64,000 nucleotides of DNA, from contig NZ_FNUS01000007.1 in assembly GCF_900108025.1 (NCBI RefSeq), positions 62,001 to 126,000 of the forward strand. The letters are read 5' to 3'. Below the pieces are notes generated by a model. It did not search any database and was not told where the DNA came from. It saw nothing but the letters and a program-made list of their open reading frames with translations. The stretch comes from Halpernia humi. GTDB lineage: Bacteria; Bacteroidota; Bacteroidia; Flavobacteriales; Weeksellaceae. Below, in pieces: positions 1 through 64,000 of the stretch (its first letter is position 1; the number at the start of each line of letters is the position of its first letter). The translations under genes and the position numbers were made by a program.

Positions 1-482
1 TAAAAGTCACCATGTTGAGCGGCGACAAAAGTGCCGTCGTGGAAAAAGTAGCGAAAACTTTAGGCATTCAAAGTTATTTTGGAAGTCTTTTGCCGGAAGA
101 TAAAGTGGCAGAATTAAATAAAATTAAAGCAAAATCTGAAACTGTTGCTTTTGTCGGCGACGGCGTAAATGATGCGCCTGTTGTCGCGCTTTCTGATGTT
201 GGAATTGCGATGGGCGGTCTTGGAAGTGACGCCACGATTGAAACCGCAGATGTTGTAATTCAAGATGATAATCCCGCAAAAATTGCGATCGCAATAAAAA
301 TTGGGAAGGAAACTAAAAAAATTGTTTGGCAAAATATTTCATTGGCATTTGGCGTGAAATTTATTGTTTTAATTCTTGGCGCAGGTGGTTTAGCAACCAT
401 GTGGGAAGCGGTTTTCGCGGATGTTGGAGTTGCGCTTTTGGCGATTTTAAATGCGGTGAGGATTCAGCGGATGAAGTTTTGA
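1..482 (+). CDS. Heavy-metal P-type ATPase, C-terminal part (truncated by window edge)
   Basis: This is the end of a cation-pumping P1B-type ATPase of the inner membrane; the frame is open to the left edge, so the ATG at 12 is internal. The visible part holds the hinge motif GDGVNDAP of the phosphorylation domain and then two C-terminal membrane helices. The last helix contains FADVGVALLAILNA; an acidic residue at this place is typical of the Zn/Cd/Pb exporters (ZntA/CadA group). The metal specificity is inferred from that helix only, because the CPC helix lies outside the window. Confidence 0.88.
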   Translation, partial: KVTMLSGDKSAVVEKVAKTLGIQSYFGSLLPEDKVAELNKIKAKSETVAFVGDGVNDAPVVALSDVGIAMGGLGSDATIETADVVIQDDNPAKIAIAIKIGKETKKIVWQNISLAFGVKFIVLILGAGGLATMWEAVFADVGVALLAILNAVRIQRMKF

Positions 483-529
483 TTTGAGAATTTGAAAATG
501 AGTTAATTCAAAAATTTAAAAAATAGATA

Positions 530-716
530 ATTCCGTAGGAATAATATCTGTGTAGAATTAGCATTAAATTAAATTAAATCAATCATTCCATTGGGATGAA
601 ATCTTTTTGAATGATATTTTTATGGAAGTTTATTGCGAAAATAAAAGATTGTATTCCTACGGAATACTTTTTTTTGTGGTCTATTTTCTTCTACAAAGAT
701 ATAATTCCTACGGAAT
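530..716. repeat. Cluster of ATTCC-N3-GGAAT palindromes
   Basis: The gap after the ATPase holds ATTCCGTAGGAAT at 530-542, a variant (ATTCCATTGGGAT) at 585-597, and the reverse orientation ATTCCTACGGAAT at 653-665 and 704-716. The same 13-mer recurs as both arms of a long hairpin at 33125-33175, so this is a dispersed family. The rest of 483-1151 is AT-rich, with the inverted-repeat element and the GC-rich palindrome listed separately; I see no gene in it. Confidence 0.75.
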
Positions 717-722
717 TTTTAA

Positions 723-940
723 GAGCCTGTTTAAATTTCATTCAATAAATTTTTTATAGCCTTTTCTTAATTTTCTAAATTAAAATAAACTCTGTTTATT
801 CTTAAATTTAACATTAAGAATTTCAGTGAGTTAAGTTTATTCTGATTAAGCAATCAATAAATTGATTTTTATTAAGTTTTTTAAGCGAAAATGGCTTAAT
901 TCCTTAATGGTAAAAATAAATTATAAATTTAAACAGGCTC
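723..940. mobile_element. MITE-like element with terminal inverted repeats
   Basis: A 218-base AT-rich stretch begins GAGCCTGTTTAAATTT and ends with its exact reverse complement. It is bordered on both sides by TAA (720-722 and 941-943), which would be a 3-base target duplication. It contains no open frame of note. The size, perfect termini and short duplication fit a non-autonomous transposable element. A TNA target is known for some IS5-family groups, but that link is only an inference. Confidence 0.6.
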
Positions 941-1003
941 TAAGAATATCTTTGAAAATTTGTAGCTTTTCAATTTAATATACTTTTTATTTCTGCGAAA
1001 ATT

Positions 1004-1067
1004 GCGCCCCGACTTGAGTGGAGCTCTCCGCCGCGGCGGAAGCGGGAACGGAAGGCGGAAAAGGCGC
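1004..1067. repeat. GC-rich palindromic repeat, copy A
   Basis: This 64-base GC-rich island lies in AT-rich DNA 84 bases before the DPP11 start. It has a terminal stem GCGCC/GGCGC, a conserved arm CCCCGACTTGAGTG, an internal perfect palindrome TCCGCCGCGGCGGA (1027-1040) and a second conserved arm GGAACGGAAGGCGGAAA. Copy B at 26531-26594 differs at one base. Copies C (10321) and D (38785) share both arms in reverse orientation. It lengthens the downstream open frame artificially. Confidence 0.85.
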
Positions 1068-1151
1068 CCAAAAAATTTCTTTAAAAATTCAAAATCTGTC
1101 TATTTTAGAGATTGTTTTAATTTTCTTATTTTAGAGCCAATAAAATTTAAT

Positions 1152-3287
1152 ATGAAGAAACAGATAATTATAGCAGCAGTTTTTTTGAATTCTGCTTTTG
1201 CATTTGCGCAACAATACGGTGGAATGTGGATTCCGACAGAAGTGAACGAAACTGAAATGAAATCTTTAGGAATGAAAATTTCCGCCAAAGATATTTGGAG
1301 TACCGATAAACCTTCGATAAAAGATGCCGTTGTACAGTTTAACGGCGGTTGCACAGCAGAAATAATTTCGCCAAACGGTTTGCTTTTAACCAATCACCAT
1401 TGCGGTTTTAGTCAAATACAGTCGCATTCTACGGTCGAAAATGATTATTTATCTGACGGATTTTGGGCTAAAGACATGAAATCTGAACTTTCTAATCCGG
1501 GTGTAACGGTCGATTTTATCACTGATATTAAGGATGTTACGCCACAAATATTAGCAAATACTCAAAATTTAGGAGAAAAAGAAAGTGCCGCAATGATTAA
1601 AACTAATATTGCAGCAACAATCCAGAGTTTCAAAACTAATCCTTACCAAAAACTGGTAATAAAGCCGATGTATGCAGGAAATAAATATTATGCCTTCGTT
1701 ATAGAAACTTTTAAAGACATTAGATTGGTTGGTGCGCCACCTCAAAGTATTGGTAAATTTGGTTCTGATACGGACAATTGGGTTTGGCCGAGACATACCG
1801 GAGATTTTTCTATGTTTAGAATTTATGCAGATAAAAATAATAATCCAGCTGAATATTCGCCAGATAATGTGCCTTACAAACCGAAATATTTTCTACCGAT
1901 TTCTTTAAAAGACAAAAAAGAAAATGATTTCACTTTTGTATTCGGATTTCCAGGAAGAACCAATGAATATTTGCCTTCTATTGCGATAGAAAAAGTTATT
2001 AATGACATAGATCCTGCAAAAATAAAAGTGCGAGAAATTGCCCTTAATACTTTAGATAAAAAAATGCGCAATGATAACGAAACACGTTTGAAATATGCTG
2101 CAAAATACGCTTCAGTCGCTAATTATTGGAAAAAATGGATTGGCGAAGTGGAAGGTTTAAAAAAATCTAACGCTGTGCAAAAAAAGCTAGATTATGAAAG
2201 TGCTTTAGAACAAAAAAATCCAGATATTAAAAACACGATTTCTAAATTTAATACTTTATATAATGAACAAGCGCCTTTTGCTTTAAACAACGCTTATTAC
2301 GGAGAAGTGGTGAGAAATGCAGAAACTTTGAGATTGGCCAATTACTACATTAATTATGTAAACGCAAAAGAAAGTGGAAAAATAACACCTGAAGCAGAAA
2401 ATCGTTTTGCAGAAATACTTTCAAATTTTTATAAGGATTACGATGGCGCTTTGGATGCAAAAGTAACCGCAGAATTATTAGCTTTGTATCAGCAGAAAAC
2501 GCCTGCAGAATTTTTACCAAATAATTTTAGCCAATTTAGCGACGTTAATAAAAATTACACAACCGTAGAAAATTGGTCGAAAAATTCATTGATTTCTGGA
2601 CGTGGTAATTTGAATGGAAAAATGGCAACTACAAATGTAAAAGCATTATTAGATGACGCCGATTTTGTAGATTCTATTAAAAAAGATCCTTTTTATATTT
2701 TAGCAAATGACTTGAAAGAAAGTTATATGTCGAAAGTTGATGGAAAATTCAATGACTATCAAACGCAGATTGATGCGCTTCAAAAAACCTATATGGCACA
2801 ATTGATGGCGACCGATAAAGAGCGAAAATTTTTCCCTGATGCAAACTCTACTTTGCGCGTCACTTACGGACAAGTGAAAGGTTCAAACCCACGAGATGCT
2901 GTTTATTATGGCTATCAAACGCATTTGGCAGGTGTTATGGAAAAATATGTGCCGGGAGATTATGAGTTTAATGTACCGAAAAAACTGATTAATCTTTACG
3001 ATAAAAAAGATTACGGCATTTATAAAGATGCAACGGGCGATGTTCCTGTAAATTTTACTGCAACCAACCACACAACAGGCGGAAATTCTGGCAGCCCAAC
3101 ATTGGATGCTTATGGAAACTTAATTGGTCTAAACTTCGACAGACAATGGGAAGGAACGATGAGCGACATCAATTATGACCCAAAATTATGCAGAAATATT
3201 ATGGTTGATACCAAATATGTGCTTTTCATTATCGACAAATATGCGGATGCAAAATGGCTTTTAAATGAAATGAAGATTGTGAAGTAA
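1152..3287 (+). CDS. dpp11: Dipeptidyl peptidase 11, S46 family serine peptidase
   Basis: This is a periplasmic exopeptidase that removes dipeptides from peptide N-termini. The 711-residue protein starts with a signal peptide (cut probably after AFAFA). It has TNHHCG (catalytic His near 83) and GNSGSP (catalytic Ser 646). The residue 18 after the serine is Arg (NFDRQWEG); this is the Arg that gives Porphyromonas DPP11 its Asp/Glu preference, where DPP7 has Gly. The ATG at 1152 is chosen because it gives the signal peptide; the open frame extends upstream only through a repeat. It is transcribed alone and is followed by a terminator. Specificity is inferred from the Arg. Confidence 0.93.
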   Translation: MKKQIIIAAVFLNSAFAFAQQYGGMWIPTEVNETEMKSLGMKISAKDIWSTDKPSIKDAVVQFNGGCTAEIISPNGLLLTNHHCGFSQIQSHSTVENDYLSDGFWAKDMKSELSNPGVTVDFITDIKDVTPQILANTQNLGEKESAAMIKTNIAATIQSFKTNPYQKLVIKPMYAGNKYYAFVIETFKDIRLVGAPPQSIGKFGSDTDNWVWPRHTGDFSMFRIYADKNNNPAEYSPDNVPYKPKYFLPISLKDKKENDFTFVFGFPGRTNEYLPSIAIEKVINDIDPAKIKVREIALNTLDKKMRNDNETRLKYAAKYASVANYWKKWIGEVEGLKKSNAVQKKLDYESALEQKNPDIKNTISKFNTLYNEQAPFALNNAYYGEVVRNAETLRLANYYINYVNAKESGKITPEAENRFAEILSNFYKDYDGALDAKVTAELLALYQQKTPAEFLPNNFSQFSDVNKNYTTVENWSKNSLISGRGNLNGKMATTNVKALLDDADFVDSIKKDPFYILANDLKESYMSKVDGKFNDYQTQIDALQKTYMAQLMATDKERKFFPDANSTLRVTYGQVKGSNPRDAVYYGYQTHLAGVMEKYVPGDYEFNVPKKLINLYDKKDYGIYKDATGDVPVNFTATNHTTGGNSGSPTLDAYGNLIGLNFDRQWEGTMSDINYDPKLCRNIMVDTKYVLFIIDKYADAKWLLNEMKIVK

Positions 3288-3309
3288 AAGACTTTACAAT
3301 AGTTTTAGG

Positions 3310-3342
3310 CCGTTTCAAATTTAATTTTGAAGCGGTTTTTTT
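3310..3342 (+). terminator. Rho-independent terminator after dpp11
   Basis: The stem CCGTTTCAAA/TTTGAAGCGG (one G-T pair, six-base loop) is followed by a run of T. Nearly the same stem appears at 14364-14395 downstream of ndk. Confidence 0.8.
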
Positions 3343-3372
3343 GTTAAATGCTCAATCTATAAATACTAAAAA

Positions 3373-3398
3373 AAAATGCGCCAAAAGACGCACTTTTT
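3373..3398 (-). terminator. Probable terminator of the isomerase gene
   Basis: On the minus strand a short stem TGCG/CGCA with an eight-base loop is followed by eight T, just after the isomerase stop codon. The stem is short, so this is moderate evidence. Confidence 0.5.
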
Positions 3399-3417
3399 TA
3401 ATAATTTTTTGCTTTGT

Positions 3418-4512
3418 TTAAGGTACTTTTACCAATTCTACATCAAAAACCAACCAGGCATTTGGCGGAATTACGCCACCTGCTCCTCTCGCTCCGTAGC
3501 CTAATTCTGACGGAATCAATAAGGTTGCTGTTTCGCCTTCTTTCAGAAGCATAATTCCTTCATCCCAACCTTTTATCACTTGGCCAACGCCTACATTAAA
3601 TTCTATTGGTTCGCCACGTTTGAAGGAAGAATCGAATTCAGTTCCATCTACTAATTTCCCTGCGTAATGCACAGAAACTTTGTCGCCCGCTTTTGGCGCT
3701 TTACCATCGGTTGTTTTTGTAATTTTATAATACAAACCCGAATCTGTTTTTTGCATTCCCGCTTTTAAGTCTTCTACCATTTTCGCTTGTTTTGCTTTAA
3801 ATTCTTCTTCTTTTTTCTTCTTTTCTGCTTCTGCTTTGGCTAAATAAATTTTGTTATTTTCTTCGATTTTAGATTTCCCTTCTTCAAAAATTTTCGCCGC
3901 ATCATAATGCTTGTATTCTTTGCCTTTTGTGATGATAGAAACTTTTTCTAAAACTACAGGCACCACAGGTTTATCTTGTGGACCTTTTTGCACATTTGCA
4001 ATAGAATCTATAGTTGCTTCACCCTTGATCACGTGTCCGAAAATAGTGTGTTTTCCATCTAACCAATGCGTTGGAACTTCGGTTATAAAAAATTGCGAAC
4101 CATTGGTATTTGGGCCAGAATTCGCCATAGAAAGCGTGCCTTTTGCGCTGTGTTGCAAATCATTTTTTTCATCCGCAAATTTGTAACCCGGATCGCCCAT
4201 TCCAGTTCCTTGTGGGTCGCCTCCTTGTATCATAAAATCTTTTATAACACGATGAAAAATAGTGCCATCATAAAAAGGTACACCTTTCTTTTTGGCTTTA
4301 TTCTCGATTTTTCCTTCTGCTAAACCTACAAAATTTGCAACCGTCACTGGCGATTTTTCATCCTCCAATTTTACGAGCATTTCGCCTTTTGAAGTTTTAA
4401 GATTTGCGTAGATACCGTCTGCGAGTCCGTTGTAAGTGTCTTTGTCTATGTCCAATGTTTTACAGTTTATAAGTGTTAATAATAATATTGCGTAGCTAAA
4501 TAATTTTTTCAT
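3418..4512 (-). CDS. Lipoprotein peptidyl-prolyl isomerase, cyclophilin-FKBP fusion
   Basis: This predicted membrane-anchored folding catalyst carries two unrelated isomerase domains. Residues 1-17 form a lipoprotein signal (LTLINC). Residues about 30-195 are a cyclophilin domain (FHRVIKDFMIQGGDPQGTG, GSQFFIT). A charged Lys/Glu-rich helix, about 200-250, acts as linker. Residues about 255-364 are an FKBP domain (VHYAGKLVDGTEFDSS, IPPNAWLVFDVEL). Its neighbour 4564-5073 encodes a second FKBP-like lipoprotein. Such double isomerases occur in flavobacteria; the substrates cannot be told from sequence. Confidence 0.9.
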   Translation of the reverse strand: MKKLFSYAILLLTLINCKTLDIDKDTYNGLADGIYANLKTSKGEMLVKLEDEKSPVTVANFVGLAEGKIENKAKKKGVPFYDGTIFHRVIKDFMIQGGDPQGTGMGDPGYKFADEKNDLQHSAKGTLSMANSGPNTNGSQFFITEVPTHWLDGKHTIFGHVIKGEATIDSIANVQKGPQDKPVVPVVLEKVSIITKGKEYKHYDAAKIFEEGKSKIEENNKIYLAKAEAEKKKKEEEFKAKQAKMVEDLKAGMQKTDSGLYYKITKTTDGKAPKAGDKVSVHYAGKLVDGTEFDSSFKRGEPIEFNVGVGQVIKGWDEGIMLLKEGETATLLIPSELGYGARGAGGVIPPNAWLVFDVELVKVP

Positions 4513-4563
4513 TTTTGATTATTTTGAAACCTTTTAAAAATCCGGAATTGTTTATAATTTTAT

Positions 4564-5073
4564 TTAAAAAACTTTTATTTTAATGATGAGCGGCAAATCA
4601 TTTGATATTTTATTATTGTCGCCATACGTGCCAAATGCCAACCCAGAAGGCACTAAAAGCGTTGCCTCTTCGCCAGATTTCAGATAATGAACTGCATTTT
4701 CAACTGCTTTTAAATCTGAAAACTTTCCCAATTTCACTTCTTTTTTAACGACAGGTTGCGGATAAATTTTTGCTTCATCAAAATCATATAAATCATATTG
4801 ATAACTTACAGTTGTTCCATCCACTTTCTTCGGCGATTTTAGAAGATCTTCTTTGTTTACCCAATAATTCATCGCCATTGGATAAAATTTTTCATCCTGA
4901 TTTTTGATCCACTCTTTTATTTGCGCGCGTTCATTTTCATTTAAACTGCGGCTTCTATTGCGCGAGATTTCTAAATCTTTTTGACTTAATTGCCCACCGA
5001 CAGGCGGATGAACCTGTGTATTTTTGGAACAGGAAACAATGCAAAAAAACGAAAGTAAAAAAATATTTTTCAT
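4564..5073 (-). CDS. FKBP-type lipoprotein isomerase, GldI-like
   Basis: This 169-residue lipoprotein (signal ending CIVSC) has a C-terminal FKBP fold (AVHYLKSGEEATLLVPSGLAFG, then a final hydrophobic strand). It resembles GldI, a folding lipoprotein linked to gliding motility in Flavobacterium. The ATG at 5073 is preferred to an upstream TTG because it starts directly with MKN plus the hydrophobic segment. It is probably co-transcribed with the fusion isomerase 50 bases downstream. Whether this strain glides is not shown, so the GldI role is a guess by similarity. Confidence 0.78.
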   Translation of the reverse strand: MKNIFLLSFFCIVSCSKNTQVHPPVGGQLSQKDLEISRNRSRSLNENERAQIKEWIKNQDEKFYPMAMNYWVNKEDLLKSPKKVDGTTVSYQYDLYDFDEAKIYPQPVVKKEVKLGKFSDLKAVENAVHYLKSGEEATLLVPSGLAFGTYGDNNKISNDLPLIIKIKVF

Positions 5074-5119
5074 AAAAAACTTGTGCAAAATTAATCATTT
5101 TAGTTCAAAATAAATAAAG

Positions 5120-5146
5120 AAAAAACCGCAAAATTTTCGCGGCTTT
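5120..5146 (-). terminator. Terminator after ilvE
   Basis: On the minus strand a CCGC/GCGG stem with an A/T loop is followed by a T run, about 25 bases after the ilvE stop codon. Confidence 0.6.
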
Positions 5147-5170
5147 TACTTTTATATCTAATATTAGAAA

Positions 5171-6244
5171 TTATGCTTTTTCCAATATTTTTCTTTCCAC
5201 TTTAAATCTCCACCCAAATGGATCTTCAGCTTTATTGGTTTGAATATCAGTTAAATCCTTTTTTAAAGATAATGCAAAACTTTCTTCATCCGACAAAACA
5301 GGCAAAGTTAAAAGCCGATCTTGATAACCTAAAGATTTGAAAACACTAGTAACAACAGCAGTTCCAACTCCCCAAACTTCTTTTAAAGTACCATTATCAA
5401 ACGCCTCAACAACGTCCTTCACTCTTACATCACCAATAACCACTTCAATGCCGCGTTTTTCGGCTAATTTTATAAAACTATCTCTTGTAACGCCATCTAA
5501 AATTTTATCTGAAGTTTTTGGCGTGTAAATGGTGTCGTTTATTCTTACAAAAACGTTCATGGTTCCACTTTCTTCGAAATATTCGTGCGCGATATCATCT
5601 GTCCAAATCACTTGCTCAAAACCCTCTTCATTTGCTAATTTTGTTGGATAAAAAGAAGCCGCGTAATTTCCTGCTGCCTTTGCAAAACCCACTCCACCGT
5701 TTGCTGCGCGTGAATAATGATCTGAAATTTTTACTGAAACCGGTTCGGCATAATAACTTTTTGCTGGCGTTGCGACAATAGCAAACATGTATTTATTAGA
5801 AATCCTAGCTTTCAAAACTTCTTCCGTTGCAAATATCACTGGTCTAATATATAAAGACATTCCCTCACCCTTTGGAATCCAATCACGATCTAGATCTATC
5901 AATGTTTTTAAACCTTCCATAAAAATATCTTTTGGAATTTCTGGCATCGCCAATCTTGAAGTTGACTTATTTATCCTAGAAAAATTTTTTTCAGGACGAA
6001 ATAGAAAAACATCATCATTTTCATCTTTATAGGCTTTCATACCTTCAAAACAGGCTTGCCCATAATTGACGCCCATCATTGCGGGTGAAAAACCTATTGG
6101 CCCATAAGGCATGATTTTTGGCTCGCCCCATTTCCCGTCTTCATATTCGCAGATAAACATGTGATCTATAAAAGTATTTCCAAAAGAAAAATTTTCAAGG
6201 TCAAAATTAGATATTCTTGGATTTGCAGATTTTTGAATTATCAT
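5171..6244 (-). CDS. ilvE: Branched-chain amino acid aminotransferase
   Basis: This PLP enzyme (fold type IV) exchanges the amino group between Leu/Ile/Val and 2-oxoglutarate, the last step of their synthesis and the first of their breakdown. The 357 residues are the normal length of the longer BCAT type. The expected PLP lysine is K189 in FAKAAGNYAAS, and the early motif YGQACFEGMKAY is typical. It stands alone, divergent from mnmD, with a TATATTTG box upstream. Confidence 0.95.
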   Translation of the reverse strand: MIIQKSANPRISNFDLENFSFGNTFIDHMFICEYEDGKWGEPKIMPYGPIGFSPAMMGVNYGQACFEGMKAYKDENDDVFLFRPEKNFSRINKSTSRLAMPEIPKDIFMEGLKTLIDLDRDWIPKGEGMSLYIRPVIFATEEVLKARISNKYMFAIVATPAKSYYAEPVSVKISDHYSRAANGGVGFAKAAGNYAASFYPTKLANEEGFEQVIWTDDIAHEYFEESGTMNVFVRINDTIYTPKTSDKILDGVTRDSFIKLAEKRGIEVVIGDVRVKDVVEAFDNGTLKEVWGVGTAVVTSVFKSLGYQDRLLTLPVLSDEESFALSLKKDLTDIQTNKAEDPFGWRFKVERKILEKA

Positions 6245-6268
6245 TTTAATTATTATTTCGTTGTCTTA

Positions 6269-6276
6269 CAAATATA
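6269..6276 (-). promoter_or_regulatory. ilvE promoter -7 box
   Basis: On the minus strand TATATTTG matches the Bacteroidota -7 consensus TAnnTTTG, 25 bases before the ilvE start. I do not see a clear -33 TTG. Confidence 0.55.
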
Positions 6277-6327
6277 ATATAATTTTTTATATGTGGAAAT
6301 TTAAGTTTAAATTTGAAAAAAAAGACA

Positions 6328-7017
6328 ATGCAAAGAGAAATCATTAGCACCAAAGATGGTTCTAAAACATTATATATCAAAGAATTAAATGAATCCTACC
6401 ATTCTACACATGGTGCAATTTTAGAAGCAAAACATGTCTTTATCAAAAATGGATTAAATAAAGTAAATAATTATGAAATTAATATTTTAGAACTCGGTTT
6501 TGGGACAGGTCTGAATCTTTTGGTTACGATTGATGAATTTTTGAAAACTGACAAAAATCATATCATCAACTATTATACTGTGGAAAAATATCCCGTAAAC
6601 GAAAGCGAAGTGCAAAATTTAGCCTATTACAAACTTTTTGAAGAAGAAAAATTAGAGGAAATATTCCAAAAAAGCCATGCTTGTGAATGGGATAAATTGG
6701 TTGAAATATCGCCTAATTTCTTTTTTAAAAAAATAGAAAAAGATTTTCATTGCTTAGAATCTATTGATCTTCCGAAGATTAATTTGGTCTATTTTGATTG
6801 CTTTGGCGCAAGAGTGCAACCCGATTTGTGGGAAATAGATTTATTAAAAAAAATTAAAGAAAAAATGTCTCCCAATGGTTTAATAACAACGTACTCTTCT
6901 AAAGGCACATTTCGCCGTGCTTTGCAAGAAATAAATTTTAAAGTAGAAAAATTAAAAGGCCCACCCGGAAAACGTGAAATGATAAACGCAGTTTTGCAAT
7001 CGGAAGATTTTTCTTAA
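6328..7017 (+). CDS. mnmD: tRNA 5-methylaminomethyl-2-thiouridine methyltransferase, MnmD-like
   Basis: This is a SAM-dependent methyltransferase of the MnmC N-terminal family as a stand-alone protein. It makes the last methylation of mnm5s2U at wobble position 34 of tRNA. The 229 residues include YHSTHGAILEAKHVFI and the SAM motif ILELGFGTGLNLL. The C-terminal FAD domain of the bifunctional E. coli MnmC is absent, as is usual outside Proteobacteria. The ATG at 6328 is chosen over a TTG 15 bases upstream. It is followed at 23 bases by a Nudix gene. Confidence 0.9.
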   Translation: MQREIISTKDGSKTLYIKELNESYHSTHGAILEAKHVFIKNGLNKVNNYEINILELGFGTGLNLLVTIDEFLKTDKNHIINYYTVEKYPVNESEVQNLAYYKLFEEEKLEEIFQKSHACEWDKLVEISPNFFFKKIEKDFHCLESIDLPKINLVYFDCFGARVQPDLWEIDLLKKIKEKMSPNGLITTYSSKGTFRRALQEINFKVEKLKGPPGKREMINAVLQSEDFS

Positions 7018-7039
7018 TTTTAAATTTTAGAAATTAAAT

Positions 7040-7456
7040 ATGATTGATAATTTTAATATCAGAGTGTACGCTTGTATTGTAAAAGATAAAAAAGTTTTGG
7101 TTCTACACGAAGAGTACGCTGGCGATTTTTTAATTAAATTCCCAGGTGGTGGTTTAGAATATGGCGAAAGCGTGACGGACTGTCTTCATCGAGAATTTTT
7201 AGAAGAACTCAATGTTAAAATAAAAAATATAAAGCATTTCTACACGCAAGAAGATTTTGTAGTTTCTAGGTTTAGGCCAAACGAGCAATTGATGACTTTA
7301 TATTATTTAGCAGAAATTGTGGATGAAAGTGAATTCCTAATCATTGATCCTTGCATTGAAAAAACTGAATGGCTCCCGCTTCAAACTGAAGTAGAGCCAT
7401 TAAAATTACCAGTAGATAAAATTGTTTTCAGAAAATTGCAAGAGGCTTTTCTATAA
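7040..7456 (+). CDS. Nudix hydrolase
   Basis: This 138-residue protein of the Nudix family cleaves a nucleoside diphosphate linked to another group. The full Nudix box is present from about residue 37 (GGLEYGESV, then REFLEELN), with the metal-binding glutamates intact. The substrate cannot be read from the sequence. It is probably co-transcribed with mnmD and is convergent with the nuclease gene five bases on. Confidence 0.9.
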   Translation: MIDNFNIRVYACIVKDKKVLVLHEEYAGDFLIKFPGGGLEYGESVTDCLHREFLEELNVKIKNIKHFYTQEDFVVSRFRPNEQLMTLYYLAEIVDESEFLIIDPCIEKTEWLPLQTEVEPLKLPVDKIVFRKLQEAFL

Positions 7457-7460
7457 TTTT

Positions 7461-8249
7461 TTACAAAATATCGTTTAAAACTTTTGCTAATCTCAAACCG
7501 CCATAAAGAAGTTGTCGCTCCAAAAGTGCTTCAAATTTATAATCGTAATCGTAGGCATAACTTTTTCCTGCTTCAGAATTGGCGTAGATTCGGTTGGCTT
7601 GCAAATGGCTATCGTACAACCAATCTTCCAAAGTTCCGTCTTGTATTTGTTTTACCTCATCAGGAGATTTCACATCTAAAACGCGGGCAAATTCTGTGTA
7701 ACTGTATTGCGTAAAATCAATTAATTTAGAGTCCCACAAGGCGTGCAAATTAGTATCTTGTCCAAAGAATTTTAGTTTAATTCTATTGCCGCCCAAATCT
7801 TCGTAGCGCCCTGTGTGCATTGGCTGCGCAAGATCGCCCACTAAATGAATTAAAAAATAAAGAGCAATTCGTTTATCTTTTATAGCGGTGTTTGGATCCT
7901 TAATTTGTGCTTCCAAAATGGGGATTTGAGTATATAAATTTGGCCCTTTTTGGCTTTTTATAGCGGCTTCAAAATCTTGAAAATTATTCTGTTTATCTAT
8001 GTTGATATAATGCCACGCGGAAGTAGATTTCCACACTCCAGTGGTATCAGACTTTATAAAATCTGGCCAATTCGCCCAATAAGCCATCGGCTCATCTCCT
8101 AAAAGTTTCTTTAAATGGCGTTTTGCTTTTGCGGTTAAATGATTTTGCGCAATTTGTGCAACCACTCTATGCCCTGTTGTTCCCCAAGAATAACCAAAAT
8201 TATAGGCTAAAAGGAAAGTAAATACAAAGGCGAGTTTTAAATGTTTCAT
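7461..8249 (-). CDS. S1/P1 family zinc nuclease, secreted
   Basis: This is a predicted secreted single-strand nuclease and 3'-nucleotidase with a tri-zinc centre. A signal peptide ends before WGTTGHRVV; the Trp that becomes N-terminal ligates zinc in this family. Other expected ligands are in the WP-D, HLVGDLAQPMH and NLHALWDSKLI motifs. The 262 residues are normal for the family. A good TAAATTTG box lies upstream. Confidence 0.92.
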   Translation of the reverse strand: MKHLKLAFVFTFLLAYNFGYSWGTTGHRVVAQIAQNHLTAKAKRHLKKLLGDEPMAYWANWPDFIKSDTTGVWKSTSAWHYINIDKQNNFQDFEAAIKSQKGPNLYTQIPILEAQIKDPNTAIKDKRIALYFLIHLVGDLAQPMHTGRYEDLGGNRIKLKFFGQDTNLHALWDSKLIDFTQYSYTEFARVLDVKSPDEVKQIQDGTLEDWLYDSHLQANRIYANSEAGKSYAYDYDYKFEALLERQLLYGGLRLAKVLNDIL

Positions 8250-8278
8250 GTGTGAAATTATATTAAATTTTTAAAGTT

Positions 8279-8286
8279 CAAATTTA
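8279..8286 (-). promoter_or_regulatory. Nuclease gene promoter -7 box
   Basis: TAAATTTG on the minus strand lies 30 bases before the nuclease start and matches TAnnTTTG. The rest of 8250-8448 is AT-rich; the only other pattern I see is ATTTAGGT and its complement about 36 bases apart. Confidence 0.5.
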
Positions 8287-8448
8287 TTAATTTATCACCA
8301 CAAATCATTTCTTTTAAAGATATCTTTTATAAAAATTTAGGTTTCGGTTTTAGCATTGAAAATTGAAATTTTATACCTAAATCTTTCAAAAGTTTTTTTC
8401 TTTTAATATCTACTTTTTTTAAAGATACTTAAAGATAAGTTTTAAAAT

Positions 8449-9153
8449 TTATTTCCTGATTTTAAAATCCCTATAACCAGGGTAAGGTTGCAAATAGCCC
8501 GCATTCCAACTTGTTTGCAAAAGACTTTCAATAAATTCATCTACACGATTGGCGTGCGGATCGTAGGCTTCTTTAATATCAACATCTGCAATATTACCTT
8601 TCACATTCCACCAAAAAGCACTCCAACCACCTCGAAGTCCTTTTATAATTTCATACACAGTTTTCCCAGTGGCACGATCCATTAGTTTAGAAAAAATTTG
8701 GCCTTCAGATGTTGTTAAATTTTTTAATTTCGCTTCATATTCGTCTGCCAATTTATTTTGTCGATCTCGTACGTAGGCTTTTCTTTTCGAAACATCAATG
8801 GTCTTCAGTTCATTTTGAATATCTTGATATTGTTCTAAAGCCGTTAAAAACAAAGGGTAAACGCGGTTTAATTTTTTATTAAGAAAGAAATAATAATTTT
8901 GATCTAATTGATTATTAAAATGCGGTTTTCCTGCCAAGATCAACTCATCCATCACCACCACGGTTTCGCCATTTATATCGTAGATTTTCGCTTTTTGGCT
9001 TTCATCATCAATATATTTGTTTCCAAATTCATCAATTTTAATCATACTTTTGGGGTACTGGCTAAAAGATTTTGCCACAATTGTATCTTGCGCCAAGATT
9101 GAATTTAGGCCACCAAATAGAAAGACGATTGGGAAAAATTTATAAAATTTCAT
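8449..9153 (-). CDS. DUF4294 family exported protein
   Basis: This protein of about 234 residues is recognised as a Bacteroidota DUF4294 member by its N-terminal segment (EFGNKYIDDESQKAKIYD, GETVVVMDELIL) and the conserved end (GLRGGWSAFWWN, YDPHANRVDEFIESLL). It has a signal peptide (GGLNSILAQ). The function is unknown; the family is almost always exported. The start could also be 9165, four codons earlier. It is divergent from the M42 peptidase gene 51 bases away. Confidence 0.82.
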   Translation of the reverse strand: MKFYKFFPIVFLFGGLNSILAQDTIVAKSFSQYPKSMIKIDEFGNKYIDDESQKAKIYDINGETVVVMDELILAGKPHFNNQLDQNYYFFLNKKLNRVYPLFLTALEQYQDIQNELKTIDVSKRKAYVRDRQNKLADEYEAKLKNLTTSEGQIFSKLMDRATGKTVYEIIKGLRGGWSAFWWNVKGNIADVDIKEAYDPHANRVDEFIESLLQTSWNAGYLQPYPGYRDFKIRK

Positions 9154-9204
9154 TACTTTTACCATTATAAAAACAAAACAATTTATCAAATATCATTCCT
9201 TAAA

Positions 9205-10281
9205 ATGAAGTTTAAAAAAGAATCTTTAAAATTTTTAGAAAATTACCTCAATGTGGCTTCTCCAACCGGTTACGAGCACGAAGGACAGAAAATTTGGAAA
9301 AATTATATCAAAAACTATGTAGACAAAGTAGAAGTTGACAATTATGGTACAGTTTACGGCGTCATTAATCCTGAAGCAGAATTTAAAGTCGTGATAGAAG
9401 CGCACGCCGATGAAATTTCTTGGTACGTGAATTATATTACAGATGATGGTTTAATTTACGTCATCAGAAATGGCGGTTCTGATCAATTAATTGCGCCCTC
9501 AAAAATCGTCAATATTCACGGCGAAAAAGGCTTGGTAAAAGGCGTTTTCGGTTGGCCAGCAATACATACAAGAATGGGCGCAGACAAAGAAACCACGCCA
9601 AAAATTGAAAATATTTTCATCGATTGCGGCGCTACAAGCAAAAAGGAAGTTGAAGATTTAGGCATTTTTGTCGGTTGCATGATCACTTATCCCGATACTT
9701 TTTTTGATTTAAACAACCGTTATTTTGTTTGCCGCGCTTTGGATAATAGAATTGGCGGTTTTATGATTGCCGAAGTTGCCCGACTTTTAAAGGAAAATAA
9801 AAAGAAATTACCTTTTGGTTTATACATCGTGAATTCTGTGCAAGAAGAAGTCGGTCTTTACGGCGCAGATATGATTGCAGATTCCATTAAACCAAATATC
9901 GCAATTATTACGGATGTCACGCACGATACCACAACGCCGATGATTGAAAAGAAAAAAGAAGGCGACCAAAAATGTGGCGACGGACCTGTTGTTTTTTTCG
10001 CGCCAACGGTTCACCACAAAATTCGCGAATTGATCGTGGAAACGGCAAAAAATAATAAAATCCCTTACCAAAGAGCCGCTTCAAGTCGCGTGACAGGAAC
10101 TGATACCGATGCTTTTGCACATTCCAACGGCGGCGTTCCAAGTGCGTTGATTTCTTTGCCGTTAAGATATATGCACACAACGGTGGAAATGGTTGCAAAA
10201 GAAGATGTCGGGAATGTGATCAAATTAATTTATGAAACTTTGCTGAAAATTACGCCTGAAATGATTTTGAAATACCATTGA
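9205..10281 (+). CDS. M42 family metallo-aminopeptidase
   Basis: This is a cytosolic di-metal aminopeptidase of the FrvX/PepA-M42 type, which forms large tetrahedral complexes. The 358 residues include the metal site HADEIS, the conserved CRALDNRIGGF, the catalytic glutamates in VQEEVGLYGADM, and a late TGTDTDAFAHSNGG metal motif. The length is normal. The natural peptide substrates are unknown. A repeat element follows 40 bases downstream. Confidence 0.92.
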   Translation: MKFKKESLKFLENYLNVASPTGYEHEGQKIWKNYIKNYVDKVEVDNYGTVYGVINPEAEFKVVIEAHADEISWYVNYITDDGLIYVIRNGGSDQLIAPSKIVNIHGEKGLVKGVFGWPAIHTRMGADKETTPKIENIFIDCGATSKKEVEDLGIFVGCMITYPDTFFDLNNRYFVCRALDNRIGGFMIAEVARLLKENKKKLPFGLYIVNSVQEEVGLYGADMIADSIKPNIAIITDVTHDTTTPMIEKKKEGDQKCGDGPVVFFAPTVHHKIRELIVETAKNNKIPYQRAASSRVTGTDTDAFAHSNGGVPSALISLPLRYMHTTVEMVAKEDVGNVIKLIYETLLKITPEMILKYH

Positions 10282-10320
10282 TTAAAATTTTAAATTATGA
10301 ATTTTAAATTATTTTTTTGG

Positions 10321-10448
10321 GCAGCAATTTCCGCCTTCCGTTCCCAAAACGAGGAACGAGTTTCGATGATTCAAATAAAAAAAAATAAAATATTGAATCA
10401 ATCTTTTTTTCAAATGCAAAAAAAGGATTTCCACTCAAGTCGGGCTGC
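10321..10448. repeat. GC-rich palindromic repeat, copy C
   Basis: This 128-base copy carries the same arms as copies A and B but in reverse orientation (TTTCCGCCTTCCGTTCC on the left, CACTCAAGTCGGG on the right). Its terminal stem is GCAGC/GCTGC instead of GCGCC/GGCGC. The middle differs and forms its own hairpins (CGTTCC/GGAACG, and TGATTCAA at 10367 with TTGAATCA at 10393). Confidence 0.82.
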
Positions 10449-10484
10449 GTAAGATTCATGTTTTAAATTAAATAAAAATAAGCA

Positions 10485-11066
10485 ATGAGAAGATTACTTT
10501 TAATTTTAATCGGTTCAATACTTTTTACTAGTTGTACTGATAAAAAAACTGAACAAAATATTGAATTAAATAGAATAATGAATGGAGTTTTAAAATATGA
10601 AAGTAAAAGAAAAAAATTAGATAGTAATTACAAATTTTTAGTTAGTTCTGAACTTGACAAATTAAAAATTTATATTCCAAGTCAGAAAGAAATATTAGGA
10701 GAAGAACCAGGACCACCACCATTTTTTAACAGAAATATTATTAGATTATTAGACTTAAATAAAGATAATAGCGAAAACAGAAAATCTGATTCATTAAATT
10801 TATTAATACAGAATAATTATGTTTTTGATTCAATTCAATTAGAAAAGTCAATAAATAAAAATATAATTGTTGCCAATAAAAACGAAATAGATAAACGTAA
10901 AAATTTATATATTTTTTCAAATCCTGTTTTTTACAATGATAAGTTCACATATATAGAAACTAACTTCTATGATTCTTCTTTTGGAATTGGTTTTGGATAT
11001 ATTCTTGAAAAGCAAAAAAATGGCAATTGGAAAGTAATAAAGATCGAAAACACATTTATTACATAA
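10485..11066 (+). CDS. Hypothetical lipoprotein
   Basis: I do not recognise this protein. The 193 residues start with a lipoprotein signal ending in FTSC, so it is probably membrane-anchored outside the cytoplasm. The rest is Lys/Asn-rich with no domain I can name; the final 60 residues look like a beta-rich fold (FGIGFGYILEKQKNGNWKVIKIENTF). The gene is very AT-rich compared with rpe and lies between repeat copy C and rpe, which suggests a lineage-specific insertion. Confidence 0.7.
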   Translation: MRRLLLILIGSILFTSCTDKKTEQNIELNRIMNGVLKYESKRKKLDSNYKFLVSSELDKLKIYIPSQKEILGEEPGPPPFFNRNIIRLLDLNKDNSENRKSDSLNLLIQNNYVFDSIQLEKSINKNIIVANKNEIDKRKNLYIFSNPVFYNDKFTYIETNFYDSSFGIGFGYILEKQKNGNWKVIKIENTFIT

Positions 11067-11148
11067 CAAGAAATTCAAAATTTAAAATGACACAGATTGT
11101 AAACAAATTCTTAAATTTTGGTTCTTGAAATTTAAAATCAAACAAATC

Positions 11149-11799
11149 ATGAAAACAAAACTAATCTCACCTTCCCTACTTTCCGCAGATTTTGGAAATC
11201 TGGAACGCGATATAAATATGCTAAATGATTCCCAATCCGACTGGCTTCACGTCGATGTGATGGACGGAAGATTTGTCCCAAATATCTCTTTCGGATTTCC
11301 AGTGATGAAAACCGTGCAAGAACATTCCAAAAAATTTGTAGATGTTCATTTGATGATTGTAGAGCCAGAAAAATATGTGGAAGAATTCATCTATCTGGGC
11401 GCAGATTTGGTTTCCGTGCATTATGAAGCGTGCACACATTTGAATAGAACAATAGATTTAATTCAAAAAAAAGGCGCAAAAGCAGGTGTCGTTTTAAATC
11501 CTGCAACGCCAGTTTTGATGTTAGAAGATATTATAGAAATGGTAGATTTGGTTTTATTAATGAGCGTTAATCCTGGTTTTGGCGGACAAAAATTTATTAA
11601 AAATACCTATAAAAAAATCGCGGAAACGAAGGATTTAATTTTAACAAACAATTCCCGCGCTTTAATAGAAGTGGATGGCGGCGTAAATCTTGAAAATGCC
11701 TCAAAACTATTTGAAGCAGGCGCAGATGTTTTAGTCGCCGGAAATGCCGTTTTTTCCGCCGAAGATCCAGCAAAAATGATTGAACTTTTAAAAATTTAA
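11149..11799 (+). CDS. rpe: Ribulose-phosphate 3-epimerase
   Basis: This enzyme interconverts ribulose-5-phosphate and xylulose-5-phosphate in the pentose phosphate pathway. The 216-residue TIM barrel has the expected SPSLLSADF, HVDVMDGRFVPN, VHLM, MSVNPGFGGQ and VDGGV motifs. The ATG at 11149 fits the family; an upstream TTG adds eight unlikely residues. Its stop codon overlaps the start of the next gene (TAATG). A diverged copy of its last 170 bases lies about 500 bases downstream, so the end of the gene has been involved in recombination. Confidence 0.95.
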   Translation: MKTKLISPSLLSADFGNLERDINMLNDSQSDWLHVDVMDGRFVPNISFGFPVMKTVQEHSKKFVDVHLMIVEPEKYVEEFIYLGADLVSVHYEACTHLNRTIDLIQKKGAKAGVVLNPATPVLMLEDIIEMVDLVLLMSVNPGFGGQKFIKNTYKKIAETKDLILTNNSRALIEVDGGVNLENASKLFEAGADVLVAGNAVFSAEDPAKMIELLKI

Positions 11800-12302
11800 T
11801 GAGAAAATTAGAATATAAAAATCCAATAAATTGGGCAATTGCAATTATATTTCCAATTCCTCTTCTTATTTTTTCGATAGTTGTAATTACACTTTTATTA
11901 TCCATAATTATTGATAAAGATATTTTTTCAAAAACTAATTATTTCGAATTTTTAGTAGTTTTTTTAGCATTTGTTGTTTTTATACTTTGGATGTGGCTTT
12001 GGAACACTTTTGGAAAAACAATATTAATTTTTAATTCTGAAGAAGTTGAAGTAAAAAAGAAATTCAATATTTTTTATAAAAAGAAAAAATATCAGAAAAA
12101 ATCAATAAATAAAATCTTAATTCGAGATCGAAATATTGAAAAAAAACAATATTACATTCGAATCAATGGTCTATTTAGTGATGAAAATCAATGTATTGCT
12201 TTAAAGATGAATGATGGAAAAATAATCAAAATTATTGATTGGCTAAACAATTCTACGGCAGAAAATTTCAAAAAAGAATTGCAAAAATATTTAGAAGAAT
12301 AA
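11799..12302 (+). CDS. Hypothetical membrane protein between two rpe 3' ends
   Basis: I do not recognise this 167-residue protein. Residues about 10-35 and 48-70 are strongly hydrophobic helices, and the rest is a Lys-rich, probably cytosolic tail with alternating strands, a little like small PH-type membrane proteins. Its ATG overlaps the rpe stop by one base, so it would be translationally coupled. The flanking rpe fragment and the very AT-rich composition suggest that it was inserted here by recombination. Confidence 0.7.
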   Translation: MRKLEYKNPINWAIAIIFPIPLLIFSIVVITLLLSIIIDKDIFSKTNYFEFLVVFLAFVVFILWMWLWNTFGKTILIFNSEEVEVKKKFNIFYKKKKYQKKSINKILIRDRNIEKKQYYIRINGLFSDENQCIALKMNDGKIIKIIDWLNNSTAENFKKELQKYLEE

Positions 12303-12314
12303 AACTTCTAAACA

Positions 12315-12484
12315 AAAGATTTAATTCTCAGTAATAATTCCACCGCTTTAATAGAAGTTGATGGTGGCGTAAATCTTGAAAATGCCTCAAAACTTTCGAA
12401 GCCGGCGCAGATGTTTTAGTCGCCGGAAATGCAGTTTTTTCGGCGGAAGATCCAGCAAAAATGATTGAACTTTTGAAAATTTAA
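12315..12484 (+). pseudogene. Duplicated 3' end of rpe (remnant)
   Basis: This stretch copies the final 57 codons of rpe at about 90% identity by eye, ending at the same stop codon. One base is missing (compare CTATTTGAAG in rpe with CTTTCGAAG here), so the frame is broken. Most substitutions are synonymous (GTG/GTT, GCC/GCA, TCC/TCG, TTA/TTG), as expected if it diverged as part of a working gene before being left here. It is followed by a terminator that may once have served rpe. Confidence 0.88.
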
Positions 12485-12520
12485 GTATTAGTTTTTAGTT
12501 TTATTTAAATTACAAAAAAT

Positions 12521-12549
12521 AAACCTCAAAATATTGCGTTTTGAGGTTT
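12521..12549 (+). terminator. Terminator after the rpe remnant
   Basis: The stem AAACCTCAAAA/TTTTGAGGTTT with a seven-base loop is followed by TT. It may be the original rpe terminator. From here to the gapN stop at 12638 I see only AT-rich spacer. Confidence 0.7.
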
Positions 12550-12637
12550 TACATTTAAAATAATACTTCAGAATATTTTAGATTGAATAATTGTTGACGA
12601 TATGTCTTTTATCTTTTTTCTATTTTCATTAACCTAT

Positions 12638-14260
12638 TTAAAATATAAATTTTGTTGAGAGAAAACTCGATTCTTCATCCGTAACAATTTTATTGATTAT
12701 CGCTTTATTTTCTTTATTTTCTTTTGTTGCAACAACGGTTCTGATTGAAAAAGAACGCAATGCATCATAAACAGAAAGTGTTCCTTCCGCCGAATCTTTT
12801 CTGCCCGTAAACGGAAATGTATCTGGACCTCTTTGGCATTGCACATTGATATTTACACGCGAAACTTGGTTGACCAAACCATCAATTAAATGCGAAATTT
12901 CTTTAGTATCTGTACCAAAAATACTTACTTGTTGTCCGTAGTTTGAGGTAATCATATAATCAATTGGCTCTTGCAAATCTGTAAAAGAAACAATCGGAAC
13001 CAAAGGGCCAAATTGCTCTTCTCTAAATAATTTCATTCCGTCTTTCACAGGATAAATGACGGCCGGAAAAAACAAACTTCCATTTTGTACACCGCCATTT
13101 TTATTAATAATATGGCCACCTTTTGCTTCTGCATCAGAAATGCAATCATTCAAATATTTGAATTTGTCCGCTTCTGGCAAAGGTGTGATTTGCACTTTTT
13201 CATCCCACGGCATTCCAAATTTTAAAGCATCTACTTTTTCACAAAATTTCTTTAAAAATTCTTCCTTTATATTTTCATGAACATATAAAATTTTCAACGC
13301 CGTGCAACGCTGTCCATTAAAAGACAAACTTCCTAAAACGCACTCATCAACAGCGTTTTCTAAATTAGCGTTTTCTAAAACAATCGCTGGATTTTTCGCA
13401 TCTAAACCTAAAATTGCCCGCAAACGATTTACTTTCGGGTGTGCTTTTTTTATGTCAGATGCTACTTTTGATGATCCAATTAATGTTAAAACATTAATTT
13501 TCCCAGTATTCATCAAAGGTTGGATGATTTCGCTGCCTTTTCCGTATAAATAATTGACTACGCCTTTCGGAAAACTTTTTTGGATGGCTTTTGATAAGGA
13601 ATAATGCAACAAACAGCCGTGTTTTGGCGGTTTAAATAAAACAACATTTCCCATTATTAAAGCGGGAATTAGCAAAGTATAAGTTTCATTTAAAGGATAA
13701 TTATATGGGCCGATACACAAAGTTACGCCCAAAGGTGAGCGCCGAACTTGCCCAATTACGCCTTCTTCAATGGTAAAAGATGCAGATTTTCGTTCTAATT
13801 TTTTTAAAGATTCAATAGTGTCGTAAATGTATTTTATGGTTCTATCAAATTCTTTTTCAGAATCTTTTTCAGATTTCCCAATTTCCCACATTAATAAATT
13901 GACCACTTCCGTTCTCAAATTTATCATTTCGCCTACAAATTTTTCCACGTGAAAAATTCTTTTTTCTACAGACATCATTGGCCATTCACCAAAACCATTA
14001 TCATAGGCTTTTTCGGAACTTTCTAAACATTCAAATGCTTCTGGCAAACCTGTTTTAGGAATTTCGCCAAGAGAAATACGTTCTAAACCGTCGGTAGAAT
14101 TTGGTTTACAAATTGCGGAATCAATTTCTTTAAATGGCCCATTCCAAGCTTTAAATTCTCCGTCAACTAAATATTCTTGTTGATTAATATGTGGAATTTT
14201 CATCGAATCGACTGATGAAAAAGTATCAAATAATTGATTTTTAGTAATTGGGTTTTGCAT
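12638..14260 (-). CDS. gapN: NADP-dependent glyceraldehyde-3-phosphate dehydrogenase, non-phosphorylating
   Basis: This aldehyde dehydrogenase would oxidise glyceraldehyde-3-phosphate to 3-phosphoglycerate, giving NADPH and bypassing the ATP step of glycolysis. The 540 residues have the catalytic Cys 319 in SFNGQRCTA, the cofactor motif IGSSKVASDI, and IGPYNYPLNETY. It has an N-terminal extension of about 30 residues compared with streptococcal GapN. The substrate is assigned by resemblance to the GapN branch; another aldehyde is possible. The ATG at 14260 is preferred to the TTG at 14275. Confidence 0.82.
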   Translation of the reverse strand: MQNPITKNQLFDTFSSVDSMKIPHINQQEYLVDGEFKAWNGPFKEIDSAICKPNSTDGLERISLGEIPKTGLPEAFECLESSEKAYDNGFGEWPMMSVEKRIFHVEKFVGEMINLRTEVVNLLMWEIGKSEKDSEKEFDRTIKYIYDTIESLKKLERKSASFTIEEGVIGQVRRSPLGVTLCIGPYNYPLNETYTLLIPALIMGNVVLFKPPKHGCLLHYSLSKAIQKSFPKGVVNYLYGKGSEIIQPLMNTGKINVLTLIGSSKVASDIKKAHPKVNRLRAILGLDAKNPAIVLENANLENAVDECVLGSLSFNGQRCTALKILYVHENIKEEFLKKFCEKVDALKFGMPWDEKVQITPLPEADKFKYLNDCISDAEAKGGHIINKNGGVQNGSLFFPAVIYPVKDGMKLFREEQFGPLVPIVSFTDLQEPIDYMITSNYGQQVSIFGTDTKEISHLIDGLVNQVSRVNINVQCQRGPDTFPFTGRKDSAEGTLSVYDALRSFSIRTVVATKENKENKAIINKIVTDEESSFLSTKFIF

Positions 14261-14363
14261 AGTTTTTAAATTCAAAGAATGAAATTACAATTTTGAATTT
14301 AAATAAAAGAAAACTAATCGAAAATATTATTTAAAACTTTAAAAAAAACTAATGTGCAAAATA

Positions 14364-14395
14364 AAACCGCTTCAAAATTTAATTTGAAGCGGTTT
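14364..14395 (-). terminator. Terminator after ndk
   Basis: A perfect 13-base stem (AAACCGCTTCAAA/TTTGAAGCGGTTT) with a six-base loop is followed by TT-rich sequence on the minus strand, 21 bases after the ndk stop codon. Confidence 0.85.
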
Positions 14396-14415
14396 AATAT
14401 TTTATTTAAAAAAAA

Positions 14416-14835
14416 TTAAAAAATTTCTTTCCCAGCAAAATGAAATGCTGCTTCTATAAGTGCATTTTCATCAGAATCTGAACCGTGAACTGCATTTTCG
14501 CCGATTGATCTTGCAAACATTTTTCTAATTGTTCCTTCTGCTGCTTCCGCAGGATTTGTTGCGCCAATCAAAGTTCTAAAACTTTCTACCGCATTTTCAC
14601 CTTCTAAAACTGCCGCTACGATTGGGCCAGAAGACATAAATTCTACCAATTCGCCGTAGAAAGGTCTTTCTGCGTGAACTTCATAAAATTTTTGCGCATC
14701 TGCAACCGTAAGTTGTGTTAATTTTAAAGCTTTAAATTTAAAACCAGCCTCTGCGATTTTTCCTAGAATTGCACCAATGTGGCCGTCTGCAACTGCATCT
14801 GGCTTAATCATCGTGAACGTAATTTTTCCTGACAT
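14416..14835 (-). CDS. ndk: Nucleoside diphosphate kinase
   Basis: This enzyme transfers the gamma phosphate from ATP to other nucleoside diphosphates through a phospho-histidine. The 139 residues are normal. [10 protein letters not shown] at the start and [12 protein letters not shown] with the active-site His are diagnostic. It is a single gene with a TACTTTTG promoter box 22 bases upstream and a strong terminator. Confidence 0.97.
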
Positions 14836-14856
14836 TTTATCTATTTTAATTTAGCG

Positions 14857-14864
14857 CAAAAGTA
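14857..14864 (-). promoter_or_regulatory. ndk promoter -7 box
   Basis: TACTTTTG on the minus strand matches TAnnTTTG, 22 bases before the ndk start codon. A -33 TTG is not evident. Confidence 0.6.
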
Positions 14865-14896
14865 CTGAATTATTACAGAAAATGAAAACTATCTTT

Positions 14897-15003
14897 AATT
14901 TATAATTTATGGCACAAGATTTGAAATAACCTCAACGATTCTCATGTTTAATTGAGTTTTCATGGTTATTAGTTTTTACCCCAATTTCGGTTGGGGTTTT
15001 TTG
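14897..15003 (+). ncRNA. Possible small structured RNA ending in a terminator (candidate)
   Basis: On the plus strand AATAACC (14925-14931) pairs with GGTTATT (14964-14970), and TCAA with TTGA inside it. A strong terminator follows: ACCCCAA/TTGGGGT at 14978-14997 and a T run. No plus-strand gene precedes it, so it would end a short transcript of its own. On the minus strand the same DNA encodes an 18-residue open frame (14963 down to 14907, MKTQLN to SNLVP). No promoter is clear, so this is a candidate only. The whole gap 14836-15138 has no other gene. Confidence 0.35.
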
Positions 15004-15020
15004 TTTTTAAAATTAAAATA

Positions 15021-15059
15021 AATAATCCACGAAAAAAATTAATTTTTCCGTGGATTATT
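15021..15059. terminator. Hairpin terminator downstream of the phosphorylase gene
   Basis: An 11-base perfect stem (AATAATCCACG/CGTGGATTATT) encloses an A/T loop and is flanked by T-rich sequence on either strand. It most likely ends the minus-strand phosphorylase transcript. Confidence 0.7.
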
Positions 15060-15138
15060 TTAATCTCGCTTTTTATCTTTCTGAACGCGCTAAAAAAAGC
15101 ATTGTAAAAAAATGCTTCAAGCACTTTGAAAAAATTTG

Positions 15139-16800
15139 CTACGAAGTTTTATAAATCTGCTCGTAGTATTCTGTTGCCATTCTATCACTGTTAAATTTAT
15201 CTTTCACATCTTCCATTGATAATTTTACAACGTCACGCCATTTTTTGGGTTGATCGTAATACATTGGGAGAATTTCATTTTCCAGCATATCGTAAAGGTT
15301 ATTCAGATCAAATTCATCTTGGTCGTAAACACTCAAATTATTGTAGTCTGCTTGCGGAACCACGAAAGAATTTTTACCACTTTTTGCAAATTCAGGAATC
15401 CAACCATCATCGGTAGAAAAATTAACAGAACCGTTCATCGCAGCGGTCATACCAGATGTTCCAGACGCTTCTCTTGGAACTCTTGGATTATTTAACCAAA
15501 GATCTGACCCCTGTTTTAAGCTTTTGCTTAAGGCTAATTCATAACCAGTTAAAACAGCCATATTCTTGTAATTTTTACTTTGTTCTACTAAAGAATTAAA
15601 AGTTGAAATTGAAGAATAATCCATTGGATAAGGTTTTCCGGCCCAAATAATTTGCACTGGATATTTAGGGTTATTTAATAGTTTTTCAAATCGTGCTTTG
15701 TCGTGCAACAATAAGTCTGCTCTTTTATAACCAGCAAAACGGCGCGCCCAAACAATGGTGAAAACGTCCGCATCAAATAAATTTCCTGTTTGATCTGCTA
15801 CTATTTTAAACATTCTCTTTTTTAAATGTTTTTTGCGATGATCGAAGCCTTTGTTGTCTTTGTCTTCTTTAAATTTATAAAGTGGGTGATCTGCCCAATA
15901 TTTATATTCTTGTGCATTTGTGATGGCTTTTATCTCACAAATATTAGGATATTTATTCCACATTTCTCGGGAAACTTCGCCGTGCAATTGGGAAACTGCA
16001 TTAGAAATCCGCGCCATTCTCAAGGCACAAAGTGAATGGTTGAATCGGTCATCTGCAACACCTTCTATCGCCTTAACTTCACTAATTTTTAAACCAGAAA
16101 AATAAGACATATCATAGCAAAGATGCAGATTGTGTTTTTCATTTCCTGCTTCTTCTGGTGTGTGTGTGGTAAAGACCAATTTTTCCTTTACTTTCTCTTT
16201 GTCGCCGTTGTATTTATTTAATAAATAAAAGGCAGCTGGTAATCCGTGGGCTTCGTTAAGATGATAAACTTCTCTTTCGAAATTCATTTCATCTAAAAGT
16301 TTTGCACCACCTTTTCCGAGCAAAATCATTTGCGCGATTTTTGTGGACTCGTTGGCATCATATAAACGATGGCAAATAGTTTTAGAAATATGATCGTTTT
16401 CTGGTAAATCCGTACTCAAAAAAAACATCGGTGCTGTGTTGAAAGTATCTGGGTTCAGATAGTATGCTTTTACCCAAACTGGAGCACTGTGAATTTCGAT
16501 CTGAAATTTTATGCCTGTGTCTTCTAAAAAACTATACAATTTGCGTGTCCAAGTTGGTAGTAAAGTTTGGTCTTGGTTTCTGGCTTGGTCATAATAACCA
16601 TATTTCCACAAAATCCCAATTCCTACTAAATCTTGCTTCAAGTTAAAAGCACTTCTCATGTGAGAACCAGCCAAAAATCCGAGACCGCCAGAATATATTT
16701 TTAAAGCCTGATCGATGGCAAATTCCATAGAAAAATAGGCTACTTTTTCAGAAAATTGTTTGTTGATGCTGTATGGCATCTCATAATTTTTAAAGTCCAT
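15139..16800 (-). CDS. Alpha-glucan family phosphorylase homologue (GT35)
   Basis: This cytosolic enzyme belongs to the short glycogen-phosphorylase-like family (553 residues), which would release glucose-1-phosphate from alpha-1,4-glucans. Family motifs are HLNEAHG (about 180), FTTHTPEEAGNE (210), RRFAGYKRADL (353) and EASGTSGMTAAMNG (444-457). In the last motif the residue that normally carries PLP is Lys (GTSGMKAA in TmAgpA-like members) but here it is Thr 452. I recall the same form in other Bacteroidota homologues, so catalysis by PLP is uncertain. A TATCTTTG box precedes it. Confidence 0.8.
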   Translation of the reverse strand: MDFKNYEMPYSINKQFSEKVAYFSMEFAIDQALKIYSGGLGFLAGSHMRSAFNLKQDLVGIGILWKYGYYDQARNQDQTLLPTWTRKLYSFLEDTGIKFQIEIHSAPVWVKAYYLNPDTFNTAPMFFLSTDLPENDHISKTICHRLYDANESTKIAQMILLGKGGAKLLDEMNFEREVYHLNEAHGLPAAFYLLNKYNGDKEKVKEKLVFTTHTPEEAGNEKHNLHLCYDMSYFSGLKISEVKAIEGVADDRFNHSLCALRMARISNAVSQLHGEVSREMWNKYPNICEIKAITNAQEYKYWADHPLYKFKEDKDNKGFDHRKKHLKKRMFKIVADQTGNLFDADVFTIVWARRFAGYKRADLLLHDKARFEKLLNNPKYPVQIIWAGKPYPMDYSSISTFNSLVEQSKNYKNMAVLTGYELALSKSLKQGSDLWLNNPRVPREASGTSGMTAAMNGSVNFSTDDGWIPEFAKSGKNSFVVPQADYNNLSVYDQDEFDLNNLYDMLENEILPMYYDQPKKWRDVVKLSMEDVKDKFNSDRMATEYYEQIYKTS

Positions 16801-16828
16801 ATTTTAGTGTTAGTTTATTTTATGTCAG

Positions 16829-16836
16829 CAAAGATA
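16829..16836 (-). promoter_or_regulatory. Phosphorylase gene promoter -7 box
   Basis: TATCTTTG on the minus strand matches TAnnTTTG, 29 bases before the start codon. Confidence 0.55.
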
Positions 16837-16918
16837 ATATTTTAATTTTTCCTTAAAAAACAGCCGAAAAAAAAGTTCAACATAATATTGAACTTTAATA
16901 CTTTAAAATAAAATTACA

Positions 16919-17278
16919 TTAATGAAAACACGCTGTATTTTTAAAATAATCTGAAAGAAATTTTATTTTGCCGTTTTCATTAAATGAAATAATGGTGCAA
17001 ATTGCGTTGTCATAAATGCCATTTTTGAACATTACACCAATGGAAGTAGATTCATAAAAATACCGATTATTTCCGAGATTAAAAATCTCACCTGCTTTCC
17101 ATTCTAGTTTTTCATATTTTCTAAAAATGGCCCGAAAAAGGGCTAAAATTCTGCCAGCGCCAATAATTTCACCCGCAGGTGGAATCCAAATTTTGCTTTC
17201 ACTATTAAACCATTTTTCTAGGTTTTGTACGTTTAGAGAATTAAGATCCTCCATAAATGCGGTTACTTTACAGGTCAT
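16919..17278 (-). CDS. SnoaL/NTF2-like small protein
   Basis: This 119-residue protein fits the NTF2-like (SnoaL/DUF4440-type) cone fold: an N-terminal helix with FMEDLNSLNVQNLEKWF, a strand with IWIPPAGEIIGAGRILALF, and a curved sheet ending NGKIKFLSDYF. Such proteins bind or turn over small hydrophobic molecules, but no substrate can be given. It is transcribed alone, with a TATTTTTG box at 17322-17329. It carries no signal peptide. Confidence 0.72.
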   Translation of the reverse strand: MTCKVTAFMEDLNSLNVQNLEKWFNSESKIWIPPAGEIIGAGRILALFRAIFRKYEKLEWKAGEIFNLGNNRYFYESTSIGVMFKNGIYDNAICTIISFNENGKIKFLSDYFKNTACFH

Positions 17279-17321
17279 ACTCGAATATACGATTTTGCGA
17301 TGGCTTTAGATTAGTATTTAG

Positions 17322-17329
17322 CAAAAATA
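17322..17329 (-). promoter_or_regulatory. Promoter -7 box of the NTF2-like gene
   Basis: TATTTTTG on the minus strand matches TAnnTTTG, 44 bases before the start codon. Confidence 0.45.
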
Positions 17330-17459
17330 TACTTATTTATTGTTTTATGCATAACATTGTAAGAAATTAATTCATTTAGCGCTAAACTATTTTATTGTTA
17401 TTTTCAAAATTGACCTGCTCGAAATAAAAAACAATAATTTCTAAAGTTCTACAACATAT

Positions 17460-18383
17460 TTAACGCTCTCGAACTTCGCTAATTGTGAGTAAATCTGTTA
17501 CAAATATTTTATGATAATCGAAACTTAAATACACATATCCATCGGTTCCCCAGTCTTTTCCCCAAGAATTTTTTATAATAAAATTATCGCCATCTACACC
17601 CACAATATTCACGGCATGCCCGCCATAATGCTCATCTACAGGATCTGTTCTAACAAAATAAAAATCGCTATTTTCTTGAAAAATTTTCTTAAAAAAATCT
17701 TTTCCATAAAGGCGAGTGCCTGCTGTAGCAGGAAATAATCGGCCATTACTTAGATTTTTTATTTGGTAGCCACAATTATTAATTCCAACAGGTTTAGAGG
17801 TTGAAACATCATTTTTTTTCCAGCCTCCCATATAAAGATGGTAAGAAACTGCAACAGATTTGTATTTTTTTAGCAGCGCAATTACAAATTTTGGATTTCT
17901 AATTGAATCTAAAGGATAAGATTGAACGGCATAACTTGGAATTGTTTTTTTTACCTTTGGAACGTAATTTACCAATAAATCTACCGGACCCACATCGGCT
18001 TCCAAAATTACTTTACGCAGTTTGATATCGTCTTTATTCATTTTATATTGAAATGTTGGATTGTATGGCATCAAACTTTCAGGTAAAATACCATATTTCG
18101 GCAAAGTAGCAACGTACTCCTTTAAATGCGCACCCGGAAAAAAATCTTTATACATAAAATCTACCGTTTTCATACTTGCATAAATGTACTTTTCACTCAC
18201 ATCAGGATAAGAATTGGGTAAAATTTCTATTGCAGCGGCGATTGCAAATGCGGTGCAAGTTCCTCTAAAACCTTGGTCTTTCACTGGACTTTGCAAATTT
18301 CTGAAATCTAAATTTGTGGTGTTTTCTTGTGCAAAAATATTTACACTCAAAAAAAATAACCAAAAAATATTTAATTTTTTCAT
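17460..18383 (-). CDS. C1 (papain) family cysteine peptidase, secreted
   Basis: This 307-residue secreted peptidase has a signal peptide (VNIFAQ) and then directly the mature papain fold: DFRNLQSPVKDQGFRGTCTAFA with catalytic Cys 43, HAVNIVG with His 256, and KNSWGKDWG with Asn 272. No inhibitory propeptide is visible between signal and catalytic domain, unlike plant and animal papains; this is common in bacterial members. A TAGTTTTG box lies at 18407-18414. The substrate is unknown. Confidence 0.92.
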   Translation of the reverse strand: MKKLNIFWLFFLSVNIFAQENTTNLDFRNLQSPVKDQGFRGTCTAFAIAAAIEILPNSYPDVSEKYIYASMKTVDFMYKDFFPGAHLKEYVATLPKYGILPESLMPYNPTFQYKMNKDDIKLRKVILEADVGPVDLLVNYVPKVKKTIPSYAVQSYPLDSIRNPKFVIALLKKYKSVAVSYHLYMGGWKKNDVSTSKPVGINNCGYQIKNLSNGRLFPATAGTRLYGKDFFKKIFQENSDFYFVRTDPVDEHYGGHAVNIVGVDGDNFIIKNSWGKDWGTDGYVYLSFDYHKIFVTDLLTISEVRER

Positions 18384-18406
18384 AATTATGATAGTTTAGA
18401 ATATTT

Positions 18407-18414
18407 CAAAACTA
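18407..18414 (-). promoter_or_regulatory. Promoter -7 box of the C1 peptidase gene
   Basis: TAGTTTTG on the minus strand matches TAnnTTTG, 24 bases before the start codon. Confidence 0.5.
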
Positions 18415-18499
18415 CAAATCGAGATGTAAAAATAATATACGACAAATGCCCTATGTTTTAATATTGAATAAATGCTAATATTTGCTAAAACCATCAAAA

Positions 18500-19462
18500 A
18501 TGAAAAAATTAATCTACTTATTTCTATTTTCAATCTTCAATTTTGGCTTTGCTCAAATTCTACCAAAAGTGTCCTATGAAGACTTTGGCTGCTCAAAGCC
18601 AATTGCTAAAATGGAAATTGTTTACTATTCGTTTAAAGACAAATTTGTACTCGATATACGTAAAGAAATCTATCACTTCAATAAAGAAGGCAAACTTGAA
18701 AAAATTGAAAAAGAAGATTATGATAATTATTCAAAATCTGAAATCAATTATTTTTATAAAAATGGCCTTTTAACGAAAGAAACTCTTATCAATAAAAAAA
18801 ATCCGACAGAAAATTACGAAATGATTTTTGAGTATAACAAAGACAACAAAGTAATTGCTACAGCCTACAAATCACAAGAATATAACGAAACTTATCGCTA
18901 CAAATACCAAGGTAAAAATCTTGTAAAAGCAATCGGAGAAAGCGATGGAGAGAAATTTGAAGAAAATTATTTATACGATAAAAACAATAATCTATATCAA
19001 TTAAAAAGAACAGATTTTTCTTCTAAGCAAAAATACAACACAACCGTCCTCTATCTAAAAGGTGTTGAAATTGGCGGATATTCTCAAAATTATGACTATC
19101 CATATTTTGTTTTTAAAAATGAAAAAGCAGAGATAAATTTTGGTATTATTTCTGAAAAAGGAATCGAGAAATTAAAAAATTTAGAAAACGAATTAGCGTC
19201 AGGAAATGACTTGGAGCGCGAAGATCTAAACAACCAAATTTACCAATTGGCTGATAAAAAAGTGGATGCGGAATTTTCTTATGGCAATTTCAATTTAATA
19301 AAAGATGGTTCTATCGTCGCAAATGCCGATTTAGAAAAATCAGGAAAAGACCCAGAATTTTTGAATTTTAGAAAAATATATTTTGCAGACGGAACTGAAG
19401 TGGGAACCTCAGATTTTGATATTTTTGTGTACAACGAAATCAAACATATTTTAAAAAATTAA
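18500..19462 (+). CDS. Hypothetical secreted protein with YD-like strands
   Basis: I do not recognise a named family. The 320-residue protein has a signal peptide (FNFGFAQ). It then has repeated Tyr-rich beta units of the form YxKxGLLTKET, NKDNKVIATAY, YQGKNLVKAIGE and YDKNNNLYQLKR, reminiscent of degenerate YD/RHS-type or antitoxin-like repeats. It is followed four bases later by another exported protein gene, so the two probably act together. The ATG at 18500 is chosen over a TTG six codons upstream. Confidence 0.75.
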   Translation: MKKLIYLFLFSIFNFGFAQILPKVSYEDFGCSKPIAKMEIVYYSFKDKFVLDIRKEIYHFNKEGKLEKIEKEDYDNYSKSEINYFYKNGLLTKETLINKKNPTENYEMIFEYNKDNKVIATAYKSQEYNETYRYKYQGKNLVKAIGESDGEKFEENYLYDKNNNLYQLKRTDFSSKQKYNTTVLYLKGVEIGGYSQNYDYPYFVFKNEKAEINFGIISEKGIEKLKNLENELASGNDLEREDLNNQIYQLADKKVDAEFSYGNFNLIKDGSIVANADLEKSGKDPEFLNFRKIYFADGTEVGTSDFDIFVYNEIKHILKN

Positions 19463-19466
19463 AGTA

Positions 19467-20507
19467 ATGAAAATTTATATCAAGCAAATTGCCATTCTCC
19501 TAATTTCAATTTTTTCCTTCCAAAATCTATTAGCAAATGCTGCGCAACCAGGCATTTGGAACGCAGGCGGAACGGTTTTCACCATGCTCTATCCCGAAGA
19601 TTCTGCAACTTTCAAAAAAGTGCAGATGGAAGAAGAGCATATCTTTATTCAACTTTATAAAGGTTTTGCCGTTGTGAAAGGTTGGTATAAAATGACCAAT
19701 ACCACTGCAGAAAACTTAAATTTTAAAATGGGTTATCCCGTAAACGGAATTTATTCTGGCGGCGGCCCCTATTTAAATGAAGTGAAACTGGATGCGCTTA
19801 ACCGATTTAAAATAAAAACAGATGGGCAATATTTGCCAATTTTAAAACAAAATTTAGGCGAAGATAAAACAGAAATAATGCGCGGATTTGGTGGAAATTG
19901 GATTTCTTGGGAAATTAATTTTAAACCAAATCAAACTCGTTTAGTTGAAGTTTATTTTATCGTAAATACCAATGACGCAAAACTCACAAGAGGCTACAGC
20001 AAAGAAAAATACAATGCTTTTATCTATCTGTTAGAATCTGGAAATGTCTGGAAAAACCCCATAAATAGTGGCTCTTTTTATATACAATTGAAAGATGATT
20101 TATCTGAAAAAGACATCGAAGGGCTTTCAAATGGGTTTAATTTTAAATGGAACTCTTCAAAAAATATACTTTTTGGGGTTAAAAATAATTTTACACCAAC
20201 GCCAAAAGATAATTTAGTAATTACATATTTTGAAAACCAAGAAAATTTTAATTACCCTAAAATTTTGAATGATGAAGATCAATTATTTCAAGAAATTGAG
20301 CAATTTTCAAAAGTGGTAGAATTTCAAAAATTTAGCGAAAAAGCAACAGAGAAAGATCCGTACGAAGTTTCTACAAGTTTTTCTTCTTGGCTCGTAAGCA
20401 CCGCAATTATAGGCATTTTTGTTCTTCCCTATTTAATTGTCGGTATTATTTTGCTCGTAATTTTCTGGTGGATTTTTAAATATTTAAAGAGAAGAAATAA
20501 CAAATAA
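19467..20507 (+). CDS. Hypothetical exported protein with C-terminal membrane anchor
   Basis: This 346-residue protein has an N-terminal signal peptide (FSFQNLLANA), a beta-rich ectodomain (residues about 25-300) and one long C-terminal transmembrane helix (STAIIGIFVLPYLIVGIILLVIFWWIFKYL) followed by a basic tail. It is therefore probably periplasmic and held in the inner membrane. It resembles DUF4424-type proteins in layout only. It forms a pair with the preceding secreted protein. Confidence 0.72.
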   Translation: MKIYIKQIAILLISIFSFQNLLANAAQPGIWNAGGTVFTMLYPEDSATFKKVQMEEEHIFIQLYKGFAVVKGWYKMTNTTAENLNFKMGYPVNGIYSGGGPYLNEVKLDALNRFKIKTDGQYLPILKQNLGEDKTEIMRGFGGNWISWEINFKPNQTRLVEVYFIVNTNDAKLTRGYSKEKYNAFIYLLESGNVWKNPINSGSFYIQLKDDLSEKDIEGLSNGFNFKWNSSKNILFGVKNNFTPTPKDNLVITYFENQENFNYPKILNDEDQLFQEIEQFSKVVEFQKFSEKATEKDPYEVSTSFSSWLVSTAIIGIFVLPYLIVGIILLVIFWWIFKYLKRRNNK

Positions 20508-20528
20508 CTTGCCCACAAGCAATCAATT

Positions 20529-20556
20529 TTGCACTAAAATATCTTTTGTAAATTTG
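20529..20556 (+). promoter_or_regulatory. mtaB promoter (-33 TTG and -7 TAAATTTG)
   Basis: TTG at 20529-20531 and TAAATTTG at 20549-20556 are separated by 17 bases, matching the Bacteroidota vegetative consensus. The ATG follows 11 bases later, so the leader is very short. Confidence 0.6.
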
Positions 20557-20567
20557 CCCTTCGAATT

Positions 20568-21917
20568 ATGAATGCAAATTATACTAAAAAAGCGGCATTT
20601 CACACTTTAGGTTGTAAACTAAATTTTGCCGAAACATCAACAATTGCAAGGCAACTTGTGGATTCTGGTTTTCAAAAAGTAAATTTTGAAGATTTCGCAG
20701 ATGTTTATATCATCAACACTTGTTCGGTCACAGAAAACGCAGATCGCGAATGTAAACTTCACGTAAAGCGCGCTGCAAAAGCCAACCCAGAAGGTTTGGT
20801 AATTATAGTGGGTTGCTACGCCCAACTGAAACCCGAAGAAATTTCTAATATTAAAGGTGTAGATTTGGTTTTAGGCGCGAAAGAAAAATTTAATATTTTA
20901 AGTTATATCCATGATTTGCAGAAGTCTGAAAATCATGCTTTGGTGCATTCTTGTGAGATTGAAGAAACTGATTTTTTCATAGGAAGCTATTCCATCGGCG
21001 ACAGAACACGCGCTTTTCTTAAAGTGCAAGATGGTTGTGACTATAAATGTACGTATTGCACCATTCCTTTGGCACGCGGAATTTCACGAAGCGACACCAT
21101 TGAAAATGTGGTGAAAAACGCCACAGAAATTGCGCAAAAAGGCATTAAAGAAATTGTATTAACTGGTGTAAATATTGGCGATTATGGCAAAGGTGAATTT
21201 GGAAACAAAAAACACGATCATATTTTTTTAGAATTAATTTCAAATCTAAATGAAATTGAAGGCATAGAAAGAATCCGTATTTCTTCCATAGAACCTAATT
21301 TGTTAACCGACGACTGTATAGATTTGGTTGCAAAAAGCGAACGATTTGTGCCGCATTTTCACATTCCTTTGCAATCTGGAAGCGATGATTTATTAAAGAA
21401 AATGAAACGCCGTTATTTAACTAATTTATACCAAAATAGAGTTTCAAAAATTAGAGAAGTTTTGCCAAATGCTTGCATCGGCGTCGATGTAATTGTAGGA
21501 TTTCCGGGTGAAAGTGAAGAATATTTCCTTGAAACTTATAATTTTTTAAACCAACTCCCAATCAGTTATTTACACGTTTTCACGTATTCTGAACGCGAAA
21601 ATACTGAAGCAGCATCGATGGAAAATCCCGTTCCAATCTCGGAAAGAAAGCGACGCAATAAAATGCTTAGAATTTTATCGGAAAAAAAGAAAATGGCGTT
21701 TTACGAAACACAATTGGGCAAAACGCTTCCCGTACTTTGGGAGCACGAAAATAAAAACGGGCAAATGTTTGGTTTTACAGAAAATTACGTGCGCGTACAA
21801 AAACCATTTGACGAAAATTCTATTAACAAAATTGAAAAATTAGAATTAAATAAAATTGAAAACGATGGAACCGTTTCTGTGAAGGCTGGTTTTGAGGCGT
21901 TTTTGGCGAAGTTTTAG
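20568..21917 (+). CDS. mtaB: tRNA t6A37 methylthiotransferase
   Basis: This radical-SAM enzyme turns N6-threonylcarbamoyladenosine at position 37 of tRNA into ms2t6A. The 449 residues have the N-terminal UPF0004 domain with three cysteines for the auxiliary cluster (TLGCKLNFAET, INTCSVTENADREC, VGCYAQ), the radical-SAM motif CDYKCTYCTIPLARG at about 155, and a C-terminal TRAM-like part. The TLGCKLN start separates MtaB from MiaB and RimO. It stands alone. Confidence 0.94.
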   Translation: MNANYTKKAAFHTLGCKLNFAETSTIARQLVDSGFQKVNFEDFADVYIINTCSVTENADRECKLHVKRAAKANPEGLVIIVGCYAQLKPEEISNIKGVDLVLGAKEKFNILSYIHDLQKSENHALVHSCEIEETDFFIGSYSIGDRTRAFLKVQDGCDYKCTYCTIPLARGISRSDTIENVVKNATEIAQKGIKEIVLTGVNIGDYGKGEFGNKKHDHIFLELISNLNEIEGIERIRISSIEPNLLTDDCIDLVAKSERFVPHFHIPLQSGSDDLLKKMKRRYLTNLYQNRVSKIREVLPNACIGVDVIVGFPGESEEYFLETYNFLNQLPISYLHVFTYSERENTEAASMENPVPISERKRRNKMLRILSEKKKMAFYETQLGKTLPVLWEHENKNGQMFGFTENYVRVQKPFDENSINKIEKLELNKIENDGTVSVKAGFEAFLAKF

Positions 21918-22040
21918 GATTTGATAGTATCAAATTAACATTTTTCTTAACATTCTTATTTTTTGTTTTAAAGCATTTTTCATTCTTTCAAAAAATTCTT
22001 ACATTGAGTTATTATTGTAATTTTGAAAAAATTTTAGAAA

Positions 22041-23549
22041 ATGAGAAATAAATTCTTACTGTGGGGGGCAATTTTAGTGGTTTTTACCTTATTAGTTGCA
22101 CTTTGGTTAAAAACTTATTATTGGATTCCCTTGCTTTTGGGCAGTATTTATATCTTGGGGGTTTATAATGCAACACAAACGAAACACGCAATTCTACGCA
22201 ACTTCCCTGTTTTAGGCTATTTTAGATATTTTTTCGAAGAAATTTCACCAGAAATGCAACAGTATTTCATAGAGCGTGAAACCGATGGCAAACCTTTCCC
22301 TAGAAACCAAAGAGCGGCCGCTTACAGACGTGCAAAAAATTTGAACGACACCGTTCCGTTTGGTACACAACTAGAAATTAACCAAAGAAAATATGAAGGT
22401 TTAAAGCATTCTATTTATGCAAAAAGTCCATCTGAAGAATTACCCCGCGTTTTGGTGGGAAACGAGCAATGTTCGCAACCTTACGACGCATCTTTGTTTA
22501 ATATTTCTGCGATGAGTTTTGGTTCTTTAAGTGATCGCGCTATCGTTTCCCTAAATCGAGGCGCAAAAAAAGGAAATTTTTATCATAATACTGGCGAAGG
22601 CGGACTTTCCCCGTATCATCTGGAAGGCGGCGGCGATATTTGTTGGCAAATCGGAACGGGGTATTTTGGTTGTAGAAAAGAAGACGGCACATTTTCACCA
22701 GAAACTTTTAAGAAAAATGCTACTTTACCCGCAGTAAAAATGATTGAAATAAAATTATCCCAAGGTGCAAAACCTGGGCATGGCGGGGTTTTACCAGGCG
22801 TAAAAAATACTGAAGAAATTGCTAAAATTAGACATGTAAAACCTGGCATCACAATTCTTTCACCTCCCGGACATTCGGCATTTTCAAATGCGGCAGGATT
22901 ACTAGGTTTTGTGGCACAACTTCGTGAATTGTCTGGCGGTAAACCAATCGGTTTTAAATTATGTATTGGAGATACGGCCGAGTTTGAAGAAATCTGTGAG
23001 CAAATGAATGTGCTGAAAATTTATCCCGATTTTATTACTGTAGATGGTGCAGAAGGCGGCACAGGTGCAGCACCTCCTGAATTTTCCGATGGCGTTGGTA
23101 TGCCTTTGGAACCTGCCCTAATTTTTGTAAATAATACTTTGAAAGAATTTAATGTTCGCAAAAAAATTCGAATTATTGCGAGTGGCAAAGTTTTAACGTC
23201 TTTAGATATTTTACGAGCCGTTGCAATGGGTGCAGATATGTGCAATAATGCGCGTGGTTTTATGTTTTCACTTGGTTGCATCCAAGCCTTGAGATGCAAC
23301 ACAAACACTTGCCCAACTGGCGTTGCAACCCAAGATAAAATGCTGATAAAAGGTTTGGATGTAGCAGATAAAAGCGAGCGTGTTTACCATTTTCATAAAA
23401 ATACTTTGCACACTTGTAACGAACTTATTGCTGCTGCCGGAAGACATTCCTACAGCGAAGTTGACGCTTCTATGTTTATGCGTGGTGATGAATTTGATCA
23501 TCTTTCTGATCAATATTTCCCTAATATTTTGAGTAGAAATAAACCTTAA
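22041..23549 (+). CDS. FMN-binding glutamate synthase-like protein, membrane-anchored
   Basis: This 502-residue protein corresponds to the central FMN barrel of glutamate synthase, without the glutaminase and C-terminal domains. Two hydrophobic helices lie at residues 4-40. The barrel has SFGSLSDRA, the NTGEGGLSPYH loop, KPGHGGVLPG, DGAEGGTGAAP and the 3Fe-4S-type cysteine motif CIQALRCNTNTCPTGVATQ. Such stand-alone proteins are common in Bacteroidota; their true substrate is not established, so glutamate synthesis should not be assumed. Confidence 0.85.
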   Translation: MRNKFLLWGAILVVFTLLVALWLKTYYWIPLLLGSIYILGVYNATQTKHAILRNFPVLGYFRYFFEEISPEMQQYFIERETDGKPFPRNQRAAAYRRAKNLNDTVPFGTQLEINQRKYEGLKHSIYAKSPSEELPRVLVGNEQCSQPYDASLFNISAMSFGSLSDRAIVSLNRGAKKGNFYHNTGEGGLSPYHLEGGGDICWQIGTGYFGCRKEDGTFSPETFKKNATLPAVKMIEIKLSQGAKPGHGGVLPGVKNTEEIAKIRHVKPGITILSPPGHSAFSNAAGLLGFVAQLRELSGGKPIGFKLCIGDTAEFEEICEQMNVLKIYPDFITVDGAEGGTGAAPPEFSDGVGMPLEPALIFVNNTLKEFNVRKKIRIIASGKVLTSLDILRAVAMGADMCNNARGFMFSLGCIQALRCNTNTCPTGVATQDKMLIKGLDVADKSERVYHFHKNTLHTCNELIAAAGRHSYSEVDASMFMRGDEFDHLSDQYFPNILSRNKP

Positions 23550-23679
23550 AAAAAATTAACTTTAATGAAAATCTGATGTCGATTGGTGTTATATTTTTAA
23601 CATTAAACTTGTCAACAAATTGTAAGTAAATCAATTGCATCGGGATTTAGATTGATGTGAAAATTGTAAATTAATAAGT

Positions 23680-23712
23680 TTTAGCCAAAATTTAATATAC
23701 ACTTTGGCTAAA
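23680..23712. terminator. Hairpin between convergent genes
   Basis: TTTAGCCAAA and TTTGGCTAAA form a 10-base stem with a 13-base loop midway between the GltB-like gene and the convergent glycosidase gene. It has no strong T run, so termination is an inference. I see nothing else in 23550-23793. Confidence 0.45.
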
Positions 23713-23793
23713 CCTATTTTGAAGTAAATTTTTAAAAACAGCCCAAAACCCCTTCTTGTTGATGTTTTAAACTTGTTGAAAATCGAACTCAGC

Positions 23794-26448
23794 TTAAATA
23801 TTTCTTGGCGATTCTAATTCTTCCTTATCGAATTTAGATTGTGAAAGTCTTGGTTGCAAAAGTTTTGCGACAATTGCCGTCCAACCTGTTTGGTGAGATG
23901 CGCCTACTCCACGTCCTGTGTCGCCGTGGAAATATTCATAAAACAAAATATAATCTCTAAAATCCGGATCTTCTTGAAATCTTGGATATTGCCTGTTAAA
24001 CACTCGTTTTCCGTCTTCACCTTTTAGAAAAATACTTTTTAAACGATTACCAAGTGAAGTGGCGATTTCATCTAAATTGTAATAATTTCCACTGTTTGTA
24101 GGATATTCTACTTTAAAATCTGGACTGTAATAAAAGAAAAAACGTTGCAAACTTTCTATGATTAAAAAATTAATGGGAAACCAGATTGGTCCACGCCAAT
24201 TACTATTGCCACCAAACATAAAACTGTCGCTTTCTGCTGGCAAATATTTCACACAAAAATCTTTACCATTCAAATTAATGTGAAAAGGCTGATCTTCATA
24301 TTCTTTAGATAAAGCACGAATACCAAACTCACCTAAAAATTCTTTTTCGTCTAGCATTCTAAAAAGTAAGCGTTTTAAACGATGCCCACGAAGCAAACTC
24401 AATAAATGTTTAGAATCTTCACCTTTCACTTCCCAATGAGAAACGAGTGCCGCTAATTCTGGCTTATTATCCAAAACCCACTGCATTCTTTCTTTAAATT
24501 TTGGTAATTTTTCCAGCATTTCATCATCAATAACTTCTATGGCAAACATTGGTATCAAACCAACAATTGTTCTTAATCTTAAAAATAAACCACTGCCATC
24601 TTTTAATGAAAGCGCATCATAGAAAAACTCGTCTTGCTCATCCCAAAGACTAAAATTATTTTCACCCATATTATCAAGCGCTTTTGCAATGCTCAAAAAA
24701 TGCTCAAAAAATTTGGTCGCCATATCTTCATACACTTTGTTGTAAAGTGCCAATTCCATTGCGATGCGCATCATATTTAAGGCAAACATTGCCATCCAAC
24801 TGGTTCCGTCTGCTTGTTCTAAACTTTCGCCATCGGGCAATTTTTGATTTCTATCAAAAACACCAATATTATCTAAGCCAAGAAATCCGCCTTCAAAAAT
24901 ATTGTTACCATTAAAATCTTTTTTATTCACCCACCACGTGAAATTCATGAGCAATTTCTGAAAAATGGCTTCTAAAAATTCTAAATCTGGTTTATGATTT
25001 AATGTTTCATCTATTTTAAAAACACGAAAAGCCGCGTAAGCGTGAACTGGCGGGTTTACATCACTGAAATTCCATTCATAAGCTGGCAATTGTCCGTTGG
25101 GATGCATGAACCAATCCAGCGTTAATAATTTAAGTTGATGTTTTGCAAAATCTGAATCTATCAAGGCAAAACTAACGGCATGAAAGGCCAAATCCCAAGT
25201 CGCAAACCAGGGATATTCCCATTTATCTGGCATCGAAATAATATTGAGACCATCTAGATTTTTCCAGTCATAATTTCGAATTTTTTTTCTACTTTCGGGT
25301 GGTCTTACTTGGCTAGGATCGCCTTCTAACCATTTTTCTACGTTGTAGTGGTAAAATTGTTTGCTCCATAAAAGCCCAGCAAATGCTTGTCTTTGCACCA
25401 ATTTTTCGTCTTCATTTTCTATTCCTTTTTGGATGTCTTGGTAAAATTCATCGGCTTCATTTTGTCTAGTTTTAAACAATTTTTCAAAATCTTCAAAAGG
25501 TTTTTCAAAATCTTCATTACAAAGCCGAAATTCAAAAACTTTTGTTTCTAAAGCCTCAAAATTTTCATCAATTTTAAATGCGACTTTTGTTCCTATTTTT
25601 TCAGGATTTATGGAAGATTCGCTTTTATTTAAAAGATAATCATTGATGCCATCTTTGCAATATTTAGAAGTATTTGCTTGGTGATAAATTTTTTTCTGAT
25701 TGGTTTCATTATCACAAAAAAGGGCTTCTGCAGCAGTATCAGAATAAAGATTTTTTAAGTTTAAATCTTTGTGATTTATTTTTATTTGATTTTCTTTATC
25801 TAATGAAAGTTGCGGTTTATAATCGTCATAACCCCAACTCCAAGTATTTCTAAACCATAAAGTGGGAAGCAAAACCAAAGATGCTTTTGTATTTGCTTTA
25901 TTAGTTACCGTTAATTTTATTAAAATATCTTCGGGAGAATTTTTCACATATTCAATGAAAATATCGAAGTATTCATTTTGGTCGAAAATGCCTGTATCAA
26001 TCAATTCATATTCAGGGTTTTCTTTTCCTGCGGCAGCGTTTTTATTAATTAAATCTTCGTAAGGAAAGGCATTTTGCGGATATTTATAAAGCATTTTCAT
26101 GTAAGAATGCGTTGGTGTATTATCTAAATAATAGTAATATTCTTTCACATCTTCGCCGTGATTTCCTTGCGAATTGGTTAATCCAAACAATCTCTCCTTA
26201 ATGATTTGGTCATTTTTATTCCAAAAACCAACGGAAAAAACGAGCAATTGTTTGTCGTCGCAAATGCCGCAAATTCCTTCTTCGCCCCATCTATAAGCGT
26301 AAGATTCTGCGGAAAAATAATTGGTAAAATCCCACGCATCACCATCTGCGCTGTAATCTTCGCGCACCAAACCCCATTCTCGGTTGCTTACGTAAGGACC
26401 ATATTTTTTCCAATTTGAATCTAAAAGGCGTTTTTGTTCTTCGGTCAT
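23794..26448 (-). CDS. GH63-type glycoside hydrolase (MGH1-like)
   Basis: This 884-residue cytosolic protein (no signal peptide) has the (alpha/alpha)6 barrel of the GH63/MGH1 group, typical of glucosidase or mannosylglycerate-hydrolase-like enzymes acting on alpha-glucosides. Recognisable motifs are WEYPWFATWDLAFHAVSF, LPAYEWNFSDVNPPVHAYA, ADGTSWMAMFALNMM and NWRGPIWFPINF. An N-terminal beta domain (residues about 1-330) precedes the barrel. It lies downstream of the SDR gene on the same strand, 202 bases after that gene's stop codon, which may point to a shared sugar pathway. The exact substrate is unknown. Confidence 0.85.
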   Translation of the reverse strand: MTEEQKRLLDSNWKKYGPYVSNREWGLVREDYSADGDAWDFTNYFSAESYAYRWGEEGICGICDDKQLLVFSVGFWNKNDQIIKERLFGLTNSQGNHGEDVKEYYYYLDNTPTHSYMKMLYKYPQNAFPYEDLINKNAAAGKENPEYELIDTGIFDQNEYFDIFIEYVKNSPEDILIKLTVTNKANTKASLVLLPTLWFRNTWSWGYDDYKPQLSLDKENQIKINHKDLNLKNLYSDTAAEALFCDNETNQKKIYHQANTSKYCKDGINDYLLNKSESSINPEKIGTKVAFKIDENFEALETKVFEFRLCNEDFEKPFEDFEKLFKTRQNEADEFYQDIQKGIENEDEKLVQRQAFAGLLWSKQFYHYNVEKWLEGDPSQVRPPESRKKIRNYDWKNLDGLNIISMPDKWEYPWFATWDLAFHAVSFALIDSDFAKHQLKLLTLDWFMHPNGQLPAYEWNFSDVNPPVHAYAAFRVFKIDETLNHKPDLEFLEAIFQKLLMNFTWWVNKKDFNGNNIFEGGFLGLDNIGVFDRNQKLPDGESLEQADGTSWMAMFALNMMRIAMELALYNKVYEDMATKFFEHFLSIAKALDNMGENNFSLWDEQDEFFYDALSLKDGSGLFLRLRTIVGLIPMFAIEVIDDEMLEKLPKFKERMQWVLDNKPELAALVSHWEVKGEDSKHLLSLLRGHRLKRLLFRMLDEKEFLGEFGIRALSKEYEDQPFHINLNGKDFCVKYLPAESDSFMFGGNSNWRGPIWFPINFLIIESLQRFFFYYSPDFKVEYPTNSGNYYNLDEIATSLGNRLKSIFLKGEDGKRVFNRQYPRFQEDPDFRDYILFYEYFHGDTGRGVGASHQTGWTAIVAKLLQPRLSQSKFDKEELESPRNI

Positions 26449-26530
26449 ATTTTATGATTATTGATGAGTGATGAATGATGAGTGATGAAATTGCTTTTTA
26501 TAATAAAAACTTTGAAAATTGCGATAATCT

Positions 26531-26594
26531 GCGCCCCGACTTGAGTGAAGCTCTCCGCCGCGGCGGAAGCGGGAACGGAAGGCGGAAAAGGCGC
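26531..26594. repeat. GC-rich palindromic repeat, copy B
   Basis: This 64-base copy is identical to copy A (1004-1067) except for one base after the GAGTG arm. It lies in the gap between the SDR and the glycosidase genes, so it would be in the 5' leader of the latter or between genes of one transcript. Confidence 0.85.
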
Positions 26595-26649
26595 CCAAAA
26601 AAAATAATAAATACACATTCGACGAAATTACATAGACGCCCAAAAAATT

Positions 26650-27459
26650 TTATCCATTTTCTGAAAAACTCTCAAAAGTCGTCATTGCGCCGTCTATAAA
26701 AATGCTGGTTCCTGTGATATAATCTGCGGCATCGCTCGCTAAGAATACGGCCAAGTTGCCAATGTCTTGTGGTTGGCCAATTCTGTTGTAAGGAATAAGC
26801 GACATTAACGAATTTAGTGCTTCTGGCGTGCTCCAAGCATTTTTGTTGATATTTGTTTGAATTGCGCCCGGACAAATTGAATTGACACGGATTTTTCTAT
26901 CGCCAAATTCTTGCGCCAAAGTTTGCATCAACATTCGGATGGCGCCTTTGCTAGAAGCGTAATTGGCGTGACCTGCCCACGGAATAATTTCGTGAACGGA
27001 AGAAATATGAATGATTTTTCCACAAGCGACGGAACGACTTTCATCGATGCCGCGTTTTAAAAATTCTTTTATGGCTTCTCTTGCGCACAAAAATTGACCT
27101 GTTAAATTGACACCAATCACCGCGTTCCATTGGTCTAAAGTCATTTCCGTGAATTTTGCATCTTTTTGAATTCCAGCGTTATTGACTAAAATATCTACGG
27201 TTCCGTAAGCGGAAACGACGTCTGCAAACATTTTAATCACTTCATCTTCTTTGGATACATCGCATTTGCATAACATTCCTTTTCCACCTTCGTCGGTAAT
27301 TTCTTTTAAAACTGTTTCGGCGTCTGAAAGTGCGCCATCAAAAGGATAATTGATGATTACTGTGGCGCCAGATTTTGCCATTGATTTTGCAATTCCGGCA
27401 CCGATACCGCTTGAAGAACCCGTGATAAGCGCCACTTGATTGGCAAGAGATATTTCCAT
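26650..27459 (-). CDS. SDR oxidoreductase, glucose 1-dehydrogenase-like
   Basis: This 269-residue short-chain dehydrogenase has the cofactor motif TGSSSGIGAGIA, NNAGIQ, a Ser in HISS and the catalytic pair in YASSKGA. It ends in the conserved TGTSIFIDGAMT. The closest named group is glucose 1-dehydrogenase; the acidic/basic discriminator region (INYPFD) does not settle NAD against NADP. A TATTTTTG box lies at 27476-27483. The GH63 gene downstream suggests a sugar substrate, by inference only. Confidence 0.85.
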   Translation of the reverse strand: MEISLANQVALITGSSSGIGAGIAKSMAKSGATVIINYPFDGALSDAETVLKEITDEGGKGMLCKCDVSKEDEVIKMFADVVSAYGTVDILVNNAGIQKDAKFTEMTLDQWNAVIGVNLTGQFLCAREAIKEFLKRGIDESRSVACGKIIHISSVHEIIPWAGHANYASSKGAIRMLMQTLAQEFGDRKIRVNSICPGAIQTNINKNAWSTPEALNSLMSLIPYNRIGQPQDIGNLAVFLASDAADYITGTSIFIDGAMTTFESFSENG

Positions 27460-27475
27460 TTTTTTATATTTTTCT

Positions 27476-27483
27476 CAAAAATA
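27476..27483 (-). promoter_or_regulatory. SDR gene promoter -7 box
   Basis: TATTTTTG on the minus strand matches TAnnTTTG, 17 bases before the start codon. Confidence 0.5.
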
Positions 27484-27536
27484 GCAAAGTGAAACTTTAA
27501 TGGAAAATATAAAAACCTAAAGTTTTCTTAAATTTA

Positions 27537-28157
27537 TTAATGCTCAAAATAAGTGTTCAAATATTTTACACCGGCTTCAATTCTAATCGGTAAAGAATTT
27601 TCTTCTGGAACAATTGGGCAGTTGTAATCGTAAGGATTGTAAGCGCAATACGGTTGATAAGATTGGTTAAAATCTAAAATAATTTTATCAGATTTTGGGA
27701 TTCTTAAATCTAAATATTTTCCGCCTCCATAAGTTTCGTGCGTGTTCGTAAGATCATGAAAAGGCAAGAAAAGGTAATCTTCTAAACCTGCTTTTTTCAT
27801 TAAATCTTGGCTCTGATAAATGGTTAAAGTATAATTTTTTCCGCCTAAAATAAAACTCGCTTTTCCAAAGGCTTTATAGATTTTTGTTTTGCCAGAACTT
27901 GTGGGAAATTCAAAATTTGGACTGTTATTTAGTTTTGTAAATTTGGCTTTTACACGATATTTTAAATTGATGGGAAAGAAAGGGTGAACGGTAAAATTTT
28001 TAAAATTTTCCCCACGCAAAGGCGTTTCTTCGGGGTTTTGATATTCTTCATTTAAGTTTTTTTGAAACTTTTGAATATCCGCAATTTCAGATTTATTTGT
28101 CGCACTCGCGCAAGAAATAATTAGAAAAGAAATAAAAATATAGAAAATATTTCTCAT
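27537..28157 (-). CDS. DUF1684 family lipoprotein
   Basis: This 206-residue lipoprotein (signal ending LIISC) is a clear DUF1684 member by FLPFHDLTNTHETYGGGKYLDL and the cysteine-bearing block YQPYCAYNPYDYNCPIVP, then LPIRIEAGVKYL. The family is widespread in Bacteroidota and actinobacteria and has no established function; the conserved Cys/Asn/Tyr block looks like a ligand or metal site. It is the second of two short genes that end convergently with nothing. Confidence 0.88.
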   Translation of the reverse strand: MRNIFYIFISFLIISCASATNKSEIADIQKFQKNLNEEYQNPEETPLRGENFKNFTVHPFFPINLKYRVKAKFTKLNNSPNFEFPTSSGKTKIYKAFGKASFILGGKNYTLTIYQSQDLMKKAGLEDYLFLPFHDLTNTHETYGGGKYLDLRIPKSDKIILDFNQSYQPYCAYNPYDYNCPIVPEENSLPIRIEAGVKYLNTYFEH

Positions 28158-28172
28158 GTTATTTTGTATGAT

Positions 28173-28559
28173 TTAAAGATTAATATTATAGACATCCGTT
28201 CTGTTTCGCTTAATTTTTGAAACATAAAAACCGTCGCTTTCTGGTATAATTTCAGCCAAATCAAAATAGGTGCAATCTTTTGGTAAAGCACTAAAAATCA
28301 GAGTAAACCAATAATTTTCTACCAAGGGAACCTCCATCCATTTTGGACCAAAACAAATATTGTCTTCAAAAAGCAGTTTGCTTTTATGAGCTGATTGCGC
28401 GTCTAACAAAAATGTTGTTTTCCAGATTCTAATAAGGTTTCCAAATGCAAAATTATTTTTGAAACAACAATGTACAATGACCTGTTTCTCCACGGCAATT
28501 TCGTTTTGAATTTCCTTTAAAATTTCCGCTTCAATGAAAGGTTTTACAATTGTGGACAA
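28173..28559 (-). CDS. Conserved hypothetical protein, 128 residues
   Basis: I cannot name the family. The protein is soluble with an N-terminal helix (VKPFIEAEILKEIQNEIAVEKQ), a beta core (VIVHCCFKNNF, IRIWKTTFLLD, SKLLFEDNICFGPKW, YWFTLIFSALPKDC) and a final strand. It probably forms an operon with the DUF1684 lipoprotein 15 bases downstream. The 200-base gap upstream (28560-28759) has no gene; it contains two loosely inverted TTAAGA-rich arms. Confidence 0.6.
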   Translation of the reverse strand: MSTIVKPFIEAEILKEIQNEIAVEKQVIVHCCFKNNFAFGNLIRIWKTTFLLDAQSAHKSKLLFEDNICFGPKWMEVPLVENYWFTLIFSALPKDCTYFDLAEIIPESDGFYVSKIKRNRTDVYNINL

Positions 28560-28759
28560 ATTATCGGTTTTTAAAATTATACTTTTAAAAGAATTTAATG
28601 AAAAAATTAGAAATTAAAACATTAAGATTTATGAAGGAATTAAGAATATTAAGGTCTGGAAAATTTGTGTAAATTTTTTAAATACGTTTAAATAACTAAT
28701 TTCGTTCAACTTAATTATCTTAATATCTTAATCCAGTCTTAATGGTAAAAAGTATCATA

Positions 28760-30265
28760 TTAATAGTTTAATTCCAATATCTCTTTAGAATAATTCCTCA
28801 CTTTTTCAGTTAACTCGGCGTTTTCTGACAATTTCTGACCATAACTTGGAATGATTTCTAGTAATTTTTCATACCATTCATTTTGAAGTTTGTCGCCAAA
28901 ACATCCTTCAATGATATGAAGCATCGCATGAGCCGCAGTTGAAGCGCCCGGTGAAGCGCCTAAAATTGCAGCGATAGTTTTGTTTTTATTTATAACTACT
29001 TCAGTTCCAAATTCTAATTTTCCACCTTTTTCGCCATCTTTTTTAATGACTTGCACGCGTTGTCCTGCTACTTTTAATTCCCAATCTTCTTCTTTTGCAT
29101 CTTTTACAAACTGCCTTAAATGCGCCATTCGCTGAGATTTTGTCATCGCCACTTGCTCTATTAAATATTTAGTTAAAGGCAAATTATGCCACCAAGCGCC
29201 GAAAAGCGAACGAATATTTGAAAAATTAATGCTTTCCGGCAAATCTAAATAACTGCCTTCTTTTAAAAATTTCGTAGAAAAACCCGCAAAAGGCCCAAAT
29301 AATAAGGCTTTTTTACCATCAATTAATCGCAAATCTAAATGTGGAACGCTCATTGGTGGCGCATTTAAACCGGCTTGCGTGTAAACTTTCGCTTCATGTT
29401 GCGCCACTAATTCTTCATTATGAGTCACCAACCATTGCCCGGAAACCGGGAAACCGCCATAACCTTCACTTTCTTTAATATCAGAACTATCCAAAAGTGG
29501 CAGAGAATAACCTCCTGCACCTAAAAACACGAATTTTGCGGAAACTTTCTGGCTTTTGCCTGTCATTCTGTTTTTCACTTTCATTTTCCAAGTGCCATCT
29601 TTTTCTATATCTAAATCTTTTACTTCTTGGTAAAGGAAAACATCAACCAAAGAATCTTCGGCTAAAAAACGTCCCATTTTTCGGGTTAAACTTCCAAAAT
29701 TGACGTCCGTTCCGAGATCCATTTTTGTGGCAGCGAGAACTTCGTTTTCCTTTCTTTTAGACATTATTAAAGGAATCCATTCTTTTAACTGTTCAAAATC
29801 GGTGGAAAATTCCATGCCTTTAAATAAATTCGAAGTCACCATTGTATCATAGCGTTTTTTTAAAAATTCGGCATCCTTTTCACCAAAAACCAAACTCATG
29901 TGCGGACAAGAATTAATGAAATCTTTCGGATTGGCAATGTATTTTTTTGAAACCAAATAAGACCAAAACTGTTTTGAAACCTCGAACTGCTCGGCGATAT
30001 TTTCGGCTTTGGAAATATCTATTGTTCCATCTTCTTTTTCGGGTGTATAATTCAGTTCACAAAAAGCGGAATGTCCTGTTCCGGCGTTATTCCAGGCGGC
30101 TGAACTTTCTTTTGCAAAACGCCCCAAACGTTCAAAAATGGCAATTTTTAAGTTCGGATCAAACTCGTGAAGTAATGTTCCCAAGGTGGTACTCATTATT
30201 CCGCCACCGACTAAAATGACGTCGTATTCGCTTTTTATATCTGTATTGGTTAAAAAATTTGGCAT
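28760..30265 (-). CDS. mqo: Malate:quinone oxidoreductase
   Basis: This peripheral membrane FAD enzyme oxidises malate to oxaloacetate and passes the electrons to the quinone pool, working in the TCA cycle next to or instead of malate dehydrogenase. The 501 residues have the FAD motif VGGGIMSTTLG, the Mqo-specific SSAAWNNAGTGHSAFCELNYTP, and FGPFAGFSTKFLK. The length is normal. The intergenic stretch on its start side carries one of the two direct repeats that border the toxin-antitoxin pair. Confidence 0.95.
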   Translation of the reverse strand: MPNFLTNTDIKSEYDVILVGGGIMSTTLGTLLHEFDPNLKIAIFERLGRFAKESSAAWNNAGTGHSAFCELNYTPEKEDGTIDISKAENIAEQFEVSKQFWSYLVSKKYIANPKDFINSCPHMSLVFGEKDAEFLKKRYDTMVTSNLFKGMEFSTDFEQLKEWIPLIMSKRKENEVLAATKMDLGTDVNFGSLTRKMGRFLAEDSLVDVFLYQEVKDLDIEKDGTWKMKVKNRMTGKSQKVSAKFVFLGAGGYSLPLLDSSDIKESEGYGGFPVSGQWLVTHNEELVAQHEAKVYTQAGLNAPPMSVPHLDLRLIDGKKALLFGPFAGFSTKFLKEGSYLDLPESINFSNIRSLFGAWWHNLPLTKYLIEQVAMTKSQRMAHLRQFVKDAKEEDWELKVAGQRVQVIKKDGEKGGKLEFGTEVVINKNKTIAAILGASPGASTAAHAMLHIIEGCFGDKLQNEWYEKLLEIIPSYGQKLSENAELTEKVRNYSKEILELNY

Positions 30266-30287
30266 AAATCAATTTTATGCTACGAAT

Positions 30288-30319
30288 TTCGGGAAAAGTT
30301 TTGTTTTGGGAAATTTATT
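30288..30319. repeat. Direct repeat bordering the toxin-antitoxin locus, left copy
   Basis: A 32-base stretch starting TTCGGGAAAAGTTTTG is identical to 30918-30949. Similarity goes on with GAATTAAA after a short mismatch. The two copies sit 630 bases apart on either side of the antitoxin and toxin genes. Confidence 0.85.
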
Positions 30320-30349
30320 GGGAATTAAATTTAATATTACCTATATTTG
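30318..30349 (+). promoter_or_regulatory. Antitoxin promoter (-33 TTG, -7 TATATTTG)
   Basis: TTG at 30318-30320 and TATATTTG at 30342-30349 are 21 bases apart, which fits the Bacteroidota promoter. The -33 box overlaps the end of the left direct repeat. Confidence 0.55.
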
Positions 30350-30367
30350 TATTTAAAATACACCACA

Positions 30368-30628
30368 ATGAATACAATTGAAACCAAAAAAAAAGCAACT
30401 TCTTTACGATTGAATTCTAATTTGTACAACTACATAGAAAAATTGGCAAAAAAAGAAAACAGAAGTTTAAATAATTTTATAGAAACTACACTTTTTGATG
30501 CTTTGGAATATAAAGAACCAAATGAAGACACTAAAAAAGGAATTGCAGAATCTAAAAAAGAAAGAGCATCTTTGAAAAGATATTCTGAAGTGGAAGATTT
30601 ATTTCAAGATGTAGAAAATGAATTATAA
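30368..30628 (+). CDS. Antitoxin, ribbon-helix-helix type
   Basis: This 86-residue protein should bind DNA and neutralise the following toxin. Residues about 5-45 fit a ribbon-helix-helix domain (KKATSLRLNSNLYNYIEKLAKKENRSLNNFIETTLFDAL). The charged C-terminal half would wrap the toxin. Its last 11 bases overlap the toxin start, the usual coupling in type II systems. The ATG at 30368 is chosen because the TTG upstream falls inside the promoter box. Confidence 0.85.
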   Translation: MNTIETKKKATSLRLNSNLYNYIEKLAKKENRSLNNFIETTLFDALEYKEPNEDTKKGIAESKKERASLKRYSEVEDLFQDVENEL

Positions 30629-30899
30629 TTTAGTTCCTTCAACTCGATTTAAGAAATCTCTTAAAAAATATTTGAATAAACCTTCAGAAAGAAGTAAAAT
30701 ATTAGAATTGTTGGAATTTCTTAAATCTGGTGGCTTTGATGCTGTTCCTTTTAAAATGAAACCTCATCAATTAATTGGAAATTACAAAGGTTGCTTGGAA
30801 TGTCATATTTTACCCGATTTACTTTTAATTTGGGAACAAGATGATGAATTGAAAGAGATTTATCTTTTGGATATTGGATCGCATTCGGATTTGTTTTAA
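30618..30899 (+). CDS. Toxin, YafQ/RelE family mRNA interferase
   Basis: This 93-residue protein fits the YafQ branch of the RelE superfamily: a basic N-terminal helix (STRFKKSLKKYLNKPS), then LIGNYKGCLECHILPDLLLIWEQDD and a final IYLLDIGSHSDLF. YafQ-type toxins cleave mRNA in the ribosome; the conserved His and the C-terminal His and Phe are at the expected places. The coupling to the antitoxin supports the call. The activity of this pair is inferred. Confidence 0.88.
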   Translation: MNYNLVPSTRFKKSLKKYLNKPSERSKILELLEFLKSGGFDAVPFKMKPHQLIGNYKGCLECHILPDLLLIWEQDDELKEIYLLDIGSHSDLF

Positions 30900-30917
30900 A
30901 ATATAATCCTAGAATTT

Positions 30918-30949
30918 TTCGGGAAAAGTTTTGTTTTGGGAAATTTATT
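30918..30949. repeat. Direct repeat bordering the toxin-antitoxin locus, right copy
   Basis: It is identical over 32 bases to 30288-30319 and begins 19 bases after the toxin stop codon. Confidence 0.85.
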
Positions 30950-30979
30950 TGAATTAAAAAAATGTATTGCTTTTTTTTG

Positions 30980-31010
30980 AACCTTATCAAGGTTTTAAAC
31001 CTTGACAAGG
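30980..31010. repeat. Palindromic repeat CCTTATCAAGG / CCTTGACAAGG
   Basis: AACCTTATCAAGGTT is followed after two bases by AACCTTGACAAGG, forming an inverted repeat with one mismatch. The core TTGTCAA and the symmetry match the palindrome inside trpF (47588-47634), where the outer C-G pairs are T-A. It could also end the toxin transcript. Confidence 0.65.
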
Positions 31011-31029
31011 ATAATTCTCAAAAAAAAAC

Positions 31030-32070
31030 CTAATTCAACTTCAGCGTTAGTTTTTTAAACAATTTTTCAGCGCTTTTTTCTTCGTACAAAATATTGTAAA
31101 TCGTATTGATAATCGGTAAATCCAACCCTTTTTCTTTTCCTGTTTTATAGACAGAATCTGCGGCGTAATAACCTTCCGCAATCATATTCATAGATTGAAT
31201 GGCAGATTTTACGGTGTAACCTTTTCCAATTAAATTTCCCAAACTTCGGTTTCTAGAAAACAAGGAATAAGCAGTTACGAGTAAATCGCCGAGATAGGCG
31301 CTTTCATTCACATCGCGCGGTTCTTCATAAATGGCTTCTAAAAAAACTTCCATTTCTCGAATCGCATTTGAGACAAAAACAGCCGCGAAATTATCGCCAT
31401 AACCCAATCCACTCGCCATTCCGGCGCCAATGGCGTAAATATTTTTGAGAATTGCGCTGTATTCATTTCCTAAAATATCCTTGCTCGTATGAACATTGAT
31501 AAAATCTGAAGCAAATAATTTTTTTAAAATTTCGCCCACTTTATCTTCTGCAGTTGCAATTGTGAGATAAGAAAGTCTTTCCATCGCGACTTCTTCCGCG
31601 TGACAAGGACCGGCAATGACCGCCTGACAACGAAATCCGATTTTGAATTCATCCCGAAGATAATGCGCGACCACATCATTCACTTTCGGCACAATTCCTT
31701 TGATGGCTGAAACGAAAATTTTGCAAGTATAATCGCAAGTCATTTTTTCAATCGCATCCGACAAATAAATGGACGGCGTCGCCAAAACTATCACGTCACA
31801 ATTGGAAACCAACTCGTTTATATCTGTTGTAATTGCCAGATTTTCTTTGTTAAAACTAACTGAAGTAAGATAAACTGGATTATGCCCGCGAAGTTCAATA
31901 GCACCTTTTACAAATTCATTTCGCACGCACCAATGCACTTTTTCAGAGTTTTCTACCAACATTTTCACAATGGCCGTGGCAAAACTACCACTTCCGACTA
32001 CCCCAACTCTAGGTAAGTTTTCATCAAAATTTTTACAAACTTTTTTTTTATCAGCGCTAATTTTTGTCAT
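31030..32070 (-). CDS. gpsA: NAD(P)H-dependent glycerol-3-phosphate dehydrogenase
   Basis: This cytosolic enzyme reduces dihydroxyacetone phosphate to sn-glycerol-3-phosphate for phospholipid synthesis. The 346 residues have the cofactor motif GVVGSGSFATAIVKML, SAIKGI, AGPCHAEEV and the catalytic Lys region LKNIYAIGAGMASGLGYGDN. The usual GPSFA motif reads GPCHA here. It is a single gene with a TATCTTTG promoter box at 32089-32096. Confidence 0.94.
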   Translation of the reverse strand: MTKISADKKKVCKNFDENLPRVGVVGSGSFATAIVKMLVENSEKVHWCVRNEFVKGAIELRGHNPVYLTSVSFNKENLAITTDINELVSNCDVIVLATPSIYLSDAIEKMTCDYTCKIFVSAIKGIVPKVNDVVAHYLRDEFKIGFRCQAVIAGPCHAEEVAMERLSYLTIATAEDKVGEILKKLFASDFINVHTSKDILGNEYSAILKNIYAIGAGMASGLGYGDNFAAVFVSNAIREMEVFLEAIYEEPRDVNESAYLGDLLVTAYSLFSRNRSLGNLIGKGYTVKSAIQSMNMIAEGYYAADSVYKTGKEKGLDLPIINTIYNILYEEKSAEKLFKKLTLKLN

Positions 32071-32088
32071 AATAATTTCTCAGGGTTA

Positions 32089-32096
32089 CAAAGATA
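32089..32096 (-). promoter_or_regulatory. gpsA promoter -7 box
   Basis: TATCTTTG on the minus strand matches TAnnTTTG, 19 bases before the gpsA start codon. Confidence 0.55.
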
Positions 32097-32196
32097 AGTA
32101 ATGTGAAGCATAATTTAAAAACGATTTTTTATGAATTTAATTTTAAGTTCAACTCATAAAGTTTGTTAATTCTACATTATAAATACAATAAATTTT

Positions 32197-32204
32197 TAAT
32201 TTTG
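32197..32204 (+). promoter_or_regulatory. M23 peptidase gene promoter -7 box
   Basis: TAATTTTG matches TAnnTTTG, 30 bases before the start codon. Confidence 0.5.
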
Positions 32205-32234
32205 CCGTCTAAAATTTTAATTTAAAAACTTGAT

Positions 32235-33080
32235 ATGCGACAATTTCTGAAAAGAAAGAAAAACATAAATTTACTTTTAGGCGTTTTTTTATTTTTAATA
32301 TTTGCCCAAAGCATCATTATAGCAAAGTTATTTTCAGAGCGAGATGATAAAAACTATGTGGTGAATTTAGTAAAAATAAATACTAAAAAAGACAGTATCG
32401 ATTATTTTAAAATGAAGACAGATTTAGGCCAAATCGACCAAACTGTTCGGGATTTACATCAATTTTTAGCCTCAAAAAATATTGAAGACTCTAGAATTAA
32501 TTATCTTGCAAAAGATAGTTTAAATAACGCTATTTATCTTTCTAAACAAAGCAATCGCTACAGTCAATATTTGGTAAATCTTCAAAATAAATTGCAGACA
32601 ATTCCTTTGGGAATTCCCACAGATGGCTATATTTCTTCAAATTTTGGTAAAAGAATAAATCCAATTCCAAACAGAACGGTGATATTGGCTTCAGTAAATA
32701 AATCTGTCGCAAAAGATAGTTTAGGTAAAACGCCAACTCAAGCAAATGCCGCACCTGAAGCCGATCAAATTCAGTTTCATAAAGGTTTGGATATTGCCGT
32801 TGCTTACGGAACGCCTGTAAGATGTGCTGCTGCGGGAAAAGTTATTTTTGCTGGGCAAAAAGGGGGTTACGGAAATTGCATTATTGTTTCTCACGGAAAT
32901 GGTTTAGACACACTTTACGGACACCTTTCGGAACTTTTAGTGAAATCAAACGACGTGGTAAAAGTAAATGATGTGATTGCAAAATCTGGAAATACAGGTC
33001 GCTCAACCGGGCCACATTTGCATTATGAAGTGCGTAAAAATAATACGCCGGTGAATCCGAGATTGTTTTTGAATTTGTAA
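32235..33080 (+). CDS. M23 family cell-wall peptidase, membrane-anchored
   Basis: This 281-residue protein is held in the inner membrane by one N-terminal helix (residues 12-30), has a coiled stretch (about 50-110) and then a LytM-type domain. The zinc motifs are complete: HKGLDIA (first His and Asp) and HLHYE (second site), with the second catalytic His in VSHGNG/YGHLSE. It should cut peptidoglycan cross-bridges or activate amidases in cell-wall growth. A 45-residue insertion (LASVNKSVAKD to EADQIQ) lies within the domain. Confidence 0.9.
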   Translation: MRQFLKRKKNINLLLGVFLFLIFAQSIIIAKLFSERDDKNYVVNLVKINTKKDSIDYFKMKTDLGQIDQTVRDLHQFLASKNIEDSRINYLAKDSLNNAIYLSKQSNRYSQYLVNLQNKLQTIPLGIPTDGYISSNFGKRINPIPNRTVILASVNKSVAKDSLGKTPTQANAAPEADQIQFHKGLDIAVAYGTPVRCAAAGKVIFAGQKGGYGNCIIVSHGNGLDTLYGHLSELLVKSNDVVKVNDVIAKSGNTGRSTGPHLHYEVRKNNTPVNPRLFLNL

Positions 33081-33086
33081 AATATA

Positions 33087-33112
33087 AAATCCTGAAAATT
33101 TTCAGGATTTTT
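33087..33112 (+). terminator. Terminator after the M23 peptidase gene
   Basis: AAATCCTGAAAA/TTTTCAGGATTT is a perfect 12-base stem with almost no loop, followed by a run of T. Confidence 0.8.
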
Positions 33113-33124
33113 TTGTTAACGACC

Positions 33125-33175
33125 TTTGTCATTCCGTAGGAATCTAAGCAGCAAAGATTCCTACGGAATGACAAA
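33125..33175. repeat. Long perfect inverted repeat built on ATTCCGTAGGAAT
   Basis: The arms 33125-33145 and 33155-33175 are exact 21-base reverse complements around a nine-base loop (AAGCAGCAA). Each arm contains the 13-mer seen four times at 530-716. It lies between two convergent genes and could end both transcripts, but the first already has its own terminator. Confidence 0.85.
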
Positions 33176-33205
33176 AACTCTCTTAAAAATATTTTTAAAT
33201 TTTAA

Positions 33206-34903
33206 TTAAACAATTTTCACAGAAATTCCTTCTTCTGTTTTTTCAATTTTTATCAAATTATTTTTGGCTAAATTTTTAGAAGATTTATCCCATTTTTTAC
33301 CCGAAAATTTTGATTGTTCTTTTAAATCATTGAGTGACATTTCGCCGTTATTTTGATTTAAAAGTTTTAAAAGCAATTCATCATCTTCTGACAATTCTAC
33401 TTTTGGCAAAACCTTTTCTGGTCGCATTTGTGGGAAAAATAATACTTCTTGGATGCTTTCATTATTGGTTAAAAACATGATCAAACGATCCATTCCGATT
33501 CCCAAACCAGAAGTTGGCGGCATTCCGTATTCTAAAGCGCGAAGAAAATCATTATCGATAAACATCGCTTCATCATCGCCTCTTTCTGAAAGTGCCATTT
33601 GCGCTTCAAAACGCTCTCTCTGATCAATTGGATCATTTAATTCTGAATAAGCGTTTGCAATTTCTTTTCCACACACCATTAATTCAAAACGTTCCGTTAA
33701 ACCTTCTTTTGTTCTGTGCTTCTTTGTTAAAGGCGACATTTCAATTGGATAATCTGTAATAAAAGTTGGCTGAATGAAGTTTCCTTCACATTTTTCGCCA
33801 AAAATTTCATCAATTAATTTTCCTTTTCCCATTGATTCATCAACTTCAATTCCGATGGATTTAGCGAAAGTAAAAAGTTCTTCTTCCGTTTTTCCTGTAA
33901 TGTCAAAACCGGTAAATTTTTGAATGGCTTCCGTCATTGAAACTCTTGGATAAGGCGCTTTCCAATTAATTGTGTGCTCGCCAAAAGTAGATTCTGAAGT
34001 TCCATTAACCTGAATTGCAGAAAATTCTAACAATTTTTCGGTGAAATCCATCATCCAGTTGTAATCTTTATAAGCGACATAAATTTCCATCGCCGTGAAT
34101 TCTGGATTGTGCGTTCTGTCCATTCCTTCATTTCGGAAATTTTTAGAAAATTCATAAACGCCATCAAATCCGCCAACAATTAATCTTTTTAAATAAAGTT
34201 CATTTGCAATTCTTAAATACAAAGGAATATCTAACGCGTTGTGGTGAGAAATAAATGGTTTTGCTGCTGCACCACCCGGAATGGCTTGCAAAATTGGTGT
34301 TTCAACTTCAAAATAGCCTGCTTCATTAAAATAAGTTCGCATTGCATTGAACAATTTTGTTCTTTTAATGAAAACTTCTTTCACTTGCGGATTTACAATT
34401 AAATCGACATATCGCTGTCTGTAACGCAATTCAGGATCGTTGAAAGCATCATAAACTTTACCATCTTCATCGGTTCTTGGTTGTGGAAGCGGGCGCAAAG
34501 TTTTAGTTAATAGAGTGAAATTGGTAACTTTCACGGTCATTTCGCCAACTTGAGTGGTGAATAATTCGCCTTCAATCCCGATGATATCACCGATGTCTAA
34601 AAGATGTTTGTAAACGTCGTTGTATAAAGTTTTATCATCACCTGGGCAGATTTCATCTCTATTAAAATAAACTTGAATTTTCCCTGAAGAATCTTGCAAT
34701 TCAGCAAAAGATGCTTTTCCTTGAATTCTACGAGACATTAATCTTCCTGCAATTTTTACTTTTTTGCCTTCAGAAAACTCTTTTTTTATGGATTCTGTGG
34801 AATCTGAAATTTTATATTCATCTGCTGGATACGCATTAATTCCTAAAGCGTTTAATTTAGTTAATTTTTCTCTGCGAATGACTTCCTGTTCTGATAATTG
34901 CAT
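33206..34903 (-). CDS. lysS: Lysyl-tRNA synthetase, class II
   Basis: This enzyme charges tRNA-Lys with lysine. The 565 residues hold an N-terminal OB fold (VKIAGRLMSRRIQGKASFAELQD), class II motif 1, motif 2 (FRNEGMDRTHNPEFTAMEIY) and motif 3 (GLGIGMDRLIMFL). A C-terminal extension of about 65 residues (from VELSEDDELLLKLL) follows the catalytic core and is absent in E. coli LysS; it looks like a small winged-helix fold. A TAAATTTG box lies at 34926-34933. Confidence 0.96.
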   Translation of the reverse strand: MQLSEQEVIRREKLTKLNALGINAYPADEYKISDSTESIKKEFSEGKKVKIAGRLMSRRIQGKASFAELQDSSGKIQVYFNRDEICPGDDKTLYNDVYKHLLDIGDIIGIEGELFTTQVGEMTVKVTNFTLLTKTLRPLPQPRTDEDGKVYDAFNDPELRYRQRYVDLIVNPQVKEVFIKRTKLFNAMRTYFNEAGYFEVETPILQAIPGGAAAKPFISHHNALDIPLYLRIANELYLKRLIVGGFDGVYEFSKNFRNEGMDRTHNPEFTAMEIYVAYKDYNWMMDFTEKLLEFSAIQVNGTSESTFGEHTINWKAPYPRVSMTEAIQKFTGFDITGKTEEELFTFAKSIGIEVDESMGKGKLIDEIFGEKCEGNFIQPTFITDYPIEMSPLTKKHRTKEGLTERFELMVCGKEIANAYSELNDPIDQRERFEAQMALSERGDDEAMFIDNDFLRALEYGMPPTSGLGIGMDRLIMFLTNNESIQEVLFFPQMRPEKVLPKVELSEDDELLLKLLNQNNGEMSLNDLKEQSKFSGKKWDKSSKNLAKNNLIKIEKTEEGISVKIV

Positions 34904-34925
34904 TATTGTTGCTTTTTTAAGATTG

Positions 34926-34933
34926 CAAATTTA
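34926..34933 (-). promoter_or_regulatory. lysS promoter -7 box
   Basis: TAAATTTG on the minus strand matches TAnnTTTG, 23 bases before the lysS start codon. Confidence 0.55.
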
Positions 34934-35077
34934 ATGATTTTTTAACGAAAATATTCTAAATCTTAAGTTCAATTTAGATCTAAATAATTACTAAATTATA
35001 ATTTTTAGAACAACTTTTTGCTTTATTTTTAATCATTCCAAATTTTTTTTAATCGGTTTTTTCTGGATTAAATTCAT

Positions 35078-35085
35078 TAGATTTG
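35078..35085 (+). promoter_or_regulatory. Promoter -7 box before the metal-efflux locus
   Basis: TAGATTTG matches TAnnTTTG but ends only four bases before the GTG that opens the small gene at 35090. If used, the transcript would be leaderless or the start codon would be the ATG at 35114. Confidence 0.4.
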
Positions 35086-35089
35086 CTTT

Positions 35090-35473
35090 GTGAAAAAATA
35101 TGTCGTTTACTTTATGATTTTTACTTACTTAATTTCCTTTTGCGAAGTTAGGCAAGTTGTAAAACTTCCTAATTTAATCGGACATTACATCACACACAAA
35201 AAAGCAAATCCTAATATGTCGCTTTACGCATTTTTCAAAATGCATTATTTAGACAAGCAAGTGAAAGATAAAGATTATTCTGATGACATGAAATTACCTT
35301 TCAAAACTCATGATAATTTCACGTCTTTTCTTACTATTAATATCCCGCCAGAAAAGGCATCCATAAATGTTCCGCATCCTTTAATTTATGTGGATTATTC
35401 TTCCAATTTTTCGTATTCAGAAAAATTCTACCCTTCTATATTTAAGCAAATTTGGGAACCGCCCAAAATTTAA
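35090..35473 (+). CDS. Hypothetical exported protein at the head of the metal-efflux locus
   Basis: I cannot name this 127-residue protein. It has a signal-like N-terminus (MKKYVVYFMIFTYLISFCEV) and a conserved-looking middle (LPNLIGHYITHKKANP, ALHYLDK-type segment, DDMKLPFKTHDNF). Similar small proteins sit beside CusA-type pumps in flavobacteria, as I recall. The start is GTG at 35090, which gives the MKK signal start, or ATG at 35114. It is 124 bases before the pump gene and probably shares its regulation. Confidence 0.65.
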   Translation: MKKYVVYFMIFTYLISFCEVRQVVKLPNLIGHYITHKKANPNMSLYAFFKMHYLDKQVKDKDYSDDMKLPFKTHDNFTSFLTINIPPEKASINVPHPLIYVDYSSNFSYSEKFYPSIFKQIWEPPKI

Positions 35474-35597
35474 TTAATTATTTCTCTTTTGTTTTTTTTA
35501 AGTCATATCGCAAGATTTTGACTGAATTTAATTTTAAATTAATTTAAAAGTTTTGCTAGAATTTTAAATTCTAACGAAGCCTAAAATCTCCTATAAA

Positions 35598-38500
35598 ATG
35601 CTTAATAAAATTATAGAGTTCTCTATAAAGAATAAACTTATTGTTGTCTTAATGACACTCGGTTTAATTATTTATGGACTTTTCGAACTCACAAAACTTC
35701 CTATTGATGCCGTTCCCGACATTACAGATAATCAGGTTCAGATTATCACGGTTTCGCCAAGTTTGGGTGCACCAGATGTAGAACGTTTCATTACTTTTCC
35801 TTTAGAACAAATTAATTACAATATACAGGGAATCAAGCAAATGCGAAGTTTTTCGCGTTTTGGCTTATCAGTTATCACCATCGTTTTTAAAGATGATGTG
35901 GATTTGTATTTGGCTCGTCAACAAGTTTCAGAACGTTTGCAACAAATTTCAAAAGATATTCCAGCCAATTTAGGCGTTCCACAAATGGCGCCAATTTCCA
36001 CAGGATTAGGTGAAATTTATCAATATGTTGTTCGTCCCAAAAAAGGATTTGAACACCGCTATAATCCTATGGAATTACGAACCATTCAAGATTGGATTGT
36101 TCGCCGACAATTACTCGGAACACCGGGCGTTGCAGATGTTGCGAGTTTTGGTGGAAATCTAAAACAATATGAAGTCGCCATTAATCCAGCCATTTTGAAA
36201 TCAATGGGCGTTACGATTTCCGAAGTTTTTAGTGCGCTTCAAAAAAACAATCAAAATACGGGTGGCGCTTATATTGAAAAAGGACCAAGTGTTTTATTCA
36301 TTAGAACGGAAGGTTTAATGAATAAAATCCCAGATATTGAAAATACGGTTGTTAAAAATTTACCAGACGGAACACCGATTTTAATAAAAAATATCGGAAA
36401 AGTTCAGTATGGAAAAGCCATCAGATACGGCGCTATGACTTACAACGGGAAAGGCGAAGTTGCTGGTGCCGTTGTAATGATGATGAAAGGTGCGAATTCA
36501 AATGAGGTTATAAAAGAAGTAAAAACAAAAATTGCAGAAATCCAAAAAACTCTTCCCGAAGGTGTAAAAATAGACGCATTTCTAGACCGAACCAAAATGG
36601 TAGATAACGCCATTGGAACTGTAAGCAAAAATTTAATGGAAGGGGCGTTAATCGTGGTTTTTGTTCTGGTTCTATTTCTTGGAAATTTCCGTGCAGGTTT
36701 ATTGGTGGCGTCGGTCATTCCTTTGGCGATGCTTTTTGCGATTATTATGATGAACATTTTCGGGGTTTCTGGGAATTTAATGAGTTTAGGCGCGTTGGAT
36801 TTTGGTTTAATTGTAGATGGCGCCGTCATAATTGTCGAGGCTATTTTACACCGATTTAAACATTTGAATAAATTTCAAGACAAAAAGATTTCACAAGAAA
36901 TGATGAACCGAGAGGTTTACACTTCTTCTAGCACGATGATGAATTCTGCGGTTTTTGGGCAAATTATTATCTTAATAGTTTACTTACCGATTTTAACCTT
37001 GCAAGGCATTGAAGGAAAAATGTTCAAACCAATGGCGCAAACGGTAATTTTCGCATTACTTGGTGCGTTTATACTTTCTCTGACCTACATTCCGATGATG
37101 AGTTCCATATTTTTATCTAAAAAAATAAATAATAAGAAAAACTTTTCTGATAAATTAATGGACAAATTAGAAAGTTTTTACCACAAAACTTTAAATAGAG
37201 TTTTAAAAATTCCAAATATAATTTTCTTCAGCGTTGTTGGTTTATTTTTCATTTCATTATTTGTAATGTCAAGATTAGGTGGCGAATTTATCCCAACACT
37301 TCCCGAAGGCGATTTTGCAGTTGACACGAGAGTTTTACCCGGAAGTAATCTTAAAACTTCCACAGACGCTATTTTAAAATCACAGCAAGTTTTATTAAAG
37401 AAATTCCCAGAAATTGAAAAAATTGTCGGGAAAACAGGAAGTAGCGAAATCCCAACCGATCCGATGCCGATTGATGCAAGTGACATGATGATTATTTTAA
37501 AACCAAGAAAAGAATGGAAATCTGCAACTACTTATGACGATCTCGCCGCAAAAATGTCTGCTGAATTAAAGAAAAATATTATAGGCGTAACCTACTCTTT
37601 TCAATATCCTGTTGCCATGCGTTTTAATGAATTAATGACAGGCGCAAGGCAAGATGTCGTTTGTAAAATTTACGGCGAAAATCTGGATACTTTAAAAGTT
37701 TATGCAGAGAAATTGGGTGCGATTTCGAAGAAAATTAACGGCGCTCAAAATATTTATGTAGAACCAATTTCTGGAATGCCGCAAATCGTGATTTCATATA
37801 AACGTGACGCACTTTCGCAATACGGACTCAATGTAGAAGATGTCAATAATATTGTAAACACGGCTTTTGCAGGGCAATCCACAGGTTCTGTGTTTGAAGG
37901 CGAGAAGAAATTTGATTTGGTCGTTCGTTTAGATGGCGAAAAAAGGAAAAATGTGGAAGATGTGAATAATTTATTGATTTCTACACCTTCAGGAATTGAA
38001 ATTCCGTTGAGTTCTGTCGCAAATGTTGAGTTAAAAGAAAGCGTCAACCAAATCCAAAGGGAAAATGCGCAGCGCAGAATTATTGTTGGTTTTAATGTAC
38101 GAAACCGCGATATTCAGTCCACTGTAGAAGACTTGCAAAAAGTAGTCGATAAAGATTTTAAACTTCCACCTGGATATTCTATTACTTATGGTGGAACTTT
38201 TGAGAATCTACAACAGGCAAAATCCCGTTTGATGATCGCCGTTCCAATTAGTTTACTATTGATTTTATTGATGCTTTATTTTGCCTTTAATTCCATAAAA
38301 TACGGTTTACTGATTTTTTCTGCCATTCCACTTTCGGCAATTGGCGGCATTCTCTCACTTTGGATCCGTGGGATGAATTTTAGTATTTCCGCAGGTGTCG
38401 GTTTTATCGCACTTTTCGGGGTTGCCGTTTTAAATGGAATTGTCTTAATCGCAGAATTTAATCGCCAAAAGAAATTACATCCAGATTTAAAAGACGTGGT

Positions 38501-38774
38501 AAAAATTGGCGGAAAAACCAGATTACGTCCAGTTTTGATGACCGCTTTTGTGGCATCTTTAGGTTTTTTACCAATGGCATTAAGCACCGGAGAAGGCGCG
38601 GAAGTTCAACGTCCTTTAGCAACTGTAGTAATAGGCGGTTTGCTTTTAGCGACCTTTCTCACACTTTATTTTTTACCCTTAATTTATATTTGGTTTGAAG
38701 AACATTTCCCAGATACGCGTAAAAAAATTGTGGAAGTTACAGATGAAGAAGATGGTTACAATGATGAAGTTTAG
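35598..38774 (+). CDS. Heavy-metal efflux RND pump, CusA/CzcA family
   Basis: This inner-membrane proton-driven pump exports metal ions from periplasm or cytoplasm through a tripartite complex. The 1058 residues have 12 helices with two large periplasmic loops; the start (IEFSIKNKLIVVLMTLGLIIYGLFELTKLPIDAVPDITDNQVQI) and the LGALDFGLIVDGAVIIVEA segment with the proton-relay Asp are typical of the heavy-metal subfamily. The channel and adaptor genes follow. Cu/Ag and Zn/Co/Cd specificity cannot be separated with certainty. Confidence 0.93.
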   Translation: MLNKIIEFSIKNKLIVVLMTLGLIIYGLFELTKLPIDAVPDITDNQVQIITVSPSLGAPDVERFITFPLEQINYNIQGIKQMRSFSRFGLSVITIVFKDDVDLYLARQQVSERLQQISKDIPANLGVPQMAPISTGLGEIYQYVVRPKKGFEHRYNPMELRTIQDWIVRRQLLGTPGVADVASFGGNLKQYEVAINPAILKSMGVTISEVFSALQKNNQNTGGAYIEKGPSVLFIRTEGLMNKIPDIENTVVKNLPDGTPILIKNIGKVQYGKAIRYGAMTYNGKGEVAGAVVMMMKGANSNEVIKEVKTKIAEIQKTLPEGVKIDAFLDRTKMVDNAIGTVSKNLMEGALIVVFVLVLFLGNFRAGLLVASVIPLAMLFAIIMMNIFGVSGNLMSLGALDFGLIVDGAVIIVEAILHRFKHLNKFQDKKISQEMMNREVYTSSSTMMNSAVFGQIIILIVYLPILTLQGIEGKMFKPMAQTVIFALLGAFILSLTYIPMMSSIFLSKKINNKKNFSDKLMDKLESFYHKTLNRVLKIPNIIFFSVVGLFFISLFVMSRLGGEFIPTLPEGDFAVDTRVLPGSNLKTSTDAILKSQQVLLKKFPEIEKIVGKTGSSEIPTDPMPIDASDMMIILKPRKEWKSATTYDDLAAKMSAELKKNIIGVTYSFQYPVAMRFNELMTGARQDVVCKIYGENLDTLKVYAEKLGAISKKINGAQNIYVEPISGMPQIVISYKRDALSQYGLNVEDVNNIVNTAFAGQSTGSVFEGEKKFDLVVRLDGEKRKNVEDVNNLLISTPSGIEIPLSSVANVELKESVNQIQRENAQRRIIVGFNVRNRDIQSTVEDLQKVVDKDFKLPPGYSITYGGTFENLQQAKSRLMIAVPISLLLILLMLYFAFNSIKYGLLIFSAIPLSAIGGILSLWIRGMNFSISAGVGFIALFGVAVLNGIVLIAEFNRQKKLHPDLKDVVKIGGKTRLRPVLMTAFVASLGFLPMALSTGEGAEVQRPLATVVIGGLLLATFLTLYFLPLIYIWFEEHFPDTRKKIVEVTDEEDGYNDEV

Positions 38775-38784
38775 AATTTTTTGG

Positions 38785-38866
38785 GCAGCAATTTCCGCCT
38801 TCCGTTCCCGCTTTTTTTTGTTCCGCTTTGCTACACAAAAAAAGAGCTGCACTCAAGTCGGGCTGC
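38785..38866. repeat. GC-rich palindromic repeat, copy D, inside the efflux operon
   Basis: This 82-base copy lies between the pump stop codon and the channel gene. It has terminal stem GCAGC/GCTGC, arms TTTCCGCCTTCCGTTCC and CACTCAAGTCGGG, and a middle hairpin (CTTTTTTTTGT with ACAAAAAAAG). It shares its terminal stem with copy C. Confidence 0.83.
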
Positions 38867-38907
38867 AGGTTTTCGCAACCAACAAGTTTAATTAAATAAA
38901 AAAAACA

Positions 38908-40131
38908 ATGAAACAAATTATAAAAATATTCGCCGTCTTTTCTTTATTATTCGGATTTTTAATGAAAGCCCAAACTGCAATTTCTTTGGAAACTGCTTAT
39001 GAAAAAGCCTTCAAAAATAATCTCAATTTAAAAAACGGCCAACTTCGAATTGATTATCAAGACAAGATTAAGAAATCTTACGCCGTAGTCGATCCGCTCA
39101 ATATTTCCGGTGAAATCGGGCAAATTAATTCTGCTTACACAGATAACAAATTTTCTGTTAGTCAAACTTTAAGATTACCTGGATTTTACAATTCTCACAA
39201 ACAAGTTTTGCTAGAAGAATGGAAAAATTCTATGCTCAGTTTAGACGTTCAAAAATGGCAACTGAAACGGGAAATCGCTTTGGTTTATAATGAATTGATT
39301 TATCAAAATGAAAAAGAAAAACTGCTTTTGAGAGCCGATTCTATTTACACCAATTATTATCAGCGCGCAGAACTTCGACTGAAAAAAGGCGAAAGTAACA
39401 TTCTGGAAAAAACAACCGCAGAAAATTACAGAAGTCAGGCCAAAATTCAACTAGAAAATCTCAGAAAAGACCGACAAATTTCCCTTTCCCAGTTTAATTA
39501 TCTCATTAATGATGACAATTTTTATGTGAACGAAAATTCTGATTTTTACCATTTAAATCTTGAAAATCTAGAACTTAATTATGCGGGAAATCCAATAGTT
39601 TTAAAACAATTAGAACAGCAAAAAAATATAGAATTGGCAAAATTAAAAGCAGAAAAGTCTAAACTTTTACCAACTTTAAATTTCACCTATTTCAATTCTA
39701 GCATGTACGGAAACGGCGCAGATAATAACTTCTACGGAAGATCAGCGCGTTTTAATTCTGGAATGATTGGCGTGGGAATTCCACTTTTTAATTCCGCTCA
39801 AAAATCTGTAATTGAAGGTCAAAAAATAAACCAACTTATTGCAGAAAATAATTATGAAATCGGTTCTAAAAACCTTAAAAACCAATATGCAATGCTTCTC
39901 GGCGAATATGAAAAACTGAAAAGTGAAACCGATTATTATAAAAATAAAGGTTTAGCAAATGCAGAAACTATTATGAAAACTGCCAATCGATTGTATTACG
40001 AAGGTGAAATTAATTATTTAGAATGGTCTATTTTAATTAATCAAAGTTTAGACGTGCAAAATAAATTAATTGACAGCCAAAAAATGCTGAACGAGAAAAT
40101 CATTCAAATCAACAACTTAACTCAACAATAA
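38908..40131 (+). CDS. TolC-family outer-membrane channel of the metal pump
   Basis: This is the outer-membrane factor that completes the tripartite exporter. The 407 residues have a signal peptide (GFLMKAQ) and the two long helical hairpins of the family, seen as Gln/Glu/Lys-rich stretches with periodic Leu (RLKKGESNILEKTTAENYRSQAK, RLYYEGEINYLEWSILINQSLD). It is short for TolC but normal for CzcC/CusC-like proteins of Bacteroidota. It is followed six bases later by the cytochrome b gene. Confidence 0.88.
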   Translation: MKQIIKIFAVFSLLFGFLMKAQTAISLETAYEKAFKNNLNLKNGQLRIDYQDKIKKSYAVVDPLNISGEIGQINSAYTDNKFSVSQTLRLPGFYNSHKQVLLEEWKNSMLSLDVQKWQLKREIALVYNELIYQNEKEKLLLRADSIYTNYYQRAELRLKKGESNILEKTTAENYRSQAKIQLENLRKDRQISLSQFNYLINDDNFYVNENSDFYHLNLENLELNYAGNPIVLKQLEQQKNIELAKLKAEKSKLLPTLNFTYFNSSMYGNGADNNFYGRSARFNSGMIGVGIPLFNSAQKSVIEGQKINQLIAENNYEIGSKNLKNQYAMLLGEYEKLKSETDYYKNKGLANAETIMKTANRLYYEGEINYLEWSILINQSLDVQNKLIDSQKMLNEKIIQINNLTQQ

Positions 40132-40137
40132 TTTATT

Positions 40138-40707
40138 ATGAAAAAAAATACAGTTCTACATCGATCTCTACATTGGATTATTGCTTTGGGAATGTCGGTT
40201 TTATTTATTACCGGATTTTTAAGAATGTACTGGATGAGCAAAACCGTTATTACAACAGCGATTAATAAAAATGTTGAAATCCAAAGTTTAAATTTAGACA
40301 AACAAGCCTTGCGGCCAATTGTTCATTCAATTCAGTCGCCAATGTTTGATTGGCACGTTTATGCCGCTTATCTTATTACTTTCGCGTTTATTGCGAGAGT
40401 AGTTTATATGCTCGCAAAAGGCATAAAATTTCCGAATCCTTTTTCTAAAAATACTTTAAATAAAGACAAATTTCAAGGTTTGATGTATCTCGCGTTTTAT
40501 CTTTTAATTGCCGTGCAAATAGTAACAGGCGCAATTTTAAAATATGATCTTGGTTCAGAATCAATTCGTGATCTTTCAGAAACAGTTCACAAATTCGCAG
40601 TTTATTGGACTCCGGCTTTCATTCTTTTACATTTCGTAGGAATTGCCATTTCAGAAAATACTAACAGAAAAGGCATCGTCTCAAATATGATTGGCGGTGA
40701 CGCTTAA
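40138..40707 (+). CDS. Di-heme cytochrome b (b561-like) in the efflux operon
   Basis: This 189-residue inner-membrane protein has four hydrophobic helices. Candidate heme-ligand histidines are in HRSLHW (helix 1), DWHVYAAYLIT (helix 2) and HKFAVYWTPAFILLHFVG (helix 4). It resembles the cytochrome b subunits of Ni/Fe hydrogenases and cytochrome b561. Its place between the channel and adaptor genes, with gaps of 6 and 14 bases, suggests a role with the pump, perhaps metal reduction; that is inference. Confidence 0.82.
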   Translation: MKKNTVLHRSLHWIIALGMSVLFITGFLRMYWMSKTVITTAINKNVEIQSLNLDKQALRPIVHSIQSPMFDWHVYAAYLITFAFIARVVYMLAKGIKFPNPFSKNTLNKDKFQGLMYLAFYLLIAVQIVTGAILKYDLGSESIRDLSETVHKFAVYWTPAFILLHFVGIAISENTNRKGIVSNMIGGDA

Positions 40708-40721
40708 CAAAACTTTTTAAA

Positions 40722-41846
40722 ATGAAAAAAATACTTTTAATATTTATCAGTCTATCAATTTTATCCTGTTCTAAGGAAGAAACGCAGACGGAAAAAACTT
40801 CGGTAGTAACTGGAAATCAAATTACTTTAACAGATTTACAAATTAAAAATTCTGGCATTGAATCTAAAAATTTAGATAAATTAGATATTGCCAACAAAAT
40901 TTTTCTGAACGGCCAAGTTGATGTTCCACCACAGACGATGGCGAGTGTTTCCGCGCCAAGCGGCGGTTATGTGAAAGTGTCGAGATTTATGCCTGGAAAT
41001 TTTGTGCAAAAAGGCCAAACTTTAGCAGTATTAGAAAATCCAGAATTGGTGCAATTGCAGCAAGATTATCTTTTAGCAAAGTCGAATTTGCAATATGCAC
41101 AACAAGATTATTCTCGCCAAAAAGATCTGAATGCAAATAAAGCCAGTTCAGATAAAGTTACCCAAAAGGCTTTCAACGACTCTAATAACCAAAATATTAC
41201 GATGAAGGCAACTGCCCAAAAATTAGCAGCGATGGGCATTAATCCAAGCACTTTAAATGCAAACAATATTAGAAGAACTTTTGCCGTGATTTCGCCCATT
41301 TCAGGCTACGTTTCTTCTGTTAATGTAAATATCGGGCAATATGTTTCGCCGATGGATAAAATGTTTGACGTGGTGAACACAGGCGATCTTCACTTGGCTT
41401 TAAAGGTTTTTGAAAAAGATTTGAATAAAATTTCAGTTGGGCAAAAAGTGTTTGCTTACACCAACCAAGATCCAACAAAAAAATATGAAGCACGCGTTTT
41501 TATCATCGGAAAAGATTTCACGCCAGACCGAAGTGTTTTGGTGCATTGTCATTTTGCTAATGAAAATTTAGCACTTATTCCGGGGACTTTTATGAATGCT
41601 GAAATAGAAACTAATGCCCAAAAAGCACTCGCAATTCCTGATGAAGCAATTGTAACTTGGGAAGAAAAACAATATATTTTTGAGGAAATTAAACCTAAAA
41701 CTTACAAAATGTTTCCCGTAAACATTGGTAATTCTGAAAATGGTTTTACTGAATTATTAAATTTCAGTGCAGAAAATGCTAAGAAAAAATTTGTAACAAA
41801 AGGCGCCTATCAGTTATTAATGTCATTAAAAAATGTAGAAGAATAG
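40722..41846 (+). CDS. Periplasmic adaptor (CusB/CzcB-like), lipoprotein
   Basis: This membrane-fusion protein links pump and channel. The 374 residues start with a lipoprotein signal (SLSILSC). A lipoyl-like half (SAPSGGYVKVSRFMPGNFVQKGQTLAVLENPEL), a helical hairpin (about 110-170), the second lipoyl half (VISPISGYVSSVNVNIGQYV) and a beta-barrel domain follow. No extended His/Met-rich metal-binding tail is seen. It ends the operon and is followed by a strong terminator. Confidence 0.9.
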   Translation: MKKILLIFISLSILSCSKEETQTEKTSVVTGNQITLTDLQIKNSGIESKNLDKLDIANKIFLNGQVDVPPQTMASVSAPSGGYVKVSRFMPGNFVQKGQTLAVLENPELVQLQQDYLLAKSNLQYAQQDYSRQKDLNANKASSDKVTQKAFNDSNNQNITMKATAQKLAAMGINPSTLNANNIRRTFAVISPISGYVSSVNVNIGQYVSPMDKMFDVVNTGDLHLALKVFEKDLNKISVGQKVFAYTNQDPTKKYEARVFIIGKDFTPDRSVLVHCHFANENLALIPGTFMNAEIETNAQKALAIPDEAIVTWEEKQYIFEEIKPKTYKMFPVNIGNSENGFTELLNFSAENAKKKFVTKGAYQLLMSLKNVEE

Positions 41847-41860
41847 AATTTTTCACAAAA

Positions 41861-41888
41861 AAAGCAGCTATTATTTAGCTGCTTTTTT
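41861..41888. terminator. Bidirectional terminator
   Basis: AAAGCAGCTA/TAGCTGCTTT with a five-base loop has a T run on the plus strand and A-rich sequence on the other side. It ends the efflux operon and probably also the convergent small lipoprotein gene. Confidence 0.85.
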
Positions 41889-41904
41889 TAAAGTAAAATA
41901 TTAC

Positions 41905-42108
41905 TTATTTTGCCATTGCGCTATCAGTTTTTGCGGGCATTGCTGCTGCAGTAGAATCCATTGGCTGAGCCGTTGCTGAACTATCAGACTTCATTGCTGC
42001 GCTATCTGGTTCTGTCATCATGGTGTTGCTTTCTGTTGATTCTGCTTTTTTTGAACAAGATGTAAGTGTTAATGCGCCGATAAAAGCTGCTACGAATAAT
42101 TTTTTCAT
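41905..42108 (-). CDS. Small Ser/Ala/Met-rich lipoprotein
   Basis: This 67-residue lipoprotein has a signal ending LTLTSC, then a low-complexity chain of Ser, Ala, Thr, Asp, Met and Pro (degenerate copies of MDSTAAA / KSDSSA). It has no recognisable fold. The Met and Asp content next to a metal-efflux operon could suggest metal binding, but I see no defined motif. The ATG at 42108 is chosen since it begins MKKLF plus hydrophobic core. Confidence 0.7.
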   Translation of the reverse strand: MKKLFVAAFIGALTLTSCSKKAESTESNTMMTEPDSAAMKSDSSATAQPMDSTAAAMPAKTDSAMAK

Positions 42109-42211
42109 AATAATATTTTTTAATTTTATCAAAGATAATGTTAATTTTTCCCAAAAAGCAAATATTTATCATTTTTTTTAAATAAAATGAATGATTTCAA
42201 AAAAACTTTTT

Positions 42212-42219
42212 TACATTTG
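42212..42219 (+). promoter_or_regulatory. trp: trp operon promoter -7 box
   Basis: TACATTTG matches TAnnTTTG, 22 bases before the leader peptide start. The -33 position has no clear TTG. Confidence 0.6.
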
Positions 42220-42241
42220 CCTTTCAATTTACAGATAGAAA

Positions 42242-42298
42242 ATGAACAAAATATTAAACAAAAATTGGTGGTGGCATTTCAACTCTTCGCGGGTCTGA
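42242..42298 (+). CDS. trpL: trp operon leader peptide (Trp-Trp-Trp)
   Basis: An 18-codon frame (MNKILNKN, then three tandem Trp codons TGG TGG TGG, then HFNSSRV and TGA) lies between the promoter box and the attenuator hairpin, 114 bases before trpE. Stalling at the Trp codons when charged tRNA-Trp is short would free the downstream antiterminator. The frame is too short for standard gene finders; the triple Trp run at exactly this place makes chance very unlikely. Confidence 0.92.
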   Translation: MNKILNKNWWWHFNSSRV

Positions 42299-42378
42299 AA
42301 TACATTTCTTATGTTTAATTTTTAAATAAATAGATTAAGATTTTAAAAGACTTTAGCGATACGTTAAAGTCTTTTTTT
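42287..42378 (+). promoter_or_regulatory. trp attenuator (antiterminator and terminator)
   Basis: The terminator is a 13-base stem (AAAGACTTTAGCG/CGTTAAAGTCTTT, 42346-42374, loop ATA, one G-T pair) followed by T. Bases TCGC and GTCT at 42287-42296, which overlap the end of the leader frame, are complementary to GCGA (42356-42359) and AGAC (42348-42351) of the terminator's left arm. Pairing there would prevent terminator formation, the classical mutually exclusive arrangement. Confidence 0.85.
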
Positions 42379-42411
42379 ATGTCTTTAAATTAAAAAATAT
42401 CAAAATAAAAT

Positions 42412-43830
42412 ATGCAATTTTCACAAAAAATAAATTTTAAAACCACCGTAAAATCTACCTTAAGCGACCTTTTTACGCCAGTCGGAATTTATCTTCGCTT
42501 GCGCGACCAGTTTCGAGATACGGTTTTATTGGAAAGTGCGGGAAACCAAAATACCCAAAATAATTTCTCTTTCATTGCCGTAAACGCCATTGCAGGAATT
42601 GAAATCAGAAATTTTGATGAAGCAGAAATAAAATTTCCCAACGAAGCCTCTTTCAAAATGGATTTAAAGAATGAAAAATTAACAGCGGTTTTACAAAATT
42701 TTTCTTCTTGTTTTAATGGCGAACAACCCAATTTAGAAATTGGCAAATCTGCGCAAGGTTTATTTGGCTACACAAGTTACGACGGCATTCCTTTTTTTGA
42801 AAACATTAAATTTAAAGCGCAATCTCCCGAAAATAAAATTCCATTATTAAGATACAGATTCTACCAATTTGTAATTGCAATTAATCATTTTAATGATGAA
42901 ATGTTTTTGATTGAAAATAAAATAAAAGGCTTAAAATCTGAAATTTCTAAAATTGAAAATCTAATCAATCAAAAAAATGCACCTGTTTTTCCTTTTGAAA
43001 AAATTGAAGAAGAAAAATCTAATTTAACAAATGAAGAATACCTAGAAAACGTAGAAAAAGCAAAGAAACATTGTTTCCGGGGTGATGTTTTTCAATTGGT
43101 TCTAAGCCGAAGATTTCAGCAAAAATTTCAAGGTGACGAATTTAATGTATATCGCGCTTTACGGAACATCAATCCGTCGCCTTATCTATTTTACTTTGAT
43201 TATGGCGATTATAAACTCTTTGGTTCTTCCCCAGAAAGCCAATTAATTATTAAAAACAGCAAGGCAATCATCCATCCAATCGCGGGAACCTTTAAAAGAA
43301 CCGGCGTTTTAGAAGAAGATTTAGCATCCGCAGAATTATTAAAAAAAGACGCCAAAGAAAACGCCGAACATACGATGCTTGTTGATTTGGCGCGGAATGA
43401 TTTAAGTATTATTGGCAAAAATACAACGGTCACGAAATTAAAAGAAATTCAGTTTTTCTCTCATGTGATTCACATGGTTTCTGAAGTCACAGCAGATGTT
43501 TCTGCTAATCAAAATCCGTTTGATATGATTGCAACTACTTTTCCACAAGGAACTTTGAGCGGTGCGCCAAAATATAAAGCAATGGAACTTATTGATAACT
43601 ACGAAAACACGTCTCGTGGTTATTATGGCGGTTGTTTGGGTTTTGTAGGTTTTGATGGAAGTTGCAACCAAGCGATTATGATTCGCACGTTTCTAAGTAA
43701 AAATAACACTTTATTTTACCAAGCGGGCGCAGGAATTGTCGCAAAATCTTCCGCTGAAAATGAATTACAAGAAGTAAATAATAAATTGGGCGCTTTAAAA
43801 AAAGCCATTATAAAAGCAGAATCTATTTAG
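42412..43830 (+). CDS. trpE: Anthranilate synthase component I
   Basis: This enzyme makes anthranilate from chorismate with ammonia from TrpG, the first committed step to tryptophan. The 472 residues carry the N-terminal feedback element LLESAG (about 40), and the chorismate-binding core with IAGTFKRTG, AEHTMLVDLARNDL, TTFPQGTLSGAPKYKAMELID and GYYGGCLGFVGFDG. The LLES motif suggests that tryptophan inhibits it. It is the first gene after the attenuator. Confidence 0.95.
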   Translation: MQFSQKINFKTTVKSTLSDLFTPVGIYLRLRDQFRDTVLLESAGNQNTQNNFSFIAVNAIAGIEIRNFDEAEIKFPNEASFKMDLKNEKLTAVLQNFSSCFNGEQPNLEIGKSAQGLFGYTSYDGIPFFENIKFKAQSPENKIPLLRYRFYQFVIAINHFNDEMFLIENKIKGLKSEISKIENLINQKNAPVFPFEKIEEEKSNLTNEEYLENVEKAKKHCFRGDVFQLVLSRRFQQKFQGDEFNVYRALRNINPSPYLFYFDYGDYKLFGSSPESQLIIKNSKAIIHPIAGTFKRTGVLEEDLASAELLKKDAKENAEHTMLVDLARNDLSIIGKNTTVTKLKEIQFFSHVIHMVSEVTADVSANQNPFDMIATTFPQGTLSGAPKYKAMELIDNYENTSRGYYGGCLGFVGFDGSCNQAIMIRTFLSKNNTLFYQAGAGIVAKSSAENELQEVNNKLGALKKAIIKAESI

Positions 43831-43894
43831 TTGATCGTTTTTAGTTGTCAGTTGACAGAAATTTCACAACGACTAAAAAATAAATTATAAAAAA

Positions 43895-44509
43895 ATGAGT
43901 AAAAATAAAGAACAACCGACAACCGACAACCGACAACCGACAACCAAAATTCTGGTTTTAGATAATTACGACAGTTTCACATACAATTTGGTTCAAATGA
44001 TTGAAGAAATTGTAGGCGAAAAAATTGATGTTTTTCGCAATGACGAAATCGCCTTGGAGGAAGTGGAAAAATATGATAAAATCATACTTTCGCCCGGTCC
44101 GGGAATTCCCGAAGAATCTGGGATTTTATTAGATTTAATTAAAACTTACTCGCCTACAAAATCAATTTTCGGTGTTTGTCTTGGTCTGCAAGCAATCGGT
44201 GAAGCCTTTGATGGAAAATTAATTAACCTTTCTGAAATTTTTCACGGCGTTGCCACAGACGTTAAAATTTTAAATAATAACACAGAAATCTTTAAAAATT
44301 TCCCAGAAACATTTGAAGCCGGAAGATACCATTCTTGGGCCGTTTCCCCAGAAAACTTTCCCGAAGAATTAGAAATTACTGCGGTTGATAAAGATGAAAT
44401 GATTATGGCTTTGCAGCATAAAACCTACGATGTTCAAGCGGTTCAGTTTCATCCGGAAAGTATTTTAACACCCAAGGGAAGAGAAATTTTGGAGAATTTT
44501 CTTACTTAA
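43895..44509 (+). CDS. trpG: Anthranilate synthase component II (glutamine amidotransferase)
   Basis: This subunit releases ammonia from glutamine for TrpE. The 204 residues have the class I triad: Cys in GVCLGLQAIGE, and His and Glu in VQFHPES. The usual start KILVLDNYDSFTYNL is preceded here by 17 extra residues (MSKNKEQPTTDNRQPTT) encoded by a heptanucleotide repeat. There is no other ATG before the conserved start, so the reading frame depends on the repeat number. Confidence 0.93.
   Translation: MSKNKEQPTTDNRQPTTKILVLDNYDSFTYNLVQMIEEIVGEKIDVFRNDEIALEEVEKYDKIILSPGPGIPEESGILLDLIKTYSPTKSIFGVCLGLQAIGEAFDGKLINLSEIFHGVATDVKILNNNTEIFKNFPETFEAGRYHSWAVSPENFPEELEITAVDKDEMIMALQHKTYDVQAVQFHPESILTPKGREILENFLT
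43913..43945 (+). repeat. Heptanucleotide repeat (CAACCGA)4 at the start of trpG
   Basis: Four exact CAACCGA units and a partial fifth (CAACC) form the codons for residues about 7-17 of trpG. A unit of seven bases is not a multiple of three, so loss or gain of one unit shifts the frame. Related heptads occur at 46240-46253 between trpD and trpC and at 47428-47439 within trpF. Confidence 0.9.
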
Positions 44510-44520
44510 ATTTTGATAAA

Positions 44521-45201
44521 ATGAAAATTATAAGTTGGAATGTTGAACGACCGAAAATTAATCAATTTGAAAAAATTAATTTTATTGAAAATATTATAAA
44601 AGAAAATAATGCCGATTTAATTTTCTTGAGGGAAACCAACTCAATTCTCAATTTTGGAAAAGAATATTTCAAATTAGAATCGAATATTTTGCCTGAATTT
44701 TTTGAAAATCAAACCTATTTCAAAGGAGAAAATCGCGTTACAATTTACAGTAAATATGAAATTTTAGAGGAAATAAAAACGTACGACAACTTTACATGCA
44801 TCAGCGGAAAAATAAAAACTGAATTTGGAGAACTTGTTTTGTTCGGCAGTATTATAGGAAGTTTTGGAGGTCGAGATCAATATTTTAAAAACGATTTATT
44901 AAACCAAAAGAAAGAGATAGAGAATTTAAAAAGTAATATTTGTTTTTCTGGAGATTTCAACATTTCATTTTCTGGTTTTAAATATCCCAGCAAAGTAATT
45001 GTTTCTGAAACGATGAAATTTTTTGAAGATAATGATTTGGCTATTTTAACTAAAGAAAATAAAGATTGTGCAATTCATATTGTTTTAAATAATGAATTTC
45101 TAAAAGATAAAATTTACACTAATAAAATGATAGAAATTGACCGAAAATTTTCCGACCACAATTTAGTTATTTGCGAAATATCTGCGAATAAAAAAAAATA
45201 A
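44521..45201 (+). CDS. Endonuclease/exonuclease/phosphatase-like protein inside the trp operon
   Basis: This 226-residue protein fits the EEP (DNase I-like) superfamily: ISWNVERPK at the start, LIFLRETN with the metal Glu, SGDFNISFSG, and the final FSDHNLVICEIS with catalytic Asp and His. No signal peptide is present. It is not a tryptophan gene; it lies 11 bases after trpG and 10 before trpD, so it must be co-transcribed. It is more AT-rich than its neighbours, which suggests acquisition. Confidence 0.82.
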   Translation: MKIISWNVERPKINQFEKINFIENIIKENNADLIFLRETNSILNFGKEYFKLESNILPEFFENQTYFKGENRVTIYSKYEILEEIKTYDNFTCISGKIKTEFGELVLFGSIIGSFGGRDQYFKNDLLNQKKEIENLKSNICFSGDFNISFSGFKYPSKVIVSETMKFFEDNDLAILTKENKDCAIHIVLNNEFLKDKIYTNKMIEIDRKFSDHNLVICEISANKKK

Positions 45202-45211
45202 ATTTAAAATA

Positions 45212-46198
45212 ATGAAAGAAATATTACAATATTTATTTAACCACAATACGCTCTCAAAAGCAGAAGCAAAAGCAATTTTAACGGAAATTGCGCAAAATAA
45301 ATTTAATGAAAATGAAGTGACGGCTTTCGTTACCGTTTTTTTAATGAGAAGTTTGACTTTAGAAGAACTGGAAGGTTTTTGTGAAGCTTTAATGCAACTC
45401 GCAGTTCCGATAAATTTAGGCGAAAATCTTGCCGATATTGTCGGAACTGGAGGCGACGGAAAAAACACTTTTAATATTTCTACGCTAACAAGTTTCATCG
45501 TTGCAGGTGCAGGACAAAAAGTTGCGAAGCATGGCAATTACGGCGTTTCTACAGTTTCTGGTTCATCAAATGTTTTAGAAGAATTGGGTTACAAATTCAA
45601 AAATAATGAAGCAGATTTAAAAAAGGATTTAGAAAAATCCAAGCTTTGCTTTTTACACGCACCACTCTTCCACCCTGCTTTGAAAACCGTTGCGCCACTC
45701 AGAAAAGGGCTTGGTTTGCGAACTTTTTTTAATATTTTGGGCCCGCTTGTCAATCCGGCGCAACCAAAATTTTCAGTCGTTGGCGTTTACAATTTAGAAA
45801 TTGCGAGATTGTATCAATATTTGCTTCAAAATCAAAAGAGAAATTTCACAATCGTTCACGCATTAGACGGCTATGACGAAGTTTCGCTAACATCAGATAC
45901 CAAAATCATCAATAATTTCGGAGAAAAAATAGTTGCACCCGAAGATTTGGGATTTGCTAAAATTGAGGCGGAAAAATTATTAGGCGGAAATTCCATTAAA
46001 GAAAGTGCAAAAATCTTCAGGACCATTTTAGAAGGCAACGGAAGTTATGAGCAAAACGCCGCTGTTACAGCAAATGCAGCGATTGTTTTGGAAAGCACAC
46101 AAAAATTTGGCGATTATGAAACCTGTCTTAATTTAGCCAAAGAAAGTTTAGAAAGTGGAAAAGCGTTGAAATGCTTAAAGTTGTTAGTTGACAGTTGA
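45212..46198 (+). CDS. trpD: Anthranilate phosphoribosyltransferase
   Basis: This enzyme joins anthranilate and PRPP. The 328 residues have the PRPP loop VGTGGDGKNTFNIST, KHGNYGVSTVSGSSNVLEELG and the conserved FFNILGPLVNPA. The length is normal. Its last codons (LLVDS and stop) lie in a GTTGACAGTTGATAG sequence that belongs to the dispersed repeats of this operon. Confidence 0.95.
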   Translation: MKEILQYLFNHNTLSKAEAKAILTEIAQNKFNENEVTAFVTVFLMRSLTLEELEGFCEALMQLAVPINLGENLADIVGTGGDGKNTFNISTLTSFIVAGAGQKVAKHGNYGVSTVSGSSNVLEELGYKFKNNEADLKKDLEKSKLCFLHAPLFHPALKTVAPLRKGLGLRTFFNILGPLVNPAQPKFSVVGVYNLEIARLYQYLLQNQKRNFTIVHALDGYDEVSLTSDTKIINNFGEKIVAPEDLGFAKIEAEKLLGGNSIKESAKIFRTILEGNGSYEQNAAVTANAAIVLESTQKFGDYETCLNLAKESLESGKALKCLKLLVDS

Positions 46199-46260
46199 TA
46201 GTTGTCAGCAAAAATCATCAAGCAAAACCATCAACCGACAACTAAAAACAGTCAACCAAA

Positions 46261-47040
46261 ATGAATATTTTAGATCAAATCATAGAACGTAAAAAAATCG
46301 AAGTTAAAAAAGCAAAAGCCGAAGTCTCACTTACCGAGCTAATGGATTCGGAATTTTTTCGAAAAAAAGGCATTTCATTAAAAAAATCATTGGTAGAAAA
46401 ATCTGGAATTATTGCAGAATTTAAACGCCAATCGCCTTCGAAAGGTATCATTAATGATCAATCTGATGTTTTAGAAGTCGTAAAAAATTACGAAAAATTT
46501 GGTGCAAGTGCGGTTTCAATTTTAACAGACAAGCAGTTTTTTGGCGGAAGTTTAGACGATATTTTGCGGGTAAGAAAATCAATCGAAATCCCGATTTTGC
46601 GCAAAGATTTTATGATTGATGAATACCAGTTTTACGAGGCAAAATCCTTTGGTGCAGATGTAATTTTATTGATTGCCGCCAATCTTTCAGTAGCGCAAGT
46701 TGAAGATTTCACGGCACTTTCTCATCAAATGGGTTTGGAAGTTTTACTTGAAATTCACGATGAAAAAGAATTAAAACACATTAACAAAGACGTCGATTTT
46801 GTTGGCATCAACAATAGAAATTTGAAAGATTTTAAAGTGGATTTGGATCATTCAATCAACCTAAAAAATCAACTTCCGGAAGGTATTTTAAAAATCGCCG
46901 AAAGTGGAATTTACAGCGTTGAAGACTTTAAATTTTTAAAAGAAAAAGGTTTTGACGGCTTTTTAATGGGCGAATATTTTATGAAAAATGAAAATCCAGG
47001 AAAAATTTTTGAGGAATTTGTAATAAATGTAATAATTTAA
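46261..47040 (+). CDS. trpC: Indole-3-glycerol phosphate synthase
   Basis: This TIM-barrel enzyme closes the indole ring from CdRP. The 259 residues have IAEFKRQSPSKG, SILTDKQFFGGS, ILRKDFMIDEYQ and FVGINNRNLKDFKVD with the catalytic Lys and Glu residues at the expected places. It is a separate protein, not fused to TrpF. It is preceded by a 62-base repeat-rich gap. Confidence 0.95.
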   Translation: MNILDQIIERKKIEVKKAKAEVSLTELMDSEFFRKKGISLKKSLVEKSGIIAEFKRQSPSKGIINDQSDVLEVVKNYEKFGASAVSILTDKQFFGGSLDDILRVRKSIEIPILRKDFMIDEYQFYEAKSFGADVILLIAANLSVAQVEDFTALSHQMGLEVLLEIHDEKELKHINKDVDFVGINNRNLKDFKVDLDHSINLKNQLPEGILKIAESGIYSVEDFKFLKEKGFDGFLMGEYFMKNENPGKIFEEFVINVII

Positions 47041-47050
47041 TAGTTTACCA

Positions 47051-47737
47051 ATGAATTCAAATCTAAAAATAAAAGTTTGTGGCTTAACAAAGTTAAATCA
47101 AATTGAGGAACTAAATTCCTTGGAAATAGATTTTTTAGGTTTTATTTTCTTCGAAAAATCGACGAGATATGTTTTAAATTTTCTGAATTTAGAGGAAATA
47201 AAATCCATAAAATCAGATTCAAAAGTGGGCGTTTTTGTTAATGAAACTTTAGAAAAGATAATTGAAATTTCCGAGAAAGCAGATTTAAATTTTATTCAAC
47301 TTCACGGCGATGAAAACCAAGATTTTATTTTAAAACTAAAAGAAAAATTGAATCCAAAAATTGAAATTATAAAAGTCATCCGAATTGGAAATCAATCTAA
47401 AGAAGAATTACAAAAAACTATCAACGGACAACCGACAATTATCAACTATTTATTATTTGACACCGATTCTAAAGCGTTTGGCGGCACAGGAAAAACTTTT
47501 GATTGGCAAATTTTAAACGATTTAAAAATCGAAAAACCCTACTTTTTGAGTGGCGGGATTTCTAACGAAAACGTAGAAGAATTAAAAAACTTTGTCAAAG
47601 TTAATCTTATTGAAAATCAAACTTTGACAAAGTTGAAAAGACAAAACCCTTTTGCTTTAGACATCAATTCAAAATTTGAAATTTCGCCGGGTTTTAAAGA
47701 TTTGCAAAAAATTAGAATTTTTAAAAATTCTTTTTAA
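47051..47737 (+). CDS. trpF: Phosphoribosylanthranilate isomerase with a palindrome-encoded insertion
   Basis: This enzyme isomerises PRA to CdRP. The 228 residues are longer than the usual 200-210. KVCGLTKLNQ, QLHGDENQ, FDTDSKAFGGTGKTFDW and the final ALDINSKFEISPGFKD are the family motifs. Between FLSGGISNENVEEL and the final motif lies an unusual segment (VNLIENQTLTKLKRQNPF) encoded by an inverted repeat at 47588-47634. It is the last trp gene here; trpB and trpA do not follow. Confidence 0.92.
   Translation: MNSNLKIKVCGLTKLNQIEELNSLEIDFLGFIFFEKSTRYVLNFLNLEEIKSIKSDSKVGVFVNETLEKIIEISEKADLNFIQLHGDENQDFILKLKEKLNPKIEIIKVIRIGNQSKEELQKTINGQPTIINYLLFDTDSKAFGGTGKTFDWQILNDLKIEKPYFLSGGISNENVEELKNFVKVNLIENQTLTKLKRQNPFALDINSKFEISPGFKDLQKIRIFKNSF
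47588..47634. repeat. Palindromic element in frame within trpF
   Basis: AACTTTGTCAAAGTT at 47588-47602 and its exact reverse complement at 47620-47634 enclose 17 bases. Each arm is itself nearly palindromic. The reading frame passes through without a stop. The TTGTCAA core recurs at 30980-31010 with C-G in place of T-A pairs. Confidence 0.8.
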
Positions 47738-47770
47738 TTTAACTTTAAGCGGAAGAATTCATAAAATCTC

Positions 47771-48028
47771 TTATTTATTTTCTGCCAATTTCTCTTCAAT
47801 CACAGCAAGCGCGGCTTTCACATTCGTCATTTTTTCCATAGAATGGTTATCAATTTCTATATCAAAAACTTCTTCTACATCTAAAATCACATCCACCAAA
47901 TTGGCAGAATTAATGTTTAAATCATTAATAAAACTGGTGTTTTCCGTTAAATTACTAAGTGCTTCTTCGTTTTTAACGTAAGGTTTTATGATGGCTTTTA
48001 GTTTGGTCAACATTTCTTCTCTCTCCAT
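47771..48028 (-). CDS. Acyl carrier protein of the PKS cluster
   Basis: This 85-residue carrier protein tethers the growing acyl chain on a phosphopantetheine arm. The arm site is Ser 41 in the segment NDLNINSANLVDVI; the common DSL motif is NSA here, as in several secondary-metabolism carriers. Helix IV region (FDIEIDNHSMEKMTNVKAAL) is typical. It is last of the cluster, five bases after the ketosynthase stop codon, and is convergent with trpF. Confidence 0.88.
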   Translation of the reverse strand: MEREEMLTKLKAIIKPYVKNEEALSNLTENTSFINDLNINSANLVDVILDVEEVFDIEIDNHSMEKMTNVKAALAVIEEKLAENK

Positions 48029-48033
48029 TTTTT

Positions 48034-49311
48034 TTATTTAAAATATTTCTTAAAGATAACACATCCGTTCACATCACCAAAACCGAAACTCACTTTTGCA
48101 GCAATATTTATTTCCGTGGAAATCATTGTTTGGGGAATTGATTTTTTAGAAATTAAATCCAAAATTTCTGGTTTCAAATCTTCGCAATTAACGTTTGGTG
48201 CAACAAAATTATTTTTTAATTGCAAAATTGTGGCGACAGATTCTACACTTCCGGAGGCGGAAAGACAATGTCCAACAAGACTTTTCAGGGAATTGATGTA
48301 GGGAAACTTTTCTCCATTTCTATTTAAAGCCTTCGTTAAATTTTCAATTTCCAGTGCATCTTTGGAAGTTGCCGTTAAATGTCCGTTGATGTATTCTATT
48401 TCGTTTGCGTTTATTCCACTTTCTAAAATAGCATCTTTTACACACTTTTGAACGGCGGTAGAATTGGGCGCCGTCATACTTCCATCCCCTCTTTGTCCAC
48501 CAGAATTGATGTTTCCACCGAGAATTTCACAATAAATTTTTGCATTTCTAGCCAAAGCAGATTCTAAATCTTCCACCACAAATGCTCCCGCTCCACTTCC
48601 GGGAACAAATCCTGCGGCAGTTTCGCTCATTGGTCTGGAAGCCTTTTCAGGACTATCATTTGATTTAAAATTACAGACTTTTATCGCATCAAATCCCGCC
48701 CAAATATAAGGTCCGGAATCGCTTGTACTTCCGGCTAAAATTCGCTTTGCTCTTCCAGATTTTATTCTGTCAAAAGCCATTAAAATTGCTTCTGTTCCCG
48801 TTGTGCAAGCCGAAGAGTTAGTTGTGACTTGATTTCCTAAACCTAATTTTCCGCCCAAATATGCGGAAATTCCGCTATTCATGGTTTGAGAAACTGCGGT
48901 GCTTCCTAATTTTCTTGTTTGTAAATCATCAATTTTATAAATACTTTCCCGAAATTTTCCAATTCCCGAAGTTCCCGTTCCGAAGATTGTTCCGCTTTCC
49001 CAATCGGGATTTTCTTCATTTTTAATCTCTAAACCTGCATCTTTCCAAGCGTCTAAACCTGCGATTACGCCATAAAGAATTCCCGTGGAATTGAAATTTC
49101 GAAGTTCTAATTCAGAAAAATATTCGCGTTTTTTTTCTTCGGAAATTTCTGGTGTTCCCGAAACTTGACAAGAGAATTTTAAATCTGCCAATTGTTGGTC
49201 AAATTTTATCCCAGATTTTCCCTCTTTTAAAGCAATTAAAAAATCATCAATTGTAATTGCATTTGGTGCAACGACGCCTAATCCTGTTATTACGACTCTA
49301 TTTTCTTTCAT
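48034..49311 (-). CDS. Beta-ketoacyl-ACP synthase (FabF-like) of the PKS cluster
   Basis: This condensing enzyme would elongate an acyl-ACP by two carbons. The 425 residues carry the Cys-His-His triad: Cys 169 (NSSACTTGTEA), His 311 (INGHLTATSKD, where primary FabF has HGTGT) and His 348 (LVGHCLSASGS). The changed second motif separates it from the housekeeping FabF. It is directly followed by the ACP gene, so the two form a pair. Confidence 0.9.
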   Translation of the reverse strand: MKENRVVITGLGVVAPNAITIDDFLIALKEGKSGIKFDQQLADLKFSCQVSGTPEISEEKKREYFSELELRNFNSTGILYGVIAGLDAWKDAGLEIKNEENPDWESGTIFGTGTSGIGKFRESIYKIDDLQTRKLGSTAVSQTMNSGISAYLGGKLGLGNQVTTNSSACTTGTEAILMAFDRIKSGRAKRILAGSTSDSGPYIWAGFDAIKVCNFKSNDSPEKASRPMSETAAGFVPGSGAGAFVVEDLESALARNAKIYCEILGGNINSGGQRGDGSMTAPNSTAVQKCVKDAILESGINANEIEYINGHLTATSKDALEIENLTKALNRNGEKFPYINSLKSLVGHCLSASGSVESVATILQLKNNFVAPNVNCEDLKPEILDLISKKSIPQTMISTEINIAAKVSFGFGDVNGCVIFKKYFK

Positions 49312-49339
49312 TTTTCATAAAAATTGTTAATAATTTTCA

Positions 49340-49418
49340 CACTGATTTCCACAGATTTTCACGGATATTTTAAGATTTAAATTTTAAAAATTTTAAAGAA
49401 AATCTGTGGAAATCCGTG
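49340..49418. repeat. Inverted repeat with 21-base arms
   Basis: Arms 49340-49360 and 49398-49418 match as reverse complements at 20 of 21 bases (CACTGATTTCC/GGAAATCCGTG ends). The element sits between the dehydratase and ketosynthase genes. It may modulate read-through or be a dispersed element; I see no T run that would make it a clear terminator. Confidence 0.7.
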
Positions 49419-49457
49419 CGCCAAAAATCTCTAATTAATTTAATATCACTCGAAAAA

Positions 49458-49883
49458 TTATTTAACAAAGCCAGAAATTATACCTTCACAAACAGTTTCA
49501 CCATTTTCGTTTTTCATTAAGACTTTACATTTCAATTTATTAAATCTAAAATATATTTTTTCAGAAATCACGGCTACTTTTTCATTTGGAAAAACGGGTT
49601 TCAGAAATTCAATTTGTGTCGAACTTAATGCAACTAAACTTTTTTCCGTCAAATTTTTAATTAAAAAAATTCCCAAACAAACCAAGCCAATTTGCGCCAT
49701 GCATTCCGTTAAAATAACACCCGGCGTAATTGGATTATTTTCAAAATGACCTTTGTAAAAATCTAAATTCTCGTCAAAAGTGAAAGTTCCTTCTACCCCA
49801 TTTTCATCAACTGACAAAATTTCATCAACAAATAAAAATGGTTTGGAATAAGGTAATTTGTTTAAAATTTCTTCAGATTTCAT
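49458..49883 (-). CDS. 3-hydroxyacyl-ACP dehydratase (FabZ-like hotdog)
   Basis: This 141-residue hotdog-fold protein should remove water from 3-hydroxyacyl-ACP. The FabZ core LPYSKPFLFVDEIL and YKGHFENNPITPGVILTE contain the catalytic His 46 and Glu 60. It is a single-domain protein like FabZ. It precedes the ketosynthase and ACP genes on the same strand, so these three make a small acyl-chain module. Confidence 0.9.
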   Translation of the reverse strand: MKSEEILNKLPYSKPFLFVDEILSVDENGVEGTFTFDENLDFYKGHFENNPITPGVILTECMAQIGLVCLGIFLIKNLTEKSLVALSSTQIEFLKPVFPNEKVAVISEKIYFRFNKLKCKVLMKNENGETVCEGIISGFVK

Positions 49884-50048
49884 TTAAAAATTTATTACAA
49901 GTGAAGATGCAAAAAAAATACTTCAGTTCAATGTTTTTTTCACTTAAAATTTGAAGTCTATAAAAGTAATAGATAATGACTAACACCACAAAACTTAAAC
50001 AGCATAGAATTTGCAAAGCCTAGATTTAATAAATTAAAAAACATTTAA

Positions 50049-51131
50049 ATGAAACTATTTGAAAAATACACTTCAAAAAATTTAAACTTAAAAAACAAAA
50101 TCGTAATGGCACCGATGACAAGAAGTCGGGCAGACAATTCTGAATACCTTGCCAATGATTTGATGCAAACTTACTATGCGCAAAGAGCAACTGCGGGTTT
50201 AATTATCACGGAAGGCATCAATATAAGCACAGAATCAGTTGGTTACATCAATGTTCCGGGAATTTACACAAAAGAACAAACAGAATCGTGGAAAAAAGTA
50301 ACAACTGCAGTTCACGCAGAAGGTGGAAAAATATTCGCTCAATTATGGCACGTTGGAAGAATTTCTCATCCTGATTTCCACGACGGAAAACTTCCTTTGG
50401 CGCCATCCGCCGTAAATCCCAATTCACAGGCTTACACATATAATGGTTTTAAAGATACAGTCGCACCAAAAGAAATGACTTTGGAAGACATCAAAAGAAC
50501 AATTGAAGATTATGTAAAATCAGCGGTAAATGCAATTGAAGCGGGATTTGATGGCGTGGAAATTCACGCTGCAAATGGTTATTTATTGCACCAATTTTTT
50601 GCCTTGACTTCTAATAAAAGAAATGATGAATATGGCGGTTCTATCGAAAATAGAGGCAGAATTTTATTTGAAATTCTAGATGCTGTCGCCAAAAAAGTTC
50701 CGATTTCAAAAGTTGGTTTGCGTCTTGCGCCAGATTTAGACGGACTTTTTGGAATGGTGAAAGATAATGAAACACAGGAAATGTTTGAATATTTGGTGAA
50801 AAAAGTGAATGATTACGATTTGGCTTATTTACATTTCAGTGGATTTACAGAGAAAGGCGATCATCCACAGAAATCAATTTTTGAAATTGCGAAACATTAT
50901 CGTGAAATCTACAAAGGAACATTTATAATCAATGGCGGATTTTTAAAAGAATCGGCAGAAAAAGCACTTGAAGAAAATCTGGCGGATTTGGTTTCTTTCG
51001 GTGTTCCATTTATCGGAAATCCAGATTTGGTTCAGCGTTTTGCCGTTGATGCGCCATTAAATAATCCGGATCAAGATACTTTTTACACGCCTGGTGCAAA
51101 AGGTTATACAGATTACCCAACTTTAAAATAA
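50049..51131 (+). CDS. Old yellow enzyme family alkene reductase
   Basis: This FMN enzyme reduces activated C=C bonds with NADPH. The 360 residues have VMAPMTRSRA, LWHVGRISHPDF, GVEIHAANGYLLHQFF with the substrate His/Asn pair, and NRDEYGGSIENR-type motif (NKRNDEYGGSIENRGRI). The length is normal. It lies on the opposite strand between the two halves of the PKS cluster. It may serve the cluster or be a stress reductase; position is the only evidence. Confidence 0.9.
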   Translation: MKLFEKYTSKNLNLKNKIVMAPMTRSRADNSEYLANDLMQTYYAQRATAGLIITEGINISTESVGYINVPGIYTKEQTESWKKVTTAVHAEGGKIFAQLWHVGRISHPDFHDGKLPLAPSAVNPNSQAYTYNGFKDTVAPKEMTLEDIKRTIEDYVKSAVNAIEAGFDGVEIHAANGYLLHQFFALTSNKRNDEYGGSIENRGRILFEILDAVAKKVPISKVGLRLAPDLDGLFGMVKDNETQEMFEYLVKKVNDYDLAYLHFSGFTEKGDHPQKSIFEIAKHYREIYKGTFIINGGFLKESAEKALEENLADLVSFGVPFIGNPDLVQRFAVDAPLNNPDQDTFYTPGAKGYTDYPTLK

Positions 51132-51148
51132 ATTTTTAGTAAATATTT

Positions 51149-51180
51149 AAAAAATCCATTCAAATTTGAGTGGATTTTTT
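51149..51180. terminator. Bidirectional terminator between alkene reductase and SDR genes
   Basis: AAAAAATCCA/TGGATTTTTT with a 12-base loop has T runs on both strands at the convergent gene ends. Confidence 0.8.
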
Positions 51181-51971
51181 TATTGTAAATGTTCGCCACC
51201 ATCGACGGGAATTACATTTCCGGTGATCCATTTTGCTTCATCTTTGCATAAAAGAGAAACCACATTTGCGACATCTTCTGGCGTTGTTAATCTTTTATTC
51301 GGATTTCTTTGGATGGAATTTTTAATTAAATCTTCGCTTCCGGGAATCATTTTTAAAGAACGCGTTTCTGCAACGCCGGCTTGAATGCAATTGCATTTAA
51401 TGCCAAAAGGTGCAAATTCTAAAGCGATACTTCTCGAAATGGCTTCCAAACCTGCTTTTGCGGCGGAAACGGCGGCATAAAATTTCCACGGTTTTGTGCT
51501 GCCTTCGCTTGTAAAAGCAATAATTCTGCTGTCTTGTGCGAACAATTTATTTTTAAATAAAAGTTGCGTCCAATCATACAAACTAACCGCCATTGCCTGA
51601 AATGTAATAAAAAAATCATCCGTTGAAAGGACATTCTCGTCTTCCGAAACCATCGCTTTTAAATTTCCTTTTGCAATGCTGTGAACAAAAACTTTTATCT
51701 TTCCATCTTCGCCTAAAACAGAATTTAATTCTTTGATGATTTTCGCCTGACTTTCAATATTTAAAGCATCTAAATTGAAATTTAGAAAAGAAGTATTTTG
51801 AGATTTAATTTCTTCAAATTCTACTGAAATTTCTGCCATTTCCGCGCGGGAATTTCTATGAACAATGCAAATATTAAAGCCGTCGGAAGCCAGTTTTTTA
51901 GCCGAAGCCAATCCCAAACCGGAACTTCCACCCAAAATTAAAGCCCAATATTTTTTATTATTTTCTACCAT
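51180..51971 (-). CDS. Enoyl-ACP reductase-like SDR of the PKS cluster
   Basis: This 263-residue SDR has GGSSGLGLASA at the N-terminus and a catalytic pair Tyr 165 and Lys 172 spaced Y-x6-K, the spacing of FabI/FabL enoyl reductases rather than the Y-x3-K of ketoreductases. HSIAKG also matches the FabI-type loop. It should reduce an enoyl thioester, completing the module with ketosynthase and dehydratase. Its start overlaps the type III PKS stop by seven bases. A ketoreductase is not found in the cluster. Confidence 0.82.
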   Translation of the reverse strand: MVENNKKYWALILGGSSGLGLASAKKLASDGFNICIVHRNSRAEMAEISVEFEEIKSQNTSFLNFNLDALNIESQAKIIKELNSVLGEDGKIKVFVHSIAKGNLKAMVSEDENVLSTDDFFITFQAMAVSLYDWTQLLFKNKLFAQDSRIIAFTSEGSTKPWKFYAAVSAAKAGLEAISRSIALEFAPFGIKCNCIQAGVAETRSLKMIPGSEDLIKNSIQRNPNKRLTTPEDVANVVSLLCKDEAKWITGNVIPVDGGEHLQ

Positions 51972-53017
51972 TCCAATAAAACGCGTTGCGCTGAAAAACC
52001 CGGGCCGAAACTGAGCATCAAACCGATTTCGCCTTTCTGCGGTTTTTGATTGATAATATCTTCCAAAACATATAAAACGGTCGCGCTCGACATATTTCCA
52101 TACAATCTTAAAATTTCTTTCGTTGTATCAATATTTTTACCCAATTCTGAAAATAAACCTTCCACCATCTGAACAATTTTTTTTCCGCCGGGATGAAAAA
52201 TTAAATAATCGACATCGTCAATTTTTAAATTTTGTTTGGCTAAAAATGGATGCACAATTTCAGGGAAATGCGCGGCAATCGTATCGGGAACTTCTATATC
52301 AAGAATCATTTTTAAACCAGAATTTGTGAGTTGAAAACCCATCATGTGTTCATTATTATAAAAATGATACATTTCTTCGGCGATGATTTTCGGTCCTAAA
52401 TCTTCTTCGTACGAACTCAAAAGCGCACAACTCGCACCATCGCCAAAAATTGCGGCACTAACAATATTTGCCATCGAAAAATCTTCCAATTGAAAAGTTG
52501 CAGTTGGTGCTTCTACAGCGATAACGGCGGCTCTTTTATTTGGATTCGCTTCCAGGAATTTTTTAGCATAAATCATCCCCGAAACGCCGGCTGCACAACC
52601 CATTTCTGTAACCGGAAGCCGAATAATATCCTGACGGAGATTCAATTTATTAATTAAATACGCATCCAAAGATGGAATCATAATTCCGGTGCAACTCACG
52701 GTGATAATATAATCTAAACTTTGTCCGTCCCAATTGGCCTTTTCTAGCGCATTCGTTAAAACCTGTTCACCTAAAAGCACGACTTCACGCGCATAAATAT
52801 TATTTTTTTCTTCAAAAGAAGTTACGGTGAAAACTTCCATTGGATCCATGATCGAATAGCGTTCATCAACAGCGGCGCCTTCGAAAATTTTCTTTACTTT
52901 TCTTTGAAAGCGATCATCCTGATCTACCAACCATTGGTCTAAAAATGGTAAAACTTCTTCAGTTTTTCGGGAATATTTTGGCAGTTGCTTGGCAACTGAA
53001 ACTACTTTTACACTCAT
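51965..53017 (-). CDS. Type III polyketide synthase
   Basis: This chalcone/stilbene-synthase-like enzyme extends an acyl starter with malonyl-CoA and cyclises it. The 350 residues have the full triad: Cys 141 (TEMGCAAGVSG), His 275 (IFHPGGKK) and Asn 308 (YGNMSSATV), and the late GPGFS motif. The ATG at 53017 overlaps the methyltransferase stop as ATGA, so this start is favoured over one 42 bases upstream. A fatty acyl starter made by the neighbouring ACP module is a reasonable inference; the product may be an alkylresorcinol, alkylpyrone or similar phenolic lipid. Confidence 0.92.
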   Translation of the reverse strand: MSVKVVSVAKQLPKYSRKTEEVLPFLDQWLVDQDDRFQRKVKKIFEGAAVDERYSIMDPMEVFTVTSFEEKNNIYAREVVLLGEQVLTNALEKANWDGQSLDYIITVSCTGIMIPSLDAYLINKLNLRQDIIRLPVTEMGCAAGVSGMIYAKKFLEANPNKRAAVIAVEAPTATFQLEDFSMANIVSAAIFGDGASCALLSSYEEDLGPKIIAEEMYHFYNNEHMMGFQLTNSGLKMILDIEVPDTIAAHFPEIVHPFLAKQNLKIDDVDYLIFHPGGKKIVQMVEGLFSELGKNIDTTKEILRLYGNMSSATVLYVLEDIINQKPQKGEIGLMLSFGPGFSAQRVLLEW

Positions 53018-53727
53018 ATTTTCTCTATAATCCATTGGTAACGAAACGCCCATTTCCATTTAATACTGTACTTTTTTAAACCTAATTTTTTAGAAAATTT
53101 CTCTAAATCGGGTCTTTTAAAACCTCTTAAGATAGAAATCAAACCATCATTTGCGGTCATTTTTTCTAATCTAAAAACAAAAATTATCGCTTGGAAAAGT
53201 CTGTAAGCCAATTTGCTTCGCTGCAAATCATTAACCACAATTCCCTTTTTTACAATATTAAAAATAACTTTCATTAAATTTAATATTTCATCGTCTTTAA
53301 AGTGATGTAAAGTAAGCGTAATTAGGGCAATATCAATATTATATTTTGAAAAATCGTAAAGAAAAATATCTTCAGCCAAATAAGAAATATTATCAAATTT
53401 TTCGGAACATTTTTCGGCATGTCTTATAGAAGCGGCATTGGCGTCAATTCCAATTAAATTAAATTTTATATTATTTTTTTTGCCAAAATCTGCAAGCATT
53501 CGAAGCATATCGCCGTTTCCGCAGCCAAAATCCATAATGGTAATCGTTTGATCGGCTGGAATATCTTTTATCAGTTTTTTAACGCCGTCTAACGTCACAG
53601 CATTTCCGCCCAAAAGTTGGTTAATTTTTGCGATATCGTCCAGCGCGGTAATTAAACCTTCATTATCCATCGAAAAATCATCCATAGATTCCTCTAAATC
53701 AGTTCTGTATGTGGTATCTAAAATCAT
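53014..53727 (-). CDS. Class I SAM-dependent methyltransferase of the PKS cluster
   Basis: This 237-residue methyltransferase has the SAM motif IMDFGCGNGDMLRML at about 64, an acidic strand end GIDANAAS, and a downstream ALITLTLHHFKDDEIL motif. It should methylate an oxygen or carbon of the cluster product. Its start overlaps the FAD-enzyme stop by one base (TAATG) and its end overlaps the PKS start by four bases, so the three proteins are made in step. Confidence 0.88.
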   Translation of the reverse strand: MILDTTYRTDLEESMDDFSMDNEGLITALDDIAKINQLLGGNAVTLDGVKKLIKDIPADQTITIMDFGCGNGDMLRMLADFGKKNNIKFNLIGIDANAASIRHAEKCSEKFDNISYLAEDIFLYDFSKYNIDIALITLTLHHFKDDEILNLMKVIFNIVKKGIVVNDLQRSKLAYRLFQAIIFVFRLEKMTANDGLISILRGFKRPDLEKFSKKLGLKKYSIKWKWAFRYQWIIEKI

Positions 53728-54860
53728 TATTTATTGATCACGATTTCTTTGCCGTGTGTTTTTTTAATTATTAGGGGAAGCATAAAAGGAAAATACGTGA
53801 TTAATTTTGTTAAAGTTTCCGAAAGCGCAGAATTTTCGAAAATTTTGCCAAGCATTCTTCCGTAATGCAGTCTTTTTTTAAAATTTAGATTCCAGTTTTC
53901 GGAATATTTTTTTTCCATTTCTTCACGCGAAATTTTTTCTGTTAAAAAATTTTCAACCTGTTCTGAGGCTAATTTTGCGCTGTGAATCGCCATTGCCATT
54001 CCGTTTCCGCACAAAGGATGAATTAATCCAGCGGTGTCACCCAACATTAAAATGTGGTTTTCTACATTTTTTTTCTTCTCAAAAGAAACCTGAGAAATCG
54101 TTAAAGGTTTTTCGAAAATCTGAACTGAATTTTTTAAAATTTTCTTCAAATGCGGATTTCCTGAAACCACATTTTCCTGAAAATCTTCAATGTTTTTATG
54201 TTCTTTAAAAGATTTAAAATTAGTTAAATAACAGATATTAATCTCATCATTTTCCACTTTTGAAACGCCACAATAACCGCCTTTAAATTTATGCAAACCG
54301 ACAACATCTTCGGGGAAACTTCCCGAATAGTGAGATTTAACGGCGAGCCAAGGTGATTTATTTTGAGAAAAATCACGCTTCATATTCAAATCTAAATTTG
54401 ATCTTTTACCAAAAGCACCGAGCACAATTTTTGATTTTAAAATTTTACCTGAATTTAATTTAACTTCAAAATGATCATTTTCATAATGAACTTCATTCAC
54501 CAAATCTTCTAAAACAATACAATTCTGAGAAAGCGCTTTTAAATAAAGTGCTTCATCTAAAATGTAACGGCTCACGCCAAAACCACCGAGCGGCAATTTT
54601 GTTTCGATCTCTTTTCCGGATTCTGAGGAAAATTTTAAAGTTTTAATATGCGTTGGTTTTAACGCTTCAATATCAACGTTCAACCATTTAAAATAAGGCA
54701 AAACTTCATTCGAAATATATTCGCCACAAACTTTATGTTTCGGGTAAGAATTTTTTTCGATAACGACCACAGAAAAACCCAACTTTGACAAGTGAATGGC
54801 GGAAGTTAATCCGGCTAAACCGCCGCCGATTATTGTGATTTGGGGGGTTAAATCAGTCAA
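53727..54860 (-). CDS. FAD-dependent oxidoreductase (GGR-like) of the PKS cluster
   Basis: This 377-residue flavoprotein has the dinucleotide motif IIGGGLAGLTSAIHLSKLG, the FAD-binding KHKVCGEYIS typical of geranylgeranyl-reductase-like proteins, and GDTAGLIHPLCGNGMAMAI. It may hydroxylate an aromatic ring or reduce the product. It comes first of the tightly overlapped genes and overlaps the preceding lipoprotein gene by eight bases. The reaction is an inference from family and context. Confidence 0.87.
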   Translation of the reverse strand: MTDLTPQITIIGGGLAGLTSAIHLSKLGFSVVVIEKNSYPKHKVCGEYISNEVLPYFKWLNVDIEALKPTHIKTLKFSSESGKEIETKLPLGGFGVSRYILDEALYLKALSQNCIVLEDLVNEVHYENDHFEVKLNSGKILKSKIVLGAFGKRSNLDLNMKRDFSQNKSPWLAVKSHYSGSFPEDVVGLHKFKGGYCGVSKVENDEINICYLTNFKSFKEHKNIEDFQENVVSGNPHLKKILKNSVQIFEKPLTISQVSFEKKKNVENHILMLGDTAGLIHPLCGNGMAMAIHSAKLASEQVENFLTEKISREEMEKKYSENWNLNFKKRLHYGRMLGKIFENSALSETLTKLITYFPFMLPLIIKKTHGKEIVINK

Positions 54861-55797
54861 TTTTTGAGATTATGGGTTGCCAATTTTGTTTTGCCATCAA
54901 GGAATCAATTTTTTCGTAAAAATTTACTAAACCTAAAGTTCCTCTTTCACCAAAATCAGAAATTGTTTTAATTTTTCCACCATCAAAAAATATCTCAATC
55001 TTTTTGGTTGGTAAATCATTTCCATTCACTGCGTAATGGTCAGATAAATTTTTGAAATCAATTTCATTTAAATCATTTGACAATTGAGGAAAATTTTTAA
55101 AATTAGTTGTAAAATATTTTCCATCAAACTTTTTATAAAATTTTGTACTAAAAAATACTGAATCTTTTTTGAAAGTTAGATTGTAAGTTGTAGTGGGAAC
55201 ATAGCCGCCAATCAATGTATATATAATTTTGTCTATTTTATGATTTTGATGTGGTTTTACAAATTCAGTCAGTTGATTATTTTTTATCATTAAAGTATCA
55301 CTTCTCAATATGTCATTTCTGTCATCTAAACTTCGTTTGAAACTTATCAATTTTATTAAATTTTGGTTTTTATAATTTATAATTTTAGAAGAAAATATAT
55401 CATAAACTTTTCTTTTTCCTGGATTCAAAAGTTTGTAACCATCATTATTACTTAATAGTAAAGCACAAGTCTTTATATCGTTAAATAAAATTCTTACTGG
55501 TATTCCATTGTCTTTATCTTTTTTTTGATAATGAAAATTAATTAGATAATCTTCTTTCCCATCGTTATTAAAATCGGCTTTGTAAATTGCTTTAAAATGT
55601 TCTTTTTCAATAATTTTCCGAAACGTTTTTATAGAGTCTATGAAATTATCACTAGAATTAAAATCAGTTCCCAGTTCCATAGATTCGAAACCTGTCTGTA
55701 AATGAATTAATTCTAAAATTTCTTTCTCGTTAAGCGTTTTTTTCTCACAAGAACTTAATAGAACAAGACCGAAAAATAAAAGTATATATTTTAACAT
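54853..55797 (-). CDS. Lipoprotein, DUF6438-like C-terminus
   Basis: This 314-residue lipoprotein (signal ending LLSSC) has an EF-hand-like stretch (DFNNDGKEDYLINF, about 75) and a C-terminal part (KKIEIFFDGGKIKTISDFGERGTLGLVNFY) resembling the DUF6438 pattern. Its function is unknown. It overlaps the FAD oxidoreductase by eight bases, so it is co-translated with the cluster, but it is much more AT-rich and may be a later addition. Confidence 0.72.
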   Translation of the reverse strand: MLKYILLFFGLVLLSSCEKKTLNEKEILELIHLQTGFESMELGTDFNSSDNFIDSIKTFRKIIEKEHFKAIYKADFNNDGKEDYLINFHYQKKDKDNGIPVRILFNDIKTCALLLSNNDGYKLLNPGKRKVYDIFSSKIINYKNQNLIKLISFKRSLDDRNDILRSDTLMIKNNQLTEFVKPHQNHKIDKIIYTLIGGYVPTTTYNLTFKKDSVFFSTKFYKKFDGKYFTTNFKNFPQLSNDLNEIDFKNLSDHYAVNGNDLPTKKIEIFFDGGKIKTISDFGERGTLGLVNFYEKIDSLMAKQNWQPIISKID

Positions 55798-55828
55798 TTA
55801 AAAAACTAAAAAATAAAGATACAAATAA

Positions 55829-55852
55829 AAAACCTCACATTTCTGTGAGGTT
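55829..55852 (-). terminator. Terminator after acs
   Basis: ACCTCACA/TGTGAGGT with loop TTTC is followed by a T run on the minus strand, just after the acs stop codon. Confidence 0.85.
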
Positions 55853-55863
55853 TGATTTAATAT

Positions 55864-57771
55864 CTAAACTTTCCCATCTCTAATCTCATCCACAATCTCA
55901 GGATTCAGCAAAGTAGAAGTATCCCCAAAATTAGAAAAATCGCCTTCTGCAATTTTACGAAGAATACGGCGCATAATTTTTCCAGAACGTGTTTTTGGTA
56001 ATGCAGAAACAAACTGAATTTTGTCCAACTTAGCAATTGGTCCCATCGTATCGGCGATGACGTTGTTTATTTCTTTCTTTAAATTTTCTCTGTCTCTGCT
56101 TTCGCCGGTATCTTTTAAAATCACAAAACCATACAGCGCGCTTCCTTTCACATCATGTGGAAAACCGACAATGGCGGATTCTGCAACGGCAGGATGAAGA
56201 TTGATGCTGTCTTCAATAGGCGCAGTTCCCAGATTATGGCCGGAAACAATGATGATATCATCCACTCTTCCCGTAATTCTGTAATAACCCACTTCATCTC
56301 GCAAAGCGCCGTCGCCAGTGAAATATTTCCCAGGAAATGCCGTGAAATAAGTTTCTTTATATCTTTGGTGGTCGCCCCAAATCGTGCGCGCAATTCCTGG
56401 CCACGGAAAACGGATGCATAAATTTCCATCAACCTGGTTTCCAGTAATTTCATTTCGTTTATCGTCCATCAAAACAGGCTGAATCCCCGGAAGTGGCAAA
56501 GTAGCGTAAGTTGGTTTTGTGGGTGTGATAAACGGAAGTGGGGAAATCATAATTCCGCCCGTTTCGGTTTGCCACCAAGTATCAACAATTGGGCATTTTT
56601 TCTTGCCAACATGGTCGTTGTACCAATGCCACGCTTCATCGTTAATTGGTTCACCAACAGAACCGATCACTCTTAAACTCGATAAATCGTGTTTTTCTAC
56701 CCAATCTATAGATTCTTTTGCTAAAGAACGAATGGCAGTTGGCGCCGTGTAAAATTGGGTGATTTTATGTTTTTCAATCACTTCCCAAAATCGGTCGGGT
56801 TGTGGATATGTCGGAATGCCTTCAAAAATAACCGTAGTCGCGCCATTTAAAAGTGGGCCGTAAATAATGTAAGAATGCCCGGTAATCCAACCAATATCTG
56901 CGGTGCACCAATAAATATCATTTTCCTGATAATCAAAAACATTTTTAAAAGTGTAACCTGTATAAACCATGTAACCCGCCGTTGTATGCAACATTCCTTT
57001 CGGTTTTCCTGTGGAACCAGACGTGTAAAGAATAAAAAGTGGGTCTTCTGCATCCATAATTTTCGTCACAAAATCTGGCGATGCTTTTTGATATAAATCT
57101 TCCAACCAAAAATCCCGACCTTCCTTCCAATTGACTTCACAACCCGTTCTTTTCACCACTAAAACCTTTTCAACCAAAGGTGTTTTTTCGATCGCTTTGT
57201 CGATAATGACTTTTAAATCAATCGATTTATTGCCCCGAAAACTACCATCAGAACAAATAATTACTTTCGCACCGCAATCATTTACGCGCGATGCAACGGC
57301 AGAATCTGAAAATCCTGCAAAAATAACAGAATGTACCGCACCCATTTTTGCACAAGCCAAAACGGAAACCGCCAATTCTGGAATCATGGGCAAATAAATA
57401 CAAACTCGGTCGCCTTTTTTTACGCCTAAATCTGCTAAAACATTCGCCATTTTACAAACCCGTTGATGCAAATCTCGGTAAGAAATATGTTGCGCTTCTT
57501 CGGTCGGATTATTGGGTTCAAAAATAATGGCAGTTTTATCACCACGATCATTTAGATGCCGATCCAGACAATTTTTAGTGATGTTAAGTTTAGCATTTTT
57601 AAACCATTCTATTTTGGCATTATCCATGTCATATTTTACAACTTTGCTCCAGCGTTGGTACCAAACAAAATTTTCATCAGCAATTTTATCCCAGAATTTC
57701 TTAGGGTTTTTTATAGATTTTTTATATTCTTTAAAATATTCTGGTAAATCGTGAATTACATAATTTTTCAT
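55864..57771 (-). CDS. acs: Acetyl-CoA synthetase
   Basis: This AMP-forming ligase makes acetyl-CoA from acetate. The 635 residues carry the P-loop-like LYTSGSTGKPKGML, the acetate-pocket motif VDTWWQTETGGIM, and PKTRSGKIMRR with the lysine that is acetylated in other bacteria. The length is normal. It is on the same strand as the propionate-type ligase and the symporter-kinase pair, which in other bacteria control acetate use. It has its own terminator. Confidence 0.95.
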   Translation of the reverse strand: MKNYVIHDLPEYFKEYKKSIKNPKKFWDKIADENFVWYQRWSKVVKYDMDNAKIEWFKNAKLNITKNCLDRHLNDRGDKTAIIFEPNNPTEEAQHISYRDLHQRVCKMANVLADLGVKKGDRVCIYLPMIPELAVSVLACAKMGAVHSVIFAGFSDSAVASRVNDCGAKVIICSDGSFRGNKSIDLKVIIDKAIEKTPLVEKVLVVKRTGCEVNWKEGRDFWLEDLYQKASPDFVTKIMDAEDPLFILYTSGSTGKPKGMLHTTAGYMVYTGYTFKNVFDYQENDIYWCTADIGWITGHSYIIYGPLLNGATTVIFEGIPTYPQPDRFWEVIEKHKITQFYTAPTAIRSLAKESIDWVEKHDLSSLRVIGSVGEPINDEAWHWYNDHVGKKKCPIVDTWWQTETGGIMISPLPFITPTKPTYATLPLPGIQPVLMDDKRNEITGNQVDGNLCIRFPWPGIARTIWGDHQRYKETYFTAFPGKYFTGDGALRDEVGYYRITGRVDDIIIVSGHNLGTAPIEDSINLHPAVAESAIVGFPHDVKGSALYGFVILKDTGESRDRENLKKEINNVIADTMGPIAKLDKIQFVSALPKTRSGKIMRRILRKIAEGDFSNFGDTSTLLNPEIVDEIRDGKV

Positions 57772-57892
57772 ATATAGATTTTTATTGTTTTAAGTGGCTA
57801 TTTGCAATCGCCTTTTCTTCATTGGTGTTTGTTTGCAAACTTGCTAATGGCGATTTCATAATAATTTCTTATTTCGTTTTTAATTTTTTTGA

Positions 57893-57995
57893 AGCCGGGA
57901 ACCTGCTATCCGCTGCAATCTGTCATTGCAAGAAAAGATCAAATCCGTTGAATTTTCTCGCATGCAATGCCAGGATTTCCGCTTCTATCAGGGCT
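57893..57995. repeat. Structured intergenic repeat (AGCC...GGGCT type)
   Basis: The element starts AGCCGGGAACCTGCTATCCGC and ends GGATTTCCGCTTCTATCAGGGCT, so the ends can pair (AGCC/GGGCT). In the middle CATTGC (57924) pairs with GCAATG (57964), with GAAAA and TTTTC inside. I recall similar units in many flavobacterial intergenic regions. It resembles the GC-rich family in layout and in the AGGATTTCC-CT arm. It is the main content of the gap 57772-58041. Confidence 0.65.
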
Positions 57996-58041
57996 AGTTA
58001 AGCTTCGGCTTTTTAATCAAGTTTTTTGTTCGTTTTTAAAT

Positions 58042-59943
58042 TTACAAATATTTCTTTTTATAAGTGTTCATTTTTTCTTGCAATTCTGCTACAATACTTT
58101 CATCATCAATTGTAGATGGCATTTGATATTCTTTTCCGTCCAACATCGTTCGGATTAATTTTCTTAATATTTTTCCCGAACGGGTTTTCGGTAATCGATT
58201 GACAACCAGAGCATTTTTCATACTGGCAACCGCACCAATTTTTTCTCGAATTAAGAGTACAATTTCCTTTTCCAAAACCGATTCATCAATTTCAGAGCCC
58301 GATTTTAAAACCGCAATCGCAAACGGAACCTGCCCTTTCAAATCATCATCAATCCCAACCACGCAACATTCTGCAACTTCTTTATGACTAGAAACTACTT
58401 CTTCCATTTCTGCGGTGGAAAGTCGGTGTCCTGCCACATTAATTACATCATCCACTCTTCCAGTCACGAAAACATATCCATCTTCATCTTTAATTGCGCC
58501 ATCACCAGAAAAATAATAGCCAGGAAATCTAGATAAATATCCAAATTTAAAGCGTTCTGGATCGCCCCAAATGCCCATCATCGCACCCGGCGCAAGTGGA
58601 AGTTTAATAACCAAATATCCTTCATGATGCGGTTCTAATTCTAAGCCTTCTTCACTAAAAACTTTGATATCATAACCTGGAATTGGTTTTCCAGCCGATG
58701 CTCTTTTAATTTTTACATTTGCAATTCCAGGCATTAAACCCAACATTGGCGAGCCAGATTCTGTTTGCCACCAATGGTCGATGGCGGGAACGCTTACAAA
58801 TTCATCATACCAATCCAATGTTGCAACATCACATCTTTCACCTGCTAAAAACTGAGTTCTGAGAGAAGATAAATCGTATTTTTTTACAAATTTTCCTTCT
58901 GGGTCTTCTTTTTTAATGGCTCTTATCGCTGTTGGTGCCGTAAACATTACCGCAACTTGATGTTCCTCAATTATCCGCCAGAAAGTTCCCGCATCTGGCG
59001 TTCCGATGGGTTTTCCTTCAAAAATAATCGTTGCATTTCTGTTAATTAATGGGCCATAAACGGAATAACTGTGCCCAACTGCCCAACCAATATCCGAAGC
59101 TGCCCAAAAAGTTTCGCCTTCTTTTGCGCCATAAATATTTTTCATAGAAAATTTCATGGCAACAGCATGTCCGCCATTATCCCGAACAACGCCTTTCGGC
59201 TTTCCCGTCGTTCCGGAAGTGTAGAGAATATATAAAGGATGCGTAGATTCTATAGAAACGCAATCTGCAGGTTCAGATTCTGTCAATAATTTTTCAAAAT
59301 CTACCAAAGTTGAATCATTTTTAAAATCTATGCGATTACCCAATAATTTCCTATCAAAAGCCACAATGTAATTTGGTTGATGTTCCGACATAGAAATGGC
59401 TTCTTTTACAAAAGGCAAATATGGAATTCTTCGCGAAACTTCCATGCCAGAACTTGCCGTGATGATGGCTTTTGGTTTGCAATCGTCTATTCTAATCGCC
59501 AATTCTTTTGGTGCAAAACCGCCAAAAACCACGGAATGTGTAACGCCCAATCTTGCACAAGCCAACATTGCAAATACAGATTCTGGAATCATCGGCATGT
59601 AAATAATTGCAGTATCACCTTTTTCTAATCCTAATTTTTGCAAACCACCTGCAAATTTGGAAACATTTTCTAAAACTTGATTGTAAGTGTATTTTATAAT
59701 TCTATTCGTAACGGGCGAATCATAAATTATCGCCACTTGCTCGCCAAAACCATCTTTTACATGTTTATCTACGGCCAGAAAACAAGTATTTAATTCTCCG
59801 TCTTCAAACCAGGTTGGGTAATTTATTCCGTCGTCGGTTAAGATTTTGCTTGGTTTTTTAAACCATTCAATTTGGTCTGCCTGTTTTCCCCAAAATTTTT
59901 CTTTTTGAGTGATACTTTCGCTAAACATTTGGTCTGCATTCAT
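58042..59943 (-). CDS. prpE: Propionate-CoA ligase (acyl-CoA synthetase)
   Basis: This AMP-forming ligase of 633 residues has the PrpE-type start (INYPTWFEDGELNTCFLAVD), LYTSGTTGKPKGVV, IDHWWQTESGSPML and PKTRSGKILRKLIR. The phrase WFEDGELNTCFLAVD and the SGSPM pocket are closer to propionyl-CoA synthetase than to Acs. Short-chain acids other than propionate are possible. It lies between acs and the response regulator, all on one strand. Confidence 0.88.
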   Translation of the reverse strand: MNADQMFSESITQKEKFWGKQADQIEWFKKPSKILTDDGINYPTWFEDGELNTCFLAVDKHVKDGFGEQVAIIYDSPVTNRIIKYTYNQVLENVSKFAGGLQKLGLEKGDTAIIYMPMIPESVFAMLACARLGVTHSVVFGGFAPKELAIRIDDCKPKAIITASSGMEVSRRIPYLPFVKEAISMSEHQPNYIVAFDRKLLGNRIDFKNDSTLVDFEKLLTESEPADCVSIESTHPLYILYTSGTTGKPKGVVRDNGGHAVAMKFSMKNIYGAKEGETFWAASDIGWAVGHSYSVYGPLINRNATIIFEGKPIGTPDAGTFWRIIEEHQVAVMFTAPTAIRAIKKEDPEGKFVKKYDLSSLRTQFLAGERCDVATLDWYDEFVSVPAIDHWWQTESGSPMLGLMPGIANVKIKRASAGKPIPGYDIKVFSEEGLELEPHHEGYLVIKLPLAPGAMMGIWGDPERFKFGYLSRFPGYYFSGDGAIKDEDGYVFVTGRVDDVINVAGHRLSTAEMEEVVSSHKEVAECCVVGIDDDLKGQVPFAIAVLKSGSEIDESVLEKEIVLLIREKIGAVASMKNALVVNRLPKTRSGKILRKLIRTMLDGKEYQMPSTIDDESIVAELQEKMNTYKKKYL

Positions 59944-59991
59944 GGTAATTTAATTTAGGTTTGAGGTTTTTAATTAACTTTTAATCATCAA

Positions 59992-60354
59992 TTATTTTAA
60001 AAGTTCTTCAACCCTTTCCGTGAGTTTTTTTATGGAATATGGTTTTGTAATATAATCGTCTGCACCGAGTTCTAGCCCTTTTTGGATGTCTGCTTCTTTG
60101 GTTTTTGCAGAGAGGAAAATTACCTTGGTTTTATCTAAATTTTTATTTTTTTTAATTTCTTCAAGCGTGGTATATCCATCAATATTGGGCATCATAATAT
60201 CAAGCAGTATCATGTCTGGAATTTCGCTTTTTAATAATTCTAAAACTTCGGAACCGTCTCTTGCAATGAAAACTTCATAGCCCGCCTTTCGAAAAGCATA
60301 CTCTAATGTCATGATTATTTTATGTTCGTCGTCCGCAATTAAGATTTTTTTCAT
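59992..60354 (-). CDS. Stand-alone response regulator receiver
   Basis: This 120-residue protein is a CheY-like receiver only. It has the acidic pair DDE (8-10), phospho-acceptor Asp 52 (LLDIMMPNIDG), a Ser in FLSAK and Lys 104 (TKPYS). No output domain is present. It lies downstream of the symporter-kinase gene, the two being separated by the transposase insertion. CrbR, the partner of CrbS-type kinases, has a DNA-binding domain, so output here must go through another protein. Confidence 0.9.
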   Translation of the reverse strand: MKKILIADDEHKIIMTLEYAFRKAGYEVFIARDGSEVLELLKSEIPDMILLDIMMPNIDGYTTLEEIKKNKNLDKTKVIFLSAKTKEADIQKGLELGADDYITKPYSIKKLTERVEELLK

Positions 60355-60371
60355 AAAGTTTTTTCTTTTTT

Positions 60372-60477
60372 CCGTAAGTTTTACATACGGTTATTATAAT
60401 TGAACTCTTCGAGTTCTTTGGTGTTTTTGGGCGGCCGCGAAGCGGCCGAATGTTTTAGCCGTATGTGAAACTTACGG
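60372..60477. repeat. Hairpins at the transposase end
   Basis: CCGTA/TACGG hairpins occur at 60372-60390 and, in the other orientation, at 60459-60477. Between them lies a perfect hairpin CGGCCGC-GAA-GCGGCCG (60432-60448). The sequence following the first hairpin copies the kinase 3' end (TTGAACTCTTCGAGTTC). They are candidate recognition ends of the IS200/REP-type element. Confidence 0.75.
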
Positions 60478-60484
60478 GCTGGTT

Positions 60485-60928
60485 TTATAAAAAATATTTT
60501 TCATCAAATTCAATTTCATTTTCTTTTAGCAATCTGCGGTATTCTTTTTCGAAATCTTCGTTGAGGTGGTGTTTCTTCTGATTTTTAATGTAATTGATAA
60601 CTACATCTTTATCATTAATAGAATAGGTAAATGCACCATAACCTTGCTGCCACTCATCAAAAAGAGGAAATAAACCGCTCTGTTTCATCCAAAGATTACT
60701 AGCCACTTTAATATCTTTCACCAAATCGCTTAATCTAATAGTTGGGTGTAAACTTGTGAAAATATGCAAATGATCAGGCATTCCATTAATTCTATATAAA
60801 GTGCATTTTTTATTTTTTATAATTCCCCAAATGTATTTGTAAAGTTCTTCTTCATGCTCAATGTTAATCACTGATTTTCTATATTTTGTAGAAAATATTA
60901 TATGATAATATATTTGCGTGTAACTCAT
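60485..60928 (-). CDS. tnpA: IS200/REP-associated tyrosine transposase
   Basis: This single-strand transposase of the Y1-HUH class has 147 residues. The HUH motif is PDHLHIF (His 53 and His 55), and the catalytic Tyr 113 lies in INYIKNQKKHH. It is intact and starts with the common SYTQIYYHIIFSTKYRK. It is flanked by CCGTA/TACGG hairpins on both sides, as expected for elements whose ends are recognised as folded single strands. No accessory tnpB gene is present. Confidence 0.93.
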   Translation of the reverse strand: MSYTQIYYHIIFSTKYRKSVINIEHEEELYKYIWGIIKNKKCTLYRINGMPDHLHIFTSLHPTIRLSDLVKDIKVASNLWMKQSGLFPLFDEWQQGYGAFTYSINDKDVVINYIKNQKKHHLNEDFEKEYRRLLKENEIEFDEKYFL

Positions 60929-60960
60929 CTTTATTAATTTTTTAATTCAACTAAACTGAG

Positions 60961-60979
60961 CCGTAAGTTTCACATACGG
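60961..60979. repeat. Hairpin CCGTA/TACGG at the other transposase end
   Basis: CCGTAAGTTTCACATACGG forms a five-base stem. On the minus strand it covers the last codons and the stop of the kinase gene (CGT ATG TGA). It is the same sequence as the complement of 60459-60477. Confidence 0.8.
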
Positions 60980-63666
60980 ATATTTTTATTGAACTCTTCG
61001 AGTTCATTTATACTTCCTTTAATGGGCAAATAAATATCAAAAATGACCCCAATTTCTTTATTTTTTACTTTGATGTTGCCATTTTGCGCCAACATAATTT
61101 TTTTGCAAATCGCTAAACCTAAGCCACTTCCGACTGGTTTTCGTAGGTTTTGATTTTTAGATTGATAGAATTTTTCAAAAACAAATTCCAAATCTTCTTC
61201 GGGAATTATTTTTCCTGTATTGAAGATGGAAATTTCTAAATAATTATTTTTAACTTGAAATTTTGTTTGAATCATTCCTTGTTCATTAGTGAATTTCAGG
61301 GCGTTTCCTAAAATATTTTGAAACACCTGAATCATTCTTTGTTCATCATATCTGAAATTTTCTGCTTGTAAAAGATTCACTTCAGAATGGTGAAGATTTC
61401 TTTGTTCAAAAAGATGAAACAAGGGTTTTACTGATTTATGAAAAGTCTCAATAATGTTATTTTCCTCAATTTTCATCGGGATATTTCCGGTTTCTAATTT
61501 GTCTAAATACAAAATATCATTGATGATTTCTGCCAAACGGTCGGATTCTGAAATAATATTTTCCAAGAAATCTCTCTTTAAATCTGCGGGCATATCATCA
61601 TCCAAAAGAATTTCTCCTGTGGCGCGGATTGCTGTGAGAGGCGTTCTAAGTTCGTGCGCAACGCTGTCTAAAAATTCGTCTTTTTGCTGGTCTTTCACAA
61701 TCAGATGCTCGTTTGCATTTTGCAAATCATCAGATAATTTAATTAATTGATGAGATTGCTCGCTCAATTGCTTATTAATGGTAATATTTTCTTTAGATTC
61801 TTCTAAAATTTTTAAAACTTCTGGAAGTGTAATTTTTTCTTCTTTGGCAACGCCTTCAATTAAAATTTTTGCAGAAGCAGTACCGATTCTTCCACTCAAA
61901 AGATTTTCGGAAAACTTGATGAATCGGGAATCTGCAGTATCATTTTCATCGCTAATGTTATATTTTAAATTAAATATTTTCAGCGCTTGTGCCGCTTTTT
62001 TATCACCCAAAAATCTTACTAATATTTTCTGAATATCAGAAATATTTGCAGTGCCTTTCCAGATGTAAGAATTTTCGTGATTTTGAATATAATCATCAAT
62101 ATCTGCATAAATTTCCGCGTAATTTCTTTCCCGATAAGTAGAAATGGTATTAGTGGAAACGAGCAGAAATAAGAAAGCATTTATCAAAATACTCCAGAAA
62201 AAAATCTGCGAAATGGACGATAAATAAGGAATATTAAAAAAACTGAAAAAACTGCTATTGTAGAAATTACTCAGTAGAAAATGTTCTGAAAAACTTGGCA
62301 AAAACAAACTGAAAAAACAAATGGCAACGCCTGCAATAATCCCAGAAACTGAACCTGCATAAGTACCTCGTCGCCAGAAAATTGCACCAAAAAAAGCGGG
62401 CGCTAATTGCGCAATGAGTACGAAAGAAAATAAACCGACACTGTATAAACTTTTACTTAAAATTAAATATTTATAAAAAATAAATGCGGAAATAATCAAT
62501 AAAAAAATACTGATTTTTCTAATGTTCACAATGTTTTTGGTATTGTCTTTTTCTGAATGTACTTTAAATTTATTCAGCCAACCATAAGGAATGATAATGT
62601 TGTTTGAAAGCATGATGGAAAGCGAAATACTTGAAATGATAATCATGGAAATACAAGCACTTAATCCACCAAAAAAAACCATCACTGAAATGGCAGTATT
62701 TTCAAATTTTTGAGGAATTAAAATGGAATATAATTCTGGATTAACGTTTTTTCCAAAAAAGAGTACTTTTCCGCCCCAAGCAATCGGAAAAACGAAAAAA
62801 TTAAAAATTAAAAGATAAAGCGGAAAAAGCCAAATGGCAGTTTTGAGGTGTTTTTCTTTCCTATTTTCTACAATTGCGGTGTGAAATTGTCTTGGTAAAA
62901 GAAATATCGCAGACATTGAAAGCATAGACATTAGAAACCAATTAAAACCGCCTTCTAAACCATTAATCGTGTTTTTTGAGGCAAAATCTGGAAGTTTTTC
63001 TGCTTGTGTATAAATATCTCCAAAACCATTAAAAACGCCATAAACTACGAACAACCCAAGAATTACGAAAAATATTAATTTTAAGAAACTTTCTAGGGCT
63101 ACTGCAGAAATAATTCCCAATCTTTTTTCGGACGCATCTACATATTTTGTCCCGTAATAGGAAGAAAATAAGGCAATTATGAGCACTACATAAGTTGCAG
63201 AATCAAAAAATATATTGGAAGATTGATGGGTTTCTGTAATCAAATGGAAGGTTTCAGAAATCGCTTTGATTTGCAAACCGATGTACGGAATAATCGCAAT
63301 CATACAAACTATTGCGACCAAAGCACTTAGCGAACGGCTATTTCCGTAGCGTAAAGCAATAAAATCTGCAATACTACTGATTTTATTAACCCGAGAAATT
63401 TTGATGATTTTTGAATTAATAAAAATCCATGATGGAATAATGATGATGGGACCAATATAAATTGCCATATATTCTAAACCTTGGTTTGCGGCAACGCCAA
63501 TGCTTCCATAATACGTCCAAGCGGAACAATAAACCGCCAAAGAAAGAGCATAAACATAAGGATTATTCACCAGAAAATTACTCTTCCTTTTCTCCGCAAA
63601 ATGCGCGATGAAAAACAAAAGTCCCAAATAAATGATGACCAAAACGAAAAGCAGAGAACTATTCAT
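60970..63666 (-). CDS. Solute symporter-STAC-histidine kinase (CbrA/CrbS-like)
   Basis: This 898-residue sensor joins a sodium:solute symporter domain (residues 1-510, about 13 helices) to a STAC domain (about 540-610, SGRIGTASAKILIEG), a coiled segment, a HisKA domain with His 671 (DSVAHELRTPL) and an ATPase domain (NILGNALKF, GSGLGLA at 847). Related CbrA and CrbS kinases control the use of histidine or acetate. Its neighbours acs and prpE suggest an acetate role. The transposase element abuts its 3' end. It overlaps the preceding small gene by eight bases. Confidence 0.92.
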   Translation of the reverse strand: MNSSLLFVLVIIYLGLLFFIAHFAEKRKSNFLVNNPYVYALSLAVYCSAWTYYGSIGVAANQGLEYMAIYIGPIIIIPSWIFINSKIIKISRVNKISSIADFIALRYGNSRSLSALVAIVCMIAIIPYIGLQIKAISETFHLITETHQSSNIFFDSATYVVLIIALFSSYYGTKYVDASEKRLGIISAVALESFLKLIFFVILGLFVVYGVFNGFGDIYTQAEKLPDFASKNTINGLEGGFNWFLMSMLSMSAIFLLPRQFHTAIVENRKEKHLKTAIWLFPLYLLIFNFFVFPIAWGGKVLFFGKNVNPELYSILIPQKFENTAISVMVFFGGLSACISMIIISSISLSIMLSNNIIIPYGWLNKFKVHSEKDNTKNIVNIRKISIFLLIISAFIFYKYLILSKSLYSVGLFSFVLIAQLAPAFFGAIFWRRGTYAGSVSGIIAGVAICFFSLFLPSFSEHFLLSNFYNSSFFSFFNIPYLSSISQIFFWSILINAFLFLLVSTNTISTYRERNYAEIYADIDDYIQNHENSYIWKGTANISDIQKILVRFLGDKKAAQALKIFNLKYNISDENDTADSRFIKFSENLLSGRIGTASAKILIEGVAKEEKITLPEVLKILEESKENITINKQLSEQSHQLIKLSDDLQNANEHLIVKDQQKDEFLDSVAHELRTPLTAIRATGEILLDDDMPADLKRDFLENIISESDRLAEIINDILYLDKLETGNIPMKIEENNIIETFHKSVKPLFHLFEQRNLHHSEVNLLQAENFRYDEQRMIQVFQNILGNALKFTNEQGMIQTKFQVKNNYLEISIFNTGKIIPEEDLEFVFEKFYQSKNQNLRKPVGSGLGLAICKKIMLAQNGNIKVKNKEIGVIFDIYLPIKGSINELEEFNKNIRM

Positions 63667-63853
63667 CGAACTTTTTAAATATTACAAATGAACTGATGGA
63701 AGATGCTAACCAAACCGTGAATAAATAGACATAAATCATCGGTAGTCCAATTATTTTCTGTGAACTATTAAACAAAAGCAAAACCGGCGCATTGCATAAC
63801 ACGAATAATGCGATGCTTAATATTACCAGTTTTTGTTGATGTCTTTTTTTCAT
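63659..63853 (-). CDS. Small membrane protein before the kinase gene
   Basis: This 64-residue protein has two hydrophobic helices (VILSIALFVLCNAPVLLLF and GLPMIYVYLFTVWLASSISSFVIF) and basic ends. Small proteins of this type often precede sodium:solute symporters (DUF4212/DUF485-like partners), and its coupling to the symporter-kinase by an eight-base overlap fits that. I cannot place it in a family with certainty. Confidence 0.75.
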   Translation of the reverse strand: MKKRHQQKLVILSIALFVLCNAPVLLLFNSSQKIIGLPMIYVYLFTVWLASSISSFVIFKKFDE

Positions 63854-63915
63854 TTTTTTAATTAAATAAAAACAACGGGAAACGAATTTCCCGTTATTTA
63901 TAGAGATTTATAGTG

Positions 63916-64000
63916 TTAAATTTTTTCGTCAGAATATTCCCCCGACAAAGAATACCATCCAAAAGTTCCTAAACCTCCGACAATAATCGGCATCAAAACC
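63916..64000 (-). CDS. Unknown protein, C-terminal end only
   Basis: A minus-strand frame open to the window edge ends at TAA (63916-63918) and reads MPIIVGGLGTFGWYSL, then SGEYSDEKI. The Gly-rich hydrophobic part looks like a membrane segment. It is too short to identify. The 62-base gap before the small membrane protein suggests one operon. Confidence 0.4.
   Translation of the reverse strand, partial: VLMPIIVGGLGTFGWYSLSGEYSDEKI

Follow-up and report, generated by a model that had tools for sequence, protein, structure and literature searches.

Four palindromic repeats in the window (the whole stretch of Halpernia humi DNA analysed here, 64,000 nt) belong to a family, R1, which is a divergent sister subfamily of Flavo-1 (RF01705) but not a member of it by Rfam's rule. 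We take R1, with a probability of roughly 0.6, to be a Weeksellaceae subfamily of dispersed, non-coding DNA repeats of ~80–140 nt that are defined by their structure and are recognised and copied as folded DNA. A sequence-only reading of the window had found no name for the family; covariance-model matches in both directions connect it to Flavo-1, which was already known and is functionally unexplained, the R1 sister subfamily being new. The copies share one fold, the family extends far beyond the window, and at orthologous sites the outer stem stays with its site while the tip changes.

Fold and covariation of R1

All four copies that had been picked out by eye (A–D) are present with exact arms and with the terminal stems ascribed to them, A and B having GCGCC/GGCGC, C and D GCAGC/GCTGC. 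The left arm has four exact matches in the window, the fifth best having three mismatches and shuffles giving a mean of 0.28, and the covariance-model search that the sequence-only reading had recommended matches exactly copies A–D (62–98.6 bits; next match, 13.8 bits). On the minus strand, copy A spans 998–1075 (whole model match, 88.3 bits), with outer stem 1004–1008 paired to 1063–1067, arms 1008–1020 and 1045–1060, and inner hairpin 1023–1043, and copy B spans 26525–26602 (86.6 bits), with outer stem 26531–26535 paired to 26590–26594 and arms 26535–26547 and 26572–26587. On the plus strand, copy C spans 10313–10454 (62 bits), with outer stem 10321–10325 paired to 10444–10448 and arms 10329–10344 and 10432–10444, and copy D spans 38777–38872 (98.6 bits), with outer stem 38785–38789 paired to 38862–38866, arms 38793–38808 and 38850–38862, and inner hairpin 38810–38847. 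In copy C an extra repeat, AAAACGAGGAACGAGTTT.., separates the left arm from the AATCTTTTT../..AAAAAGGATT hairpin; a repeat AAAACGAGGAACGAGTTTCGATGA.. between left arm and inner hairpin is seen at window positions 10346–10390 and in L001, L022 and L330, which are copies of two species. The description of the repeats as GC-rich fits A and B (62%) and D (47%), not C (35%, with the window at 33%).

RNAfold predictions for two copies and an alignment of 83 exact-arm copies give one fold, composed of an outer stem, an arm helix with internal mismatches and an inner hairpin. The arms are no unpaired spacers but pair with each other in an imperfect helix between the outer stem and the inner hairpin. 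The proposal that the ends fold together is supported by two varying outer pairs, double-changed in 18 and 25 of the 83 copies, and the hairpins proposed for the middle by an inner helix paired in 98.7% of cells. Uncompensated terminal changes, named beforehand as counter-evidence, are uncommon, the outer helix being 95.9–96.9% paired and its innermost pair accounting for most exceptions. Covariation is seen in the outer and the inner helix, with 197 double-changed cells compared to 50.6 in shuffles and 98.5% of cells paired; the arm helix is invariant in this alignment because the 83 copies were chosen for exact arms. The covariance model R1 then recovered copies with changed arms, and among its matches (97 distinct rows of 99) seven of the eight arm pairs are changed on both sides. 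Over the whole structure, 352 cells are double-changed, compared to 89.4 in shuffles and a maximum of 42 in slid controls; this 97-row alignment was fitted to R1 and is biased towards the structure, but the paired changes are also visible by eye in the raw copies. Not all arm changes are compensated, L245 being an example. The arm-helix mismatch is never Watson-Crick in any of the 97 distinct rows (C.T 76, T.C 17, C.C 2, C.A 1, T.T 1), and the internal loops are kept, CC/TC in 91/97 and TCCC/TCC in 80/97. Together, these data define a fold in three parts: the outer stem and the imperfect arm helix both covary, the arm helix keeps its mismatches fixed, and the inner hairpin varies.

Base pairs change with few intermediates. 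One arm pair is bimodal (T-A 68, C-G 28) with no G.T or A.C, as is a pair at the hairpin base (G-C 61, A-T 32, again with none), and all pairs together show 9 G.T and 16 A.C in 2106 cells. Among 26 tRNAs of the loci examined, G.U accounts for 46 of 567 pairs (Fisher p 2e-23 and 2e-19), the tRNAs being a single control and the cells of related copies non-independent. The wobbles do not point decisively to one strand (16 versus 9). Most combinations of modules occur; where one arm pair is C-G, the inner first pair is never A-T (0 versus 28). We take the scarce intermediates to mean either that paired changes arrive jointly, copied from a different repeat unit, or that Watson-Crick pairs are required in DNA; the scarcity of wobbles may in part reflect the relatedness of the copies and the model-fitted alignment.

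Family size and relation to Flavo-1

The count of four copies is correct for the window and far too low for the genome, where 14 copies have exact arms. The H. humi genome (G000, 3.12 Mb) contains 54 R1 matches at E≤0.01, consisting of 35 strong copies (≥53 bits), 15 canonical Flavo-1 copies and 4 weak matches, and in a congeneric sister species (G001) the arms occur 30 times with one free base allowed, 29 of them exact. The arms were found in at least 111 stretches, in records of Halpernia, Epilithonimonas, Kaistella, Chryseobacterium, Frigoriflavimonas, Flavobacterium and others. R1 matches are present in 34/60 Weeksellaceae genomes (best E <1e-12 in 27), some of the weak ones perhaps being canonical Flavo-1. 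Over 296 genomes of the order, 62 matched at E≤0.001, 37 of them from Weeksellaceae and 25 from elsewhere, and 22 of these 25 belong to one genus, g35 of family f3 (perhaps Flavobacterium); as 14 candidates were scored per genome, copy counts from this search are lower bounds.

Flavo-1 was described as an RNA (Weinberg et al., 2010, PMC2864571), is typed by Rfam as 'Gene; sRNA', and appears in a review in the section on the most abundant small RNAs without function (PMC9029176). The passages of PMC2864571, PMC9029176 and PMC9723704 that deal with it contain no description of a mobile or tip-swapping repeat. In a search of the window at Rfam's gathering level, the sole match is a canonical Flavo-1 copy at 57895–57999 on the minus strand (Rfam strand; 59.7 bits, cut-off 42). 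Above that cut-off there are 51 Flavo-1 copies in the H. humi genome, which is many for an sRNA gene. When its 54 R1 matches are scored with the Flavo-1 model, 15 lie above the cut-off, 7 are sub-threshold and 32 have no match; none of the 35 strong copies reaches 42 bits, and 7 of them match below it. Among the window copies, D scores 31.2 bits and C 18.1 bits, and A and B have no match; elsewhere, two R1 loci barely pass (L341, 42.6 bits; L355, 42.3 bits). In the direction from R1 to Flavo-1, R1 picks up Flavo-1 loci in genus g35 besides the 15 copies of H. humi, and 17 of 19 loci checked pass the gathering cut-off, namely all 16 chosen divergent loci and L355, and in the direction from Flavo-1 to R1, 10 of 16 chosen R1 loci match at E≤1, one above and nine below the cut-off. 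No other Rfam family gave a relevant match to copy A at E≤10, and the left arm (15/16 letters) is absent from the literature searched, which included few subscription papers.

R1 and Flavo-1 share the order of helices and loops (three pairs, one mismatch, two to three pairs, loop, two pairs, loop, inner hairpin), related loop sequences, many copies and the same bacterial order. R1 copies differ in having a 5-bp covarying outer stem that is absent from the Rfam model, a third arm pair, the arms CTTCCGTT/CACTCAAG of the common form, and a co-orientation bias. Several canonical Flavo-1 copies of H. humi (L388–L397) share longer outer flanks, AGGAGCAAGACG..GAAGATT / AATTTCGG, which suggests a different outer module.

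Gene context and tips at orthologous sites

R1 copies are mostly extragenic, with ORF overlap in 10/109 and 14/122 copies under crude ORF calling that probably includes some spurious ORFs. Simple ORF calling served to assign neighbouring genes, the TTCCGCC strand counting as plus, and overlapping, edge, divergent and convergent cases were kept outside the ++ versus −− test. For the 30 best copies in the H. humi genome, ++ outnumbers −− by 15 to 4 (p 0.019), and for 67 other copies by 32 to 10 (p 0.0009), both p-values being optimistic because the sets include some orthologous sites; L355 in the second set comes from family f3 and the rest from Weeksellaceae as far as traceable. An earlier, partly overlapping set gave 57 versus 20, and a distant Flavo-1 set (25 copies, mostly genus g35) gave 8 versus 8. 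The co-oriented upstream gene ends 6–22 nt before the copy in 12/17 H. humi cases and 6–10 nt before it in 8/17, with distances taken to a position 6 nt into the R1 match. For copies B, C and D, both neighbouring genes run in the same orientation as the copy. Copy B lies ~50 nt downstream of the stop codon of gene 26650–27459 (minus strand), and copy D starts 3 nt beyond the stop of gene 35598–38774; copy A fell into the overlap class through an ORF that is probably spurious. The R1 subfamily thus prefers the sense strand of neighbouring genes, often just after the stop codon. An intrinsic terminator was considered and rejected: the consensus has its T-rich tract 5′ of the hairpin and no 3′ T-run, and the other strand has an A-rich tract after it.

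An all-against-all comparison of the flanks of 198 copies, with identical copies and copies within 120–800 bases of a locus end excluded, gave 56 orthologous pairs in 29 sites; the copies were found by arm pattern, so that strongly changed arms are missed. Tips are <60% identical in some pair at 11 of the 29 sites and ≥80% identical in 27/56 pairs. The clearest tip changes are those of L060/L126 (flanks 92–93% identical) and L090/L118 (flanks 95–97%), L118 having another repeat family inside. Outside the 11 sites, L068/L119 (tip identity 0.71) keeps a rare GCAAC/GTTGC outer stem and has the basal three hairpin pairs changed. Not every tip difference need be an exchange, as length changes lower identity. 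Where both flanks are ≥88% identical, 9/11 pairs keep the tip at ≥80% identity, and tip replacement is therefore not fast.

Between H. humi and its sister species, 11 of 16 H. humi copies have a same-orientation R1 copy beside a matching flank: both flanks match in 7 (one flank pair 682 bases apart) and one adjacent flank in 3, the eleventh being copy A, with one flank adjacent and the other 1.2 kb off. Of the remaining sites, L192 is empty in the sister species, and L150, L180, L183 and L190 were counted neither as occupied nor as empty. The type of outer stem (GCAG../..CTGC or GCGCC/GGCGC) agrees at 11/11 sites. The inner tip is clearly different at 7/11, with differing basal inner pairs in six and an entirely different tip on an unchanged base in L189; at the other four, like stems carry other loops in three (one with an inserted repeat) and the tip is nearly unchanged in one. 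The window copies included in this comparison, A, B and D, have the same outer stem and another tip in the sister species. Furthermore, L182, L184 and L188 have orthologues with compensated arm changes, and L186, L187 and L189 have orthologues that differ in mismatch polarity. At orthologous sites, then, the outer stem stays, and frequently the inner hairpin, or a group of arm pairs, differs en bloc.

Tips are shared (≥80% identity) by 23% of 1215 pairs within one labelled species, versus 8.6% of 3000 sampled pairs from different species and different sites. For the same site in different species the share is 40% of 45 pairs, and 82% of 11 at close flanks; inheritance by site is thus visible too, and fast homogenisation is not claimed. 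Two further kinds of repeat accompany the copies. A short sibling repeat, which shares the 5′ end (TTTTTATGGCAGACATTTGACTACGTCGAATGC) but has another hairpin, occurs in the left flanks of L150 and L192/L014 and also in L328 and L335, several times in tandem and directly 5′ of an R1 copy, forming BIME-like composites. In L010 and L012 (G000:C5:245281, C10:247877), a different palindromic repeat, CATTGCGA..GAAGCAATC, is nested in the inner hairpin.

Proposed copying as folded DNA and its alternatives

We infer recognition at the DNA level and a copying mechanism, in which the folded single strand would be recognised as DNA by a trans-acting enzyme or a repair process, and this enzyme or process would copy whole units, or the hairpin tip alone, from copy to copy. 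Transcribed copies would, like REPs, give the mRNA a stable hairpin at its 3′ end. The R1 system would work like REP/BIME, yet by the tests made appears to be none. Compared with REP/BIME sequences as characterised in passages of PMC6006769, R1 copies are likewise mostly extragenic, palindromic, multicopy and near gene 3′ ends, but they are longer, have a variable hairpin tip and were not found flanking RAYT genes. Their 5′ consensus is TTWTTTGGGC (126 aligned copies), and the GT[AG]G foot of REPs is absent. Integron attC sites are imperfect hairpins with a conserved base, mismatches and a variable terminal structure, all of which R1 copies have as well; unlike attC sites, R1 shows no attC core motif by eye, and no array was seen. 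Neither an autonomous element nor a recombinase or target-site duplication turned up; the empty sites (joined flanks) are too diverged for clean boundaries, and a filled Epilithonimonas site has extra bases downstream. The other counter-evidence named beforehand, that the units are remnants of one IS end, gained no support from these data.

Spread of R1 as a REP family by a RAYT, for instance of the Bacteroidetes subclass 2.6, which passages of PMC6006769 describe as flanked by atypical secondary structures, appears very improbable to us, despite a copy number, position and structure that resemble those of REPs. RAYT and Y1 genes were searched for in the H. humi genome, in 60 and 148 family genomes and in the flanks of 35, 20 and 30 loci, and the association with a REP-type transposase that the sequence-only reading had suggested checking was not found there. 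No R1 match below E 0.5 occurs at the 35 Y1_Tnp loci, and at the 30 RAYT loci only the L286 copy falls below E 0.1. RAYTs with motifs matching those of PMC6006769 do exist in the family, homologues of one clade occurring in 49/148 genomes, including G036 (at least 68 R1 copies; RAYT at 153 bits), and there are two loose neighbours: an intact RAYT (L270/L286) has a weak R1 copy ~0.9 kb away (36.3 bits), and a RAYT pseudogene of H. humi with in-frame stops (L267, G000:C2:690908-691716) has a strong one ~1.5 kb away (82.6 bits). Against this, copy-rich genomes do without a match to the RAYT clade: G014, with 29 R1 copies, has no Y1_Tnp or RAYT match, and G001 and G008, with at least 69 copies each, have no RAYT-clade match at E≤1e-10 and one Y1_Tnp match each. 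Moreover, in the flanks of the 12 RAYT/Y1 loci inspected, other palindromes adjoin the genes, e.g. AACCTTGTCAAGGTT.. or GGATTTGCAATCCGTG.. A match ~0.2 kb from a RAYT (L279, 20.8 bits, E 0.0033) was set aside as a probable distant look-alike. At RAYT loci L286, L288, L289, L292, L294 and L296, the adjoining palindromes (AACCTTGTCAAGGTT, AACTTTGCCAAAGTT) are the loci's own, some seemingly inside the genes, and L292 also has long 15-bp tandem arrays. In the window itself, a Y1 transposase-domain gene of the Y..NQ..HH type (60485–60928, minus strand; subclass 1.2 by motif) has a GGCGGCCGCGAAGCGGCCG palindrome adjoining it.

A role in RNA would make R1 a 3′-UTR or intercistronic hairpin for mRNA stability or ribosome release, or an sRNA as the Rfam label has it, with the covariation reflecting ordinary RNA selection. 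The covariation is indeed strong, the co-orientation bias with the upstream gene and the short stop-to-element distances fit an RNA role too, and the internal loops, which consist mostly of pyrimidines when read on the TTCCGCC strand and are purine-rich on the Rfam strand, suit G.A pairs. We nevertheless regard this account as unlikely: the strand that shares the orientation of the genes is not the one used by Rfam, no orientation bias appears in the distant Flavo-1 set, and in F. psychrophilum Flavo-1 matches are, in passages of PMC9723704, indistinctly sense or antisense, many of them outside transcribed regions. Wobble pairs are 10–20 times rarer than in the tRNAs of the loci examined, and no T-tract follows the consensus hairpin on either strand, so that it is no intrinsic terminator. 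The paired changes could instead be a mutational by-product, with template switching at stalled replication copying one arm onto the other in single events, free of selection for the fold. Inverted repeats are hot spots of such events, and the paired changes show few intermediates; template switching would, however, erase mismatches, whereas the C.T/T.C position and the CC/TC and TCCC/TCC loops persist, and it cannot make wholly new tips, which leaves this account improbable as well.

Copy number, tip replacement and wobble-poor covariation together suggest a repeat that acts at the DNA level. More tentatively, and with less than even confidence, Flavo-1 and R1 might form one superfamily of structure-defined DNA repeats, not sRNA genes, with an enzyme-recognised hairpin base and interchangeable tips swapped in place, at modular sites after stop codons where the outer stem is inherited with the site and the tip is not. 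In practical terms, the R1 model recovers copies below Rfam's cut-off. The main value of the finding is that it puts the small-RNA label of Flavo-1 in question: if the DNA-level reading is true, that label would be misleading, and flavobacteria would hold an undescribed process that copies hairpins.
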